From: Neisseria animaloris | Lineage (GTDB): Bacteria; Pseudomonadota; Gammaproteobacteria; Burkholderiales; Neisseriaceae | Assembly: GCF_900637855.1 (NCBI RefSeq) | Contig: NZ_LR134440.1 | Span: 1,860,001-1,924,000, forward strand | DNA length: 64,000 nt | Direction: 5' to 3' | In this document: positions 1-64,000 of the stretch, piece by piece | Position numbering within the stretch: position 1 is the stretch's first letter | How the letters are laid out: each line of letters starts with the position of its first letter | Made by a program: the position numbers and the translations under genes | Notes under the pieces: model-generated | Told to the model about the DNA's origin: nothing | Database searches by the model: none | The model's input: the letters and a program-made list of their open reading frames with translations, nothing else

Positions 1-521
1 ATAAATAAATATATTTTATGATTTATCACCAGACTCAATGTTCTCTGCACCTCTGGCGTTTTGGCAGCTTCGAAGTCAAAAAGAAAAAGAAAAATAAGCC
101 AAATCCCTAATATGTGAAATAAAAATTGAAATACTTTAAAAGCTTTGCCACGATCAGCCTTTATTGTCATATCTTTAACAAGATAAGGATTAATTGCCCA
201 AATTCCACAATCAAAAAGAATTTTGTTCTTTGCTTTCAATAGATTGAAAATTCTTTTATCAACCCCTTTAAAATACCAGTAAATCAGTACCAAGCTGACA
301 CTCGTACTTAAAAAAAATAAAAAGATTGAAAACAGTATCGTCAAATTCAAAGAGCGGGCTGCGGCATTGGCATGGTTTCCCACTTGCAAATATTGGATAA
401 ACCCCAAATTGAAATCAAGATTACCATAAACGTCCCCAATAAATATGGTATAAAAACTTAAAAAAATATTTGTAAGAAATAATATTAAAATTAACTTCAA
501 TACGCAGAAAATTTTTCTCAT
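1..521 (-). CDS. Partial hypothetical membrane protein, runs off the left edge
   Basis: The reading frame starts at an ATG at 521 and stays open for 173 codons to the window edge, so the C-terminus is missing. It begins MRKIFCVLKLILILF. I see a hydrophobic helix at about residues 3-22, a second at about 65-85 and a third at about 145-160. These suggest an inner-membrane protein with a soluble loop between helices. The start overlaps the stop of the upstream small ORF (ATGA), so the two are probably translationally coupled. Base composition is much more AT-rich than in the housekeeping genes to the right, which fits accessory or acquired DNA. I do not recognise the family. Confidence 0.55.
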   Translation of the reverse strand, partial: MRKIFCVLKLILILFLTNIFLSFYTIFIGDVYGNLDFNLGFIQYLQVGNHANAAARSLNLTILFSIFLFFLSTSVSLVLIYWYFKGVDKRIFNLLKAKNKILFDCGIWAINPYLVKDMTIKADRGKAFKVFQFLFHILGIWLIFLFLFDFEAAKTPEVQRTLSLVINHKIYLF

Positions 522-724
522 TGATAGTCCGATACCTTTTGCAATAAATATATACAAATGATATAAAATATTTTAATCAGGCTAAATTGAAATTGCAGCC
601 GAATATCTACACAAGCTTTCTTAGCCATTTTGACAAATATCCATTTTTGAATATTTAAAATAATCTGAACATTCATACGATCTAAAAAATCTAAGAATAC
701 AAACTCTCCTAATGCTTCAAGCAT
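518..724 (-). CDS. Small hypothetical protein coupled to the downstream membrane protein
   Basis: A 68-residue ORF starts MLEALGEFVFLDF and ends with a hydrophobic stretch (FSLIKIFYIICIYLL) followed by a short polar tail. The hydrophobic part could be a single C-terminal membrane helix. Its TGA overlaps the ATG of the next gene, which supports real translation. The Shine-Dalgarno before the ATG is weak (AAGATG), and an in-frame stop lies only four codons upstream. It shares the AT-rich composition of the left-edge segment. No function can be assigned, and it could also be the C-terminal remnant of a longer gene. Confidence 0.35.
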   Translation of the reverse strand: MLEALGEFVFLDFLDRMNVQIILNIQKWIFVKMAKKACVDIRLQFQFSLIKIFYIICIYLLQKVSDYQ

Positions 725-818
725 TTTATCATCTTAATCTGCAGACCCAAACCATCCCATCAAAACCCAACAAACGGCATATTAAAATGCTAATCAGCTA
801 CTTTTATGTGTATCAAAC

Positions 819-1055
819 TCAAGCCACCTGCTTAGGCAACTGCATTTGTTCTTCAGTCAGTTTTACCGCATCAATATAACGGCTATGGAATGTATCGTTG
901 GCCAACAGCACATCACCCATTTCACGCATTTGGTCGTCGGAATGGGTAATACCATCGCCCAAGCGAGTATTGGTATCTTGATAAGCGGTGTTAAATATTG
1001 GATATTTAAAGATTTGAGTGTGAAAAGTTCGCCTGCTTGCCTGTTGTTGTTCCGT
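819..1055 (-). pseudogene. C-terminal remnant of an unrecognised protein
   Basis: Minus-strand codons stay open from 1055 to a TGA at 819-821 and encode 78 residues with no plausible start. The last 55 residues look like real protein: charged and helical, including NTRLGDGITHSDDQMREMG and ending in LTEEQMQLPKQVA. An in-frame TAA lies immediately upstream, and the other two frames show no clear continuation. The best reading is a decayed 3' end of a gene truncated during rearrangement at this edge of accessory DNA. The plus-strand ORF across the same bases (846-1109) looks like a shadow. I do not recognise the family. Confidence 0.4.
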
Positions 1056-1136
1056 TTAGTTGGAACGCTGCTCCTGTTGATTCTGAATTCAAGGGGTCTT
1101 TTAAATTAAATATGTATAAATTAAATATGTAGCAAC

Positions 1137-2693
1137 CTATTCCTCCGGCAGCTTGGTAATCTTCACCCGTTCGATGCGTTGGCCTTCTTTTTCAATCACT
1201 TCAAAACGCCAGCCGTGGAAGTCGGCAAAATCGCCGGTATCGGGGATGCTTTGCAGCTCTTCCATGATTAAACCGGCAACGGTGTGGAAATCGGCATCTT
1301 CTTCTTGTGGCGGTAAATTCAGTTGCGGAGCCAATTCGACATATTCCAACGCACCGTCTACCGTCAAGCTTTCGTCTGCATGTGTTTGCAGAGTAGGTTC
1401 TTCTTCGCGTTCGAATTCTTCGGGGAATTCGCCGGCGATGGTTTCCAGCATGTCTTTCATGGTTGCCATGCCGAGTACTGCGCCGAATTCATCCACCACC
1501 AGCGCATAATCGGCACTGTTTTTCCTGAAAAGCTCGATAGCAGTCAGTGCGGTAGTACTGTCGGGCAATACCAATGGTTGCCGCAGGGCCGCTTGAATAT
1601 TCATTTCGCCTTCGTCAAGTAATTGGGCGAGCAGGTCTTTTTTATTGATATAGCCCAGCGGTTCGTCTACACCCGCTTTGCCGACTACCAACAAGCGGCT
1701 GTATGGCGTGTTTTGCAGTTGGGTGCGCTGTTCTTCTTTGCTTTGCGAAATATCCAAACGCTCGATGTCGCGGCGGGGAATCATCACGCCGAGAATGGGG
1801 CGTTCTGCCAGCGTGAGTACGCTGCGTATCATGGATTTTTCGTTTTCTTCAAAGTGGGAAATGTCTTCGGCTTTGTTGCCGGACTGCGCCAAAACGGTTT
1901 CGCGGATGCCCATCATACCCAGCACATTATCGGCTGTGCGTTTGCGCCACGAACTGCTGATGTAGTCGTTTTTGCGGGCGTTGCGCTGCGAAATCTGGTT
2001 GAACGCTTCGATAAGGATGGAAAAACCAATAGCGGCATACAGATAGCCTTTGGGAATCTGGAAGTGGAAGGCTTCGGCAATCAGGCTGAAACCGATCATC
2101 AGCAGGAAGCCCAAACACAGCATCACGACGGTAGGATGCTTGGCCACAAAATCGGTGAGCGGTTTGCTGGCCATAATCATGATGGTCATCGCCACAACAA
2201 CCGCAGCCATCGCCACAACGATATAGTCGACCATCGCCACGGCGGTAATCACGGCGTCAATCGAAAACACGGCATCCAGCACCAAAATCTGCAACACCAC
2301 GCCCCAAAACGGCGAGTGTTTTTTATGGGTGTCGGCAATGGCAAACTGATTGTGGCCTTCAATGCGTTCGTGCAATTCGGTGGTGGCTTTATACAGCAGG
2401 AACAAACCGCCGACGAGCATAATGATGTCTTTGCCCGACACGCTCATGCCGCTGATATGGAACAGCGGTTTGGTCAGCGTGATGATGTGCGCCATAAAAC
2501 CCAGCATCACCAAACGCATCAATACGGCCAGCACCAAGCCGGTGATGCGGGCTTTATCGCGTAGGGAGGGTTTGACTTTATTGGCTAAAATCGCCACAAA
2601 AACCAGATTATCAATGCCGAGCACGACCTCGAGAATCAGAAGCGTTGCAAAGCCCAACCATGTGTTCGGTTCGGCTAACCAACTGAAATCCAT
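1137..2693 (-). CDS. TerC-family membrane protein with CBS and CorC/HlyC domains (YoaE/YegH-like)
   Basis: The 518-residue length matches E. coli YoaE, and the sequence resembles it throughout. Residues 1-230 form a TerC-type transmembrane region with about seven helices. It carries both family signatures: ELEVVLGIDN-type residues near 22-29 (ExxxGxDN) and DAVFSIDAV at 140-148. A cytoplasmic CBS pair spans about 300-430 and a CorC_HlyC domain about 440-515. TerC proteins are implicated in metal-ion export or metalation of secreted enzymes; the substrate of this subfamily is not settled. The gene is monocistronic, and its 5' flank carries no obvious riboswitch. Several long antisense ORFs over it are shadows. 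Confidence 0.93.
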   Translation of the reverse strand: MDFSWLAEPNTWLGFATLLILEVVLGIDNLVFVAILANKVKPSLRDKARITGLVLAVLMRLVMLGFMAHIITLTKPLFHISGMSVSGKDIIMLVGGLFLLYKATTELHERIEGHNQFAIADTHKKHSPFWGVVLQILVLDAVFSIDAVITAVAMVDYIVVAMAAVVVAMTIMIMASKPLTDFVAKHPTVVMLCLGFLLMIGFSLIAEAFHFQIPKGYLYAAIGFSILIEAFNQISQRNARKNDYISSSWRKRTADNVLGMMGIRETVLAQSGNKAEDISHFEENEKSMIRSVLTLAERPILGVMIPRRDIERLDISQSKEEQRTQLQNTPYSRLLVVGKAGVDEPLGYINKKDLLAQLLDEGEMNIQAALRQPLVLPDSTTALTAIELFRKNSADYALVVDEFGAVLGMATMKDMLETIAGEFPEEFEREEEPTLQTHADESLTVDGALEYVELAPQLNLPPQEEDADFHTVAGLIMEELQSIPDTGDFADFHGWRFEVIEKEGQRIERVKITKLPEE

Positions 2694-3276
2694 AATACTT
2701 ATTATCCTTTTTTCATCATAACAAAAGGCAACCCGACAAAAGTCAGGCTGCCTGAATGGGGCGCATACACGAAAGGCATCGGGTAAAAATGCTCTGCTCC
2801 GCGTCTTTCATAATGTGGTGTATGCCTCAAGTTAAATAGAATCAGTAGTTTATCAGTTTGGTAAAGATAAGGCAAAAAAAGCTGCCGGTAATAAAATCCG
2901 GCTGCCGACGAAAAGCAGTTTCCGATTCATCGGTATCGTTTGTGGATTGAGGCCGTCTGAAAAGATTGCTACGGCGAAAGCTGTACGATGTTTGTTTTCA
3001 GGCGGCTTATCGGTTTTTATACGGTTTAATCCCGCTGGTCTACCAGCGGCGTTTCAGCAGCAGGAAGGCTTTATTTGCGCTTCAAGTGTCTGTGCACTCC
3101 GGTCGGATACAATATGCCGTCCTGCCTGTGCGGATAATGTACTTTATCCATACAAAGCGAAAGATACAAAGATTGAATCGGCATGAACGGGCATTTGTAT
3201 GCGATATAGGTGAAATAAGAGGCCGTCTGAAGTACCAAACGGCTGGTTTCAGACGGCCTCTTTCAGATTACCAACA
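2694..3276. other. Intergenic region between the YoaE-like gene and leuS
   Basis: These 583 bases hold uptake sequences near 2951 and 3222 and the leuS terminator at the right end. Short plus-strand ORFs (2947-3186, 2966-3712) run across the uptake motifs and into antisense leuS. They have no credible start site or protein-like composition. I see no RNA gene. Confidence 0.6.
3219..3260 (-). terminator. Inverted uptake-sequence pair, leuS terminator
   Basis: GAGGCCGTCTGAA and its exact inverse TTCAGACGGCCTC are separated by 16 bases just beyond the leuS stop. Paired uptake sequences of this kind commonly serve as intrinsic terminators in Neisseria. Confidence 0.75.
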
Positions 3277-5975
<2,699 letters not shown>

Positions 5976-6230
5976 GCAGTTTAATGAAGGGTTTTTGGGA
6001 AATGTAGGGAGGCCGTCTGAAAAGGTGCAGGCGTATTTTGAAGAGCCTGTCCAAGCTGCCGGTTCAAACTATGTCGTATTCTGTTGAGGTAAATCAAACA
6101 AATACTGCTTATATCCGGCTCTGCTTCTTTTTTTCCAATGCTTGCGACTTTTTAACCATTTTTTTTACACATTTGGATAAACAATACACACAAACATAAT
6201 GATTTAACCAACCTCAAGAAAGGAAATATT

Positions 6231-6809
6231 ATGCGCTTTTATGAATATTTAATTGAAAAAGTTGCCAATTCCGAGCAGCTGGGCATACATCTTTGCCGTA
6301 TCTCGATTGCCATCGTGTTTTTATGGATAGGCTGGCTGAAATTTATTCCCTACGAAGCCGACAGCATCGTACCTTTTGTAGCCAACAGCCCGTTTATGTC
6401 TTGGCTGTATAACGACCCTGCAAATTATCTTCAATATATGAATCATGAAGGGGCATTGATTCCCGAACATCGTGCCTGGCATGAAATGAATAATACTTAC
6501 GGCTATTCGAACGGCTTGGGCGTTGTGGAAATTGCGTTTGCCCTGATGTTGCTTGCCCACTATGTTTCTCCAAAAATCGGTTTCGTAGGTGCGGCATTAT
6601 GTTTCTTGACCCCTTTCGTTACCTACACATTTTTGATTTTCACCCCTGAAACTTGGGTTCATGGCAAAGATGCGCACACCGGATTCCCGTATCTTTCCGG
6701 TGCGGGACGTTTGGTTTTGAAAGATGCCATGATGTGTGCTGCAGGTTTTGTCGCTATGGTGGACTCTGCCAAAACGATTTTACGCAGGCAACGGAATAGA
6801 CATAGTTAA
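6231..6809 (+). CDS. rclC: DUF417 inner-membrane protein, RclC/YkgB-like
   Basis: The 192-residue protein matches the E. coli RclC (YkgB) pattern nearly end to end: an N-terminal helix with RISIAIVFLWIGWLKFIPYEAD, then FVANSP, NNTYGYSNGLGVVEI, and a conserved C-terminal HTGFPYLSGAGRLVLKD. About four transmembrane helices are visible. RclC belongs to the reactive-chlorine resistance regulon in E. coli, but rclA, rclB and rclR are not adjacent here. AAAGGAA sits seven bases before the ATG as a strong ribosome-binding site. The gene is bracketed by the true leuS 5' end on one side and a leuS 5' relic on the other, suggesting it was inserted by recombination. Confidence 0.85.
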   Translation: MRFYEYLIEKVANSEQLGIHLCRISIAIVFLWIGWLKFIPYEADSIVPFVANSPFMSWLYNDPANYLQYMNHEGALIPEHRAWHEMNNTYGYSNGLGVVEIAFALMLLAHYVSPKIGFVGAALCFLTPFVTYTFLIFTPETWVHGKDAHTGFPYLSGAGRLVLKDAMMCAAGFVAMVDSAKTILRRQRNRHS

Positions 6810-6872
6810 AGTGTTTACTTATCAGGCAGAAACGTTTTGACAAAATGAGGCCTCAGAATGCTCCGAGGCTTT

Positions 6873-7174
<302 letters not shown>

Positions 7175-7185
<11 letters not shown>

Positions 7186-7208
7186 AAAACAAAGCTTCAG
7201 ACGGCCTC
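7175..7208 (-). terminator. Inverted uptake-sequence pair, bioB terminator
   Basis: GAGGCCGTCTGAA and TTCAGACGGCCTC flank a short spacer, 26 bases beyond the bioB stop. The left arm is also the uptake sequence inherited with the leuS 5' duplicate. Confidence 0.7.
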
Positions 7209-7234
7209 TGTATTATCCTGTAACAGCTTTGCGG

Positions 7235-8242
7235 TTAAGCATCGGTCTGATGCTGCAACGGATACAGATCCAATTTTTCCATCAACACGCGGTCGCCGTC
7301 TTCTTCGGGGTTTTCAGTGGTAAGCAGTTTGTCGCCGTAGAAAATCGAGTTTGCACCCGCCATAAAACACATGGCCTGCATGGCTTCGGGCATGGCGGTG
7401 CGGCCGGCGGACAGGCGAACATAGCTTTTCGGCATGGTAATGCGGGCGACGGCGATGGTGCGCACGAATTCCGTCCAGTCCAAATCTTCGGCATCTGCGA
7501 GCGGCGTGCCTTCCACTTTTACCAATTGGTTAATCGGCACGCTTTCGGGCTGCGGGTCGAGGTTGGCGAGGCTGGCGATTAAGCCGGCGCGTTCGGGGCG
7601 GGTTTCGTTCATGCCCACGATGCCGCCGCAGCACACTTTCAAACCTGCGCCGCGCACTTTGCCCAGCGTGTCCATGCGGTCTTCGTGTTGGCGGGTGTGG
7701 ATGATGTCGTTGTAGCGGTCGGGGTCGGTGTCGAGATTGTGGTTGTAGTAGTCGAGACCGGCGTTTTTCAAATCTTCGGCCATGCCGTCTTCAAGCATGC
7801 CGAAAGTGCCGCAGGTTTCCAAACCCAAGCCTTTGACGGCTTTGATGATTTCCGACACGGTTTCTACGTCTTTCGGTTTGGGGCCGCGCCACGCCGCACC
7901 CATGCAGAAACGGCTGGCGCCGCGCGATTTGGCGATTTTGGCTTTTTCGAGAATTTCTTCCACGTCCATCATTTTGGCTTTTTCGAGGCCGGTGTTGTAG
8001 TGCGCCGATTGCGGGCAGTATTCGCAATCTTCGGGGCAGCCGCCGGTTTTGATGGAAAGCAGGGTGGAAAGCTGGACTTCTTGCGGGTTGAAGTGTTCGC
8101 GGTGGATGGCGGCGGCTTTGTAAACCAAATCCAAAAACGGCATTTCAAACAGTTCTTCAACTTGGCATTTGCGCCAGTATTGGGCGGTAGCATGGGGCTT
8201 GCGCTCGGTTTGGCGGCGCAAGGCTACGGGGGATACGGTCAT
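7235..8242 (-). CDS. bioB: Biotin synthase
   Basis: This 335-residue radical-SAM enzyme inserts sulfur into dethiobiotin, the last step of biotin synthesis. The radical-SAM cluster motif CPEDCEYC lies at residues 69-76 (C69, C73, C76, CxxxCxxC). The family's downstream RFCMGAAWR and YYNHNLDTD segments are present, with the conserved second-cluster ligands and Arg region following. Length is normal for the family. No other bio genes are adjacent, but accB, whose product carries biotin, lies 4 kb away. The start [10 protein letters not shown] gives a family-typical N-terminus with AAAGA upstream. Confidence 0.97.
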
Positions 8243-8334
8243 ATCGTGTCTTTCTTTATCGGGTTTCGCAGCGGCGCAATGACGCTGACGTGCTCGGGCT
8301 GCAAGCGCAATGTTTACAGCGGCGGGTAATGTTG

Positions 8335-8365
8335 AGGCCGTCTGAAAACCGGTTTCAGACGGCCT
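8335..8365. terminator. Inverted uptake-sequence pair between bioB and the lipoprotein gene
   Basis: AGGCCGTCTGAAAACC is followed by GGTTTCAGACGGCCT, a near-perfect hairpin. It lies downstream of the lipoprotein gene at 8509-9318, so it probably ends that minus-strand transcript. Confidence 0.65.
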
Positions 8366-8508
8366 TGAAGCACGATTAGTTTAGCCAGTTTGTTTATCCC
8401 TGACAATGGTAATGCCGCCGGCACGGAGAATTGCCTGCCGGATCATCGGAAAACGGCGGCTGCATGGTTTGGTTGTGCAAAGTATTGATCGTAATAAAAG
8501 GTTTGTGT

Positions 8509-9318
8509 TTATTTTTTTGCTCCGAAAACCCCTTTAAAGTGGTTGGTGCCGGATTGTCCCGAGAAAATGCCGGCCATTTCCGCAGCATTGGGGCCGTAAA
8601 ACAAGCCGTCGATTTTATTGGCGGCATCTTCACGGCTGGTAAATAGATTGCCTTTGATATCGGCATTGAAATGCGCGGTTTCGAATTCCCGGTTGTTGGC
8701 GGAAATGTTGCCTTTAACGGTGTTGTCGGCAAAGTTTACGTTAAAGGTGGATTTCCCTTCTATGTGTGCCAAAACGTTGCCGGTAACGCTGTCTTTGCCG
8801 GTGTACAGTGCCAAACCGTTATAAACGGCCGTACCTTTTTCGGGCATTTGGTCGGACGGGGTCAGCTTGCCTTGGAAAAACAAGGTGCCGGTTGCCCCGC
8901 CTGCCGGTTCGAGTTTTGTGTGCCAGCCGTAAGCGGCATGTTTTAAATTATTTCCCAAAACAAGGTGTTCGTTTTTTGAAATATGGCGGATAACGGGTTG
9001 TGTTTCATCCGCTCCAGCAGGAATTAAATCGACAACCGTGCGCCCGATTTGCAAGGTGTGGACGCTGCCTATATTGTTGATCGGTGCGATGATCGGATCG
9101 CGTTTCAGGCTGCCGTCTACCCTTATTGAAGTGGATTGATAAACGCCGGTAATGTCCGTTAGGTTTTGATGCTGCTTGTTCGATTGTTTGCGCATCTGCT
9201 CCAAAGACTGTTGGAGGGTGGTATTCGTGGGGTGTGTGTTCGGGCTGCCGCCGCTTCCTGAACAAGCTGCCAGAGCGGAAACAAGTGTGCATGCTGTCAA
9301 TATTCTTTTGATTTTCAT
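8509..9318 (-). CDS. TbpB-type single-barrel surface lipoprotein
   Basis: A 269-residue lipoprotein has a clear signal with lipobox LAAC (Cys19), then a Gly/Ser/Thr/Asn-rich linker. The C-terminal half resembles the beta-barrel of transferrin-binding protein B and factor H-binding relatives: strand-rich sequence, then the signature GLFYGPNAAEMAGIFSG (about 238-254) and terminal GVFGAKK. Such lipoproteins are usually placed on the cell surface by Slam translocons and bind host proteins or haem carriers. Only one barrel is present, unlike the double-lobed TbpB. No Slam gene or TonB receptor is adjacent. The ligand cannot be predicted from sequence. Confidence 0.82.
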   Translation of the reverse strand: MKIKRILTACTLVSALAACSGSGGSPNTHPTNTTLQQSLEQMRKQSNKQHQNLTDITGVYQSTSIRVDGSLKRDPIIAPINNIGSVHTLQIGRTVVDLIPAGADETQPVIRHISKNEHLVLGNNLKHAAYGWHTKLEPAGGATGTLFFQGKLTPSDQMPEKGTAVYNGLALYTGKDSVTGNVLAHIEGKSTFNVNFADNTVKGNISANNREFETAHFNADIKGNLFTSREDAANKIDGLFYGPNAAEMAGIFSGQSGTNHFKGVFGAKK

Positions 9319-9560
9319 CGGTTATCTCTTTTTCTTTGAATAATTAACAATAAAAAATATTTTCTTTGGAAAAACGATTAAAACGTTTTCAAATGTAACA
9401 TAATCGTAAAGGAAAGGTATATTTAAGTAAGAATTTATTTATCCGGCAGGAAGAGGAGTGTTGTTTTTTATTCTATGTGTATGCTTTATAAATAAAAATT
9501 GTCTGTAATCAGAATTTCGGCGGCTGATATGGCGGTGAAGTTTGTTGTTAAGGAAAAGCA
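9319..9560. promoter_or_regulatory. AT-rich upstream region of the TbpB-like lipoprotein gene
   Basis: This AT-rich stretch precedes the lipoprotein gene. It contains an inverted repeat, ACGATTA at 9374-9380 and TAATCGT at 9401-9407, with a central AAACGTTT palindrome at 9381-9388. These could be regulator sites. I do not see a convincing Fur box, so iron control remains unproven. Confidence 0.3.
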
Positions 9561-9606
9561 TATCGGGAGGCCGTCTGAAAACACGGTTTCAGACGGCCTC
9601 CCGATA
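9561..9606 (-). terminator. Extended inverted uptake-sequence pair, prmA terminator
   Basis: TATCGGGAGGCCGTCTGAA pairs with its full inverse, giving a stem of about 20 bp around a short loop, just beyond the prmA stop. The stem extends past the 12-base uptake sequence on both arms. Confidence 0.75.
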
Positions 9607-9634
9607 CTTGCCGATGGTTTCAAACCGGATTGGA

Positions 9635-10522
9635 TCAGCGTTTAACGCCGCTCAAGCATGCCCAGCCGTCGTCGGTTCGGGCGGGAGCAAGCTCGAACCA
9701 TTGGTTGTAGATTTCGCTCATTTCTTCGATTTGTTCTTCCAAAATACCCGATAAAACAATGCGTCCGCCTTGTTTGGTGCGCTCTGCCAGCAGACTGCCG
9801 AGCATACGCAGCGGGTTGGCGAGGATATTGGCGACTACAACATCAAACTGGCCTTGCGGCAGGGCATCGGGCAGGTAGAAATCGGCGGGCGCATCGTTTT
9901 GAGCGGCGTTGCCGTTGCTGGCGCGGATGGCTTGTTCGTCGATATCCACACCGGTGGCGGAACCTGCGCCGAGTTTCAGGGCGGCTATGGCGAGGATGCC
10001 GGAACCGCAGCCGTAATCCAGCACCGATTCGCCGCCTTTCAGATTGCTGTCGAGCCATTGCAGGCAAAGGCGGGTGGTGGGGTGGCTGCCGGTGCCGAAC
10101 GCCAAGCCGGGGTCGAGTTGCAGGTTGACTGCATCTCCGGCGGGGGCTTCGTGCCATGAAGGGGTAATCCACAGGCGGTCGGAAATCCGGATGGGGTCGA
10201 ATTGCGCTTGGGTAAGGCGTACCCAGTCTTGTTCGGGCAGGAATTCTTTGTCGTATGCGGGGGTGGCAATGCAGCAGTCTTGCGCGGCGGCGGCGATAAT
10301 CGAAGCGGCATCGGTGTGCTCGTCGAACAGGGCAATCACTTTGCTTTGCTGCCAGATTTGTTCGGTGGGCATACCGGGTTCGCCGAAGATGGCTTGTTCG
10401 TTAGCGGTGCCTGCATAGGCATCTTCAATGGCGGCGGAAAGTGCGCCGTGCTCCATTAAGGCATCGGCAAGGCGTTCGGCGGTGTGGTCGTTTACGGCAA
10501 TGGTGATCTGTTGGTAAGACAT
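9635..10522 (-). CDS. prmA: Ribosomal protein L11 methyltransferase
   Basis: The 295-residue SAM-dependent enzyme trimethylates ribosomal protein L11. An N-terminal substrate-binding domain (MSYQQITIAVNDHTAERLADAL) precedes a Rossmann methyltransferase with motif I VLDYGCGSG near residue 166 and the catalytic-region NILANPL. I start at MSYQQ rather than 16 codons upstream, because the longer frame only translates an uptake sequence (PSEKQFQTAS). Two inverted uptake-sequence hairpins separate it from accC, so it is likely transcribed separately or by readthrough from accBC. Confidence 0.95.
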   Translation of the reverse strand: MSYQQITIAVNDHTAERLADALMEHGALSAAIEDAYAGTANEQAIFGEPGMPTEQIWQQSKVIALFDEHTDAASIIAAAAQDCCIATPAYDKEFLPEQDWVRLTQAQFDPIRISDRLWITPSWHEAPAGDAVNLQLDPGLAFGTGSHPTTRLCLQWLDSNLKGGESVLDYGCGSGILAIAALKLGAGSATGVDIDEQAIRASNGNAAQNDAPADFYLPDALPQGQFDVVVANILANPLRMLGSLLAERTKQGGRIVLSGILEEQIEEMSEIYNQWFELAPARTDDGWACLSGVKR

Positions 10523-10619
10523 GGCATCTTTCAAGGTTGAGGCCGTCTGAAACTGTTTTTCAGACGGCATGTGTTCGGGAAAGTGGTGGTCATTCTAACG
10601 GATAAGTGCCTATTGAAAA

Positions 10620-10647
10620 AGGCCGTCTGAAATCTTTCAGACGGCCT
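10620..10647 (-). terminator. Inverted uptake-sequence pair after accC
   Basis: AGGCCGTCTGAAA pairs with TTTCAGACGGCCT across a three-base loop, 20 bases beyond the accC stop. A second, looser pair lies at about 10540-10570 in front of prmA. Confidence 0.7.
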
Positions 10648-10667
10648 CCATGCGGGCGGATACGTGC

Positions 10668-12029
10668 TTATTTGGCTTCCCTGGCTTTTTTCTCTTCCAG
10701 CCATTTTTCGAGATAGTGGATGCTCACTCCGCCTTGGCTGAAGCCGGGGTCGATAAACAAATCGCGGTGCAGGGCAGTGTTGGTTTTGATGCCGGTAATC
10801 GCCAGCTCTGCCAACGCCACGCGCATTTTGGCCATGGCTTGTTCGCGGGTTTTGCCGTGTACGCAGATTTTGCCGATCAAGCTGTCGTAGTTTGGCGGTA
10901 TGCGGTAGCCTTGATAAATGTGGCTGTCGACGCGGATGCCGAGGCCGCCGGGCAGATGGCAGCTTTCAATCAGGCCGGGGCTGGGGATGAAGTTGTAAGG
11001 GTCTTCGGCGTTGATACGGCATTCGAATGCGTGGCCTTCGAGCCGGATGTCTTTCTGCTGGTATTGCAGGGGCAGGCCGCTGGCAACGCGGATTTGTTCC
11101 TGCACGATGTCGACACCGCTGATGAGCTCGGTAACGGGGTGTTCCACTTGCACGCGGGTGTTCATTTCGATGAAGAAGAATTCTCCGTCTTCATACAAAA
11201 ATTCAAATGTGCCCGCGCCGCGGTAGCCGATGCGTTTGCAGGCGGCTACGCAGGCTTCGCCGATTTTTTCACGTTCGGCTTGGGTGATGCCGGGCGCAGG
11301 GGCTTCTTCAATGACTTTTTGGTGGCGGCGCTGCATGGAGCAGTCGCGCTCGCCCAAGTAAATGGCGTTGCCGTGCTCGTCGGCGAGAACTTGAATTTCG
11401 ACATGGCGCGGTTTTTGCAGATAGCGTTCCATGTAAACCATGGGGTTGCCGAATGCGGCTCCGGCTTCGGTTTTGGTCATTTCCACCGATTTGAGCAGGT
11501 CTTCTTTTTTCTCGACCACGCGCATGCCGCGTCCGCCACCGCCGCCGGATGCTTTGATAATCACGGGGAAGCCCACTTTATCGGCAATTTTTAAGATTTC
11601 TTTGTCGTCGTCGGGCAATGCACCGTCGGAACCGGGTACACAAGGTACGCCCGCTTCGATCATGGCATGCTTGGCCGACACTTTATCGCCCATCATGCGA
11701 ATGGTGTCGGGACGGGGGCCGATAAAGGTAAAACCCGATTGTTCCACTTGTTCGGCGAAGCTGGCGTTTTCAGCCAGAAAGCCGTAGCCGGGATGGATGG
11801 CATCGGCACCGGTTACTTCGGCGGCAGAAATAATGGCGGGAACATTCAGATAACTTTGCGGGGAAGGGGCGGGGCCGATACATACGGATTCATCGGCCAG
11901 TTTTACATGCAGGCTGTCTTTGTCTGCTTCGGAGTGTACGGCTACGGTGGCGATACCCATTTCGCGGCAGGCGCGTAATACGCGGAGCGCGATTTCGCCA
12001 CGGTTGGCAATCAAGACTTTTTTCAACAT
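10668..12029 (-). CDS. accC: Biotin carboxylase subunit of acetyl-CoA carboxylase
   Basis: The protein carboxylates biotin on AccB using ATP and bicarbonate, the first half-reaction of malonyl-CoA formation. It has 453 residues from [20 protein letters not shown], the canonical AccC N-terminus. An upstream in-frame ATG nine codons earlier is disfavoured. The glycine-rich ATP-grasp loop [10 protein letters not shown], the [10 protein letters not shown] segment and the [14 protein letters not shown] active-site region are all present. It lies 93 bases downstream of accB in the usual accBC operon order. Confidence 0.98.
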
Positions 12030-12122
12030 ACGGTGTCTTTCGGAATGAACGGGCAAAGTTTGCGGACTTTGGTTCTGACGGGTTTCAGACGGCCCGATAC
12101 ATAACCGAGGCCGCCTGAAATA

Positions 12123-12584
12123 TTATTCGATGATAAACAGCGGTTCGCCGTATTCGACGGGATGGCCGTTTTCTACCAGAATTTCTTTGATAACGCCTGA
12201 TTTCTCGGCTTCGATTTCATTCATCAGCTTCATGGCTTCGATAATGCATAAAGTATCGCCGGCTTTAACGGTTTGGCCGACTTCTGCAAAAGGAGGGGAA
12301 GAGGGGCTGGGAGCGCGGTAGAAGGTACCGACCATCGGTGATTTTTGCGCATTGGTCAAATCGCGTGCTGCCGGCGCGGAGGGTGCTGCCGCCGGCGCGG
12401 CGGTGGCCGGTGTTACCGGGGCGGGCGCCGCATGGTGGACGGCAGTCGGTGCGGCATAGATGGCTTGCTGCGGGGCAGTGGAACGGGTGATACGTACTTT
12501 TTCTTCGCCTTCGGTTACTTCGATTTCGGCGATGCCCGATTCTTCAACCAAGTCGATCAGTTTTTTCAGTTTGCGTAAGTCCAT
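12123..12584 (-). CDS. accB: Biotin carboxyl carrier protein of acetyl-CoA carboxylase
   Basis: The 153-residue protein has an N-terminal domain ([20 protein letters not shown]), a long Ala/Pro-rich flexible linker at about 40-75, and a C-terminal biotinyl domain. The biotinylation motif EAMKLMNEI places the target lysine at residue 119. It shuttles carboxybiotin between AccC and the carboxyltransferase. It is the first gene of accBC; its promoter must lie in the AT-rich 12585-12780 segment, but I see no clean hexamer pair there. Confidence 0.98.
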
Positions 12585-12999
12585 AATATGGTTCCTTGTG
12601 CTTGAGGCTGTGCAGAGCGCGATTTACCGCGTTTTCTGTGCTATGAAAAATAAATAATCCTGTGGCTGAAAATCGAGTATCAGGCAGGATTAGGATTGGA
12701 ATTCTATGCTGTTTACAGGTTGTTACAAAAAAGAATATTCGGCTATTTTCACTAACTTGCTGTTAAATGTCCAGCAAAATATCAAAAAAAGGCAGTTTTG
12801 GCCTGTAAAAATCAGTTTCTGTTTTTGCTGTCATTTGTGGAAAATTTAATTGAGTATTTGTTCTACTGCGTTATTTTAACATCAACTGATGCCGGAAGAA
12901 TAACGTTGTTTGTATGCAATAAAGGCGGTATTGCGGCTTCATGTCTGCTAAAGGATTCTTCCGCTATAATAGCGGCCTGTTTTTTTACGGATTCCACCG
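12585..12999. promoter_or_regulatory. Divergent intergenic region between accB and queA
   Basis: These 415 AT-rich bases serve two divergent transcription units. No gene is evident; ORFs here are short and lack start sites. The only strong motif is the palindromic -10 element for queA near the right end. Confidence 0.5.
12961..12975 (+). promoter_or_regulatory. queA -10 element inside a perfect palindrome
   Basis: TATAAT at 12965-12970 is embedded in CCGCTATAATAGCGG, a perfect 15-base palindrome, 30 bases upstream of the queA ATG. The hexamer is a consensus -10, but no clear -35 lies 16-18 bases upstream. The surrounding palindrome could be an operator or chance symmetry. Confidence 0.45.
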
Positions 13000-14037
13000 A
13001 TGCATATCTCCGATTTTGATTTCGAACTGCCGGATGAATTGATTGCACAGCATCCGCCTGCCGTGCGCGGGAGCAGTCGTTTGCTGGTTGCGTTGCCGGG
13101 TAAACAGTTGTGTGATGGGATATTTAATGATTTGCCGGAATATGTGGATGCGGGTGATGTGCTGGTATTTAACAATACTAAAGTCATGAAAGCCCGTTTG
13201 TTCGGTCAGAAAGCCAGCGGCGGTAAAATCGAGGCCTTAATCGAGCGGGTGTTGGACGAACATACCGCATTGGCGCATATACGTTCGTCAAAATCGCCGA
13301 AACCGGGTACGGAACTGGTGTTTGACGGCGGTATCGCCGCCACGATGGTGGAACGTGTGGGCGAGTTGTTCTGCCTGCGTTTTGGGGGAAGCCAAAGTGT
13401 ATATGATCTGTTGGAAAACAACGGCCGTTTACCGTTGCCGCCTTATATTGAACGTGCGGCGGACGATAACGACGACAACCGTTACCAAACCGTTTATGCG
13501 AAACATCAGGGAGCGGTAGCGGCTCCGACGGCCGGGTTGCATTTTACCGAAGAGTTGCTGACGGCTTTGCGCGGCAAAGGTATTCAGACGGCCGAAGTAA
13601 CGCTGCATGTGGGGGCGGGCACGTTCCAGCCGGTGCGGGTGGAGAATATTGCCGAACACAAGATGCACAGCGAATGGTTCGATGTGCCGTCTGAAACGGT
13701 AGAAATGGTTGAAGCGGCTCACCGTAGGGGAAATAAAGTGTGGGCGGTGGGCACAACGTCGATGCGGGCGTTGGAGTCGGCGGCAAGGGAAACAGGCCGT
13801 CTGAAAGCGGGCAGGGGCGATACGGATATCTTTATCACGCCGGGCTACAGTTTCAAGGTGGTCGACCGTTTGGTTACCAATTTCCATCTGCCGAAATCGA
13901 CTTTGCTGATGCTGGTAAGTGCGTTTTCGGGCACGGAACACATCCGCCACGTTTACCGCCATGCGGTCGAACAGAAATACCGCTTTTTCAGTTATGGGGA
14001 CGCGATGCTGCTGGGGCGGGAGGATGACGACAGTTAG
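13000..14037 (+). CDS. queA: S-adenosylmethionine:tRNA ribosyltransferase-isomerase
   Basis: The 345-residue enzyme transfers and isomerises the ribosyl group of SAM onto preQ1-modified tRNA, making epoxyqueuosine. It opens with the family's [19 protein letters not shown] and carries [34 protein letters not shown] and the C-terminal [17 protein letters not shown] blocks. Length is typical. It is separated from the converging glycan operon by a hairpin. An uptake sequence lies inside the gene (GRLKAG, near 13797). Confidence 0.98.
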
Positions 14038-14067
14038 ATCTTTCTGAATTTTGGATATATATGTCGG

Positions 14068-14103
14068 AGAGGCCGTCTGAAAGAATCTTTTCAGACGGCC
14101 TCT
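14068..14103. terminator. Bidirectional terminator between queA and wzc
   Basis: AGAGGCCGTCTGAAA pairs with TTTCAGACGGCCTCT around a short loop. It lies between the ends of two convergent genes and can serve both. Confidence 0.75.
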
Positions 14104-14127
14104 TTGTGTCGTGAAATTTGGTACGCT

Positions 14128-16278
14128 TTAATTCTTATCTTTATTTACATAGGCTGCATAATAGGCGTAGCCGTCGTGCGAATTGCGTTTCATGCCGTTC
14201 AGAATCACGCCGTGGATGTCTACATTGCTCTGCAACAGGCGGTTGACGCTGTTGTCCAGCTCGCGGGCGGTGGTAATCTCATAGCGCGTTACCAGCAAGG
14301 TAATGCCGGCGTGTTGGCCGATAATATTGGCATCGGTAACAGACAATACCGGCGGCGTATCGATGATTACATAGTCATAACGTTGGCTGGCACGCAGCAG
14401 CAGTGATTTCAGACGGCCGTCCATCAGCAGCTCGGAAGGATTTTCAGGCATGGTGCCGTGGCTGATGAAGTCCAGATGGTTGATTTGGGTTTCCTGAACG
14501 GCTTGCCCCGGAGAAACTTTGCCTTCCAAAATCTCGGCAAGGCCTTCATCGGCACGGGCATTGAAAAGCTGATCCAAATATCCCTTGCGCATGTCGGCAT
14601 CTATCAGCAGGATTCTTTTGCCCGATTGTGCCATCACGGTGGCCAGATTCGACGAAATAAAAGATTTACCGACATCGGGTGCACTGCCGGTTACCATCAA
14701 GATATTGTTTTTAGCACCGATCATTGAGAAGTAAATATTGGTACGCAGAGCACGCAAAGCTTCGATGGCGGCATCGGTAGGCTCTTGTTCGCCCAGCAGG
14801 AAGTCCGAGCGGCCCGTAAGCGGCTTCAGTTTGTTGCTGTAGCGGCTTTGCACTTTCGATAAGGGTACGATGGCGGCCACTTCCATGCCCATGTGCTCGA
14901 TTTCAGACGGCGTAGTCAGGCCTTTACGTACACCGGAACGCAACAGGTACCAAGCTGAAGCAATCATGCCTGCAGTTAAGGCTGTCAGCAGGGTAATCAT
15001 GCCTTTTCGGGGAGCTACGGGTTTTTCAGGTACGTCGGCATAGTCGATAATACGCACGTTGCCCTGCGAGCTGGCCTTCAAGATGTTGAGCTCTTGTTGT
15101 TTGGCTAAAAGCTGAGTGTAGGTGGTTTGGTTGGTCTCGACGTCGCGCGTCAGGCGGATGACTTCCTGCTGGGTGTTCGGCAGGTCGGCGATTTGTTGGT
15201 TGATTTTGCTTTTGGCTTTTTGCAGCACGGCCAGTTTGTCGAGTACGGCTTTGTATGACGGGTGCTCGGGCGTGTACAGCTCGGCCATTCCTGCTTCTTC
15301 GGTTTTCAGTGTGGTGATTTGGGCTTCGATATTAATCAGGCTTTCAAGTGCCCCTTTGGATTCGACGGGAATATCAAGCGAGCCGCTTTTCCGGCGGTAT
15401 TCGTTTAATTTGTTTTCGGCATCTTGCAGCGTTTCGCGCAAACGGGGCAGCTCGCTGCTGATAAAAGCCAATCCGCTGGCGGCAACCTGAACATCACGGT
15501 TGACGTTTTGGTTGACATAGTTGTCGGCAATGCTGTTGAGTATGGCGTGGATTTTTTCGGAATCTTCACCCGTATAAGCCAGATTGATAATCGGGCTGGT
15601 TTTGCCTTTACTGGATACGGTGAGGTTCTGTTTGATGTTTTCGATGGCACTCAGTCTTGAATGTTTGACCATTGAGAATTTTTGGCCGGCATCAGCCAAA
15701 ATCTGATTGACCTGTAAGGTGGTTTTCGCGTTGATTTTCAGTGGCTGCCCGACCCGGCCTTCCAACACTTTGCCGTTGGGTAGCTCGAGTTTGTAGGTTT
15801 TTTTGTCGGTTGCAGTGAGTGTAAACGGCTCATTCAGCCATTCTTTATCAACAGTGAAAGTGTGGATTTTCAGCTCGGGTTCGACATCGCTGCTGAGGTT
15901 GTGTGCCAAACGTCCGAATACGGGAAAATATTCGGGAGTGATGGTTTGGTCGAGCTGCAAATCGTCCACGGTTTTACCGATAACCAAGCGCGACTGAACC
16001 AGTTCGATTTCAGCATCCGAAGTCGGTGGGTTGTCCGGTCTGTATACCGCATTGATTTCGGAAAGAATCTGGTTTTGCTTGGTTTCGATTTCAAGCATGG
16101 CATCGGCACGGTATACCGGGGTGGCCGAAACGCTGTACAGGGCACCGAGCAGGCCGCCTGCCAGCACCGCAGTAAGAATCGGTTTTTTGTAGGCCAACAG
16201 GCTGTGTATTTGCTGCCCGAGGTCGATTTCGCCACCGTTGCCGTTATTTTGCGGAAAAGGAGGATAGTGTTTAGCCAT
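14128..16278 (-). CDS. wzc: Polysaccharide co-polymerase and tyrosine autokinase Wzc
   Basis: At 716 residues this has the fused Gram-negative Wzc layout. A Wzz chain-length domain has membrane helices at about 34-54 and 432-450, with a long periplasmic coiled region between. A C-terminal BY-kinase follows, with Walker A GSAPDVGKSF near 530, A' LLIDADMRKG and Walker B YVIIDTPPV. The tail carries the tyrosine cluster Y704, Y706, Y707 and Y710. Wzc controls polymer length and export in Wzx/Wzy systems, and its phosphorylation is reversed by Wzb, encoded just upstream. It is the last gene of the glycan operon. Confidence 0.95.
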   Translation of the reverse strand: MAKHYPPFPQNNGNGGEIDLGQQIHSLLAYKKPILTAVLAGGLLGALYSVSATPVYRADAMLEIETKQNQILSEINAVYRPDNPPTSDAEIELVQSRLVIGKTVDDLQLDQTITPEYFPVFGRLAHNLSSDVEPELKIHTFTVDKEWLNEPFTLTATDKKTYKLELPNGKVLEGRVGQPLKINAKTTLQVNQILADAGQKFSMVKHSRLSAIENIKQNLTVSSKGKTSPIINLAYTGEDSEKIHAILNSIADNYVNQNVNRDVQVAASGLAFISSELPRLRETLQDAENKLNEYRRKSGSLDIPVESKGALESLINIEAQITTLKTEEAGMAELYTPEHPSYKAVLDKLAVLQKAKSKINQQIADLPNTQQEVIRLTRDVETNQTTYTQLLAKQQELNILKASSQGNVRIIDYADVPEKPVAPRKGMITLLTALTAGMIASAWYLLRSGVRKGLTTPSEIEHMGMEVAAIVPLSKVQSRYSNKLKPLTGRSDFLLGEQEPTDAAIEALRALRTNIYFSMIGAKNNILMVTGSAPDVGKSFISSNLATVMAQSGKRILLIDADMRKGYLDQLFNARADEGLAEILEGKVSPGQAVQETQINHLDFISHGTMPENPSELLMDGRLKSLLLRASQRYDYVIIDTPPVLSVTDANIIGQHAGITLLVTRYEITTARELDNSVNRLLQSNVDIHGVILNGMKRNSHDGYAYYAAYVNKDKN

Positions 16279-16321
16279 TATCGGAATTTCCTTAAGCTTT
16301 ATCGGTTATATTTTTATCGGA

Positions 16322-16765
16322 TTAGGGTCTGAGGGTCAGTTTCATCGCCCATTGTTCTGCCGCATCAGCAAGCTGCCGGTAAACGGCTTCGAAAACTTCT
16401 TCCGGTTGCTGGAATGGGTCGGGAATGCTTTTTTTGGGCAGCCATTGGGCAAACAGCATGGTTTTCCGTCTGGCTTCCGGCAGAATATCCGCCACCATCT
16501 CGATGTGTATGGGTTCCATCACTAGAATCAGATCCGCTTCTTTGCACATTTCCGGTGTAAGCTGGCGGGCAGTATGCCCCGCGACAATCACACCGTGTTT
16601 GAGCGCTGTTCTAATTGCTTGCAATTCGGCATCTTTACCTGTTACCGCACGCAATCCTGCTGAAGATATGTTTAGAAGCGGCATTTTCTGCTGCAAAAGC
16701 CGTTCGGCGGTAGGGGAGCGGCAAATGTTGCCGATACAGACAATCAAAATCTTTTGGTACATCAC
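16322..16765 (-). CDS. wzb: Low-molecular-weight protein tyrosine phosphatase Wzb
   Basis: The 147-residue phosphatase carries the catalytic loop CIGNICRS with nucleophile Cys10 and Arg16, and the general acid in IPDP (Asp116). It dephosphorylates the tyrosine cluster of Wzc. It lies between wza and wzc in the standard order, 33 and 43 bases from its neighbours. Two adjacent ATG codons at the start make the exact first residue uncertain by one. Generic LMW-PTPs look similar; the context makes Wzb by far the best name. Confidence 0.95.
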   Translation of the reverse strand: MMYQKILIVCIGNICRSPTAERLLQQKMPLLNISSAGLRAVTGKDAELQAIRTALKHGVIVAGHTARQLTPEMCKEADLILVMEPIHIEMVADILPEARRKTMLFAQWLPKKSIPDPFQQPEEVFEAVYRQLADAAEQWAMKLTLRP

Positions 16766-16798
16766 GTTTAAAACCTGTCGGACTACAACATCAGCTGA

Positions 16799-17932
16799 CT
16801 ATTTGAACGTGTTGTCCAAAGAATTGGCGTTGGTAATCGAGCTTGTCAGCTGTGAAATGACGCGGTTCCAGCGTGCCACCGGAGCGGCGGTGATATACAC
16901 CACGTCATCGGTACGCAGTTTGAAACGGTTGGCCAGCGCATAGGCCGAAGCGTCTTTCAGATTAAGCTGGTAAACGTGTATCGGTTTTTTACGGTCGTAA
17001 GGTGCGTTGCGGATAACGAACACGCCCGAAGCATTAGCCGTTATTTGGTTCATGCCGCCTGCATCGCCCAAAGCCTGCGTGAGGGTCAGACCGTGGCTGC
17101 CGATACGCAGCGTGGTTTGTTTGCCGACTTCACCCATTACGTGAACACGGCTGTTTTCGGTAGTGGGCACATAAACGATGTCGCCTCCGCTTAATAGCAG
17201 GTTTTGCGACAAATCACCGTATTGGCGGATGTCTTGCAGTGAAATGGTGCGTTCTATGCCGTTTTTAGTCCATTTGATGTTGTTGGTATCGGCGTTTTCG
17301 GCCGCACCGCCGGCTTGGTCGATTACGTCAACCAAGGTGAGCGGGATATTGGTAACGGGAAATTGGCCGGGCTTGGCCACTGCTCCCGATACGGAAACGC
17401 GTTGCGAGCGGAATTCGGCTATGTTGACGGAAACCTGCGGTCTTTTGATGTAGCGTTTCAGACGGCTTGTGAGGATTTTTTGCAATTGGGGCAGGGTTTT
17501 GCCGCGGGCATAGATTTTCCCTGCCAGCGGGTAGGCAAGATAGCCTGATTCGTCCACCCATGCCCCGTTGCTGACCTGTTTGCTTTCGGGGTTGGTGCTG
17601 ATGGGGGTGGGTGTGTTCAGATCGGGGTGGTGCCACACCAGAATGTTCAATACGTCGCCGCTGCCGATGCGGTAGCGGTAAGCTGCTTTTTGGCGTTCCA
17701 GAGCCGGGTTGCTTAAGGCACGGCGGGGAGATTCCTGCATGCGCTCCACCAAGCCGAGGGTAATCGGGTAGATATTGACTCTGTTATCGAGTTTGGTGTC
17801 GGCAACGGTTTCGTTGTTTTCATAAACCACGGTTTTATTGCGTGTGGGGAGTCCCGACCCGGGGATAACGGTACAGCCTGCCGTGAAAACCAGCAGGGAA
17901 AAGCTGATAACAGTGAGTTTTCTGATGTTCAC
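16799..17932 (-). CDS. wza: Outer-membrane polysaccharide export lipoprotein Wza (GTG start)
   Basis: The protein forms the outer-membrane channel for the polymer. I start at a GTG at 17932, giving 377 residues and MNIRKLTVISFSLLVFTAGC with lipidated Cys20. AGAAGGA lies eight bases before this GTG, whereas the ATG six codons upstream overlaps that Shine-Dalgarno. A polysaccharide export domain (YRIGSGDVLNILVWHHPDL) follows, then SLBB repeats (VSVSGAVAKPGQFPV, VHVMGEVGKQTTLRI). The C-terminal amphipathic segment (PVARWNRVISQL) fits the Wza alpha-barrel. Wza in a Neisseria-like genome is unusual, because the characterised meningococcal capsules use ABC export. Confidence 0.94.
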   Translation of the reverse strand: MNIRKLTVISFSLLVFTAGCTVIPGSGLPTRNKTVVYENNETVADTKLDNRVNIYPITLGLVERMQESPRRALSNPALERQKAAYRYRIGSGDVLNILVWHHPDLNTPTPISTNPESKQVSNGAWVDESGYLAYPLAGKIYARGKTLPQLQKILTSRLKRYIKRPQVSVNIAEFRSQRVSVSGAVAKPGQFPVTNIPLTLVDVIDQAGGAAENADTNNIKWTKNGIERTISLQDIRQYGDLSQNLLLSGGDIVYVPTTENSRVHVMGEVGKQTTLRIGSHGLTLTQALGDAGGMNQITANASGVFVIRNAPYDRKKPIHVYQLNLKDASAYALANRFKLRTDDVVYITAAPVARWNRVISQLTSSITNANSLDNTFK

Positions 17933-17996
17933 GTAATTCGTCCTTCTCATTGGTTTCGTGAGGCCGTCTGAAAACAGGAAATGAAGAGCAGGGTGT

Positions 17997-19901
17997 TCAG
18001 ACGGCCTTGAGGTTTTGTTTCCAAACCAAATCGCATATGTCGTCTTTGGGGGTAAAACCGGTTGGTGCTTCGAGTAAGAGTTGGCGAAGGGCCATTTGGT
18101 TCATTTCTTTGCATGCCGAATCCATACGTTCGAGAATGTCGGATAGCTCGCTCCAAGGCAGCATTACCTCGCTGGCTGTCATAATTCGGGGGTGTGTGGT
18201 CTTTTGTACGTCATCTCCGATTAACAATTCTTCATATAATTTTTCACCCGGACGCAATCCGGTAACTTTGATTTCGATGTCTCCGTCGGGGTGATTTTCG
18301 TCTTTTACTTCCAAACCGCTGAGGCGGATCATTTGACGGGCAAGGTCGATGATTTTGACCGATTCGCCCATGTCGAGCACAAATACGTCGCCGCCTTTAC
18401 CCATCGCTCCGGCCTGAATCACCAGCTGGGCGGCTTCGGGTATAGTCATGAAGTAACGGGTGATGTCTTCGTGGGTCAGCGTAACAGGACCGCCGGCGGC
18501 GATTTGTTTTTCAAATACGGGCACAACCGAACCGGAAGAACCGAGCACGTTGCCGAAACGCACCATACAGAAGCGGGTTTTCTGGCCGGGTTCGGCGGCC
18601 AATGCTTGCAGGCAGAGCTCGGCCATGCGTTTGCTCGCACCCATGGTATTGGTGGGGCGGACGGCTTTGTCGGTGGAAATCAGCACGAAAGTTTCCACGT
18701 CCGCATCGATTGCCGCCTGTGCGCAGAAGAGGGTGCCGTACACATTGTTTCGCACGCCTTCGATGGTGTTGAATTCCACCATGGGTACGTGTTTGTAGGC
18801 GGCGGCGTGATACACGGTTTGCACGCCGTATGCTTTCATGATGGTAAAAAGACGTTTGCGGTGCTGTATGGAACCGAGCAGGGGGATAACTTCGATATGG
18901 GTGTTCGAGGCCGTCTGAAATTCGAACAGTTCTTTATCGATGCTGTACAGCGAAAACTCGGATAATTCGAACAGCAGCAGTTTGGCCGGGCGGTAGCGGA
19001 TAATCTGGCGGCACAACTCCGAACCGATAGAACCGCCCGCACCGGTAACTATGACTACTTTTCCGGTAATGTCGGCTCCCATCAGTTTGTCGTCGGGAGC
19101 TACGGGGTCGCGGCCGAGTAGGTCGACAACCGAGATTTTTTTCAAGGCACTGACAGTAATTTTACCGTCTACCAAATCTTTCATGCCGGGAATCGCCAGC
19201 ACTTCGCATGGATACGCTTTCAAACGTTCGACAATGATTTTGCGTTCTTCCTGCGTGGCGCTCGGAATGGCCAGCAGGATTTTTTCGACACCGTAGCGGT
19301 TGATCAGATCGTCGAGTTCAGACGGCTTGTACACCATCAGATCGTAAATCAGCGTACACTGGATGGCGGTGTTGTCGTCTACAAAAGCAACCGCATAATA
19401 TTCGCTGACTTGTTTGATGGCTTCCAAAAGCTGCCGCCCCGATTGGCCTGCGCCGTAGATGATGACGGGAATCATATGTTTTCTACGGCGGCGGTCGGAC
19501 AAAATGGTTTTCAGTATCATGCGTGAGCTGGTAACCAACACGACCAGCAGCAAGAAATAAACAATCGGCAAAGCCAACCGCAGCCGCTGTTCGAATATCA
19601 ACACGCTTAAGAAAAACAGCATTGCCGAGATGAAGCAGCCCAAGACCGCCGTAGTCAGAACACGGGTACTTACGTAACGGGTAACGGCACGGTACAGACC
19701 CAGTTTGATAAACAGCAGGATAGTCAGCACGGCGGTACTGCCGAAAGCCAGCCAGTTGGCGGGGTTGGACCATTCTTCGTTGTAACTGGCTTTCAGGCTT
19801 TGGGCAAACCAGAAAGCTACAAAGATTACAACGGCATCGTGAATCACGAAAAAGGTTTTTTTGACATTACGGGGTAGCGTCAACAGCGTTTCCAGGTTCA
19901 T
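17997..19901 (-). CDS. pglD: UDP-N-acetylglucosamine 4,6-dehydratase PglD (WbpM/FlaA1 family)
   Basis: The 634-residue membrane enzyme performs the first step toward UDP-diNAcBac. About four N-terminal transmembrane helices (residues 15-125) precede a first nucleotide-binding fold (IIYGAGQSGRQ, about 147). The catalytic SDR domain starts with GAGGSIGSELCRQ near 290. The active site shows TDKAVRPTNTMGASKRMAEL, where Met replaces the usual Tyr and Lys is kept, as in WbpM-type dehydratases. It sits between pglC and wza and ends within an uptake sequence. Length and layout match Neisseria PglD. Confidence 0.93.
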   Translation of the reverse strand: MNLETLLTLPRNVKKTFFVIHDAVVIFVAFWFAQSLKASYNEEWSNPANWLAFGSTAVLTILLFIKLGLYRAVTRYVSTRVLTTAVLGCFISAMLFFLSVLIFEQRLRLALPIVYFLLLVVLVTSSRMILKTILSDRRRRKHMIPVIIYGAGQSGRQLLEAIKQVSEYYAVAFVDDNTAIQCTLIYDLMVYKPSELDDLINRYGVEKILLAIPSATQEERKIIVERLKAYPCEVLAIPGMKDLVDGKITVSALKKISVVDLLGRDPVAPDDKLMGADITGKVVIVTGAGGSIGSELCRQIIRYRPAKLLLFELSEFSLYSIDKELFEFQTASNTHIEVIPLLGSIQHRKRLFTIMKAYGVQTVYHAAAYKHVPMVEFNTIEGVRNNVYGTLFCAQAAIDADVETFVLISTDKAVRPTNTMGASKRMAELCLQALAAEPGQKTRFCMVRFGNVLGSSGSVVPVFEKQIAAGGPVTLTHEDITRYFMTIPEAAQLVIQAGAMGKGGDVFVLDMGESVKIIDLARQMIRLSGLEVKDENHPDGDIEIKVTGLRPGEKLYEELLIGDDVQKTTHPRIMTASEVMLPWSELSDILERMDSACKEMNQMALRQLLLEAPTGFTPKDDICDLVWKQNLKAV

Positions 19902-20000
19902 GGCGGTGTACTCTGAGTAAGATTGTTATGACGTTGATATGGGTCGGGCCCACGCAATATCCTGCCTTTCAGACGGCCTTTGGCAGAAAGCGGGTTATGT

Positions 20001-21176
20001 TTATTTTGTTGCTTCTTTCAACACGGATTCGATGTTTTTACAGCAGAAATCGATTTGTTCGGGCGTGATGGTCGGGTGCACCAAAAACATCAGGCTGGTG
20101 TCGCCCAATTCCACCGCGTTTTTCAAACGCTCTTTCGGCCGCCACGGCGTGTTGTCGAAGGCTTTTTCCAAATACACCTCCGAGCAGCTGCCCTGATAGC
20201 ACGGCACTTTGCGCGCGCCTAATTCTTCGACGATGCGGTCGCGGCTCCAGCCTGCTTTGAGGTTTTCGGGTTTCACGAACGCATAGAATTTGTATTGCGC
20301 GTGTTCGATGTAGTCGGGAACATTCACCAAACGGATGCTGCCGAAGTTTTTTAAGACGGCCTCCAGCTTGGCGGCGTTGGCTTGGCGTTTGGCCGTCCAT
20401 TCCGGCATACGTTTGAGCTGGATGCGGCCGATGGCGGCCTGCATTTCCATCATGCGCCAGTTGGTGCCGAAACTTTCGTGCAGCCAGCGGAAGCCGGGCG
20501 GATGTTGGCGGTTGTACACGGCATCGTAGCTTTTGCCGTGGTCTTTATACGACCACATTTTCGACCACAACGCTTTATCGTTGGTGGTAACCATGCCGCC
20601 TTCGCCGCCGGTGGTCATGATTTTGTCTTGGCAGAACGACCATGCGCCGACATGGCCGATGGAGCCGACCGGTTTGCCTTTGTATTTCGCGCCGTGGGCT
20701 TGGGCGCAGTCTTCGATGACCCACAGATTGTGCTTGTCGGCCAAAGCCATAATCGCGTCCATTTCAGCGGGCATACCGGCCAAATGCACCACGATAATGG
20801 CTTTGGTATTCGGAGTTAAGGCCGTCTGAATGGTTTCGGCGGAAATGTTTTGGCTGTTTAAATCCACGTCGGCAAACACGGGGTTGGCACCGGCTGTAAC
20901 AATCGATGAGGCAGAAGCCAAAAACGTGCGCGGGGTAACGATCACATCGTCACCCGCACCGATGCCCATGGCTTTAAGGGCAACGTCTAAAGCCAGCGTG
21001 CCGTTGCCGAGTGCAACCGCGTATTGCGTGCCGGCAAAAGCGGCAAATTCTTGTTCAAACTCGCGGCATTCCGTGCCCGTCCAATAATTGACTTTATTGG
21101 AGAGCAATACGCGGGATACGGCATCGGCCTCTTCTTGGGTAAACGAAGGCCACGGGGCAAGTGAGGTGTTTAGCAT
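20001..21176 (-). CDS. pglC: UDP-4-amino sugar aminotransferase PglC
   Basis: The 391-residue DegT/DnrJ/EryC1 PLP enzyme aminates the 4-keto sugar made by PglD. The PLP lysine lies in WSFCQDKIMTTGGEGGM, and the cofactor-binding VIEDCAQAHGAKYKG block precedes it. The start MLNTSLAPWPSFTQEEADA is typical. It is 99 bases upstream of pglD and six bases downstream of the acetyltransferase gene. Sugar specificity follows from synteny with pglB and pglD. Confidence 0.93.
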   Translation of the reverse strand: MLNTSLAPWPSFTQEEADAVSRVLLSNKVNYWTGTECREFEQEFAAFAGTQYAVALGNGTLALDVALKAMGIGAGDDVIVTPRTFLASASSIVTAGANPVFADVDLNSQNISAETIQTALTPNTKAIIVVHLAGMPAEMDAIMALADKHNLWVIEDCAQAHGAKYKGKPVGSIGHVGAWSFCQDKIMTTGGEGGMVTTNDKALWSKMWSYKDHGKSYDAVYNRQHPPGFRWLHESFGTNWRMMEMQAAIGRIQLKRMPEWTAKRQANAAKLEAVLKNFGSIRLVNVPDYIEHAQYKFYAFVKPENLKAGWSRDRIVEELGARKVPCYQGSCSEVYLEKAFDNTPWRPKERLKNAVELGDTSLMFLVHPTITPEQIDFCCKNIESVLKEATK

Positions 21177-21182
21177 GTTTTT

Positions 21183-21827
21183 CTACCTTGTCAGTTTTTG
21201 GGCGGGGATACCGAATGCGGTTTCATTGTCGGGAATATTTTCGATAACGGCAGCTCCTGCGCCGATGATGCAGTTTTTTCCTACTTTGCTGTTTTGCCGG
21301 GTACAACTGCCGATTCCTATCCAACTCAATTCATCGATAGAAGTGTTTCCTGCCAAATGAGAACCGGGGCTGATGTGCACGAAATCACCTAGCCGGCAAT
21401 CATGATCGACCGTGGCCGAATTGTTGATGATTACCCCTTTTCCTATATGTGCTCCGGCACCTACAACGGCTTGCGCGAAGATAACCGTTCCGTGTTCTAC
21501 CTTGGCAAAACGGCTGACGACGGCGGAGGGGTGGGTGATAACGGGTAGGTGGAAGCCCATTTTTTCCACTTCTTCAAAACGCCTCTTGCGGGTTGCATTG
21601 TCGCCTATGGCGAGGGCGACATCATATTGGTCGGGGGTAACGGTTTGCCCGAGCAGCCCGCAGCCGCCGAGCAGCGGAAAGCCCATAAATTCGGTTTTTT
21701 TGCCGTTATGATAATCGTCGAGAAAGACCACGGTTTCCCACTTTTCCATCAACAAAGCCGCGTCCAATATCACTTTGGCGTGCCCGCCCGCACCGATAAC
21801 GGCCAGTTTGTTATTCATTATCTTCAT
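21183..21827 (-). CDS. UDP-4-amino sugar N-acetyltransferase (PglB C-terminal domain as a separate protein)
   Basis: The 214-residue protein has an N-terminal Rossmann-like domain (LAVIGAGGHAKVILDAALL) and a C-terminal left-handed beta-helix with hexapeptide repeats (VGAGAHIGKGVIINNSATV). His of NNSATVDHDCRLGDFVHI is the likely catalytic base. It acetylates the 4-amino sugar to give UDP-diNAcBac. In N. meningitidis and N. gonorrhoeae this domain is fused to the priming transferase as PglB; here it is a separate ORF in another frame, overlapping the transferase gene by 17 bases. A second ATG at 21818 (MNNKLAVIG) is an alternative start overlapping the upstream stop as ATGAATAA. Confidence 0.9.
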   Translation of the reverse strand: MKIMNNKLAVIGAGGHAKVILDAALLMEKWETVVFLDDYHNGKKTEFMGFPLLGGCGLLGQTVTPDQYDVALAIGDNATRKRRFEEVEKMGFHLPVITHPSAVVSRFAKVEHGTVIFAQAVVGAGAHIGKGVIINNSATVDHDCRLGDFVHISPGSHLAGNTSIDELSWIGIGSCTRQNSKVGKNCIIGAGAAVIENIPDNETAFGIPAQKLTR

Positions 21828-22422
21828 TGCCTGTAAATTTGGTTGTGGTGGCTTCGCCCTCTGCCGAGATGCCTTCGCGGACGAATACTTTTTTTACGGT
21901 CAGCAGCAAAATCTTCAAATCCAACCAAAAAGAATGGTTGTCTATATACCAGACATCCAATTGGAATTTTTCGTTCCATGAAATGGCGTTTCTGCCGTTT
22001 ACCTGCGCCCACCCCGTAATGCCCGGCCTCATTTCGTGGCGGCGGTATTGGAAAGCGTTATACAGCGGCAGGTATTCCATCAGCAGCGGGCGGGGGCCGA
22101 CCAAACTCATCTCCCCTTTTAAGACATTCCAAAGTTCCGGCAGTTCGTCGAGGCTGGTGGAGCGCAGTTTGCGGCCGAACGGGGTCAGGCGTTCGTTGTC
22201 GGGAAGGGGATGGCCGTCTGAATCCGCCGCATCGCGCATCGAGCGGAATTTAACCATTTTGAAAGGCTTGCCGTTCATGCCCGGGCGGGTTTGGGTAAAA
22301 AATACCGGCGAACCGAGATTTTTACGGATCAGGTAAATCAACACCAGAAACACGGGGGATAAAACAATCAACCCTAATGCCGAGGCAATGATGTCGAGCA
22401 GGCGTTTGAGCAGTTTATGCAT
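21811..22422 (-). CDS. pglB: Phosphoglycosyl transferase (PglB N-terminal domain as a separate protein)
   Basis: The 203-residue monotopic transferase moves phospho-diNAcBac to undecaprenyl phosphate, starting glycan assembly at the inner membrane. A re-entrant N-terminal helix (LLDIIASALGLIVLSPVFLVLIY) is followed by VFFTQTRPGMNGKPF, KFRSMRD, and the catalytic Asp-Glu dyad in TSLDELPELWNVLKG. MSLVGPRPLL and RPGITGWAQVNGRN complete the family signature. Its size equals the minimal catalytic unit (Campylobacter PglC type), not the fused 400-residue Neisseria PglB. It overlaps the acetyltransferase gene. Confidence 0.93.
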   Translation of the reverse strand: MHKLLKRLLDIIASALGLIVLSPVFLVLIYLIRKNLGSPVFFTQTRPGMNGKPFKMVKFRSMRDAADSDGHPLPDNERLTPFGRKLRSTSLDELPELWNVLKGEMSLVGPRPLLMEYLPLYNAFQYRRHEMRPGITGWAQVNGRNAISWNEKFQLDVWYIDNHSFWLDLKILLLTVKKVFVREGISAEGEATTTKFTGNEDNE

Positions 22423-23587
22423 GGCCTAACCTTTCGATAAGGTTGACGATTTTTTGATAGGCGATATCGCGTTTGAAGCGGCGTTTGATTTCTTCCGACT
22501 GCACGGGATCGTTTTTATGCAGCAGAATTTTTCTTGCCGCCGCTACAAAATCCGCCACATCGCCCGACCGGTAATCGGCATGTGGCACCAGCGTCAGTAC
22601 TTCCGCAACTTCCCGGTTGATTTGGCTGTTGAGAATCGGTTTCTGCAAAGCCATGTAGTCGGAGAGTTTGTTGGTAATCGATTGCATGGCATAAGAATGA
22701 ATCGGGTTGACGGCGATATCGCAACCTTTGGCCACTGACATCATTTCCGCATAAGGAAGGAAACCGTAAAATTTAACCGAATTGGATTCATATTGTTTGA
22801 GTTTGTCTAAATCGGGGCCGCCACCCATAACATGCAGTTCTACGTTTTCGCCCTCGTTGGCAAGTTGCCGTATGCCTTTGCAAACGGTTTCGACATCGTA
22901 GCTGAAACTCAGCGTGCCCAAATAGAAAAAGCGGGTTTTATTGTCGCCGAATGTTTTGGCCGGAGCGGTGGCCAGTTTTTCAAAATCAGCACCGATATAA
23001 ACCACTTCTCCGGGCGCGTTCGGGTTGGCTTCTTGGGCGCGGTCGAGGTAGCTTTGCGATACTGCGACCAAGCCGTCCGCACAGCGGTAGGCAGCATTGG
23101 CGCGCGAGGCAAACGGCAGCAGGTTGTGCGGTATTTTTTTCAAGAAAGGCACAACCGAAGAAAAAGATTCCGGCCAAACGTCCTGCACGTCGATAATCAG
23201 TTTGTAGCCCAAACGGGCTTTGTGTCGCCCCAGCAGAATGTTGGTGGCGATCAGCGGATAGGCGGAATATACGACACTCTGATCACCGGGGCGGCAGCCG
23301 GCAAGCCATCGTTCGAATTCTTTAACAAATACATGATGGCTCTGCACCCGTGCCAGCGATACGTTTTTGTTGTAGCCGCTTTCGTTGAGCAACATCACTT
23401 TCAGACGGCCTCTGGAAGCTGTTTCGGCATCCCGAGGCCGTCTGAAACATTTGTCGTAATGCTTGAAGTTGCTGGTAATCAGCAAAACGTCATGCGATTG
23501 GGACAACAGCTCGGCAAGATACCAGAAGCGGTTGAAATGCGGCTCGGCAGGCAGCGAGCAATAAGGGGCGACAATGGTAATTCTCAT
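22415..23587 (-). CDS. GT4-type glycosyltransferase
   Basis: A 390-residue GT-B fold enzyme starts at MRITIVAPYCSLPAEPHFNRFW, with GAGG nearby as ribosome-binding site; the longer upstream frame overlaps the previous gene and is rejected. The N-domain contains YKLIIDVQDVWPESF. The C-domain has FFYLGTLSFSYDVET, LHVMGGGPDLDKL and KFYGFLPYAEMMSVAKGCDI, typical of WcaI/WbuB-like GT4 enzymes. Donor and acceptor cannot be read from sequence. It lies directly upstream of the priming transferase gene and overlaps it by eight bases. Confidence 0.88.
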   Translation of the reverse strand: MRITIVAPYCSLPAEPHFNRFWYLAELLSQSHDVLLITSNFKHYDKCFRRPRDAETASRGRLKVMLLNESGYNKNVSLARVQSHHVFVKEFERWLAGCRPGDQSVVYSAYPLIATNILLGRHKARLGYKLIIDVQDVWPESFSSVVPFLKKIPHNLLPFASRANAAYRCADGLVAVSQSYLDRAQEANPNAPGEVVYIGADFEKLATAPAKTFGDNKTRFFYLGTLSFSYDVETVCKGIRQLANEGENVELHVMGGGPDLDKLKQYESNSVKFYGFLPYAEMMSVAKGCDIAVNPIHSYAMQSITNKLSDYMALQKPILNSQINREVAEVLTLVPHADYRSGDVADFVAAARKILLHKNDPVQSEEIKRRFKRDIAYQKIVNLIERLGHA

Positions 23588-23603
23588 CCGGCTTACCTCT
23601 TGT

Positions 23604-24671
23604 TTACATGTTGTATGCTGCCATGGTGGTGCGGTAAATCTCTTCGTCGGAACAGAGGGTTTCGACATGTTGTTTTAAAGCGGTTCCCATTTGTCGGCGC
23701 AGAGAGGCATCGCGTACCAGCGTTTCGACCGCATCGGCAAAGGCGGTTTTGTCTTCAAACGGAATGCAATAGCCCGTTTTGCCGTTGAGTACGATTTCGG
23801 ATACGCCCGCCACATCATAAGTAACCACGGGCACGCCGTACAAGCCTGCTTCAAGCGTATTGTTACCGACTCCGGCACCGTGGTCGCCTACCAAAACGGG
23901 TGTGTTGAGCAGAATGTCGACTTCTTTGAAATAAGCGTTCAAATCGCGTACCCCGCCGAGGAAAATCACTTTGTCGTCCATTCCCAAGCGGCGGGCCTGC
24001 GCTTTCAGGTTTTCCAACTCTTCGCCGATACCGGCAACCGAAAGCCGTACGGATAAGCCGCGGTCGAGCAGTACTTTCACCATATCAATGGCCAGATTAA
24101 CCGCGCGAACTTTATCCAAACGGGAAAGCGTGCCGAGCATCACGTAATCTTTTTCGGTTTTTTCAGGAACCGAATCGATTTCGGGCAGGGCATTGTAGGT
24201 GTAGTCAATGCGGGAGGCGGGAAACCCGTGTCGGATCAGTTTTTGCTGTTCGTGTCTGCAATTGGCGATGATATACACGCCGAGCTTGTCGAAAAGTTTG
24301 GCGATTTTCGGATAAGTTTCAGGGTTGAGGCCGCGGGCATGGTAGAACACTTTGGTTTTGGGCGAAGCGATTTTCGCCGCCACGGCACAGGCAGGCACGA
24401 TACGGGCCATCTGGCAGTGCACGATATCCGGTTTTTCGAGTTTCAGCATTTTGGCGAATGCCAGCATTCCTTTGAAATAGCCGGCCGTGCTTTGGTAGAA
24501 ATCAATTTCATACCATTTTATGCTCAGTTTCTCTGCATCTTGAATCAAAGGGCCGTCTGAAGAGGCCAAAATAACAGTGTGGCCTTGTTCGCTCAGTAAA
24601 CGCCCGAGGCGGAAGGTGGCATGCTCTGTTCCGCCGAGGCCGCTCATGGAAGAAGTTAAGATAATTTTCAT
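23604..24671 (-). CDS. GT4 glycosyltransferase
   Basis: The 355-residue protein begins MKIILTSSMSGLGGTEHATFRLG, the usual GT4 acceptor-side loop. C-terminal GT4 blocks are GTLSRLDKVRAVNLAIDM, VAGIGEELENLKAQ, and the donor-site segment GAGVGNNTLEAGLYGVPVV. The classical EX7E motif is altered (VGNNTLEAG, only the second Glu kept). Its ATG overlaps the stop of the upstream polymerase gene (ATGA), indicating coupling. The specific linkage is unknown. Confidence 0.88.
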   Translation of the reverse strand: MKIILTSSMSGLGGTEHATFRLGRLLSEQGHTVILASSDGPLIQDAEKLSIKWYEIDFYQSTAGYFKGMLAFAKMLKLEKPDIVHCQMARIVPACAVAAKIASPKTKVFYHARGLNPETYPKIAKLFDKLGVYIIANCRHEQQKLIRHGFPASRIDYTYNALPEIDSVPEKTEKDYVMLGTLSRLDKVRAVNLAIDMVKVLLDRGLSVRLSVAGIGEELENLKAQARRLGMDDKVIFLGGVRDLNAYFKEVDILLNTPVLVGDHGAGVGNNTLEAGLYGVPVVTYDVAGVSEIVLNGKTGYCIPFEDKTAFADAVETLVRDASLRRQMGTALKQHVETLCSDEEIYRTTMAAYNM

Positions 24672-25978
24672 AAATGTTTCCAAGAGGAACGGATAAACCC
24701 GTAAATCGGAGTACGGTTGTATTGCGAAGTATGGAGAACGATATAAATAAAAATTAAAAAACAAGGAATCCAAACGAAAGGCAGCCGCAAAATGGAAGAG
24801 GGGATAAAGCCTGCTACCAGAAAAACCGCCATGCCGATCAAGGCGAAAAAGCGTATTTTGTTTTCAAGCGGTTTAGCAAAAATTATTCCGGTGCAATACA
24901 CGGCGGCATACCCGATAAAGGCCAGTAACGAGATGATGCCGAAGCCCAAATAAAGTTCGATGATGAAACTGTGCGGGTTTTCAAAGCCCAAGCTGTAGCT
25001 GAGATGACCGCCGAAATATCCGCTAAAATTTTTCGGGCCGTAGCCGGTATACAGAAAAGGCAGATTGTCATAAAAGTAGTTGTAAATTTCTTGGCGGTAG
25101 GATACGGAATTATCGCTGCCGAAATCATATAGAAATAAATACAGGCGCGATGAAAGGCGCTCTAAAAACGGATTGCTGTTAAGGGACAATAGGAAATTCT
25201 GGATGATGTACGAAGGCGTGATCGCAAACAGCATATAGGTACCTGCCAAAGCGATTAACGTGGCCAAACCGTTTTTCCGATAGATAAAATGTAAAGCCAG
25301 CAGGGCAAGGTAACAAGCAATTGCGGTTCGGGAGGCACTGATGAAAATAGCCGCGCCCAATAAAGCAAACAATGCCCAACCTGCCGTTTTTTCTTTTGCC
25401 GTACGTCCGAAGTAATTGAAAAATATTAAAATTGCAGGGGCAACGCAAACAGCCGTCGCCGCCATGTTATTGGGGTTAAAGAAGAAACCTTTCGCCGCTC
25501 CCGATTCAATCGAAAGTTCTTCTCCCGAGGTGCTTACAAAAGGCATACCTATCGCTATTTCTGCTAACGGCGGCAGAGCGATGAATAAAGTGAATACGAT
25601 CATCAAACGCTGGATAAAGCCGAGTGGGTCTTCATGTCTCGAAATGCAAAGGTAAAGAATGTAGAAAAAGCAGGGCACGACGAGGAAAAACATCAGGTCG
25701 GCGAATTGTGTGTTGCTCAATGTAGAGATAAGCAGGTGCAAAGCACTCCAAGCGGCCATGAAACTCAGGCATATCAAAGGCATGCCGATTTGAGTTGGAA
25801 AACGCTTGTTTTCAAAGAAAGCGATGACAAGTGTGCAGCATACGAATAATAACGACAGAGGGTTGTCGATACGGGGAATGCCTGCCGTGAACGAAAGCAT
25901 CGGCCCCACCATGTATGCGCAGAGCATGGTGTAAATCATCAAAATGTATAAGGTTTGGCTTCTGAGTTTCACAATCAC
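24668..25978 (-). CDS. wzy: O-antigen polymerase/ligase family membrane protein (Wzy-like)
   Basis: The 436-residue protein has roughly 11-12 hydrophobic helices and one large periplasmic loop at about 285-335 ending in a conserved-looking GFENPHSFIIELYLGFG. The FFFNPNNMAATAV and SASRTAIACYLALLAL segments are typical of the Wzy_C/O-antigen ligase superfamily. In this context it could polymerise repeat units (Wzy), ligate a glycan to an acceptor, or act as a protein O-oligosaccharyltransferase. Gene order with wzx and wza-wzb-wzc favours a polymerase. It is AT-richer than its neighbours, as is common for polymerase genes. Confidence 0.8.
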   Translation of the reverse strand: MIVKLRSQTLYILMIYTMLCAYMVGPMLSFTAGIPRIDNPLSLLFVCCTLVIAFFENKRFPTQIGMPLICLSFMAAWSALHLLISTLSNTQFADLMFFLVVPCFFYILYLCISRHEDPLGFIQRLMIVFTLFIALPPLAEIAIGMPFVSTSGEELSIESGAAKGFFFNPNNMAATAVCVAPAILIFFNYFGRTAKEKTAGWALFALLGAAIFISASRTAIACYLALLALHFIYRKNGLATLIALAGTYMLFAITPSYIIQNFLLSLNSNPFLERLSSRLYLFLYDFGSDNSVSYRQEIYNYFYDNLPFLYTGYGPKNFSGYFGGHLSYSLGFENPHSFIIELYLGFGIISLLAFIGYAAVYCTGIIFAKPLENKIRFFALIGMAVFLVAGFIPSSILRLPFVWIPCFLIFIYIVLHTSQYNRTPIYGFIRSSWKHL

Positions 25979-26002
25979 TCCGGCTTTTTTATTGATGCTT
26001 GT

Positions 26003-27169
26003 TTATTTGTTGGAAACGGCTTGCTCGTATTCGGCTGTGATTTGCGCGGTTACGCTTTTTTCCCCGAATTCTTTCAAACAGTTTTCCCGCAGCACGGCGG
26101 CATTGTAATGCCGGCGGTTTTCATACAGATGGATTAATGCCTCGGTAAGGGCCTGCCGGTTTTCGGAGGGGACGAGCAGGCCGTTATCGTCGTTAACGAT
26201 AGATTCGGGGCCGCCGCAGCGCGTGGCAATCACCGGCAGCCCTTGCGACAGCGCCTCGATAAACACCACGCCGAACGTTTCATGGCGGCTGGGCAGCACG
26301 AAGGCATCGCTGTTATACATCAAATCCAACACCTCATCGCTTTTCAGCCCGCCTAAAAAGCTGACCGATCCTTTAAGGCCGAGGCTTTCTGCCAATTGGT
26401 GCAGTTTGCCTTCCTCAGGCCCCGTGCCGCCGATTTTCAGTTTCAGTTGCGGATATTTTTTCAAAGCCTCGGCAAAGGCAGGCAATAAAATATCAAAACC
26501 TTTTTTGTGCTGTAAGTGGGCAACCGAACAGAAAGTAAAGTCGGTATTCGATGGTTTGTTGTTTAGGTCGACGGGTGCTTCGAAGTTGGCGGACAAAATA
26601 TTGGGAATATATTTCCAACTAAGGCCGCGGTATTCTTTTTCCAGCCGTTGCTTGAAATCTTTGCTGACCGCAATTCTTGATGCGCATTGTTCGGCCGCTT
26701 TGTGCATCGCATCCCATTGCCAGTCGCGAATGAGTTTCCGCGCATAAGTGGTGCTGTGCTCGGTGATAACGTACGGTATCTGTGTTCCCGCGTGGATTTG
26801 ATGGGCCAGAATTCCGGCGTGATTCATGCAGTGGGCGTGGATAACGTCCGGTTTGCCGTGTTGGCGCACATAGAGTTCAAACAGTTTGCGTCCGGCTTTT
26901 ATCCAGCGGTTGCGGTCCAGTGCGGTACGCGGGAAAAAATACATGCTTTTATACACATAAGTCGGAACCCCTTTTTCAACATAACTGCGGATGCCGTAGC
27001 CGCCGGTAAAAATAGAAGCGGGTTCGCCGCGCACGGATCGGAAAATCGGCGCAATCACGCCCACTTTCAGGCCGGAATGCTGCAAAGCCTGAGCCTGTTG
27101 GCGGAAGAAGATGCCGTTCATATCTTGGCGGGTGGTAGGGTACCACGAAGGGATAATCAATACATGCAT
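26003..27169 (-). CDS. GT4 glycosyltransferase
   Basis: The 388-residue GT-B enzyme starts MHVLIIPSWYPTTRQDMNGIFF, followed by VIHAHCMNHAGILAHQI and the acceptor-site ITEHSTTYARK. The C-domain shows FCSVAHLQHKKGFDILLPAF, LKIGGTGPEEGKLHQL and the complete EX7E motif in RHETFGVVFIEALSQG. It probably adds a sugar to the lipid-linked glycan on the cytoplasmic face. It sits between the flippase and polymerase genes with short gaps. Confidence 0.9.
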   Translation of the reverse strand: MHVLIIPSWYPTTRQDMNGIFFRQQAQALQHSGLKVGVIAPIFRSVRGEPASIFTGGYGIRSYVEKGVPTYVYKSMYFFPRTALDRNRWIKAGRKLFELYVRQHGKPDVIHAHCMNHAGILAHQIHAGTQIPYVITEHSTTYARKLIRDWQWDAMHKAAEQCASRIAVSKDFKQRLEKEYRGLSWKYIPNILSANFEAPVDLNNKPSNTDFTFCSVAHLQHKKGFDILLPAFAEALKKYPQLKLKIGGTGPEEGKLHQLAESLGLKGSVSFLGGLKSDEVLDLMYNSDAFVLPSRHETFGVVFIEALSQGLPVIATRCGGPESIVNDDNGLLVPSENRQALTEALIHLYENRRHYNAAVLRENCLKEFGEKSVTAQITAEYEQAVSNK

Positions 27170-27203
27170 GGCTATACGCTTTTAATTTTCTGTTTTCAAC
27201 GTC

Positions 27204-28622
27204 CTACTTTTTCAGACGGCCTTTGATAACCGAGGCCGCCTGAAGAAGTATGTTTCTGTGTTTCATCAATAATATTGCCAACACCAGCAGCCAAACGGCA
27301 GCGAAAACAAAATAATTGCCGGTATTTCCCCAACGGGTATAGGCCAAACAGCAAATCAGGCAGGCAAGCATGGTGCCGTAGAGCTGTATGCGCGGCAGCG
27401 GCTGCCACAAACGCACAGAGGCTTCCGTTTTCAAAACGGAAAACACCCAAAAAGAGACGGCGGTCGACATTGCCGCACCTTTCGCGCCCAAAGCGGGAAC
27501 CAGTCGATAGAGCAAGCCTAAATTACACAGCAGGGCAACGACTGAAAACACGGTAATCAACCAAGTTTTCTTGCTCACATTGATGCCGATGCCGGTTACT
27601 TCGGTCAGGGTATACAGCAATGGAAACAACATGCTGGAAAGCAGGATAAACTGCACCGGTGCGTATTTTTCCGGCAGTATCCAAGCAACTAGTGGCGAGC
27701 AAATACCCACTATGCAGAGTATTGCCGCGATTAAATCCGTCATCAAGCCGGTAATCCGGCCGATTTTATCCAAGTTGGTTTCTTCTTTGACCCATTTGAA
27801 CACCATCGGTGCCCAAATCGTGGAAAAGATGCTTTGAAAAATCAGCGCAATGGCACCAAAGCTGACCGCCATCGAGTAAATACCCAACTCCGACAGGCCG
27901 CCCAAGCTTTTCAGCAAAAAACGGTCTACCGAAGTAAACCCCCAATACGCCAGCCCGCCTAAAGCCAACGGAAGGCCGTAATTGAGGGTGTCTTTCAATT
28001 GTCGGGGCGATAACGGCGCAGCGGCGGCGGCTTTCAGTTCGGTACGGGTTTGTAAAACCAATACGCCGACGGTAACCAACTGGGCCAGCGTATAAGCCGA
28101 TACCAAAGTAAACGTATCGGTGGGCAGCTTGAGCAACACGCAGCACAGTACCAATGCCAAAATCAACACTTTCGGCGTGAACTGGCTGAATGAAAATGCA
28201 AAAGCCTTTTCCTGCATTCGCAAAATCAGCGAGAAATAACGCACCAGCAACACGCCCGTAAAAAACAACAGGCACAATATGCTTAAAGCGGTATCGTCCA
28301 GCTCAAGTATCTTTTCAGACGGCCAGTTCAAGTTCCATATTGCAATACCGGCAATCAGCAGCGCAGTGAGCAAAACAGGCGGAACCACGGTGGTTTTAAA
28401 CAAAGCCGCTTTGTTTCCGGCGGCGTAATATTCGCGGATATACGCTTGATCCAACCCCAATCCCACGGCAATCAGTATCAATGCCGACACGGTTTGCAGC
28501 ATGATGATGCGGCCGATGTCTTCCGCCGGAAAATACCAAGAAATCAGCGGCAGGGAGATAATGCCGACGGCGGCACTACCGAGCGGGCCGAGAGCGTAAC
28601 CTAAAAGTTTGCGTGCATTCAT
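27204..28622 (-). CDS. wzx: Oligosaccharide flippase, Wzx/PglF-like
   Basis: The 472-residue MATE/MOP-superfamily protein has about 12-14 hydrophobic helices. It begins MNARKLLGYALGPLGSAAVGIISLPL and has GLDQAYIREYYAAGNK after the third helix, a typical flippase loop. It would move the undecaprenyl-linked glycan to the periplasmic face. In Neisseria pgl loci the flippase PglF lies upstream of pglB-C-D, so this could equally be named pglF. The C-terminus contains an uptake-sequence-derived segment. Confidence 0.88.
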   Translation of the reverse strand: MNARKLLGYALGPLGSAAVGIISLPLISWYFPAEDIGRIIMLQTVSALILIAVGLGLDQAYIREYYAAGNKAALFKTTVVPPVLLTALLIAGIAIWNLNWPSEKILELDDTALSILCLLFFTGVLLVRYFSLILRMQEKAFAFSFSQFTPKVLILALVLCCVLLKLPTDTFTLVSAYTLAQLVTVGVLVLQTRTELKAAAAAPLSPRQLKDTLNYGLPLALGGLAYWGFTSVDRFLLKSLGGLSELGIYSMAVSFGAIALIFQSIFSTIWAPMVFKWVKEETNLDKIGRITGLMTDLIAAILCIVGICSPLVAWILPEKYAPVQFILLSSMLFPLLYTLTEVTGIGINVSKKTWLITVFSVVALLCNLGLLYRLVPALGAKGAAMSTAVSFWVFSVLKTEASVRLWQPLPRIQLYGTMLACLICCLAYTRWGNTGNYFVFAAVWLLVLAILLMKHRNILLQAASVIKGRLKK

Positions 28623-28662
28623 GTCAGTATGTTTTCAGACGGCCTCCGAAGAGGCCGGCCGC

Positions 28663-29742
28663 TTAAACGGCCGCTTTGAGTGCGTCGGCCACTTGCCGCA
28701 CTTGTTTGTGCGTCATATACGGGTGCATCGGCAGGCTGATGACTTCCTGTGCCACCAAATCGCCCACCGGCAGCACGGCATCGCTTGCAACGGCGGGCTG
28801 TTTGTTCAGCGGAATCGGGTAGTGCACAGCGGTAGGAACGCCCGCTTCTTTCAAGGCCGTCTGAACGGCATCGCGGTTTTTCACGCGGATGGTGTATTGG
28901 GCATACGCGCTGCGGTTGTGCGCTTCGACAAACGGCACGGCGATGCCCGTATCTTGCAGGGCTTCGGCATACAGGGCGGCAACTTCTTGGCGCAACTGCA
29001 TTTCTTCTTCGAGAATCGCCAGTTTGGGCAGCAGGATGGCGGCTTGAAGCGTGTCCAAACGGCTGTTTACGCCCACGCGGATATGGTGGTAGCGGCGGTC
29101 TTGGCCGTGGCGGGCAATTTGGCGGATAACGGTCGCCAGCGTTTCGTCGTTGGTGAAAACCGCGCCGCCGTCGCCGTAGCAGCCCAGAGGTTTGCTGGGG
29201 AAAAAGCTGGTGCAGGCGATGGTGGTTAAGTTGCCCGATTTTCTGCCTTTGTAGGTGGCACCGAAACTTTGGGCGGCATCTTCGATCACCGGCAGGTTGT
29301 GTTTGGCGGCGACGGCGTTAATGGCGTCGTAGTCGGCGCATTGGCCGTAGAGCGATACGGGAATGACGGCTTTGGTTTTGTCGGTAATGGCCGCTTCGAT
29401 TTTGGCGGGGTCGATATTGTAGGTGGTTTCGTCGATATCGACATACACGGGTTTGGCGCCGAGCAGGGCCACGGTTTCGGCGGTGGCGATGTAGGTAAAG
29501 CCGGGGGTGATCACTTCGTCGCCGGCCTGCACGCCCAAAGCCATCAGCGCGATTTGCAGCGCGTCGGTACCGTTGGCGCAGGTGATGCAGTATTGTGCGC
29601 CGCAATAGGCTTTGAGCTGTTCTTCCAATTCGGCGACTTCGGGGCCGAGGATATAGCCGCCGTGTGCCAGCACTTTTTGGATGTTGGTATCGATTTGGTC
29701 TTTGATTCGGGCTTGTTGGGCGGCGAGGTCGATAAATTGCAT
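28663..29742 (-). CDS. wbpE: UDP-3-keto sugar acid aminotransferase, WbpE-like
   Basis: A 359-residue PLP enzyme of the DegT family starts MQFIDLAAQQARIKDQIDTN, as WbpE does. PLP-binding residues include the aspartate in VIEDAAQSFGATYKGRKSG and the lysine in CTSFFPSKPLGCYGDGGAV. It would transaminate the 3-keto intermediate made by the WbpB-like dehydrogenase, using glutamate. Its position between the wbpD-like acetyltransferase and the flippase supports a role in UDP-di-N-acetylglucuronic acid synthesis. Confidence 0.9.
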   Translation of the reverse strand: MQFIDLAAQQARIKDQIDTNIQKVLAHGGYILGPEVAELEEQLKAYCGAQYCITCANGTDALQIALMALGVQAGDEVITPGFTYIATAETVALLGAKPVYVDIDETTYNIDPAKIEAAITDKTKAVIPVSLYGQCADYDAINAVAAKHNLPVIEDAAQSFGATYKGRKSGNLTTIACTSFFPSKPLGCYGDGGAVFTNDETLATVIRQIARHGQDRRYHHIRVGVNSRLDTLQAAILLPKLAILEEEMQLRQEVAALYAEALQDTGIAVPFVEAHNRSAYAQYTIRVKNRDAVQTALKEAGVPTAVHYPIPLNKQPAVASDAVLPVGDLVAQEVISLPMHPYMTHKQVRQVADALKAAV

Positions 29743-29758
29743 GATGGTTTCCTTAATA

Positions 29759-30340
29759 TTATTCTGATTTGGTTAAGAGGCCGTCTGAAAGCGTATAAAC
29801 GGCTCCGGTGTGGGAACAGCTTGCTTTGCCGCTGCCGTGCACGGGCAGGTCGAGCTGTTCGCCGTATTCGCTCATCCAACCGATTTGGCGGGCGGGCACG
29901 CCGACCATCAGGGCGTAGTCGGGCACGTCTTTGTTTACCACCGCTCCTGCGCCCACAAAGGCGAATTTGCCGATGGTTATGCCGCACACGATGGTGCAGT
30001 TTGCGCCCAAAGTCGCGCCTTTTTTAACCAGTGTGTCGCGGTATTCGCTTTTGCGCTCGATCAGCGAACGCGGGTTGTAGACGTTGGTAAACACCATGCT
30101 GGGGCCGCAGAATACGCCGTCTTCGAGATAAACGTTGTCGTACACGGAAACGTTGTTTTGGATTTTGCAGTTGTCGCCGATTTTCACTTTGTTGCCGACA
30201 AACACGTTCTGGCCGAACGAGCAGTTTTTGCCGATTTCGGCACCGCCGCAGATATGCGCGAAATGCCAAATGCGGCTGCCTGCGCCGATTTTCGCGCCGT
30301 CGTCGACAATGGCGCTGGGGTGTACGGTGTAGTCGGTCAT
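29759..30340 (-). CDS. wbpD: UDP-3-amino sugar acid N-acetyltransferase, WbpD-like
   Basis: The 193-residue left-handed beta-helix acetyltransferase starts [20 protein letters not shown]. Hexapeptide repeats cover most of the chain, and the family's [20 protein letters not shown] and [20 protein letters not shown] are visible. It would acetylate the 3-amino group made by the WbpE-like enzyme. Its ATG overlaps the stop of the upstream oxidoreductase gene (ATGA), so I reject the longer frame to 30439. The last 15 residues ([15 protein letters not shown]) come from an uptake sequence fused to the end of the gene. Confidence 0.92.
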
Positions 30341-31377
30341 TTCAATAGCTCCTGTAAGGCGGCTTCGCCCTGAATCTGTGCCGTCGTCCATTTGCCGCCG
30401 TAGATGTGCAGCACGTTGCCGACGCGTTCGAACGCCCATTCGCGGGTGGCATCGCTGGGATTGGCGGCACTTTTCAACAAAGGGCGCACGCCGGAAAAGC
30501 TGCCGCTGATGTCTTCTGCCGTGAGCTTTTCGCTGTGATAGGCATTGTAGGCGGCCAGCAGGTAATCGGTTTCTTCTTCAGACGGCCTCTCTGCTTCGGG
30601 GTGGTGTTGGCGCACTTCGGTGGTGCCGATTAAGGTTTTGCCCTGATAAGGCAGCACGAAGAAAATCCGTTTTTCCTGCGGAATCGGCAGCATCAACGCC
30701 TGCGTGCATTCGCTGTCGGTAAAGATATGGCTGCCGCGCACCCAATCGATGGTATAGGCCGGAGAGCCGCCTTGTTGTGCGCGCAGCTCCATCGCCCACG
30801 GGCCGGTGGCGTTGACGATGCGGTCGAAATCCGCCAGCAGGTCGAGCGATTCGATTTTGCGGTGTTCGACCACTTCCACGCCCAAATCGCGGCATTGGCC
30901 GATAACCCACCGGCCGAGTGCGAAATCGTCCATCTGGGCATCGTAAAAGGAAAACGCACCCTTGAGGCCGTCTGAAAGCAGGGCGGGGCAGCGGTTGAGC
31001 ACTTCCGTTTTATCCAGCCACGAGCTGCGGGGAAAGCCGCTGCTTGATGCCAGCAGATCATACAGTTTGGTGCCGATGCCGATTTGCCATTTCGGGCGGC
31101 CGCGGCCTTTATAAATCGGAAACAGCAATTCCAGCGGACGGCACAATTCGGGTGCGCGCTCCAACCAGAAGCGACGGGCGAGCAGAGCCTTTTTCACTAA
31201 AGAAAATTGTCCGGTTTCAAGATAACGCAGACCACCGTGTAACAACTTGGATGATGACCGGCTGGTGTGTGCCATTGCCGTATCCTGTTCAAACAGGGTA
31301 ACGTCATGGCCTTGTTTTGCCGCTGCCCAAGCGGTACACGCACCGATGATGCCTGCGCCTGCTATGGCGATTTTCAT
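30337..31377 (-). CDS. FAD-dependent oxidoreductase, GlpD/DAO-like
   Basis: The 346-residue protein begins [20 protein letters not shown], a dinucleotide-binding GxGxxG fold, followed by [20 protein letters not shown], the signature seen in glycerol-3-phosphate dehydrogenases. [15 protein letters not shown] and the substrate-domain segment [17 protein letters not shown] also fit GlpD. It lacks the C-terminal helical extension of full-length GlpD (about 500 residues). The frame is open far upstream, but AAGGA lies before this ATG. It sits between wbpB and wbpD, where the Pseudomonas pathway has no such enzyme, and its substrate is unknown. Confidence 0.85.
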
Positions 31378-31513
31378 CAAAAATTCCTTATTGACCGGAA
31401 ATCCCGCCGTTTTGGAAGGTAGGATTTGATGTTGTTTGGAAAAAGTGAGGCTTCTTGTTAAGCGGGCAACACACAGGGTGATGTTTTTGCGTTGCCCTGT
31501 GTGTCGGAGCCTG

Positions 31514-32566
31514 TTAATAAACCAAAGGTAACGAAACGGTTCTGTTGTCGCGGGCGGAGAGATAGGCGGCAATCAGCAGTTCCAGTGATTTCAACCCTTC
31601 GCGGCCATCGGTAATCGGTTCGGCTTCGCCGCGCATCACGTCAATCACGTTGCGGTAGTAGAGCGGGTGGCCGAAACCGTAAACCGAGGTGGTTTCGTAG
31701 TTGGCGGTTTTCACTTGCCGGTCGTAATCGCGCGAATCGGCAAAGTTCCATTCCTGAATTTCGTTCACCGCCATGCCGCCGATGCGCACCGTGCCGGTTT
31801 CGCCCAAAATGGTAATCGAACCTTCGAGGTTTTTCGGGTAAGTGCACATGGTTACAGCCATCGAGCCGAGCGCACCGTTGCGCCAACGGATGTTCATCAC
31901 GCCGGTGTCTTCGGCTTCGATGTCGCGGTGGGTGGAAATCATCGCCTGCACGTCTTGTACCGGGCCGATGAGCCATTCCATCAAATCGACATAATGGCTG
32001 GCCTGATTCATAAACGCGCCGCCGTCGAATTCCCATGTGCCGCGCCAACCGCCGCCTTGGTCGTAGTAAGACTGCGGGCGCGTCCAGAATACATTCAAAT
32101 GCACCATGCAGATTTTGCCGAAGCGGTTTTCTTCGACGGCGCGTTTGAGCATCTGCAAAGTGGCGTTCAAGCGGTTTTGCTTCACTACAAACAAGCGTTT
32201 GCCGGCTTTGTCGGCCGCTTTCACCATGCGCTCGCCGTCGTGCAGGCGGGTGGCCATCGGTTTTTCGGTAACCACATGAAAACCCGCTTCCAAAGCCTGC
32301 ACGGCTTGGTCGGGGTGCAGGCCGGAGGGCGTGGTGAGCACGATAATGTCGGCATCAGTATTCGCCAGCATTTCCGTATAAGAAGCATAGCCTTTGGCAC
32401 CCGTGCGCTCGACGGCGGCTTGCAGATTGGCGGGGTCGATGTCGCACACGCCGACGATTTCGCATTGGTCTTTCAAGGCTTCGAACGAACCGAAATGGTT
32501 GTTGGAAATACGGCCGCAGCCGACCAAAGCAAATTTGATTTTACGGTCTTTGATGGTTTCAAACAT
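31514..32566 (-). CDS. wbpB: UDP-N-acetylglucosaminuronate 3-dehydrogenase, WbpB-like
   Basis: The 350-residue Gfo/Idh/MocA oxidoreductase has an N-terminal Rossmann motif ALVGCGRISNNHFGSFEALK and the family EKPMATRL motif near residue 100. GGGWRGTWEFDGGAFMNQASHYVDL is the conserved active-site loop of WbpB/WlbA enzymes. It oxidises C3 of UDP-GlcNAcA so that WbpE can aminate it. It is 15 bases downstream of wbpA. The 136-base gap to the next gene is the longest inside the locus and holds no obvious terminator. Confidence 0.93.
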   Translation of the reverse strand: MFETIKDRKIKFALVGCGRISNNHFGSFEALKDQCEIVGVCDIDPANLQAAVERTGAKGYASYTEMLANTDADIIVLTTPSGLHPDQAVQALEAGFHVVTEKPMATRLHDGERMVKAADKAGKRLFVVKQNRLNATLQMLKRAVEENRFGKICMVHLNVFWTRPQSYYDQGGGWRGTWEFDGGAFMNQASHYVDLMEWLIGPVQDVQAMISTHRDIEAEDTGVMNIRWRNGALGSMAVTMCTYPKNLEGSITILGETGTVRIGGMAVNEIQEWNFADSRDYDRQVKTANYETTSVYGFGHPLYYRNVIDVMRGEAEPITDGREGLKSLELLIAAYLSARDNRTVSLPLVY

Positions 32567-32581
32567 ATTCAGACGGCCTCT

Positions 32582-33886
32582 TTATGCTTTGACGACGTTA
32601 TCGGATTTACCCAAATATTTGCCGCGTGTGTCGATAATCAATCTGGCGTGCTGTTTGAGCAAGTCGTAATCGAATTTATCGTGGTCGGTCGTCAGCACCA
32701 CGCAGTCGAAGCGGGCAATGTTTTCAGCGGTGAAAGGTTCGCTCTTCAAATCGAATTTGTGTTCGCGCATTTTCGGAAACACCGGCACATGCGGGTCGCT
32801 GTACGCTACTTCCGCACCCAAATCGCGCAGCAGTTCCATCACTTCCACCGAAGGGCTCTCGCGCATGTCGTCCACATTTTTCTTGTAGGCAATACCCAAT
32901 ACCAAGATTTTGCTGCCTTTGATTGAACGTTGGTGATCGTTGAGCGCCAAAGCGGTTTTGTTGACCACGTATTCGGGCATGCTTGAGTTCACTTCTCCCG
33001 CCAATTCAATGAAGCGGGTGTTAACGCCGTATTCGCGGGCTTTCCAAGTCAAATAGAACGGGTCGATGGGGATGCAGTGGCCGCCCAAGCCCGGGCCGGG
33101 GTAGTAGGCGACGAAGCCGAACGGTTTGGTGGCGGCGGCGTTGATCACTTCGTGGATGTCGATATTCATTTTATCGGCCACGATTTTCATTTCGTTAACC
33201 AAGCCGATGTTGACGGCGCGGTGGATATTTTCCAGCAGTTTGGTCAACTCGGCCGCTTTGGTGGAGCTGACGGGCACCACTTTGTCGATGGCGGGTTGGT
33301 AAAGCGCGATGCCCACTTCCAAACAGGTAGGAGTGTGGCCGCCGATCACTTTCGGAATGGTGCGGGTTTCAAAATCGGGATTGCCCGGGTCTTCGCGTTC
33401 CGGCGAGTAAACCAAAAATACGTTTTCACCCACTTTCAGGCCGCCTTCTTCCATGCGCGGCAGCAGTTCTTCTTCGGTGGTGCCTGGATAAGTGGTAGAT
33501 TCCAAAGACAATACTTGACCGGCACGCAGATAAGGTTTGACCGCATCGGTGGTATTGATTACGAAGCTCATGTCCGGTTCGCGGTATTTGTTGAGTGGGG
33601 TTGGCACGCACAGAATAACGGCTTCCACCTCTCCGATGCGTGAGAAATCGGTAGTGGCTTCAAACAGGTTTTTACCGGCAGCGGCGATTTTGTCGGCGGG
33701 GATATGCTCGATGTAGCTCTCGCCGTTGTTGAGTTTGCATACTTTTTCTTCGTCAATGTCAAAGCCTAGAACTTGATAACCGATGTCGACATAGCGCAGC
33801 ATTAGCGGCAGGCCGACATAACCCAAACCAACAATACCGATTTTGGCGGATTTGTCGGCGAATTTTTGAATGGTGGTATTTTTCAT
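32582..33886 (-). CDS. wbpA: UDP-N-acetylglucosamine 6-dehydrogenase, WbpA-like
   Basis: The 434-residue NAD-dependent enzyme oxidises UDP-GlcNAc to UDP-GlcNAcA. The NAD fold is [19 protein letters not shown], and the catalytic cysteine lies in [37 protein letters not shown] is the conserved C-terminal domain block. It is the first gene of the 17-gene glycan operon, and its upstream region is a 400-base AT-rich gap. UDP-ManNAc dehydrogenases (WecC) are related, but the WbpB/D/E neighbours favour WbpA. Confidence 0.93.
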
Positions 33887-34287
33887 GATGGCTCTCGTGG
33901 AATATGGAAGGAATTTTAAGCAGACGGTTATATTGACTTACCTAGATTCAGACCGATTCGGAGTTAATCGGTTTCGTTATGATGAGAAGGTAGGAGGGAA
34001 GTTTACAAAACATCAACAAAACGAAGTGTTGCAGTATATGGGATATGCAATATGCGATATTAAGAAAATGCCATCGAGATAATGGGTGTTAATAGTTAAG
34101 GAAGGTAGGAATTCCTTGAAAGAAGAATTACATAAGAATGTATGTTTTGCAGTTTTTCGAGAATTCGGGTGTTGTCGGCGGGATGTTGTTTACAAAATCA
34201 AAGCAAAAATTCGTTTACAAAATTTTTCATACAAAGTTTAAGGTTTTTATAAAAATTATTATGAAAATAATATTTATAGATGAGTGG
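33887..34287 (-). promoter_or_regulatory. AT-rich region upstream of the glycan operon
   Basis: This gap separates wbpA from the ribD terminus and must contain the operon promoter. It holds three copies of GTTTACAAAA-type sequence (about 33995, 34188, 34212) and the palindrome GGAATTCC. I see no JUMPstart/ops (GGCGGTAGCGT) element. ORF 33870-34082 in this gap has no supporting features. Confidence 0.4.
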
Positions 34288-35385
34288 TTATTTCCTGCGC
34301 AATATCCACTTGATGTCGTTGCCTATGGTTGTCAAAGAAGCAGTTCTCCAAAGGCTTTCTGTTTGCAAAACTTCTGTATTTTCAGGAATGTCGAATAACC
34401 CGCGAGCGTTGTTGCCCAAGATTTTCGGGGCTTGGTAGAGCACGATTTCATCCACTAAATCTGCTTGCAGGAAAGCTGCCGCCAGTGTTGCTCCGGCTTC
34501 AATCATCACTTCGCCGTAGCCTTTTGCCGCCAGTCGCTTCAATAAATCGTGCAAATCTATCTGCCCGTTGTTTTCAGACGGCATGATGATATGGATATGC
34601 GGATATTGCGTGTAGGCGCGTAGACGTTGTTCGTCATTTTCCAGCGTGGCAATGATAGTCGGGCTGCCGCTGTCCTGAACCAGTTTGCCGGTAAGCGGTG
34701 TTTTTAGACGGCTGTCGAGTACCACGCGGGCGGGTTGGCGTAGGGTTGGGAAGCTGCGCACGTTGAGCTGGGGATTATCGGCCAGCACCGTACCGATACC
34801 GGTAATAACGGCACAGCTTTCGGCACGGAGTATCTGCACATCGGCCCTCGCTTCTTCGCCGGTAATCCATTGGCTTCGGCCGTCCGAAAGAGCGGTTTTA
34901 CCGTCGAGGCCGGCGGCGCATTTCAGGCGTACAAACGGGCGGCCGCGTTCGATGCGGGAAAGAAAACCGCGGTTCAGTTCGCGCGCTTCGGCTTCGAGCA
35001 GGCCGCTTTCGACGCGGATGCCTGCTGTCTGAAGCATGGATAAGCCTTTTCCGGCCACTTGCGGATTTGGGTCGGTCATGGCCGCCACTACCCGCGATAC
35101 GCCCGATTCGATTAAGGCGTTGGCACAGGGAGGCGTGCGTCCGTAGTGGCTGCACGGCTCGAGTGTTACATAAGCGGTGGCTCCGCGTGCCAATGTTCCG
35201 GCCTGCCGCAAAGCATGTACTTCTGCATGAGGCCCGCCGGCGCGAATATGAAACCCTTGTCCGACAATTTGGGTGCCGTGTGCGACCACGCAACCTACGC
35301 GCGGATTGGGCGATGTTGAAAAACGCCCTTGCCGTGCGAGGGCGAGGGCGTTGTGCATCATTTGGATGTCGGTTGCGTCAAACAT
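34288..35385 (-). CDS. ribD: Bifunctional riboflavin deaminase-reductase
   Basis: The 365-residue riboflavin enzyme has an N-terminal cytidine-deaminase-type zinc domain with HAE at 53-55 and PCSHYGRTPPC (Cys78, Cys87). The C-terminal reductase domain has RPFVRLKCAAGLDGKTA and DNPQLNVRSF. It converts the pyrimidine product of GTP cyclohydrolase II to the ribitylamino intermediate. In many proteobacteria ribD follows nrdR directly; here a lipoprotein gene and an accessory segment separate them. Confidence 0.97.
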   Translation of the reverse strand: MFDATDIQMMHNALALARQGRFSTSPNPRVGCVVAHGTQIVGQGFHIRAGGPHAEVHALRQAGTLARGATAYVTLEPCSHYGRTPPCANALIESGVSRVVAAMTDPNPQVAGKGLSMLQTAGIRVESGLLEAEARELNRGFLSRIERGRPFVRLKCAAGLDGKTALSDGRSQWITGEEARADVQILRAESCAVITGIGTVLADNPQLNVRSFPTLRQPARVVLDSRLKTPLTGKLVQDSGSPTIIATLENDEQRLRAYTQYPHIHIIMPSENNGQIDLHDLLKRLAAKGYGEVMIEAGATLAAAFLQADLVDEIVLYQAPKILGNNARGLFDIPENTEVLQTESLWRTASLTTIGNDIKWILRRK

Positions 35386-35407
35386 TTTTCAGACGGCCTT
35401 TGATTTG

Positions 35408-35995
35408 TTATTTAACCAAATTCACTTCTTTTAAGATGGCTGCCAGCTCGTCTTGCGAAGCTGTGTTGCTGCTGGCGCAGACGTTGTAGAGGTTGGTTTC
35501 GTAGATGGAAATGCAGTTTTCACGCAGCAGATTGCCTTGAGAATCGTTTTGGGCAAAGCGGTAGTTCATACGGTTTTCAGTGGCTACGCCCGTTTGCACT
35601 TCACTCAAGCCTTCGGCGGTTTTCAAGGCGTTTTTCAGATTGTTGAAATAGTTTTTGGCATCGGTGCGTGGTGTGCCCAAATTCACGATGTAAAGCAAAA
35701 TATTACTGCTCTCGTCGTGCTGCATCATGGTCAGCTCTTCGGCGGTAATTCCTTCGGGGCGGGCTGCTCCGTCTTGAATGGCATCTTCAAATTGGCTGCC
35801 TTGTACGACAATGCTGATTTTGCCGTCTGAACTGGTCAGGGTTTGTACGGCATCTGCGGCGGGAGCGGACACGGCGGCGGATGAAGAAGGCGCTTCGGCC
35901 GAGCTATCGGCCGGTACGGAAGTTTCGGCTTGCTGACTGCATGCAGCCAAGCCGATGGAAGCCATGATAGCAAAAGTAAAAACAGATAGTTTCAT
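35408..35995 (-). CDS. Hypothetical lipoprotein
   Basis: This 195-residue protein has a lipoprotein signal MKLSVFTFAIMASIGLAACS (lipobox LAAC, Cys19). A Ser/Ala/Pro-rich linker (about 20-50) and a compact C-terminal domain with two late cysteines (RENCISI and NVCAS) follow; the two could form a disulfide. It lies 22 bases upstream of ribD and may be co-transcribed with it. I do not recognise the family, and no enzymatic motif is visible. Confidence 0.8.
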   Translation of the reverse strand: MKLSVFTFAIMASIGLAACSQQAETSVPADSSAEAPSSSAAVSAPAADAVQTLTSSDGKISIVVQGSQFEDAIQDGAARPEGITAEELTMMQHDESSNILLYIVNLGTPRTDAKNYFNNLKNALKTAEGLSEVQTGVATENRMNYRFAQNDSQGNLLRENCISIYETNLYNVCASSNTASQDELAAILKEVNLVK

Positions 35996-36049
35996 TGATC
36001 AAATTCTGTATGCGTTATTAAAAAGTGATCTCAAGTATATCAAATTTTT

Positions 36050-36590
36050 AAATAGTTTGCGGAAGGAATGGATAGCGGTAAAAACAAACTCTATCGTTAT
36101 TGTCGATTAAGAAGCCCGATATCCCGGCGCTTTCTATGCAAGGCGGAATTAAGCATACTTTAACGGTTTTATACACTGAAGTAAGAGAGGCCGTCTGAAT
36201 TAAAGGGGCAGTAAAAAATATCGGCAGCCCGTGGCCGGGTATCAACGAAATTTACCAGCGGGCCGATTCTACCGACGGGCTGTTTAAATTACACAAATGG
36301 CCATTAATCTCCCAAGAACATATGTGGAAGCCTTCCGAGATGTTGGTTGCTGTACCCGCTACCGCTTGAATAAGGTCGCCGTTTACGATTATCTGCGCAA
36401 TGGCGTAACCCTGATTTACAACCTTATCAACAACAAACCGTGGGTAGATGCGATTGTGAAACAGGTTGTCCCTTTTGCACGGGTGCAAACCGCAGTAAGT
36501 GGCCATTCAGTATATGAAAGGCGTTGCGGTATTTTTAATCATGGAGGCTTTATCTCATTATTGTATACTGAAGTATTTTGATTAACTTTT
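36050..36590 (+). pseudogene. Decayed coding remnants upstream of the small membrane ORF array
   Basis: Protein-like sequence appears in broken frames. One plus frame reads KKPDIPALSMQGGIKHTLTV up to a TGA inside an uptake sequence at about 36200, then continues GSPWPGINEIYQRADSTDGL and SQEHMWKPSEM to another stop near 36369. A different plus frame carries RLNKVAVYDYLRNGVTLIYN onward. The minus frame 36252-36506 is also open and cannot be excluded. I read the region as a degraded gene whose identity I do not recognise. One possibility, given the ORFs that follow, is the tail of a secreted toxin. Confidence 0.3.
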
Positions 36591-36602
36591 AGATAAAGGG
36601 TA

Positions 36603-36836
36603 ATTTTAGATAAAACAAGGCAACTAAACCTTAAAAATTTATCCAAAAATTGGAAAGTGCTATTGGTTATAGGTATCGCTATGTCTTTTTCGTCTGATTT
36701 ACTGTACCGGTTTACCGGATTCGACGGCATACCTGTCGGCGACAGTTTTTCCTTACGTAGAAGAGGAATAGACGGAGCTTTATCGGTGCTGCTTTACTAT
36801 CTGTATATCTATTTGAAAAAAGAACCGGAATCATAA
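36603..36836 (+). CDS. Small two-helix membrane ORF A (start uncertain)
   Basis: The frame is open from just after a stop at about 36597 and reads RQLNLKNLSKNWKVLLVIG, then a loop with GIPVGDSFSLRRRGIDG, then a second helix (ALSVLLYYLYIYL) and KKEPES. The first in-frame ATG is at 36681 and would remove most of helix 1. A rare ATT at 36603 or a lost start are the alternatives. Order and spacing of helix, loop and helix match the next three ORFs, so it is probably a paralogue, possibly no longer translated. Confidence 0.45.
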   Translation: MLDKTRQLNLKNLSKNWKVLLVIGIAMSFSSDLLYRFTGFDGIPVGDSFSLRRRGIDGALSVLLYYLYIYLKKEPES

Positions 36837-36854
36837 AACAAGGCAGGTGTATTT

Positions 36855-37061
36855 ATGCAGAATCATTTGAATTTAGCCAAGAGGGTTTGTTTGCTGGTTG
36901 CGGTATTTTTCGTGGTCTCCGTTCCGCTTAAATACTTGTTGAGAAAATATATTTATGTGCTGTTTGAAATACCGCCCGATTCGGATATAGGCATTGGTGG
37001 GATTCACTTTTTTTCTGTATTGGTTGCGTATCATTGGGTTTTTGGTAATAAAACAGAATAA
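36855..37061 (+). CDS. Small two-helix membrane protein B
   Basis: The 68-residue protein is MQNHLNLAKRVCLLVAVFFV, then a basic/aromatic turn (LRKYIYVLFEIPPDSDIGIG) and a second helix (IHFFSVLVAYHWVF), ending GNKTE. AGGTG precedes the ATG at a good distance. It follows ORF A by 18 bases, so the two are likely co-transcribed. It resembles ORFs A and C in its LNL start, the I-x-I-G loop and the short polar tail. Two-helix proteins of this size are common as immunity or antitoxin partners, but no toxin is identified. Confidence 0.6.
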   Translation: MQNHLNLAKRVCLLVAVFFVVSVPLKYLLRKYIYVLFEIPPDSDIGIGGIHFFSVLVAYHWVFGNKTE

Positions 37062-37082
37062 CCGCCATAACGATATTTGGTT

Positions 37083-37120
37083 TTCAGACGGCTTGAATAC
37101 TCAGGCCGTCTGAAAAAGAG
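37083..37120. terminator. Inverted uptake-sequence pair between small ORFs B and C
   Basis: TTCAGACGGCTTGAATA is followed by CAGGCCGTCTGAA; the left arm has one mismatch to the uptake sequence. It may end the A-B transcript. Confidence 0.5.
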
Positions 37121-37135
37121 GGGAATAAAGCTGCT

Positions 37136-37351
37136 ATGCAAATTAATTTAAATAATATGCTCAAGCATTGGAAACTATATTTGGTTCTGATTTTTGTATT
37201 TCAGGCCGTAAGCAGCTTGTTGTTTTATCTGCTGAATATGCAAGATATTCAGATCGGCAGCTTAACTTTGAAGTCTGATAGTTTAGCTTTAAGTATGGGA
37301 GGAGGAGTAGCCTGTATCGTGTTTTTACTGTTTCTGAAATACAAGGAATAA
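37136..37351 (+). CDS. Small two-helix membrane protein C
   Basis: This 71-residue ORF reads MQINLNNMLKHWKLYLVLIF, then helix 1, a loop with MQDIQIGSLTLKSDSLALSM, and a Gly-rich helix 2 (GGGVACIVFLLFLKYKE). GAGGGG lies upstream at a slightly long distance. The N-terminal LKHWKLYLVL parallels LSKNWKVLLV in ORF A, the best visible sign of common ancestry in the array. Function is unknown. Confidence 0.6.
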   Translation: MQINLNNMLKHWKLYLVLIFVFQAVSSLLFYLLNMQDIQIGSLTLKSDSLALSMGGGVACIVFLLFLKYKE

Positions 37352-37533
37352 AACGGATGTTGATTGACAAGACGAATTGATCAGATGAAGCATTTAAAGC
37401 AAAAAGTAGGAAATACGTGGATATTCTGCATGAGCGTAAAAAGCTTTACGAGTGGATGCTTGAGTCGCTTTACACTATTTCGGGTGTAAGTGGCATTAAG
37501 CGTGTTTCGCGGCCGGCCAATAAAGGAGAAAGT

Positions 37534-37743
37534 ATGAATAACTGGCGGCAATTTTTTTTATTTATTTTCCTAACCTTTATCTTTATGCGCTTGAAATATT
37601 ACATAATTAACCGGTTTTTGTTGGATTGGATTACGGAGCATTCTATTGAGGTTAGTTGGGTGGAAAGCTGTGTTTTCTGTTGGTCGATGGGACTGGCTTA
37701 TCATGCGGTAAAGCGTACCGCGAAATGGAAATGGCTGGCATAG
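37534..37743 (+). CDS. Small two-helix membrane protein D
   Basis: The 69-residue ORF starts at an ATG preceded by AAAGGAGAAAGT, the best ribosome-binding site in the array. It reads MNNWRQFFLFIFLTFIFMRL, a central loop (WITEHSIEVSWVESC) and a second hydrophobic part (VFCWSMGLAYHAV), ending in a basic tail. The frame is open upstream to about 37385 (KSRKYVDILHERKKLYEWML), protein-like sequence that may be the remnant of a displaced gene fused in frame. That extension is not needed for translation from 37534. Confidence 0.6.
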   Translation: MNNWRQFFLFIFLTFIFMRLKYYIINRFLLDWITEHSIEVSWVESCVFCWSMGLAYHAVKRTAKWKWLA

Positions 37744-37885
37744 TATGCCGGTTATGCGGCAAAGAAATTCAAATTTTGTTGCGGAATCAAAAAGAAATGA
37801 TTGTGTAAACTAATAAAACATTAGAGTTAAGTTGGTTTTGTACTGCTTGTTTTGTCTGTGATTTTCTTTTTATATTACAAATAAT

Positions 37886-38344
37886 TTATTTGTTTTCTTT
37901 AGGCAAGGTGGCGATGGCTTGGGTAAATTCGGACACGTCGTTGAAACTTTTATACACGGAAGCAAAGCGTACATAGGCCACTTGGTCGATTTTGGCCAGC
38001 TCTTCCATAGCCATCTCGCCGACCAGTTGCGACGACACTTCTTTATGCCCGAGGCTGTATAGGCGTTGTTCGATTAAGGCCACGGTATCGTCGATGGTTT
38101 CTGCATCAATAGGGCGTTTGTGTAAGGCGCGTTCCAAGCTGGTGCGCAATTTGTGCGGGTTGAACGCCACGCGCGCGCGCGTGCTTTTGATGATTTGCGG
38201 CATCCGCATTTCCACGGTTTCAAATGTGCTGAACCGCTGCTCGCAAGACGGGCAGCGGCGGCGGCGGCGGATGCTGTTGGTTTCTTCCAGCAAACGCGAG
38301 TCGGTAACCTGTGTGTTGGGGTGGTGGCAGAAAGGGCATTTCAT
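37886..38344 (-). CDS. nrdR: Transcriptional repressor NrdR
   Basis: The 152-residue zinc-ribbon/ATP-cone regulator represses ribonucleotide reductase genes when dATP is high. The zinc ligands are C3, C6, C31 and C34 (CPFC and CPSC), followed by the ATP-cone from about residue 46 (RMPQIIKSTRARVAFNPHKL). The RRRRR stretch is encoded by a run of GCGGCG repeats, and a CG dinucleotide run occurs nearby; neither is a known variation site. It is separated from ribD by the accessory small-ORF segment. Confidence 0.97.
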   Translation of the reverse strand: MKCPFCHHPNTQVTDSRLLEETNSIRRRRRCPSCEQRFSTFETVEMRMPQIIKSTRARVAFNPHKLRTSLERALHKRPIDAETIDDTVALIEQRLYSLGHKEVSSQLVGEMAMEELAKIDQVAYVRFASVYKSFNDVSEFTQAIATLPKENK

Positions 38345-38427
38345 GGGTGTAAACCGCTTGTGTATAAGTATTTTTTTATTGTAACGTAAACGCAGAATTT
38401 CCGCATAGAGAGCATTATTTTTTAGAT

Positions 38428-38461
38428 CAGGCCGTCTGAAAACCTGTTTTCAGACGGCCTG
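38428..38461 (-). terminator. Inverted uptake-sequence pair, amidotransferase terminator
   Basis: CAGGCCGTCTGAAAA pairs with TTTTCAGACGGCCTG. It lies 25 bases beyond the stop of the class II amidotransferase gene and also faces nrdR's upstream side. Confidence 0.7.
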
Positions 38462-38485
38462 CCTGTCTTTACGGTTTCCTTCGGT

Positions 38486-39328
38486 TTATACGGACACGCC
38501 TGCAGCACGTGCTATGTCTAAACCTTCTTCTACACTCATATAAACGGGGTTTTCGGGCGTATCGCTACGGATAATGTCGCCGTCTTGGAACAGTATTAAT
38601 TCATTCACCGCCAGTTGCGACCATGTTTCGTTACCAGTTAGCGGCAATGTGGCAATGACGGCGACTTTGTCGTTGGGCGTGGTAACGGCGGCAAAATCGA
38701 CAGTGACGTCGTCATCCAGCAGATGTGCTTCTCCGAACGGTGCTTTGCGTACGATATAGTAGAGCAGGGTGCTGGCGTGGGCGAAAAGGTATTCTCCATT
38801 GGACATCATAAAGTTAAACAGTCCGTAACTGCGGATTTCGTCGGTCAGCGCAGTAACGGCATCAAATAAAGTGTCGGTGTCGGGGCGTTCGGAAAACCGT
38901 TGGCGCAGTTGTTCCAAAATATAGCAAAACGCGCGCTCGGAATCGGTGTTGCCGACGGGACGGTAAAAACCGCCCGTTTCGGGATGGAAGTTTTTAAGGT
39001 GGCCGTTGTGGGCAAACAGCCAGTATTCGCCCCACATTTCGCGCATGAACGGGTGGGTGTTGGCTAATGAGGTTTGCCCCTGTGTGGCTTTGCGGATGTG
39101 AGCGATCACGTTTTCCGACTTAATCTGATAGGCTTTTACCAAGTCGGCAACAGGCGAGCCCGCACTCGGGCGGTCGTCGTGAAACAGCCGCACGCCTTTG
39201 CCTTCGAAAAAGCCGATGCCGAAACCGTCGGCGTGATTGTCGGTAAGCCCTCCGCGGCGGCGGAAACCTTCAAATGAAAAAACAATATCGGTAGGTGTGT
39301 TGCAGTTCATGCCTAAAAGTTGGCACAT
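38486..39328 (-). CDS. Class II glutamine amidotransferase, YafJ-like
   Basis: The 280-residue Ntn-type protein has Cys2 as predicted nucleophile after Met removal (MCQLLGMNCNTPTDIVFSFE). It carries the family segments RRGGLTDNHADGFGIGFFEG, HIRKATQG, HPFMREMWGEYWLFAHNGHL and PVGNTDSERAFCYIL. YafJ-type proteins are predicted glutamine hydrolases whose acceptor is unknown. The gene is monocistronic, with hairpins on both sides. Confidence 0.9.
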   Translation of the reverse strand: MCQLLGMNCNTPTDIVFSFEGFRRRGGLTDNHADGFGIGFFEGKGVRLFHDDRPSAGSPVADLVKAYQIKSENVIAHIRKATQGQTSLANTHPFMREMWGEYWLFAHNGHLKNFHPETGGFYRPVGNTDSERAFCYILEQLRQRFSERPDTDTLFDAVTALTDEIRSYGLFNFMMSNGEYLFAHASTLLYYIVRKAPFGEAHLLDDDVTVDFAAVTTPNDKVAVIATLPLTGNETWSQLAVNELILFQDGDIIRSDTPENPVYMSVEEGLDIARAAGVSV

Positions 39329-39378
39329 GATTTTTATTCCGTGGGTTAGAGAATAGGTTAGTAAATCCGGTAGTGAGC

Positions 39379-39408
39379 AGGCCGTCTGAAAAAGTTTTCA
39401 GACGGCCT
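39379..39408 (-). terminator. Inverted uptake-sequence pair, cysE terminator
   Basis: AGGCCGTCTGAAAA pairs with TTTTCAGACGGCCT across a two-base loop, 15 bases past the cysE stop. Confidence 0.7.
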
Positions 39409-39422
39409 ATTATACAAGCTGT

Positions 39423-40214
39423 TCAAATCCGTTGGTCCATTTCTTCTGCCGGTATGTTTGCCGCTTTGCCCGTAAGTTTGGCCGGTACGCCGACAACGGT
39501 GGTGAGCGGCGGTACGTCGGCAACTACCACACTGCCCGCACCGATTTTTGCACGTTCGCCAATACGGATATTGCCCAGCACTGAAGCATTCGCTCCGATC
39601 ATTACGCCGTCGCCTACTTTCGGATGACGGTCGCCGCTTTCTTTGCCCGAACCGCCGAGCGTTACTCCGTGCAGGATGGATATGTCGTTGCCGAGTACGG
39701 CGGTTTCTCCGGCTACAAAGCCGGTGGCATGGTCGAGCATGATTCCTTGCCCGAAGCGTGCGGCTGGATGGATGTCGACACCGAATACCTCCGACGAGCG
39801 GTTTTGCAGGAAATAAGCCAGTGTTTTACGACCGTGGTTCCACAGCCAATGGTTGATACGGTGTGCCTGAATTGCATGGAATCCTTTGAAATAAAGCAAG
39901 GGCAGGGAATATTCGTCACAGGCAGGGTCGCGTTCGTAGCAGGCCAGCAGATCCCGCTGCACGGCTTCGACAATGCTCTCGTCGCTGCATAATGCCTGTT
40001 GGTAGATTTCAAACAGAATGCGGGCGTCCATCATTGCACCGGAAAGTTTGCTGGATAGGTGGAATGCAAGCACAGAACCCAGAGAATGATGTCGCAGCAC
40101 GGTTTGATGCAGGAAACTGGCCAGTGTCGGTTCTGCTTCGGCGGCTTCTTGCGTTTCTTGGCGGATGGCCTGCCACAAATCGAAATCGGGGGTGTTGAGG
40201 TGGTCTTTTTTCAT
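39423..40214 (-). CDS. cysE: Serine O-acetyltransferase
   Basis: The 263-residue enzyme acetylates serine for cysteine synthesis. An N-terminal helical domain (about 1-140) is followed by a left-handed beta-helix: SSEVFGVDIHPAARFGQGIM, LDHATGFVAGETAVLGNDIS, ILHGVTLGGSGKESGDRHPK. The catalytic His-Asp region and the C-terminal tail, which normally binds cysteine synthase and feedback cysteine, are present. The last residue is Ile (MDQRI), as required for CysK docking. It is monocistronic. Confidence 0.97.
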   Translation of the reverse strand: MKKDHLNTPDFDLWQAIRQETQEAAEAEPTLASFLHQTVLRHHSLGSVLAFHLSSKLSGAMMDARILFEIYQQALCSDESIVEAVQRDLLACYERDPACDEYSLPLLYFKGFHAIQAHRINHWLWNHGRKTLAYFLQNRSSEVFGVDIHPAARFGQGIMLDHATGFVAGETAVLGNDISILHGVTLGGSGKESGDRHPKVGDGVMIGANASVLGNIRIGERAKIGAGSVVVADVPPLTTVVGVPAKLTGKAANIPAEEMDQRI

Positions 40215-40327
40215 AACAGCCTCTTAAGCAAAGGAATGAGGGTAGAGTTTACCGTACAGTTTGGGAATGTAAATCGTTTGCGGTTTGAAAATTTTTTCAG
40301 ACGGCCTTTGAACCATAAACGGCAATA

Positions 40328-42103
40328 TCAGGCATCGGCAGTATCCGACAGCCCTTCAGTTGACTGTTGAGGAGAAAACCTTACCGATTGCGGGTATGGG
40401 TAAAAATCGTCATACAGCCCCTGCATAAGCCGGTCTTTTTTGGCCTGCCAAAATTCGGCGGTGAGCAGGTCTTTATGATGCTGCAAAAATACTTGCCGCA
40501 CATCGGGTTCGCCGAGCAGGAATGGGCCGAATTCTTCGGGGAATACGTCGCCTTTGTTAACGGGATACCATACTTCGCCCGACATTTCGTATTCGGGGTT
40601 GGGTGCGGGTGGGATTTTGCGGAAATTGCAGTCGGTCATGTACTCGATTTCGTCGTAGTCGTAAAAAATCACGCGGCCGAAGCGGGTCATGCCGAAGTTT
40701 TTATACAGCATGTCGCCGGGGAAAATATTGGCGGAGGCCAGCTCTTTGAGCGCGTAGCCGTAGTCGATCACGGCGGCGGCTTTGTCGGCGGGCTTGGCTT
40801 TCTGCATAAACAGGTTGAGGGGTTTGAGGCGGTATTCGACATAAACGTGTTTGATGATTACCCGGTCGTCGTTTTCTTCAAACTGGCTCGGTGCGAGCGT
40901 GCGCATTTCTTCTAAAAACTCTTCGTCGCAGCGCGATTTGGGCAAGGCGACGTTGGCGAACTCGAGCGTATCTGCCATGCGGCCGACGCGGTCGTGTTTT
41001 TTCACGAGCAGGTATTTTTGGCGCACGTATTCTTGGTCGAAATCTTTGTTCGGGCCGAAGGTGTCTTTAATCACTTTAAACACATAGGGAAACGAGGGCA
41101 GGGTAAACACGCTCATCACCAGCCCTTTGATGCCGGGCGCGAGAATGAATTTGTCGTGCGAATATTCGAGGTGTTGGGCAAATTCGCGCCACCAGATGTT
41201 TTTGCCCTGCTTGTGCAGGCCGACCATGGTGTAGAGGTCGCCTTGCGAACGCATCGGCAGCATATCGCGCAGGAAATGGATGTAGCCGCTGGGCACGGGC
41301 ATGTCCACCAAAAAATAGGCGCGGGCAAATGAAAACAGCACGGCAATCTGTTGGGCTTCAAACAGGGCGGCATCGACTTTCAGACGGCCTGATTCGTCGT
41401 GCAGCACGGCCAAGGCAAAGGGATGGCGCACGCCGCCGTTGATAATTTGGCCGAAAATGTAGGCGGCTTTGTTGCGGTAAAACGGCGAATGCAGCACGCG
41501 CACATGCAGGTTCATTTCTTGCGGCGGCCATTCGGCTTGGAAGTGTTTGCGTGCCGCGCGCAGAATGTTGCTGATGTCTTTGCCGAGATGGGCAAACGGC
41601 ACGTTCCAGCCGAAGTGGTGCAGAATATCGCGCAGGCAGCCGCGTAGCCCTTGTTTGCTGGGGTAAAACGAGCAGAAAGTGGGCGGGTCGGAATCGATAT
41701 ATTCGGTGCTGGTGGAAGGTTTTACAAAGATAAACTGGTTGTTGTAATACTCTTTGGCCAAGAGTTTGGTGGAAACCGAATTGAAAAAAGTTTCGGCAAG
41801 TTCGGGCTGTTTGTGGTTGACCAGTAGGGCGATGTATTCGGTTTTGGCCGCCGCCCATACTTCATCGTTCAAAGCCGTGGCGGCATGTTCGCGGTTGAGC
41901 GATTCTACCGCTTCGCGCACGCGCTGGTCGTACATTTGGATGCGTTCGGCCACCAAATCTTGAATGCCGCGCCAGTTGCGCTGCTCGAACAGTTCTTTGG
42001 CGCGGGCGGTAACTTCGCGGTAGAGGCGGTAGTGTTTGTTGAAGCCGGCCAGCATGGTTTCGGCTACCGCGCGCCCAAGGTTTTGGGTGAGTCGCAGAGT
42101 CAT
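40328..42103 (-). CDS. aceK: Isocitrate dehydrogenase kinase/phosphatase
   Basis: The 591-residue bifunctional enzyme switches isocitrate dehydrogenase between active and phosphorylated forms, controlling glyoxylate flux. A regulatory N-domain is followed by a kinase-like domain with GIKGLVMSVFTLPSFPYVFKVIKD (ATP-binding loop and catalytic Lys) and the catalytic YKNFGMTRFGRVIFYDYDEI. Length matches the family. aceA and aceB are not adjacent, as is common in betaproteobacteria. Confidence 0.97.
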   Translation of the reverse strand: MTLRLTQNLGRAVAETMLAGFNKHYRLYREVTARAKELFEQRNWRGIQDLVAERIQMYDQRVREAVESLNREHAATALNDEVWAAAKTEYIALLVNHKQPELAETFFNSVSTKLLAKEYYNNQFIFVKPSTSTEYIDSDPPTFCSFYPSKQGLRGCLRDILHHFGWNVPFAHLGKDISNILRAARKHFQAEWPPQEMNLHVRVLHSPFYRNKAAYIFGQIINGGVRHPFALAVLHDESGRLKVDAALFEAQQIAVLFSFARAYFLVDMPVPSGYIHFLRDMLPMRSQGDLYTMVGLHKQGKNIWWREFAQHLEYSHDKFILAPGIKGLVMSVFTLPSFPYVFKVIKDTFGPNKDFDQEYVRQKYLLVKKHDRVGRMADTLEFANVALPKSRCDEEFLEEMRTLAPSQFEENDDRVIIKHVYVEYRLKPLNLFMQKAKPADKAAAVIDYGYALKELASANIFPGDMLYKNFGMTRFGRVIFYDYDEIEYMTDCNFRKIPPAPNPEYEMSGEVWYPVNKGDVFPEEFGPFLLGEPDVRQVFLQHHKDLLTAEFWQAKKDRLMQGLYDDFYPYPQSVRFSPQQSTEGLSDTADA

Positions 42104-42260
42104 TTATTTTCCTTTGTAGTTGTTCGGACGGCCTTTCCGGTTTGAGGAGCCGTTTTGTTTTTAATTCATGTAACCTTATGTTGTTTTGGGTTGTTTTGCA
42201 AGGGCGCAGGCCGTCTGAAAAACGTTTCGGACGGCTTGTGCCTTTTGATGCGCCAAACGG

Positions 42261-42288
42261 CTTGAATATCGTCCGGACGGCCTTATAT
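42261..42288 (+). promoter_or_regulatory. RpoH (sigma-32) promoter for grpE
   Basis: CTTGAAT (42261-42267) and CCTTATAT (42281-42288) are separated by 13 bases, close to the heat-shock consensus CTTGAAA-N11-17-CCCCATNT. The element lies 43 bases before the grpE ATG. The dnaK promoter has the same spacing and -10 form. Confidence 0.65.
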
Positions 42289-42330
42289 TAAAGTTTATTC
42301 ACATTTTATTACCTGCACAGGATAGACAAA

Positions 42331-42846
42331 ATGACCGAACAAAACCAATCCGTAGAAGTTGAAGAAACATTGGAAACACCCGAAGGGGCAGAGCTATCGG
42401 AAAAGCCTTCTTATGAAGAATTGGAAGCCATGCTGAAAGAAGAACAACTGCGCGGTTTGGCCAACGAGCAAAACCTGCGCCGCCGCCATGCCGAAGAATT
42501 ACAGGCCACGCACAAATACGCAGGGCAAAAGTTTGCCGCCGAAATGCTGCCGGTAAAAGACTATTTGGAAATGGCGCTGCTTGACCAAAGCGGCAACTTC
42601 GAAGCCTTGAAAATGGGCGTACAGATGACACTGAACGAATTGAACAAAGCGTTCGAACACACCCAGATTACCGAAATCAACCCGCAACCCGGCGACAAAC
42701 TCGACCCGCACCACCACCAAGCCATGCAATTGGTGGAAAGCGAACAAGAGCCGAACACCATTGTGAGTGTGATGAAAAAAGGCTATCAGCTTGCTGACCG
42801 CGTATTGCGTCCCGCCATGGTTACCGTGGCAAAAGGCGAAAACTGA
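42331..42846 (+). CDS. grpE: Nucleotide exchange factor GrpE
   Basis: The 171-residue GrpE releases ADP from DnaK in the heat-shock chaperone cycle. An acidic disordered N-terminus (MTEQNQSVEVEETLETPEGA) and long coiled-coil helix precede the C-terminal beta-domain with HHHQAMQLVESEQEPNTIVS and YQLADRVLRPAMVTVAKG, the GrpE signature. It lies 218 bases upstream of dnaK, each with its own promoter. Confidence 0.97.
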   Translation: MTEQNQSVEVEETLETPEGAELSEKPSYEELEAMLKEEQLRGLANEQNLRRRHAEELQATHKYAGQKFAAEMLPVKDYLEMALLDQSGNFEALKMGVQMTLNELNKAFEHTQITEINPQPGDKLDPHHHQAMQLVESEQEPNTIVSVMKKGYQLADRVLRPAMVTVAKGEN

Positions 42847-42976
42847 AAGCGGCGCTGTTCACGGTTTATCCGTCATAAGGTTTTCAGACGGCCATGAAAG
42901 CAAAAGGCCGTCTGAAATCAATGCAAGTATTTGAATCAAAAATTTTTATTGTTGAAAAATAATTTAAATACCAACA

Positions 42977-43004
42977 CTTGAAAAGCGGCGAAACCACCTT
43001 ATTT
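42977..43004 (+). promoter_or_regulatory. RpoH (sigma-32) promoter for dnaK
   Basis: CTTGAAA (42977-42983) is followed after 13 bases by CCTTATTT (42997-43004), a good heat-shock promoter 60 bases before the dnaK ATG. It lies inside the false N-terminal extension of the dnaK frame, further evidence for the downstream start. Confidence 0.72.
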
Positions 43005-43064
43005 ACCCATCCGACAGGGCAAGAAACCCGCAAAGAATTTAAAAACATTAAGGAGTTATATCAT

Positions 43065-44996
43065 ATGGCAAAAGTAATCGGTATCGACTTAGGTACAACC
43101 AACTCATGTTTGGCTATTTCTGAAAACGGCCAAACCAAAGTAATCGAAAACGCCGAAGGCGCACGCACCACACCGTCTATCATCGCTTACCTCGACGGCG
43201 GCGAAATCCTCGTCGGCGCACCGGCCAAACGCCAAGCCGTTACCAACCCGAAAAACACCATTTATGCCGCCAAACGTTTGATCGGCCATAAATTTGAAGA
43301 CAAAGAAGTACAAAAAGACATCGATCTGATGCCTTTCGAAATCGTGAAAGCCGCCAACGGCGACGCATGGGTAAAAGCACAAGGCAAAGAATTGTCTCCG
43401 CCCCAAGTTTCCGCCGAAGTATTGCGCAAAATGAAACAAGCCGCCGAAGCCTACTTGGGCGAGCCGGTAACCGAAGCCGTGATTACCGTACCGGCCTACT
43501 TTAACGACAGCCAACGCCAAGCCACTAAAGATGCAGGCCGCATCGCAGGTTTGGACGTAAAACGCATCATCAACGAGCCGACTGCCGCCGCATTGGCCTT
43601 CGGTATGGATAAAAACACCACCGGCGACCGCAAAATTGCCGTTTACGACTTGGGCGGCGGTACATTCGATATTTCCATCATCGAAATCGCCGATGTAGAC
43701 GGTGAAAAACAATTCGAAGTGTTGGCTACCAACGGCGACACCTTCTTGGGCGGCGAAGACTTCGACCAACGCCTGATCGACTACATCATCGCCGAGTTCA
43801 AAAAAGAACAAGGCATTGATCTGAAACAAGACGTGATGGCGCTGCAACGCCTGAAAGAAGCGGCCGAAAAAGCCAAAATCGAATTGTCCAGCGGCCAACA
43901 AACCGAAGTTAACCTGCCGTACATCACTATGGATGCCACCGGCCCGAAACACTTGGCAATGAAAATTACCCGCGCCAAATTCGAGAGCTTGGTTGAAGAC
44001 TTGATCGAACGCTCTATCGAGCCTTGCCGCGTAGCCGTAAAAGATGCCGGCTTGAGCGTGGGCGACATCGACGACGTGATTTTGGTGGGCGGTCAAAGCC
44101 GTATGCCGAAAGTGCAAGAAGCCGTTAAAGCCTTCTTCGGCAAAGAACCGCGTAAAGACGTAAACCCCGACGAAGCCGTGGCTTTGGGCGCAGCGATCCA
44201 AGGCGAAGTATTGGGCGGCGGCCGCAGCGACGTATTGCTGCTCGACGTAACCCCATTGTCGCTCGGTATCGAAACCATGGGCGGTGTGATGACCAAACTC
44301 ATCAACAAAAACACCACCATCCCGACCAAAGCGTCGCAAGTGTTCTCGACTGCCGAAGACAACCAAAGCGCAGTAACCATCCACGTGCTGCAAGGCGAAC
44401 GCGAGCGTGCTTCTGCCAACAAATCGCTGGGTAACTTCAACTTGGGCGACATCGCACCGGCACCGCGCGGCATTCCGCAAATCGAAGTAACCTTCGACAT
44501 TGATGCCAACGGTATCCTGCATGTGTCTGCCAAAGACAAAGGCACCGGCAAAGAAGCGAAAATTACCATCCAAGGCTCTTCAGGTTTGAGCGAGGAAGAA
44601 ATCGAACGCATGGTGAAAGACGCTGAAGCCAATGCCGAAGAGGATAAAAAACTGACCGAACTCGTATCTTCACGCAACCAAGCCGAAGCTCTGATTCACT
44701 CAGTGAAAAAATCATTGGGCGAATACGGCGACAAACTGGATGCAGACGAAAAAGCAAAAATCGAAGATGCTTTGAAAGCCGCCGAAGAAGCCGTTAAAGG
44801 CGACGACAAAGCCGACATCGATGCCAAAGCCGAAGCATTGGGCGCAGCCAGCCAAAAACTGGGTGAAATGGTGTATGCCCAAGCGCAAGCCGAAGCCAAC
44901 GGTGCGGCAGCAGGCCAACAAGCCGACAGCGGTGCCAAAGGCAACGATGATGTAGTGGATGCCGAGTTTGAAGAAGTGAAAGACAAAAAAGACTAA
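43065..44996 (+). CDS. dnaK: Molecular chaperone DnaK
   Basis: The 643-residue Hsp70 starts at [20 protein letters not shown], preceded by AAGGAG; the frame is open 29 codons further, but that stretch contains the promoter. The ATPase domain carries [15 protein letters not shown] and [15 protein letters not shown]; the substrate domain and lid follow, ending in the acidic [15 protein letters not shown] tail. It folds client proteins with GrpE and DnaJ. dnaJ is not in this window. Confidence 0.99.
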
Positions 44997-45035
44997 ACTT
45001 GATCCAAGCCGTTTTCAGACGGCCTGATTGGAACC

Positions 45036-45065
45036 AAAAAGGACGCTGTTTCAGCGTCCTTTTTA
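45036..45065 (+). terminator. Intrinsic terminator after dnaK
   Basis: AAAAAGGACGCTG pairs with CAGCGTCCTTTTT around three bases and ends in a T run. It is a classical hairpin, unlike the uptake-sequence terminators elsewhere. Confidence 0.85.
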
Positions 45066-45147
45066 TATCGGCGGATACCTTCATTTTTCTGTATCTTATC
45101 CAGTACGGAGTGACTGGAGACCTTTGCAAGATTTACTATAAAACAGA

Positions 45148-45180
45148 AAGGCCGTCTGAAAATTATTTTCAGACGGCCTT
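45148..45180 (-). terminator. Inverted uptake-sequence pair, ltgA terminator
   Basis: AAGGCCGTCTGAAAA pairs with TTTTCAGACGGCCTT, 19 bases beyond the stop of the transglycosylase gene. Confidence 0.7.
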
Positions 45181-45198
45181 AGTCTTATTAAAACACGA

Positions 45199-47031
45199 TC
45201 AATAACGCCCCGGCACCACGCCCATGCGCTGTTTCAAGGAAGTTTGCGATTCGTTGAACAGGCTGGCGTAATAAGTGGCGTTGGTCATCACTTTTTTCAC
45301 ATAATCGCGGGTTTCGTTGAAAGGGATGGTTTCGGCATAAATAGCGCCTTCCAACGGGTTGCCGTCTTGCCAGTTACGGGCGCGGCTGGGGCCGGCGTTA
45401 TAGCCTGCGGTAGCCAGCACTTCGTTGTTTTGCAGACGGCGTTTAACGTCGGACATATACCATGTGCCCATGCGGATATTGCCGTCCATGGTGTAAAGCT
45501 CGCTACTGTTCATGCCGATTTTGCCAGCAATTTCGCGGGCTGTGGCCGGCATCACCTGCATTAGGCCCTGTGCACCGACGCTGGATTGCGCACCCAGCAT
45601 AAAACGGCTTTCTTGACGGATAAGGCCGTATACCCAAGCGGGGTCGACACCTGCTTGTTCGGCATAGCGTGTAGTGGTTTCTTTAAACGGCGAGATGTAG
45701 CGCAAGTTGTAATTGAGTTTGTGGTCGGTACGTTCCGCGCTGTTGATTGCCATTTCATAAAACTGGTGGTTGAACGCCAGTTGCGCGGCGGCAAGCAGGG
45801 TATCTTCGCCGGCACCGCGTGTGGCGTAACGCCATTCGGCTTGTGCTTGACGTCGCATTTTCCAGTCGCCGCTACTGCGGCTGGCTTTGAATAAGGTTAG
45901 GGCACGGTCGATGGCTGCGTGGCGGGCGAGTTTGTTGATTTCGCTTTTCGGCACTTCGCCGACATTGTTGCGGGTGTTGATGCGGCGGCCCAATTCTTCC
46001 GTTGCCATCACAGCGTAGAAATTGCGGCCGGTTTGGGCGGTTTTTTCATACAGGCTGCGGGCACGCGCGCTGTCGCCTTGTGCCGCATAGCTGCGGGCCA
46101 GCCAGTATTGCCATGTCGGGTCTTTTTGCAGTTTTTCCGACATGCTTTCGATAATGTTGGCCAGTTCACTCCAGCGTTGCAGGCGCAGTGCGGAGCGTGC
46201 GTACCATTCAAACTGCTCGTTACTCAACTGGCTGCGGTCGGCACGGCTGTAATGGCTCATTGCCGCATTCATGTTACGGTTCAATGCCTGCATGTGGCCG
46301 AGCACGCCCCACGCAAAGCCGCTTTGCTCGCGGCTCAGGCTGCCGGACATGCTTTCCAGTATGGCGGCTGAAGCGGGATTTTTTTTCGAGGTGTTGCCGA
46401 TAACGTTAATCAGGCTGTATTCCTGTGCGCCTTGTCCGTCGCTTTCAAACGGGCTGCCTAAAGCCGCTGCGAGGTTGCGTGCATCGGTAATTTGGTTGTT
46501 GCTGATAAGCCCGCGTACACGCCGCCAGGCATCTTTGGGGTTCAGACGGCCTGATGAAGCGGCGGCTTCGATCAATATATTGCAACCTTGCGGTAGACGG
46601 TTGATTTCTTTTGTTAATTCTTTAGCAAGACCGTCGTAGTTACGCTTGTTGTATTCGGCATAGCATTGTACTTCTTGCGAACGGCCCGCTTGGTCGAGTT
46701 TGGCGTATTGTTGGTTGAACTGTGCCCATAAGTTGCGTTTGCCCAAACTCTTCAGCCATTCGTTACGGACGGTTTCTGCCATGGCGCTGTTTCCGGCTTG
46801 GTCGAGGAATTGGGAGGGGAGTATGTCGTCGTCTGTTTTGACGGAATCTAAGGCACTTTGATACAGGCTGTAATCCGATAAGGTTTTGGAGGGGGTTTCG
46901 GTGGCGCTGCCGACACCGTGGGCATCGCCGTGTTTAACGGGTTCTACTGGCTGTTCGTGCGAGGAACAAGCCGCCACGATCAGAACGGCGGCAGCAGTCA
47001 GGGTGAGTTGGAGGGTGCGTTTCGGAGCCAT
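45199..47031 (-). CDS. ltgA: Soluble-type lytic murein transglycosylase LtgA
   Basis: The 610-residue periplasmic enzyme cleaves peptidoglycan with formation of 1,6-anhydro products. The N-terminus is a lipoprotein-type signal (LIVAACSS). A long alpha-superhelical U/L domain with TPR-like repeats spans about 60-440. The C-terminal catalytic domain has VYGLIRQESRFMLGAQSSVG with Glu near 473, followed by GLMQVMPATA and AGYNAGPSRARNW. This is the Slt70 layout known as LtgA in Neisseria, whose products contribute to cytotoxic fragment release in gonococci. Confidence 0.95.
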   Translation of the reverse strand: MAPKRTLQLTLTAAAVLIVAACSSHEQPVEPVKHGDAHGVGSATETPSKTLSDYSLYQSALDSVKTDDDILPSQFLDQAGNSAMAETVRNEWLKSLGKRNLWAQFNQQYAKLDQAGRSQEVQCYAEYNKRNYDGLAKELTKEINRLPQGCNILIEAAASSGRLNPKDAWRRVRGLISNNQITDARNLAAALGSPFESDGQGAQEYSLINVIGNTSKKNPASAAILESMSGSLSREQSGFAWGVLGHMQALNRNMNAAMSHYSRADRSQLSNEQFEWYARSALRLQRWSELANIIESMSEKLQKDPTWQYWLARSYAAQGDSARARSLYEKTAQTGRNFYAVMATEELGRRINTRNNVGEVPKSEINKLARHAAIDRALTLFKASRSSGDWKMRRQAQAEWRYATRGAGEDTLLAAAQLAFNHQFYEMAINSAERTDHKLNYNLRYISPFKETTTRYAEQAGVDPAWVYGLIRQESRFMLGAQSSVGAQGLMQVMPATAREIAGKIGMNSSELYTMDGNIRMGTWYMSDVKRRLQNNEVLATAGYNAGPSRARNWQDGNPLEGAIYAETIPFNETRDYVKKVMTNATYYASLFNESQTSLKQRMGVVPGRY

Positions 47032-47222
47032 GCGTATGCTTTCTTTAGATTTATTGTTGGAATATTCGATTTTAAACGATTTATACCGCCCCTCAAAACG
47101 ATAAAGCGGGATTTACATTTTTGAAAGAATAGGATTTTCAGACGGCCTGAAAACTTTGCTTTTTTTGAGGTATGCGGTGTTTGGGTAAGAGGCTGTCTGA
47201 AAAAGAGGTTTTACAATGTTGC

Positions 47223-48680
47223 CTATTTTTTCCAATAAGCGGGGGTAAACAAGATGGCAACGGTAAAAATTTCCAACCGTCCCAGCAACATTGCGGCAGT
47301 ACACAGCCATTTTTGAAAATCGCTGAGCCCTGCATAGTTTCGGGCCGGGCCGATTTCGCCCAATCCCGGGCCGGCATTGGTAATACACGCGATAATGCCG
47401 GTAAATGAAGAGATAAAATCCAAACCGGTAGCCATCATTAAAAATGTGAACAGCACTACTGTCATAAAATATACGAAAACGAAAGCCATTACGGTAAGCG
47501 CCATTCGTTCGGGAATGGTGCGGCCGTTTACTTTGACGTTACGTACGGCTTTCGGGTGCAACAGCATCATCATTTCGCGCAGGCTGAATTTAAACAGCAC
47601 AATGGCACGTACGCTTTTCATGCCGCCGCCCATAGAGCCTGAGCTGGCGAGTATGTTGGAAAGGAAAAACATCCATAAAGCGGCAATCAGCGGCCATTGG
47701 GAGAAATCGGCATTGGCAAACCCACTTGCCAATCCTATGGATATGAAATTGAAACCGACAAAACGGAACGCTTCCTCAAGTGAAGGGTAGTGGTTTAAGT
47801 GCCATAAATAAAAACTGACTATTGTGATGCTGATGGTTAATGTAGTCAGCAGAACGCGGCATTCTTCGTCGCGCCAATAGCTTTTTAGCGAACGGCTCTT
47901 CAATGCGGAAAAATGGCTGGCAAAACTGATTGCTCCTGCCAAAGTAGCCATCATAATCACAGCTTCGATGACGGGAGAGTTGAAGTAGGCAATGCTGTCA
48001 TCGTGTGTTGAAAAGCCGCCCAACGCAAGGGCAGCCATGGCGTGGCATACGGCATCGAACCAGCTCATGCCTGCCCAATGTAGAGCTATACAGGTTGCGG
48101 CGGTAAAGCCTACATAGAGCAGCCATAATTTTTTCGCAACTTGCGAAATGCGCGGTGCCATTTTACTGTCTTTGTCGATCCCCGGGATTTCTGCCTTGAA
48201 AAGCTGTGTGCCGCCCACACCCAACATCGGCAGAATGGCGACGGCGAGGACGATAATCCCCATGCCGCCCAACCAGTTGAGCATATGCCGCCAGAAATTG
48301 ATGGAGGGAGCCAGTGTGTCCAAACTGGTAATGACCGTTGCACCGGTGGTGGTCAGCCCCGACATGGCTTCGAAAAAGGCATCGGTGTAACTTATATGCG
48401 GAAAATAGAGATAAAGCGGCATGGCGGCCACCAATGCAAAGCCCAGCCACAACATAAACACCAGTGTAAAACCGTCGCGCGGACGCAGTTCGCGGTCGTA
48501 TTGCAAAGTCAGCAGCCATATGGCGGAAGAGGCCACAATCGTAACCAACGCAGTGCGCCCGAATGCCAAGAGTGCGTCGTCTAAATAAAGATAAGACACA
48601 AACGTCGGCACCAGCAGCAGTATCGAAAACAGCACGCCGAGTTTGGAAAGAATATGGATAATCGGTATAACTTTATACAT
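47223..48680 (-). CDS. trkH: Trk-type potassium uptake protein TrkH
   Basis: The 485-residue integral membrane protein forms the K+-translocating subunit. Four pore-loop segments are visible, among them SGLTTTGATVI, ALGGFSTHDDS and CITNAGPGLGEIG, each containing a selectivity-filter glycine. About ten transmembrane helices flank them. It needs the NAD-binding TrkA, not encoded nearby. The gene is monocistronic. Confidence 0.96.
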   Translation of the reverse strand: MYKVIPIIHILSKLGVLFSILLLVPTFVSYLYLDDALLAFGRTALVTIVASSAIWLLTLQYDRELRPRDGFTLVFMLWLGFALVAAMPLYLYFPHISYTDAFFEAMSGLTTTGATVITSLDTLAPSINFWRHMLNWLGGMGIIVLAVAILPMLGVGGTQLFKAEIPGIDKDSKMAPRISQVAKKLWLLYVGFTAATCIALHWAGMSWFDAVCHAMAALALGGFSTHDDSIAYFNSPVIEAVIMMATLAGAISFASHFSALKSRSLKSYWRDEECRVLLTTLTISITIVSFYLWHLNHYPSLEEAFRFVGFNFISIGLASGFANADFSQWPLIAALWMFFLSNILASSGSMGGGMKSVRAIVLFKFSLREMMMLLHPKAVRNVKVNGRTIPERMALTVMAFVFVYFMTVVLFTFLMMATGLDFISSFTGIIACITNAGPGLGEIGPARNYAGLSDFQKWLCTAAMLLGRLEIFTVAILFTPAYWKK

Positions 48681-48943
48681 GGTATGGGTGTTTCAGACGG
48701 CATTGGCAACCGGTTCGGCCGTTGGCGGAAGGCCGTCTGAAAATAATCAGTTTCTCAAATATCAAAAGTAGTTCAGACGGCCTTCAGGTTATGAATGTAA
48801 GTAACAAGGCCGTCTGAAAAATATGGTGGGCATTTTAGCAAAGTTTCACATAGTGGCGGATGTTGACAGTCACTGAGAGGTGAAAATGAAGATGTCAGGC
48901 CGTCTGAAAGAATTCAGACGGCCTGATTCGATTAGAAAAGCAT
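48681..48943. repeat. Cluster of uptake sequences between trkH and the L,D-transpeptidase gene
   Basis: Within about 260 bases there are at least six uptake-sequence copies in both orientations (near 48690, 48731, 48772, 48809, 48897, 48912). The last pair (48895-48925) forms the transpeptidase terminator. I see no gene here. Confidence 0.75.
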
Positions 48944-49969
48944 TTAGAACAGCTCTTCTATCAGCTCCTTGTTTTTGGAGGGGTGGTACTGGCCGGCAGA
49001 AGGTTCCGGAGCAGGTTTCGACGCGGGTGAGGAGGTAGGTGCAGGTGCTGGCACGGTGTTGGAAGAAACTCCCGGTTCGGGTTTGGTCATTTCTTCATCC
49101 ACCTCAATCGCTGTGCCCGACGGCAAAACTTCGTCTTTAACAGGAGGCGGAACAGGCGCGGCTTTCGGTTTGGTAAGATCGGCCAAGCCGTCGGTCCATG
49201 CCAGCGACTGCAACGGACCTTTAAGTTTGATACCTTTGGCACAGGTCAAGCAGTTGGGGTGGCCTGTTTTGTTTTTCAAAATAGCTTCGACACGCTTGGT
49301 ATTAATATTTTTTCCATGTGCTTTCGCCCACGCATTAATGCTTTTACGCAAAGCGGCAACATCAAGATTTTTCTTGTCGTACGGATCGCGGAAGGCCGCC
49401 AGCCACAGATTGTTGTTGGCATCGGTGTTCAGCGCGGCCATTTGGTAAATCACAGAAGCAGGGGAGCCGCTGGTAATGGTCTTGGCAAACTCGAGCGCAT
49501 CCGGAGATTTCATGCGCACACAACCATGGCTGCGCACTCCCGGTACGCTGCTCGGCGCATTGGTGCCGTGAATGCCTAATCCCAGTTTCGGGTCGCCCAT
49601 ACGCACGAATACGGGCCCTAACGGATTTTTCGGGCCGGGCGGAATGGTTTTAACACCGTCGTTGCGTTCTTTTTGAATACTTTTGGGGATATGCCATGTG
49701 GGGTTGAACGCCTTTGCCCCGATTTTGTGCTCACCTAAGGTGGTTTGGGTTAAGGCTTTTCCGACAGCAACAGGATATGCTTTGGTCAGCTTGCCGTCGG
49801 TATACACAAACAGACGTTGTTGTGGAATATTAATCACAACATGCTGGCCTGATTTAATAGGAGAAAAATCTGGTACGGGGGTGTTGGCAAAAGCTGTTGC
49901 ACTTATAGAAAGCACCAGCAGGCCGAATCCGGTTTTTTTCATTGCTTGTATTGGTAATGGATGATTCAT
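48944..49969 (-). CDS. L,D-transpeptidase (YkuD/ErfK family)
   Basis: A 341-residue exported protein has a signal peptide KKTGFGLLVLSISATAFA. A second ATG ten codons in (at 49942) is an equally plausible start. The YkuD catalytic block contains HGTN at 134-137 and SHGCVRM with Cys150. An N-terminal LysM-less segment and a Pro/Ala/Ser-rich C-terminal tail (about 265-330) surround it. It forms 3-3 crosslinks or attaches proteins to peptidoglycan. A CxxC (PNCLTCAKG) occurs in the C-terminal part. Confidence 0.93.
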   Translation of the reverse strand: MNHPLPIQAMKKTGFGLLVLSISATAFANTPVPDFSPIKSGQHVVINIPQQRLFVYTDGKLTKAYPVAVGKALTQTTLGEHKIGAKAFNPTWHIPKSIQKERNDGVKTIPPGPKNPLGPVFVRMGDPKLGLGIHGTNAPSSVPGVRSHGCVRMKSPDALEFAKTITSGSPASVIYQMAALNTDANNNLWLAAFRDPYDKKNLDVAALRKSINAWAKAHGKNINTKRVEAILKNKTGHPNCLTCAKGIKLKGPLQSLAWTDGLADLTKPKAAPVPPPVKDEVLPSGTAIEVDEEMTKPEPGVSSNTVPAPAPTSSPASKPAPEPSAGQYHPSKNKELIEELF

Positions 49970-50103
49970 AAATAGAAAACAGCCGGGAATAATACCGTAA
50001 TATCTGGATTTTTGTGAGAAAATAAAAAATTCGGTGATGAAATACCATTCAACGGTAAGGTGTCGGAATATATTTTCAGGCGGCCTGAAGCAGGACTAAG
50101 TGC

Positions 50104-51426
50104 ATGAAATCAGAAAACATTGCAGAAGTTTTTTCGTTAGATTATGAAGGAAGGGGAGTGGCTCGGGTAAACGGGAAAACGGTTTTTATTAAGGGGGCGT
50201 TGCCGTCTGAACAAGTAATTTACCGTCTTACCCGAAGTAAAAAACAATTTGACGAAGCAGAAACTGTTGCCGTTATAAAAGCATCCGCCGAAAGGGTAGA
50301 ACCTAAATGTTGTTATTTTGATACATGTGGAGGATGTGTTTTACAGCATGCTTCACCGTCATCACAAATTGCTTTCAAACAGAGAATATTAGAAGAGCAA
50401 TTATTACGTATAGGTAAGGTATTACCTCAGCAATTGCTTTCTCCTATTTACGGTATGCCATGGGCTTACCGCCACCGTGCACGGCTTAGTGTGTCGGTAA
50501 ATCGAGAAGGCCGTCTGAAATTAGGGTTTCAGTCCCGTAAAACACATGATGTTGTTAATGCCGTTAATTGCCCGGTTTTGCCAAAGCATGTTTCAAATAT
50601 GTTGCCTGAATTAAGAAATTTGCTGCAAAATTGTGCCGACAGAAAAGAGCGTGTCCACCATATAGAATTTTTGATTGGGGAACAGGTTACAGTTTTAAAT
50701 GTCTGTATAGAAAATGAACCGTCCGAAAGCACAAAGCAGAGACTCAGGAAGTTTTCAGATGGCTTGAATAAAACAAACGTTCAGGAATGGCAAATTTGGC
50801 TGCAATACGGCGAAGGTAAAGCCTTCCCATTTTATCCCGAACAAGCACCTCAACTCACCTACAGCTTACCGGAATTCGGCGTGCAAATGCCTTTTCGTCC
50901 CGGTGACTTTACCCAAATTAATCCTCATTTGAATGCTCTAATGGTCAGCAGAGCATTACGTTTGTTAGATATCAAAATGGGAGAAAGAGTGGCCGACTTG
51001 TTTTGCGGCTTGGGAAATTTCAGTATTCCCATGGCCAAACAAGGTGCTGATGTTGTCGGCATCGAAGGTGCCGATTTTTTAACTCAGCGGGCTTCCGAAA
51101 ACGCACGATTAAATAATTGTGGCAGTAAAACATCATTTCAGACGGCTGATTTGTTTGAAACCGATGCCGCCACGGTAGCGTCATGGGGCGTATTCGATAA
51201 AATGTTGCTTGATCCGCCAAGAAGCGGAGCATATGCAGTTGTTCAGGCCCTGCATAAGCCGTATTTGCCCAAAAGAATAGTTTATGTATCCTGCAATCCG
51301 TCCACATTTGCACGGGATGCCGCCGTTTTAGTAGATAAAGGTTATTGCTTTAAAGCGGCAGGTGTGATGAATATGTTCGCCCAAACCGCGCATGTAGAAT
51401 CCATAGGATGTTTTGAGTTGCATTAA
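50104..51426 (+). CDS. rlmD: 23S rRNA (uracil-1939-C5) methyltransferase RlmD
   Basis: The 440-residue enzyme has an N-terminal TRAM domain (about 1-60), an Fe-S cluster region with CCYFDTCGGCVLQH (C70, C75, C78) and a later NCPVLP cysteine. The SAM domain contains VADLFCGLGNFSIPMAKQGA near 299. The catalytic cysteine is in VSCNPSTFARDAA near 396. It methylates 23S rRNA. The gene is AT-richer than average for the window, like the operon that follows it. Confidence 0.96.
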   Translation: MKSENIAEVFSLDYEGRGVARVNGKTVFIKGALPSEQVIYRLTRSKKQFDEAETVAVIKASAERVEPKCCYFDTCGGCVLQHASPSSQIAFKQRILEEQLLRIGKVLPQQLLSPIYGMPWAYRHRARLSVSVNREGRLKLGFQSRKTHDVVNAVNCPVLPKHVSNMLPELRNLLQNCADRKERVHHIEFLIGEQVTVLNVCIENEPSESTKQRLRKFSDGLNKTNVQEWQIWLQYGEGKAFPFYPEQAPQLTYSLPEFGVQMPFRPGDFTQINPHLNALMVSRALRLLDIKMGERVADLFCGLGNFSIPMAKQGADVVGIEGADFLTQRASENARLNNCGSKTSFQTADLFETDAATVASWGVFDKMLLDPPRSGAYAVVQALHKPYLPKRIVYVSCNPSTFARDAAVLVDKGYCFKAAGVMNMFAQTAHVESIGCFELH

Positions 51427-51588
51427 CATCAAAACAAAAGATGTTAAAATAGTTTATTGATGTAATAATCAGTTAAATCATGTTATCATGATGCACTTAG
51501 GGGACAACATAGCTTTAATATGCCCAATACTTATCAGGTAGTAACATCATTTACCTGATTGGGTTGCTACACGTATCGGGAGATATCC
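51427..51588 (+). promoter_or_regulatory. Upstream region of the FimV-like operon
   Basis: This AT-rich gap has TTGATG near 51455 and TATCAT near 51482, too far apart for a standard promoter. An imperfect repeat AGGTA...TACCT is present near 51540. GGGAGAT sits just before the TTG at 51589. Confidence 0.3.
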
Positions 51589-51732
51589 TTGAATTATTCA
51601 CTTTTAATTATATTACTGGCGCTGCTTTTGCTAGTGTTGTTGTTTGTGCGCTACAAGCAAAGTAGCGGCAAACCGACAAAAAAGCAAAGCAAATCAGCCA
51701 AAACATCCAGGTCAAGCCGCCATGTTGCATGA
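51589..51732 (+). pseudogene. Membrane-anchor part of the FimV-like protein, cut off by TGA
   Basis: A TTG start with GGGAGA seven bases upstream opens a 47-codon frame: NYSLLIILLALLLLVLLFV (one transmembrane helix), then a basic Ser/Lys-rich stretch ending SSRHVA, then TGA at 51730-51732. The frame is the same as that of the FimV-like ORF that begins at 51763, and no other stop intervenes between them. The intact gene would encode an anchored protein of about 485 residues. The TGA may be a nonsense mutation (for instance from CGA), a sequencing error, or a readthrough site. Confidence 0.7.
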
Positions 51733-51762
51733 ACAGGGCATGCAGCCGGCAGTAGCGACTGG

Positions 51763-53046
51763 ATGGATAAAGTTTCGCAATCAGTTGCTGAAACAGAAAA
51801 TCAAGATTGGGAATGGGACAGCGGAGGTCATGCTGAAACTGCTACGGCATCCGTTTCTGTACAGGAAGTCGATCCGCTGACCGAGTATCAGGTGTATAAA
51901 CAGTTTGGCTATGAAAGCAAAGCGGCAGCTTCCCTTGCGGGTTATCTCGGCGGTTTGAAAGACGGGGCTCCTGAAAAACTTGTACATGAGTTAATTGGTT
52001 TGAGTCTGCGCACTAACGATATCGACTTGCTTGCGGACACGCTTGAAAAACACGGCGAAGCACTAACAGAGGAGAGCTTGGCCGAGTATATCAAAGCCGG
52101 CTTGATTGCAAACTCTACCCATCTGCCCTTGCGGGTTATGGCTGAACGCCGCTTAGGTTGGGGTATGAGAGAAGTTGCCCGTCAAATAGGCGAGAAAACC
52201 GGTTTGGAAGATCTTCAAGCCGCAAGCCCAACATTAACCATTAATAATACTGCGGATGCACAAACTTCAAATGGTGGTGCAAAATCAACGCGCAGTCCGA
52301 TTGTTATCGGCCAAGTTGACTGGAATGATGTAAGTAGTGAGGAGATGAGTGCTGTTATCGGCTTTGTGAAGCCTGAGAAGAGTGCAAGAATCCTAAATAA
52401 TAAAGTAGATTATGAAACGGCATTACAACAATACAATCGTGCCATTCAAAAATCTTCCAAGCCGGCAAGCTTGATCATTGATGCTCTGAAGTTAGATTAC
52501 CAACATGAAGAAGTTAATCAGTTTGCCAAGCACTTATGGAAGTTATATTACGCTTTGGGACAGTATGGACGTCAAGTAAAAGAACGTATGCTAGGGTGGG
52601 GATATAGCCTTGGTTATCATGAAGTATTTGATGATTTAGAAAAGGGGCCGTCTGAACAGAAAGTTCGCGAGATTGGATTGGAAAGAGGTTATTTGCAACC
52701 AACTTCCTTGCAACTGAAAGCCAAATACCGTGATCTGGTGCAAAAAGATGCTTCGCTTATCAGCGCAAACTCTTCTCCTGCAGAAGAAGCTATTAAAGAA
52801 GTGGAATCTTTACTGATGTACGGGCAATTGGAACAGGCTATCGGTACTTTGGAGCAGGCTGTCCTGCAATACCCGAAAGAGTCTCAGCTTTATATTATGT
52901 TGTTTGACTTATACGAGCGTGCGGAAGATTGGCCTCGATTGGAGCAATTCTTACGCTTGTTGCGTGAGCGTGTAGAAAGTTTGCCAGAAGAAGTTGTTTT
53001 GGCTATGAGCCGCCTGCTCCGCCGTGTCAATCAACATTCCAAATAA
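51763..53046 (+). CDS. FimV/TPR-like cytoplasmic protein, first gene of the GTPase-roadblock operon
   Basis: The 427-residue acidic protein starts MDKVSQSVAETENQDWEWDS and has no signal peptide of its own. Near residues 38-62 it carries DPLTEYQVYKQFGYESKAAA, which resembles the FimV C-terminal repeat (DPxxExxVYxxxGxxxxA). The middle is alpha-helical, and the last 90 residues look like TPR helices. No Shine-Dalgarno precedes the ATG; its true start is probably the TTG at 51589 and the TGA between them is a lesion. FimV-type proteins organise polar hubs for type IV pili. Downstream genes encode a receiver-like protein, a GTPase and a roadblock protein. Confidence 0.72.
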   Translation: MDKVSQSVAETENQDWEWDSGGHAETATASVSVQEVDPLTEYQVYKQFGYESKAAASLAGYLGGLKDGAPEKLVHELIGLSLRTNDIDLLADTLEKHGEALTEESLAEYIKAGLIANSTHLPLRVMAERRLGWGMREVARQIGEKTGLEDLQAASPTLTINNTADAQTSNGGAKSTRSPIVIGQVDWNDVSSEEMSAVIGFVKPEKSARILNNKVDYETALQQYNRAIQKSSKPASLIIDALKLDYQHEEVNQFAKHLWKLYYALGQYGRQVKERMLGWGYSLGYHEVFDDLEKGPSEQKVREIGLERGYLQPTSLQLKAKYRDLVQKDASLISANSSPAEEAIKEVESLLMYGQLEQAIGTLEQAVLQYPKESQLYIMLFDLYERAEDWPRLEQFLRLLRERVESLPEEVVLAMSRLLRRVNQHSK

Positions 53047-53072
53047 CCAAATACTTTTGAAGAGTACCGATA

Positions 53073-54173
53073 ATGGACAATCTGTTACCAAAAATTAAAA
53101 CTGTGCGGATTATGTTGCAAGAAATGGGCGAACAACAAGATGCCGTGTTTCGTATGGCATTTAAAATGCATAATACCACCAATTATGAAATTGTTACCCC
53201 GGAATCAGAAAGGGAGCCTGATTTGGTGTTGGTCGATACTGACACTGAAAAAGGTATGGAAAAATGGAAAACTCTAAAAGAAATCTATCAGGATATTCCG
53301 GTGGTGATGTTCTCTAGTCGAGAGCCCATTGTTACAACACCTTATCTAGCTAAACCGATTAAATTTGATACTTTGTTTCCCATACTTCGCAGCTTGTCTC
53401 AAGGAGGAGGTATTTTTGAGGCTTCTGGGCACAGAAATTTAGAAGAAGATGCGAATATCAATCATACAGCAGGGCCGCGTAAGACAACAATTCATCGATT
53501 TAATCCACAAAAAGGTTTGCTTGGTGCATTGAAATTTGCCAGCCAAGGACATCAAGATATTGCTGTGTTGCATGAAGGAAAACCGGTTTTAATCGTATTT
53601 CCGAGTATTCAGCGTGTATTGCTTACAATTAGTGCGGCAGAGTTAGAAAAATTAAGTAGGAATGATAACCTCGCAGTTGTATGCAAAGCAGTACCCGACA
53701 ACCCGCAATGGAAAGAAAAAGCTAAAGTAACCATTATGTCTTGCCTATGGCAAATGGCTATTTGGACAGCTCAAGGGCGATTAATTTATCCAATGACACC
53801 GCAGACCGTTTTTACATTAAAACGTTGGCCAAATCTTACACGTCTTGCGCCAGTACCTGAGTCAATGCGCTTATCTGCTTTTCTAACAAAAACTTCCGTG
53901 AATTTGAATATTCTCTATAAAGTTATGCCTTTGGATATGCCGGATATTTTAAATTATTTGGCAGCCACCTCTGTTACAGGCTTTTTGGCTACTGATAGTG
54001 AATTCACAGTACAAGATAAACAGGAAAATATTTCAACTGATAGCGTTAATGTTAATAGTGATGTGCCTGACAACCAAATGGCTAAAGACGCTGAAAAAGC
54101 CGTTAGTCCATCGGCAGAACAACCACGCAGTCTACTCCAACGCTTGATGCGTAAGTTAATCGGTAAACGTTAA
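53073..54173 (+). CDS. Pseudo-receiver protein of the GTPase-roadblock operon
   Basis: The 366-residue protein has an N-terminal CheY-like fold: DLVLVDTDTE at the position of the phosphoacceptor, PVVMFSSREP, and LAKPIKFD with the conserved Lys-Pro. The usual N-terminal acidic pair is missing (TVRIMLQEMGEQ), so phosphorylation is doubtful. The middle third (ALKFASQGHQDIAVLHEGKP) is unrecognised, and the C-terminal 60 residues are low-complexity followed by a basic end. It could act as a scaffold or effector for the GTPase encoded next. Confidence 0.65.
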   Translation: MDNLLPKIKTVRIMLQEMGEQQDAVFRMAFKMHNTTNYEIVTPESEREPDLVLVDTDTEKGMEKWKTLKEIYQDIPVVMFSSREPIVTTPYLAKPIKFDTLFPILRSLSQGGGIFEASGHRNLEEDANINHTAGPRKTTIHRFNPQKGLLGALKFASQGHQDIAVLHEGKPVLIVFPSIQRVLLTISAAELEKLSRNDNLAVVCKAVPDNPQWKEKAKVTIMSCLWQMAIWTAQGRLIYPMTPQTVFTLKRWPNLTRLAPVPESMRLSAFLTKTSVNLNILYKVMPLDMPDILNYLAATSVTGFLATDSEFTVQDKQENISTDSVNVNSDVPDNQMAKDAEKAVSPSAEQPRSLLQRLMRKLIGKR

Positions 54174-54190
54174 TATTTAAGGGGTATGTA

Positions 54191-54727
54191 ATGAAGGAAA
54201 ATAAGATTATCTTTACCGGTCCTGTTGGCGTAGGTAAAACAACAGCTATTTCAGCTTTATCTGATGAACCACCAGTTCAAACAGATGCAGATGCTTCTGA
54301 TATGACTTTAGTCAGAAAAGGGTATACTACGGTAGCAATGGATTATGGTGTAATTTGTTTGGATGAAGAAACAAAAGTTCATCTTTATGGTACACCAGGG
54401 CAGGAACGTTTCAATTTTATGTGGGAAATTTTAAGCCAAGGGAGTATGGGCCTAATTCTACTGTTGGATAATACACGTACCAACCCTTTAAAAGATTTGC
54501 AATTTTTCTTGGATGCTTTCCGAGAGTTGTTAAAAACAGCTCCGTTGGTTGTGGGTGTTACCAAAATGGATATCCGTTCTTTGCCCGGAGTGGATGTGTA
54601 CCAAAAATATTTAGCACAGAATAATTTTAATGTACCAGTTTTTGAAATTGATGCTCGCCGCGAGGAAGATGTAAAACAACTGGTTAGTGCAATGTTGTTC
54701 TCAATTGATCCGGGATTAGAGGTATAA
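54191..54727 (+). CDS. Small Ras-like GTPase, MglA/COG2229 type
   Basis: At 178 residues this is a compact GTPase. P-loop GPVGVGKT is at 10-17, the switch II/G3 motif YGTPGQERF is at 66-74, and G4 TKMD is at 124-127. G3 lacks the canonical Asp (LYGTPGQ), as in the prokaryotic COG2229 Ras-like group. Such proteins act as on/off switches controlled by roadblock/LC7 partners, exactly the partner encoded two genes downstream. Cellular output in this organism is unknown. Confidence 0.85.
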   Translation: MKENKIIFTGPVGVGKTTAISALSDEPPVQTDADASDMTLVRKGYTTVAMDYGVICLDEETKVHLYGTPGQERFNFMWEILSQGSMGLILLLDNTRTNPLKDLQFFLDAFRELLKTAPLVVGVTKMDIRSLPGVDVYQKYLAQNNFNVPVFEIDARREEDVKQLVSAMLFSIDPGLEV

Positions 54728-54728
54728 A

Positions 54729-55370
54729 ATGGAATCAACACTTTCTTTACAATCGAATTTGTACCCTAAAATCACTCCGGCGGGTGCTTATTATGCAGTT
54801 TCAGGAGATACACCAAGTGCCAGCCGTACCCTTTTGTATGGTTTATTACGTGCTGATGCAACAGAGACTATCAGTAGCGAAAAATTGTTAGCATGGGCAG
54901 ATACCAGTGATATAGATAGTGCATTAAATTTGCTTTATCGTCTACAGCGGCTTGAATTCCTTTATGGAGAGGAAAATATAAGTACAGATGATGTAAATTT
55001 ATCGGATGAGCAATTACCCGAATTATTGGCACAACTTTCCAATTCAGGAAGAGCTCTGTTAGCGGATGAAAACGGTTTATATTTCGCTAATGCAGGTTTT
55101 CATCATGAAGCGGCGGAAGAGTTGGGTATTCTGGCAAGTGAGGTTGCTGAGATTTCGGATAGACATCAACTTTTAATTAAGAATAATTTGCACATTCATC
55201 ATAATGCATGGGGTATTTGTGATCCCTCAGGTCAAAGCGAGTTGACTTTCTTTCCATTGTATATTGGCATGAGTAAACTAATTTTAGTAATTGGTGGAAT
55301 GCCTGATTTGAATAAAGAAGCTTTTGTTACTTTAGTGAAGGTTTTATATAACCGTTACGGAAGACAGTAA
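54729..55370 (+). CDS. Unknown protein between the GTPase and roadblock genes
   Basis: The 213-residue cytoplasmic protein starts one base after the GTPase stop, implying coupling. Residues about 30-80 are helical (TLLYGLLRADATETISSEKL) and may form a winged-helix or similar. The second half (GRALLADENGLYFANAGFHH onward, ending LILVIGGMPDLNKEAFVTL) has the alternating pattern of a roadblock-like fold. No catalytic motif is visible. A role as GTPase adaptor or effector is an inference from context only. Confidence 0.6.
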   Translation: MESTLSLQSNLYPKITPAGAYYAVSGDTPSASRTLLYGLLRADATETISSEKLLAWADTSDIDSALNLLYRLQRLEFLYGEENISTDDVNLSDEQLPELLAQLSNSGRALLADENGLYFANAGFHHEAAEELGILASEVAEISDRHQLLIKNNLHIHHNAWGICDPSGQSELTFFPLYIGMSKLILVIGGMPDLNKEAFVTLVKVLYNRYGRQ

Positions 55371-55443
55371 GTAAAAATTAAATTTATAGATAGTATGAGT
55401 GATGGGTTTATAACCTTTCATTTAAGTTTGGATTGGAATAAAA

Positions 55444-55806
55444 ATGCGTGAACAATTATTAATTTCCGTGCTAAGTGATTTGAATAATACTTCTACTGAT
55501 ATTACTGCATCGGCAGTAATATCAACGGATGGTCTGCCTATTGCGACTTTGTTACCCAATAATCTTAATGCTGATAGAGTAGGTGCAATGTCTGCCACTC
55601 TTTTAGCGTTAGGTAATCGAGCGGTACATGAATTGGCTTGTGGAGAATTAGACCAAGTGATGGTAAAGGGTAAAAATGGCTATGTTTTGTTAAGCCAAGC
55701 TGGAAATAATGCAGTGTTAGCATTAATGGCTAAAGAGAGCGGTAAATTGGGATTGATCCTGTTGGATGCAAAACGTGCTGCAAAACACATTGCAGATATT
55801 TTATAA
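55444..55806 (+). CDS. Roadblock/LC7 domain protein
   Basis: The 120-residue protein is a single roadblock/LC7 domain: MREQLLISVLSDLNNTSTDI, then ASAVISTDGLPIATLLPNN, then SATLLALGNRAVHELACGE and a final helix. The G-x-P after a beta-strand (DGLPIA) and central helix match MglB-type GTPase regulators. MglB-like dimers act as GAP or guanine-exchange partners of MglA-type GTPases. It ends the operon, 73 bases after the previous gene and 165 bases before tRNA-Asn. Confidence 0.85.
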   Translation: MREQLLISVLSDLNNTSTDITASAVISTDGLPIATLLPNNLNADRVGAMSATLLALGNRAVHELACGELDQVMVKGKNGYVLLSQAGNNAVLALMAKESGKLGLILLDAKRAAKHIADIL

Positions 55807-55932
55807 AATCATCGTTAAAATATCTTCATAATTTCTTATTAAGTAGCTAACATATTAAATTCATTAGTCAATTGAGTAATTCGTACTGATCACTATGCTG
55901 TTTTGAAAATTATTATAAATAAAGAGCATAAA

Positions 55933-55961
55933 TTGACAGGTATTTCAATTGATAATATAAT
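55933..55961 (+). promoter_or_regulatory. Consensus sigma-70 promoter for tRNA-Asn
   Basis: TTGACA (55933-55938) and TATAAT (55956-55961) are both exact consensus with a 17-base spacer. The tRNA begins 11 bases after the -10. This is the strongest promoter I can see in the window. Confidence 0.9.
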
Positions 55962-55971
55962 TTAATACATT

Positions 55972-56047
55972 TCCCCGATAGCTCAGTCGGTAGAGCGACG
56001 GACTGTTAATCCGCAGGTCCCTGGTTCGAGCCCAGGTCGGGGAGCCA
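55972..56047 (+). tRNA. tRNA-Asn (GTT)
   Basis: The 76-base cloverleaf has acceptor arms TCCCCGA and TCGGGGA, discriminator G and encoded CCA. The D arm is GCTCAGTCGGTAGAGC. The anticodon GTT lies at 56005-56007 in CTGTTAA, and GGTTCGAG forms the T loop. The anticodon reads AAC/AAT, so the tRNA carries asparagine. Confidence 0.95.
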
Positions 56048-56106
56048 ATTAAATCAACAAAATAGGCTGCAAAAAATTGCAGCCTATTTTGTTGATTTAA
56101 TTGGCT
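56043..56106 (+). terminator. 28-bp perfect hairpin overlapping the tRNA-Asn 3' end
   Basis: The left arm from 56043 (AGCCAATTAAATC...) pairs without mismatch with the right arm ending at 56106, around an AAAAAATT loop. The first five bases (AGCCA) are the tRNA's last paired base, discriminator and CCA. Its length exceeds ordinary terminators and its distal part is AT-rich. It probably ends the tRNA transcript, but it could also affect 3' processing. Confidence 0.75.
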
Positions 56107-56379
56107 TGTCAGGTTATTTATATTTTTACAAAAATCTTATTCTTTTATCAAATCAAAAAAAGCTGAAGTTTCCGTAAACTTGATAAGCATAAATCCTTGT
56201 TCTTACGTATCTTAATAGTTATTTGATATGATTTGGTGGTGTTTTGTATGAGTAGAGCTTTTTGAAGGCTAATTTCTTCAAGTATATTGAAGAGAACCTT
56301 GCTGTTTTACTGATTAGAAAGCATATTTTCACAATAATTTTGATAATAGCTCGATAAATTAATCATCAAAAATCACTGC
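56107..56379. other. Gene-free AT-rich region after tRNA-Asn
   Basis: AT-rich sequence without uptake sequences or a convincing ORF. It may hold remnants of the unit described immediately downstream. I see no RNA structure I can support. Confidence 0.4.
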
Positions 56380-56550
56380 ATGTTTAGAAATGCAATTTGG
56401 TTGATAATGTGGCTTGTCCAATCCTCAATTCAAAAATCCCTATTACGTACATTAATTTCTAATATTTATCTTGCATTAATAATTTTTGTCTTTTTGATTG
56501 CAATACTTAGTGCTTTTGTGACAACTGATAGATATTCAAACGCATTCTAG
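56380..56550 (+). pseudogene. Short ORF resembling the N-terminus of a sensor kinase
   Basis: A 56-residue ORF (MFRNAIWLIMWLVQSSIQKS, then helix YLALIIFVFLIAILSAFV, then TTDRYSNAF) ends in TAG. The pattern of a basic N-terminal helix followed by one hydrophobic helix and a polar boundary resembles the start of many sensor histidine kinases. No kinase domain follows, and the next 200 bases contain stops in all frames. It may be a decayed 5' end. Confidence 0.3.
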
Positions 56551-56776
56551 CCATTGGTTTGATTGATTTTGTTAACTGCCAACTTATTAGAAAAGGTTTA
56601 AGATTCGATACTTAAAATTTTGATAATCTTCGGTACTATTGTTTGAAATACTGATAATGAATAATGTCGAATTTATCTATGAAGGATAAAAAGAGTAGTA
56701 TTATCAATCGAATCGCTATCGGTAAAAATACTGACGTTTATTGAATCAAAAAAATGATTATTTTAATCAGTATAAA
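56551..56776. other. Gene-free remainder between the remnant and rplS
   Basis: AT-rich sequence, all six frames interrupted. Nothing recognised apart from the rplS terminator at its right end. Confidence 0.4.
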
Positions 56777-56806
56777 AATACCCGCTCTCTTATAAAGGCG
56801 GGTATT
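56777..56806 (-). terminator. Intrinsic terminator of the rpsP-rimM-trmD-rplS operon
   Basis: AATACCCGC pairs with GCGGGTATT across a 12-base loop; on the minus strand it is followed by TTTTTATA. It lies 17 bases beyond the rplS stop. Confidence 0.8.
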
Positions 56807-56822
56807 GTTCATGATGATTAAA

Positions 56823-57188
56823 TTAACCTTTGCGTGCCGGCAATTTTTCTTTAATGCGGGCTGCTTTACCAGTCAGACCGCGTAAATAGTATAGTTTGGC
56901 TCGGCGCACATCACCACGGCGTTTAACTTCGATTTTTTCCACGTTGGGCGAGTACAGTTGGAAAGTACGCTCAACGCCTTCTCCACTAGAAATTTTACGT
57001 ACGATGAAGCTACTGTTCAAACCGCGGTTACGGCGGGCAATTACCACACCTTCGTAGGCTTGTAAACGAGTACGGCTACCCTCGGTTACGCGTACGGATA
57101 CCACAACAGTATCGCCTGGGGCGAATTCGGGGATTTCTTTATTTAAACGAGCAATTTCTTCTTGCTCTAATTGTTGAATCAAGTTCAT
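56823..57188 (-). CDS. rplS: Ribosomal protein bL19
   Basis: The 121-residue protein of the large subunit has the L19 core [20 protein letters not shown], then [20 protein letters not shown] and [20 protein letters not shown]. It sits at the 30S-50S interface. Last gene of the conserved operon, 11 bases after trmD. Confidence 0.98.
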
Positions 57189-57199
57189 CTGTTTATTTC

Positions 57200-57955
57200 C
57201 TAATTATGATTGGTGTCCTGTTGCTCTTGTTTGATTTCATCTAAGAGGCGGGACTCCTTTGGGATTAAACTGCGCTTTTCCAATAAGTCGGGTCGGCGCG
57301 CCAAGGTGCGTCGTAGCGATTCTTTTAATCGCCACTCGGCAATCAGGTTATGGTTGCCCGAACGTAATACTTCGGGAACTTCCATACCCTGAAATTCTAT
57401 TGGTCTGGTGTAGTGGGGGCAATCTAACAGGCCGTCTGCAAAAGAATCTTGTTCAGCCGATTGCGTATCGCCCAATACACCGGGAATTAATCTTAAGACG
57501 GCATCTATCAGCATCATGGCCGGTAATTCGCCGCCGGAAACGACAAAATCACCTATGCTGATTTCTTCATCTACACTGCTCTGCAATAAGCGTTCGTCTA
57601 TGCCTTCATAGCGACCGCAGAGTAGTATAAGGTTATCTAATGTTGCCAGCTTAGTAGCTTTCGCGTGGGTTAGCGGCACGCCTTGCGGGCTGAGGTAAAT
57701 CACCCTGCTATTGTTATTGCTATGGTGAGATTTGGCTTCTTCGATGGCTGCTTGCAATGGAGGAGCCATCATAATCATACCGGGACCGCCGCCAAAAGGA
57801 CGGTCGTCAATATAGCCCAGTTTGTTGTCGGCAAAACGGCGGGGATTGATGGCCTGAAACTGCCAAAGGTTCTGTTTTCGTGCCCGTCCGGTTACGCCGT
57901 ACCCGGTAATGCTTGCAAACATTTCCGGAAATAGGGTAATGACTTGAATCAGCAT
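57200..57955 (-). CDS. trmD: tRNA (guanine-37-N1) methyltransferase
   Basis: The 251-residue SPOUT enzyme starts at [20 protein letters not shown], overlapping the rimM stop by one base (TGATG); six upstream codons belong to a longer frame I reject. Knot-region residues include [29 protein letters not shown] and DCPHYTRP. It methylates G37 next to the anticodon and prevents frameshifting. Confidence 0.98.
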
Positions 57956-58464
57956 CAGTAATCCAAACCCCAATCAACAGTAATGGTTTTATTTTCCGTA
58001 TCCACGTTTTCGATATAGTAGGATACGAAAGGTATCAATTTTTGACCATGCTCACCGTTGATAACCAAGACATCGTGGGCACCTGTTTCCATGAGGTTTT
58101 TAACGGTGCCGAGATTAATGCCTTCGGTGTTTGTTACGCTCATGCCTACTAAATCGGCCCAGTAATATTCGTCTTCTTCTGCCGGAGCGAAAGATTCGCG
58201 AGAGATTTCGATAGTATAGCCGCGCAATGCAAATGCCTCGTCACGGTCGCCTATTCCTTCGAATTTTACCTGTAATTCGCCGTTAATTACTTTGCCGCTT
58301 TCCAGAGTAACTTGCAGGCGATGATCGTTTTTGCTTAGCTGCCACTCTGGGTAGTCTAAAAGACTATCGGCGTATTCGGTATTGGCGGCGATTTTGAGCC
58401 AGCCTTTAATGCCGAATACGCCTTTGATGTAGCCCATAGCTACCCGTTGTTGAGTGTCGGTCAT
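57955..58464 (-). CDS. rimM: 16S rRNA processing protein RimM
   Basis: The 169-residue protein has an N-terminal RimM domain ([20 protein letters not shown]) and a C-terminal PRC-barrel ([20 protein letters not shown]). It helps mature the 30S head around S19. It lies between rpsP and trmD in the universal order. Confidence 0.98.
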
Positions 58465-58479
58465 GGCAGTAGTGTTTAA

Positions 58480-58728
58480 TTAAGCGGCAACTTTTTGTTC
58501 TTTAACCAGCTTGGCCACGGCATCGCTTACTTGTGCGCCTTGTGCGATCCAGTGGTTCAAACGCTCGGCATTCAGGCGCACGCGTTCTTGTTTTTCGTTG
58601 GCAACGGGGTTATAGAAGCCTACGCGCTCAATGAAGCGGCCGTCGCGGCGGTTGCGTGAGTCGGTAACAACTACGTTGTAAAACGGGCGGTGTTTTGAGC
58701 CGCTGCGGGCTAAACGGATAACTACCAT
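58480..58728 (-). CDS. rpsP: Ribosomal protein bS16
   Basis: The 82-residue small-subunit protein starts [20 protein letters not shown], with [20 protein letters not shown] as the family signature. First gene of the rpsP-rimM-trmD-rplS operon, separated by 55 bases from the Pat-like gene. Confidence 0.98.
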
Positions 58729-58783
58729 GGTAATTCCTTTTGTGAAAATCGGATATATAGAAAACCGCTAATTTTAGGGCAAT

Positions 58784-61042
58784 TTATGGTTTCTTTGCAA
58801 GGATTTGTTGCCTGAAATTACGTTTTATGTTGTTTGCCGGCGGGAAAAGGTTTAAGCAGGCTTCAACCAATTCTTTATCGTGAGGGGACGGGCGGGTTTC
58901 AAAACCGAGTTTTTCTGCCAGTTTCAGCATGGAACGGTTGGTTTTGAGGATTTCGGCAGTCATCTGCCGGTAACCTTGTTGTTTGGCCAAACCGATGATT
59001 TGCTGCATCAGATGTACGGCCAAGCCTTGGCCTTGTGCGGCTGTGGCGATGCCGATGCCGAATTCGCATTGCCCGGGGGAATCGGTGCCGCTGAAACGGC
59101 TGACTCCGAGCAGGGTGCCGTCTTCGCTTTCGGCGGTGAAAGCACCTTCGCAGCAGTAGTCGAGATTGCAGGCTTGCGACAGCATGGCGGGGCTGAGGGC
59201 TTTGATGTACATCATATAGCGGCTGTGGCGGTCTGTTTCGTTCATGTTTTGGACGAATTGCTGTTTGGACTCGGCATCTTCGGGAATTAACGGTCTGATG
59301 TGCAGGGTTTGGCCGTTTTTTAGGGTAAAGTTGTGGGCGGACTGGATGGGGTAGGGAGCCAGCACATTTTCGGCAGTGCTGTTTTCCGTGGTAAGCGTAA
59401 TGTCCGTGCCGGGGCTGCCGTTGACGATGGAAACCGCTATCGTGTCGATACGGGGCATGTTATCCGCAACGGTGTTCAGGCTGTGCAGCAGTTGGTGAAT
59501 GGTTTTTTGGTGGCGTTTTGAATCGGTTTGTTGGATCAGACGTTCTGCGTCGATGGTGGTAAACGGCGGCAAAACGGCAAGGGTGCGGCCGGCGGTAAAG
59601 GCATAGAGCACGCCGCCGTAGCGGTGATGCCGTCTGAAAATAAATTCGATTTGCGCGCCTGCTTCCCGTGTTTTGTATTCGGGCAGGTAAAGGGCTTTGG
59701 CAAGTTGCGACAGGTCTCCGAGGGCTTCTTGTATGTCGCCGACGGTCGGCGTTTTCAGGTAGGCGGGATACGGTTTGGCGGTTTGGATTTTAAGCCGTTT
59801 CAATTCGTTATATACCGATTGGAATTGGAAAGCCTGTAAAGCCTGTGTTGCTTGTTTGAATTGCAGGAGGCCGTCTGAAAACGGGCTGCTGATCAATACG
59901 GGTTTTTCGGACCGGGCTTGGAGATTACTTAAAATACGGGTAATTTCCGCTTCGCTGCCGTCTGCGGTGCGGGAGACTATGGCGAGCAGGGCCTCGGTTT
60001 GGTTGTGTTGCAGGCAGCTTTCCGCCAATGCCCGGTAGTGCATGGTGGAAGGGTTGCTGCCGATGTAGCCGTAGCTGTTTTCAGACGGCCTGTCGTTATC
60101 GGGAGGCAGTTGCAGGGAAAGGCCGAGGGAGGCGGCTTGCGTTTGCAGCCAGCCGCATGGTTCGTTGGCGATAACATGCAGCTTGCGGGCGGTGTGGTTG
60201 CGGCTGCCGAGGGCATGAAGGGCGGCTGTGAGTTCTTCGCGGGTAAAGGTAAGCAGGCAGCCGCAATGTTGGGAGAGGTAATGCAGTATCGCTTGTTCTT
60301 CAGCATCGGCATGGCGGCTGACATGAAGGATAACGGGTTTGCGGCGGGCGGTTTGGCGCAAGGTGCTGAAAAGACGGCGTAAGTTTTCGTTCGGATTGTA
60401 TTCCGCCACAATAAAATGGGTGTCGGGGCTTACGGCGAAATCGTGCAAAATGTCGGCGGACTTGATGGGGCTGAGCGCAAAGTTGATACAGATATGGCGT
60501 GAAATGCCTAATCCGGCCTGTTGCAACTGTCCGGTTAATTCGGCACCGAACGAAGCATGGCCGCTGATGACGGCGACGTTTCCGGCGGGTGCGGCGGGAT
60601 AAATGCCGGTGTTGAGGCCCGCCGCAGGCATTTGGATGGCGGCCGGATGGCAAACGGCGATGCGAAGATCGAGTTTGCGTGCTTTTTCAATTGCGGTTTG
60701 TGCTTCTGCCCATGATTCAGCGCAGAGATTGTCCCAATCCTGAACCAGCACCGCATAGGGGATTTGCTGCTTATGGCAGGCTTTGAACAATGCATCGTAA
60801 CTAGGCGGCGGGGTAAGAATTATTGCGGCATCAGCGGTTTCCGGAACACGGCCGATATTGGCATAGGCTTTCAGACCGCCGACGGTTTTATGGCGCAGGT
60901 TGACGGGTGTAATCTGCCCGCAGAAAGGTGTGTGGAGTAGGGCGGTGAGCACGCGCTCGCCCAAGCTGTGCGGTCGTTCGCTGGCACCGACAACGATAAG
61001 GCGGGCGGGGGTGAACAGGGATGCGGGCGGCTGGTTCGGCAT
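58784..61042 (-). CDS. Pat-type protein acetyltransferase with acyl-CoA synthetase-like domain
   Basis: The 752-residue protein joins an NDP-forming acyl-CoA synthetase-like part to a C-terminal GNAT domain. CoA-binding residues lie in RLIVVGASERPHSLGERVLT; a ligase-like stretch includes VAVISGHASFGAEL; the GNAT core has LLGVSRFSGTDSPGQCEFGI and the acetyl-CoA loop TAAQGQGLAVHLMQQIIGLA. Enzymes of this layout (E. coli PatZ/YfiQ, 886 residues) acetylate lysines such as that of acetyl-CoA synthetase. The shorter length suggests a reduced ATP-grasp region between about 450 and 600. Confidence 0.85.
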   Translation of the reverse strand: MPNQPPASLFTPARLIVVGASERPHSLGERVLTALLHTPFCGQITPVNLRHKTVGGLKAYANIGRVPETADAAIILTPPPSYDALFKACHKQQIPYAVLVQDWDNLCAESWAEAQTAIEKARKLDLRIAVCHPAAIQMPAAGLNTGIYPAAPAGNVAVISGHASFGAELTGQLQQAGLGISRHICINFALSPIKSADILHDFAVSPDTHFIVAEYNPNENLRRLFSTLRQTARRKPVILHVSRHADAEEQAILHYLSQHCGCLLTFTREELTAALHALGSRNHTARKLHVIANEPCGWLQTQAASLGLSLQLPPDNDRPSENSYGYIGSNPSTMHYRALAESCLQHNQTEALLAIVSRTADGSEAEITRILSNLQARSEKPVLISSPFSDGLLQFKQATQALQAFQFQSVYNELKRLKIQTAKPYPAYLKTPTVGDIQEALGDLSQLAKALYLPEYKTREAGAQIEFIFRRHHRYGGVLYAFTAGRTLAVLPPFTTIDAERLIQQTDSKRHQKTIHQLLHSLNTVADNMPRIDTIAVSIVNGSPGTDITLTTENSTAENVLAPYPIQSAHNFTLKNGQTLHIRPLIPEDAESKQQFVQNMNETDRHSRYMMYIKALSPAMLSQACNLDYCCEGAFTAESEDGTLLGVSRFSGTDSPGQCEFGIGIATAAQGQGLAVHLMQQIIGLAKQQGYRQMTAEILKTNRSMLKLAEKLGFETRPSPHDKELVEACLNLFPPANNIKRNFRQQILAKKP

Positions 61043-61402
61043 GGTGCGGCTCCTGATGTTTTTCGATGTGTCGGCAAATGCGTGCCACTGTGAAATCCGA
61101 TTGTTTTACGGTGTGGCGTGCCGGTATGGTTTCGGCATAATACATTGCGGTTATCGCAGCTATTTGTAAATATAAACCAATATAGGCCGTCTGAAAAATA
61201 TGGTTTTCAGACGGCCTAGCGTAAATAAACTTACTTTCTTTATCCCGGTTCATCATGCTCGGGGCAGTCTGAAGGATGATGTGTGTTATTTTTTGAGGTT
61301 GATTCGCTGTGTATTGTGTCAGCAGGCCGTTGCCTTGTATGCCGCAACAACAAAAGGCCGTCTGAAAACTTCTTTTCAGACGGCCTTTGAATCAGCTGAA
61401 TG
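61043..61402. repeat. Intergenic region with paired uptake sequences upstream of the Pat-like gene
   Basis: Two inverted uptake-sequence pairs lie here: 61183-61218 and 61353-61388, the latter ending metK. The rest is gene-free. ORF 61200-61490 crosses these hairpins and has no support. Confidence 0.65.
61353..61388 (-). terminator. Inverted uptake-sequence pair, metK terminator
   Basis: AAAGGCCGTCTGAAAA pairs with TTTTCAGACGGCCTTT, 14 bases beyond the metK stop. Confidence 0.75.
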
Positions 61403-62575
61403 TTACAGCCCTGCGGCAGCTCTCAAAGCGGACACTTTGTCGGTGCGTTCCCAAGTGAATTCAGGCTCTTCGCGGCCGAAGTGGCCGTAGGCGGCGGTTT
61501 TGCTGTAAATCGGGCGTTGCAGGTCGAGCATTTGGATGATGCCTTTCGGGCGCAGGTCGAAATTGTCGCGCACGATTCGGATCAGTGTGGCTTCGTCCAC
61601 TTTGCCGGTGCCGAAAGTATCGATGGAAATCGAAGTCGGTTCGGCGATACCGATGGCGTAGGAGACCTGTACTTGGCACTGGGTAGCCAAACCTGCGGCG
61701 ACAATATTTTTGGCTACGTAACGGCAGGCATAAGCGGCGGAACGGTCCACTTTGGTGGGGTCTTTGCCTGAAAATGCACCTCCGCCGTGCGGAGCGGCGC
61801 CGCCGTAGGTGTCGACGATGATTTTACGGCCGGTTAAGCCGCAGTCACCTTGCGGGCCGCCGATCACGAAACGGCCGGTAGGGTTGATCAGGTATTTGGT
61901 GTCTTCAGTGAGCATATCTTTCGGCAGCACGGGGAAGATAATGTGTTCTTTCACCGCTTTAATCAGCTCTTCGCGGTCGATGTCCGGGTGGTGCTGGGTA
62001 GACAATACTACGGTGTCGATACGTTTTACTTTACCGGTTTCGGCATCATACACGCAGGTCAATTGCGCTTTGGCGTCGGGGCGCAGCCACGGCAGGCGGC
62101 CGTCTTTGCGCACTTCGCTTTGACGCTGCATCAGGCGGTGGCTGTAGTAAATGGTAAACGGCATCAGAGTGGGGGTTTCGTCGCAGGCGTATCCGAACAT
62201 CAAGCCCTGATCGCCCGCGCCCATGTTCAAATCAATGCCTTCGCCCTCGTTCACGCCTTGGGCAATGTCGGGCGATTGCTGGTCGTAGCACATCATGACC
62301 GCGCAGCCGTCGGCATCGAAACCGAGTTCGGAAGAATTGTAACCGATGCGCTTGATGGTTTCGCGCGCCACTTTGATGTAGTCGACATGGGCGGTGGTGG
62401 TAACTTCGCCGGCCAGCACGCACAAACCGGTATTGACTAACGTTTCGGCGGCGACGCGTGCGGTCGGGTCTTGTGCCAGAATGGCATCGAGAATGGCATC
62501 GGAAATCTGGTCGGCCACTTTATCGGGGTGGCCTTCCGATACGGATTCAGAAGTAAATAAGTATTCTTCGCTCAT
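61403..62575 (-). CDS. metK: S-adenosylmethionine synthetase
   Basis: The 390-residue enzyme makes SAM from methionine and ATP. Signature blocks: [20 protein letters not shown] (His of the active site), [13 protein letters not shown], and [19 protein letters not shown]. Length is typical. I do not see a recognisable SAM riboswitch in the 135 bases upstream. Its product feeds methyltransferases including queA (ribosyl donor), prmA, rlmD and trmD in this window, though nothing links them operonically. Confidence 0.98.
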
Positions 62576-62842
62576 TGTGGATAGGCTTTCTTGACAAGGG
62601 AAATCGGCCGCAACAGCGGAGGAATAATGGCAGCCGAACCGTAATGAAATAAACGGCAGAAATTATAGCAGAAACGGCAATCGGGGGCTGTTTTAATTGC
62701 GGCCGTCTGAGTGGGAGGAGAACCGGCGGAAAGGGTGCTGTTGTATCTTAATCGTGCGGTAACGGCATTTTCAGACGGCCTGTTTTGGGCGCATTATGGT
62801 TTTCTATTACAATGCCGTTTCTTCCAAAAAGTAAATAAACTC

Positions 62843-63721
62843 ATGCAAACCATTGTTTCTTTCCTATTCCGCTGTCTGGCCTGCCTGCCGTTGGCTTGGC
62901 TGCATTTTTTCGGGCGGGTGTTGGGAAGTATTTCTTTTTACTTTATCCGCCGGAACCGCGAACTGATCCGCGCCAATCTGAAAACAGCCGGTTTGCCGGA
63001 TGACGATGCAATGGTGAAAGCCGTATTGCAAGAAACGGTCAAGGGCGGCTTGGAGTTGCCTATCGCCTTTTTCAGACGGCCTGAAGAGGTTGCCGCGCTG
63101 TTTCGGGAAGTGAACGGTTGGGAGCATGTTCAGACGGCCTTGGAAAAAGGCGAAGGTTTGCTGTTTATTACGCCGCACATCGGCAGCTATGATTTGGCCG
63201 GCCGTTATCTCAGCCACTGCCTGCCGTTTCCGCTTACCGCCATGTACAAACCACCGAAAATCAAAGTGTTCGACCAAGTGATGCAGGCAGGCCGCGTGCG
63301 CGACAAAGGGCGCACGGCACCGACCAGTATCCAAGGCGTGAAACAGATTATCAAAGCCCTGCGTGCGGGCGAAGCCACGATTGTGCTGCCGGATCATGTG
63401 CCCGATCCCGAAGAAGGCGGCGACGGCGTATGGGCGAAGTTTTTCGGGCGTTACGCCTATACCATGACGCTGGCGGCGAAACTCGCGCAAGTGAAAGGCG
63501 TGCGGACGCTGTTTTTCTGTGGAGAGAGGCTGCAAAGCGGGAAAGGGTTTGTGCTGCACATCGAACCGATGCAAGGAGAGTTGAACGGCGACAAAGTGCA
63601 TGATGCGCAAGTGGTTAACGAAAATGTGGAATATTGGGTGCGTCGTTTTCCCGAGCAATATCTGTTTGCCTACAACCGTTTCAAACATACCGCCGGTGCG
63701 CCACTGCCGCCGGAAGAGTAA
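62843..63721 (+). CDS. lpxL: Lipid A late acyltransferase (LpxL/HtrB family)
   Basis: The 292-residue inner-membrane enzyme transfers a secondary acyl chain to lipid A. One N-terminal helix (MQTIVSFLFRCLACLPLAWL) precedes FLRRNRELIRANL-like sequence, and the catalytic HX4D motif is HIGSYD in LLFITPHIGSYDLAG. VLPDHVPDPEEGGDGVWAKF follows. I start at 62843, since the longer frame crosses uptake sequences. metK next to an LpxL-type gene is the arrangement known from N. meningitidis. Confidence 0.93.
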   Translation: MQTIVSFLFRCLACLPLAWLHFFGRVLGSISFYFIRRNRELIRANLKTAGLPDDDAMVKAVLQETVKGGLELPIAFFRRPEEVAALFREVNGWEHVQTALEKGEGLLFITPHIGSYDLAGRYLSHCLPFPLTAMYKPPKIKVFDQVMQAGRVRDKGRTAPTSIQGVKQIIKALRAGEATIVLPDHVPDPEEGGDGVWAKFFGRYAYTMTLAAKLAQVKGVRTLFFCGERLQSGKGFVLHIEPMQGELNGDKVHDAQVVNENVEYWVRRFPEQYLFAYNRFKHTAGAPLPPEE

Positions 63722-63737
63722 AGGGTCGGTTAGGATT

Positions 63738-63773
63738 AAGAGGCCGTCTGAAAAGGTTTTCAGACGGCCTCTT
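63738..63773 (+). terminator. Inverted uptake-sequence pair, lpxL terminator
   Basis: AAGAGGCCGTCTGAAAA pairs with TTTTCAGACGGCCTCTT around two bases, 16 bases beyond the lpxL stop. Confidence 0.8.
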
Positions 63774-64000
63774 GGTTTTATATCTTGAACCAATAAATCA
63801 CTGCGCAAAGTTCCAATCCCCATTTCTTTCCCCGCATGGAAAAGGGTTGAAAAGAAAGGCCGAACCAACGGTTTGCATTCTGCAAGCACTTTGTTTCCGT
63901 CTGCAAAGGCAGAGGCCGTCTGAAAACATTTCAGACGGCCTCTTAACTAATGAACCGACTTAAAAAAATGGCACGTGCCATACTTGGGCCAAGGCCGAGT
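63774..64000. other. Right-edge intergenic region
   Basis: A further inverted uptake-sequence pair lies at 63911-63943. Beyond it the minus strand reads a possible C-terminus (ALAQVWHVPFF, stop near 63961) and the plus strand a possible start (MNRLKKMARAILG at 63950). The window ends before either can be judged; the hairpin position favours the minus-strand gene end. Confidence 0.35.

Follow-up and report, generated by a model that had tools for sequence, protein, structure and literature searches.

At positions 51589-55806 of the window, i.e. the 64,000-nucleotide stretch of the Neisseria animaloris genome analyzed here, five genes, referred to as A to E, are tightly packed on the plus strand and conserved as a block. 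The features are as follows:

51589..51732, plus strand: gene A, putative N-terminal membrane anchor (start codon TTG, a single hydrophobic helix with basic residues after it, in-frame stop)
51763..53046, plus strand: gene A, soluble part, 427 aa, TPR-rich (sub-threshold TPR matches)
53073..54173, plus strand: gene B, 366 aa, predicted pseudo-receiver, middle alpha/beta domain and winged-helix-like C-terminus
54191..54727, plus strand: gene C, 178 aa, MglA-family small GTPase, predicted Group 3 (profiles, motifs)
54729..55370, plus strand: gene D, 213 aa, winged-helix-like N-terminus and modelled divergent MglB-fold roadblock (approximately residues 89-212)
55444..55806, plus strand: gene E, 120 aa, MglB-type roadblock/LC7 protein (Robl_LC7 match)

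The five genes thus follow each other in the order given in a preliminary description of this locus, with spacers of 26, 17, 1 and 73 bases between A-B, B-C, C-D and D-E, respectively. A search for the operon promoter gave 15 promoter-like sites, as compared to 13.2 expected in shuffles. The preliminary description had also taken the genes to form a co-inherited GTPase, roadblock, pseudo-receiver and TPR module related to MglA-MglB, and profiles, models and gene order all agree with this. In a survey of 83 Neisseriaceae genomes, the genes travel together, contrary to the lack of co-conservation that the preliminary description had named as refuting its reading: C and E were each matched in 70 genomes and D and B in 69. 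The same 13 genomes lack C and E, while D and B are absent from these and from G076. Because the G076 matches represent a paralogous locus (48% identity for C and 30% for E), the module is present in 69 of the 83 genomes. The order A-E is kept in all 32 main Neisseriaceae loci inspected (19 + 13), a count that includes loci with damaged genes, i.e. G020 (B, C and D broken), G014 (A interrupted) and G015 (frame breaks across several genes including the neighbors). Among 80 named loci, 67 have B and C together with D or E, and A goes with D, being present in 46 of the 53 D-bearing loci versus none of the 27 without D. The A-E arrangement is more than chance.

C matches the Ras (6.4e-11) and ATP_bind_1 (1.2e-15) profiles and E the Robl_LC7 profile (1.1e-16; 60.8 bits against a curated cut-off of 23), in agreement with the GTPase and roadblock calls made earlier from the sequence. 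In G3 of C, GTPGQ (G67-T68-P69-G70-Q71), the motif given for MglA Groups 2-5 (PMC4316618), is invariant in 15 of 15 sequences. The same holds for T46 and T47 in G2, with a threonine where Group 1 has an arginine, and for D154 and R156 in G5, where the middle residue is A, G or P and the window protein has DAR. The G4 lysine, scored by eye, is kept in six of the 15 sequences, including the window protein (TKMD), and is replaced by Q, R or H in nine. The hallmarks reported for Group 3 include an unusual G5 motif, DAR, and a G4 motif often lacking the lysine (PMC4316618). The neighborhood of C also fits Group 3, in which a receiver and winged-helix protein is followed by MglA and one or two MglB, here in the order B, C, D, E. 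C is an MglA-family GTPase that carries every Group 3 sequence hallmark checked.

E has the Asp-Gly pair, within STDGLP, and is an MglB-type roadblock protein. D was described initially as a protein of unknown family. The window D has no Robl_LC7 match, and D of G043, G044, G093 and G073 passes the curated cut-off. In a structure search, the modelled fold of D matches MglB, with the first 88 residues hardly covered in the VIA search; this N-terminal part is winged-helix-like in the model, as read from the order of helices and strands and with no structure match. Thus, D is modelled as a second, divergent MglB-fold roadblock behind a winged-helix-like part. Several database entries label D as "peptidase M23", but no peptidase family was matched and the modelled fold is that of a roadblock. 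Across the window genome, the Robl_LC7 profile finds only E; because this search misses D as well, a very divergent third MglB copy is possible in this genome. As a separate observation, the database entries that E of G020 matches carry the names N. gonorrhoeae (98%), N. lactamica (94%) and Klebsiella (100%, partial protein), labels that are possibly wrong.

B had been described as a CheY-like protein lacking the N-terminal acidic pair. In profile searches, the window protein gives only a sub-threshold Response_reg match, and its N-terminal domain models as a receiver. This receiver also takes up the matches of the structure search, and no fold was assigned from it to the middle alpha/beta domain. 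In 36 sequences, D55 and K94 are invariant, and the acidic pair that follows strand 1 shows no conservation. Thus, B is a pseudo-receiver, in which Asp and Lys are kept but the acidic pair is not, and a full phosphorylation site with an acidic pair was not found. The C-terminus of B is winged-helix-like in the model, again as read from helix and strand order and with no structure match for this part.

In the window strain, A is split and does not form a single open frame: the TTG at 51589 is followed by a stop after 47 codons, and the same frame reopens at the ATG at 51763. The membrane helix comes after a few N-terminal residues, and the soluble part presumably carries a FimV-type motif. We predict that A is a membrane-anchored TPR protein with a FimV-like layout. 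The earlier comparison to FimV fits loosely, for this anchor/TPR layout, but not for family membership: no LysM domain was found in the window protein, in two anchored homologs (Pfam) or in 12 homologs (NCBIfam), and A is, therefore, not a true FimV/HubP member. FimV_Cterm (TIGR03504) matches one of 12 homologs (E 0.02), while the SgmX model matches four of 12, and SgmX and other TPR models match more members than TIGR03504. In the open-licence PMC main text searched, we found no description of gene A as a member of the locus.

Winged-helix domains often serve protein contacts. A role in transcription control, with B and the winged-helix part of D acting on DNA and C as the switch, was proposed for Group 3 loci on the grounds that their "unknown protein", here B, has a predicted winged helix (PMC4316618), and would also fit the winged-helix-like parts in the models of both B and D. 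However, the same operon encodes A, whose anchor is joined in frame to the TPR part in 36 of the 39 carriers in the genus, and we consider transcription control unlikely.

In the remaining three carriers (the window strain, G020 and G022), the anchor is cut from the TPR part. Moreover, in the tree the seven genomes of the genus that lack the module split into two groups nested among carriers, one of the groups with weak support (0.22), and a truncated A is left in one of these genomes (G049). These observations could suggest that the module in the window strain is a decaying remnant. By contrast, the frames of B, C, D and E are complete and uninterrupted in this strain, C is 99% identical to the nearest relative, and the soluble part of A, an open frame of 427 codons, is 98% identical to that relative. 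Also, many A proteins beyond Neisseriaceae are short (226-305 aa), and the three inspected have no obvious anchor; A may therefore be functional without one. Altogether, we regard decay of the module as very unlikely.

We suggest that A-E probably form an extended five-gene Group 3 MglA system, in which a GTPase switch acts on type IV pili. The pilus output would be in line with the analogy to Myxococcus, the genetics of mglB in Snodgrassella, pilBCD adjacency and PilM divergence. In G259, pilBCD follows immediately downstream of the module; overall, a pilus gene is beside the module in only two of 121 loci, one of which is the source of the PilY1 query. As a trend, PilM is divergent where the module is missing. 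Because the seven non-carriers form two groups, this correlation reflects two or three events, and three of the genomes are incomplete (G019, 68%; G021, 81%; G023, 85%). A first PilM profile search had suggested that genomes without the module lack pili. This was ruled out, since non-carriers retain pilus genes, and only the weaker claim of PilM divergence is kept: PilQ was found in six of six non-carrier loci examined, pilMNOPQ is present but divergent in G057, G056 has PilM and PilQ, and G049 has a near-normal PilM and a normal PilT. G020 has canonical PilM and PilT despite its broken B, C and D.

Seven carriers in the genus lack a true MreB. In five of these (G003, G004, G008, G050 and G069), all five genes were matched with no frame breaks, while in G060 B is matched in two separate frames and in G020 the module is broken. 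Thus, the idea that the module needs an MreB-based rod shape is ruled out, and the switch does not depend on rod poles built by MreB. These five carriers, and the fact that pilus genes adjoin only two of 121 loci, would also be consistent with a spatial switch with a different output, i.e. division site, envelope growth or surface adhesins; because the PilM trend, the pilBCD adjacency in G259 and the Snodgrassella spreading phenotype all speak for pili, we find such an output improbable. Type IV pili are thus the likeliest target, as the preliminary description had proposed, with support that is indirect and short of proof. Most likely, the module sets where or when surface pili are used.

Family membership of C and E, the modelled folds of D and of the receiver of B, gene order and co-inheritance come from the data, and we infer the contacts between the proteins, the GAP activity and the output on pili. 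In our model, C would switch between GTP and GDP, E would be its MglB-type roadblock GAP, and D, as a second, asymmetric roadblock, would probably pair with E and thereby adjust GAP or exchange activity. B would be a phosphorylation-deficient receiver adaptor and A a membrane-anchored TPR scaffold, which C-GTP would engage in order to position or activate the type IV pilus machinery. This would follow the pattern of MglA-GTP, the TPR protein SgmX and the pseudo-receiver protein FrzS in Myxococcus. More tentatively, and rather doubtful when taken as a whole, A-E could represent a distinct five-protein Group 3 subtype, i.e. a portable, operon-sized Myxococcus pilus-polarity circuit with co-inherited anchored TPR protein A and winged-helix D, in which D and E form an asymmetric GAP/exchange complex, A is a built-in effector, and which works without MreB-made rod poles and elsewhere receives oxygen input via PAS or protoglobin genes.

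Control of where and when pili act by a GTPase switch is known mainly from Myxococcus, the partners being encoded apart. Here, tractable commensals and symbionts, some of them with MreB-less genomes, carry a candidate circuit within a single operon, the parts of which could, therefore, be deleted individually. The circuit also points to a possible function for proteins labelled "peptidase M23" and "alpha-glucan phosphorylase" in databases.

The preliminary description called the module uncharacterized, which does not apply to its core. Group 3 loci consisting of an unknown protein, MglA and one or two MglB were already reported in Neisseria (Wuichet and Sogaard-Andersen 2014, PMC4316618), and the B-E core is, therefore, not new. 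The locus shares with these loci of beta- and gammaproteobacteria the GTPase motifs, the upstream receiver and winged-helix protein, and one or two MglB; the main text of that paper, as far as covered here, mentions neither a TPR gene A nor the winged-helix and roadblock build of D. In Snodgrassella, the mgl locus is of the same family and group, with two mglB adjoining mglA, and mglB genetics gave a spreading phenotype (Meng et al. 2024, PMC11112851). The distant mglB-1 most likely corresponds to D and mglB-2 to E. However, as far as that report describes it, the mutant studied concerned a third, orphan mglB, while E is the only Robl_LC7 match in the window genome. The actinobacterial conservons (CvnA-D) also combine an MglA-type GTPase, a roadblock protein and a sensor-like partner in an operon, but with a Group 2 GTPase and a histidine-kinase-like sensor, and the four core proteins described include neither a TPR protein nor a pseudo-receiver (PMC13343842, PMC4316618). 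The polar landmarks FimV, HubP and TspA resemble A in having a membrane helix and a cytoplasmic TPR-type C-terminus and differ from it by their periplasmic LysM domain; an atypical FimV of Acinetobacter baumannii is also reported to lack the periplasmic part and acts laterally (PMC12918733). In M. xanthus, as covered in the sources compared here (PMC4316618, PMC9481161, PMC7519303, PMC11580455), MglA belongs to Group 1 and has TVPGQ and a G2 arginine, mglA lies away from the genes of its response-regulator partners, and SgmX is a cytoplasmic protein of 1,060 aa. The likeness of MglA/MglB/MglC/RomR/RomY, SgmX and FrzS to A-E lies in the components: a GTPase, roadblock regulators, receiver-type adaptors and a TPR pilus effector.

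The five-gene module of the window (1860001-1924000 within a 2.34 Mb genome) belongs to an already known class, MglA Group 3. By the names that the most similar proteins carry, the genome is Neisseria-type. The module encodes a TPR protein (A), a pseudo-receiver with a winged helix (B), an MglA-family GTPase (C), a divergent roadblock protein (D) and an MglB-type roadblock protein (E), and the A-B, B-C, C-D and D-E gaps are 26, 17, 1 and 73 bases, respectively. The locus is arranged as follows:

50104-51426: upstream neighbour, which we take to be an rlmD-like gene
51589-55806, + strand: genes A to E, five in a row
55972-56047: tRNA-Asn, downstream neighbour

A perfect (12/12) sigma-70 consensus promoter at 55933-55961 lies directly 5' of the tRNA-Asn gene.

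In Pfam, C matches the Ras family (E 6.4e-11) and PF03029 (E 1.2e-15). An alignment of 15 homologues, in which all but the first share 55-69% identity with it, shows no variation in GTPGQ, in the Thr-Thr pair of G2 or in the D and R of DAR in G5. At G4, the window protein keeps TKMD, and the lysine is replaced by Q, R or H in nine of the 15. According to PMC4316618, in which the five MglA groups were defined, GTPGQ and the G2 threonine mark Groups 2-5, Groups 2 and 3 have DAR and often lack the lysine of G4, and a protein of B's type adjoins Group 3 mglA. Against solved structures, the C profile placed eukaryotic Rab-type GTPases at the top (4.4e-9), followed by the MglA proteins of Thermus (5.5e-7) and Myxococcus (7.8e-7). 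Additional GTPase paralogues, 43-52% identical to C, are found outside the A-E locus in genomes of genus g24 and in G073 (L080, L082, L083, L096, L097).

In the model of B (mean pLDDT 77), a receiver is followed by an alpha/beta domain and then by a winged-helix-like C-terminal part, and receivers are the majority of the Foldseek matches listed. All 36 sequences compared keep the phospho-acceptor-like D55 and K94, and the acidic pair is not conserved. Some B homologues (window gene at 53073-54173) carry the database name "alpha-glucan phosphorylase", which conflicts with the domains found.

E scores 60.8 bits against Robl_LC7 (cut-off 23), the solved structures nearest to it in sequence come from two archaeal roadblock proteins (7f8m, 9jue), and a search with this profile returned no other roadblock gene in the window genome. 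The window D protein has no Pfam match of its own; 24 of 34 members of the D alignment match Robl_LC7 at E<=1 (best 4.9e-4), and D from four genomes of other genera exceeds the curated cut-off. In the AlphaFold model of D (mean pLDDT 78), residues 89-212 form a roadblock fold, and we read the N-terminal part as winged-helix-like. Many D homologues (window gene at 54729-55370) are named "peptidase M23" in databases, in conflict with the domains found. Further roadblock genes lie outside the operon in G006, G007 and G014, and likewise in genomes from several more of the family's genera.

A has a single N-terminal membrane helix; basic residues come next, before a linker and TPR-like repeats. In 36 of the genus's 39 carriers, one reading frame covers both the anchor and the TPR part; the frame is interrupted in the window genome (by an in-frame stop), G022 and G020, with intact copies elsewhere. 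NCBIfam scans of 12 A homologues returned generic TPR families, with LapB in six, the pilus protein SgmX in four (best 2e-6), FimV_Cterm in one (at 0.02) and LysM in none.

A profile survey of the class, spanning 370 genomes, detected the GTPase in 76 at E<=1e-10. Among 83 Neisseriaceae genomes, C and E were each matched in 70, D and B in 69 each and A in 73, of which G049 has a fragment only and G071, G072 and G076 give weak matches. Because the C and E matches of G076 (58% complete) are a paralogous locus, the module is present in 69 of the 83. Genes are broken in G020 (A, B, C, D), G060 (B), G014 (A) and G015 (several). The order A-E is kept in all 32 main Neisseriaceae loci inspected, a count separate from 16 further loci retrieved for an orphan roadblock or an additional GTPase. 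For named genomes, the analysis covered the best 80 of 126 confirmed loci. With profiles trained on Neisseriaceae, 32 of the 80 have the complete set on the + strand; with iterated profiles, 45 have it on a single strand and no more than 5 kb from C, and at least 38 of the 45 follow the order A-B-C-D-E. Genomes with all five genes include Methylotuvimicrobium, Methylobacter, Methylomonas, Vogesella, Aquitalea, Stenoxybacter, Snodgrassella and Neisseria wadsworthii. A second set of 41 loci, overlapping the first in some genomes, has all five genes in 22 (iterated profiles).

In these best 80 of 126 named loci, A is present in 46 of 53 D-bearing loci versus 0 of 27 D-less loci (iterated profiles, patterns counted by hand), although five of the 46 matches are short (147-184 aa) and the TPR profile may catch unrelated TPR genes; un-iterated profiles give 32/53 versus 0/27. 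In the 41-locus set, A is in 22/22 D-bearing and 1/19 D-less loci, the exception being L153, which ends shortly after C. Thus, A is mainly part of the two-MglB form of the system. From gene order, the Snodgrassella mglB-1, a distant coupled copy, is most likely D.

At eight of the 41 loci (L145, L146, L147, L149, L151, L160, L168, L170), E is followed by two genes of a PAS-domain and a phosphonate-binding-like cluster (names from Pfam on the L146 members, extended by clustering), and at four (L144, L155, L161, L170) a protoglobin-cluster gene adjoins D/E (Pfam run on two of the four members). In such lineages, sensors of these kinds point to oxygen or redox state as an input to the switch.

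In favor of type IV pili as the target, G259 has on one strand A-B-C-D-E, a protoglobin gene and then MshEN + T2SSE, T2SSF and A24 peptidase genes, which we read from their domains as pilB, pilC and pilD, and in G031, PilY1 lies close to a Group 3-like set that is smaller. These were the only two of 121 loci with pilus genes in a reference search with a few pilus proteins, in which G031 itself supplied the PilY1 query and a third, weak match was to a non-pilus reference. A second argument for pili comes from PilM in the genus: 39 carriers score 193.7-244.6 bits against the PilM profile (a count that takes in G020, whose module is broken, and G015, whose assembly is poor), and seven non-carriers score 17.5-191.1 (p 3e-5). 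The shift is weaker for PilT (p 0.03; 38 versus 4 genomes, leaving out G015 and the three weakest-matching non-carriers, G019, G021 and G052), and MreB shows none (p 0.19; 32 versus 5 genomes). In the tree, the seven non-carriers split into two groups, each lying within the carriers and one of them supported at only 0.22, and the effective number of events behind the PilM trend is therefore two or three. PilM was undetected in the incomplete genomes G019 and G021, where the low scores come from other actin-like genes, and G056 has a true but divergent PilM. Pilus genes are still present in non-carriers, and two genomes complicate the simple reading: G049 has no module, yet PilM is near-normal and PilT normal, and in G020 both are normal while B, C and D are broken. 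At L072 of G049, the rlmD-like gene is followed by an open frame for a truncated A, with the anchor and about residues 193-316, and no match to B-E was found in this genome. At L043 of G020, frame breaks in B, C and D accompany stops in A, and the matches to E, pilM-Q and pilT appear intact; the decay of this module is probably recent.

We favor, with some reserve, a model in which a GTPase switch places or times type IV pilus activity via A. In this model, C would be the switch, D and E its regulators and B an adaptor, while A would be the route to the position or timing of pilus activity. The analysis shows the domains, the modeled folds, the gene order and the co-inheritance, and we infer complex formation, GAP activity and pilus output. 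For pilus output, we also count what the literature reports on a Snodgrassella orphan-mglB mutant (PMC11112851) and on MglA-SgmX and FrzS. Within the Group 3 class, A-E is an extended form, in which a TPR scaffold co-travels with a second MglB.
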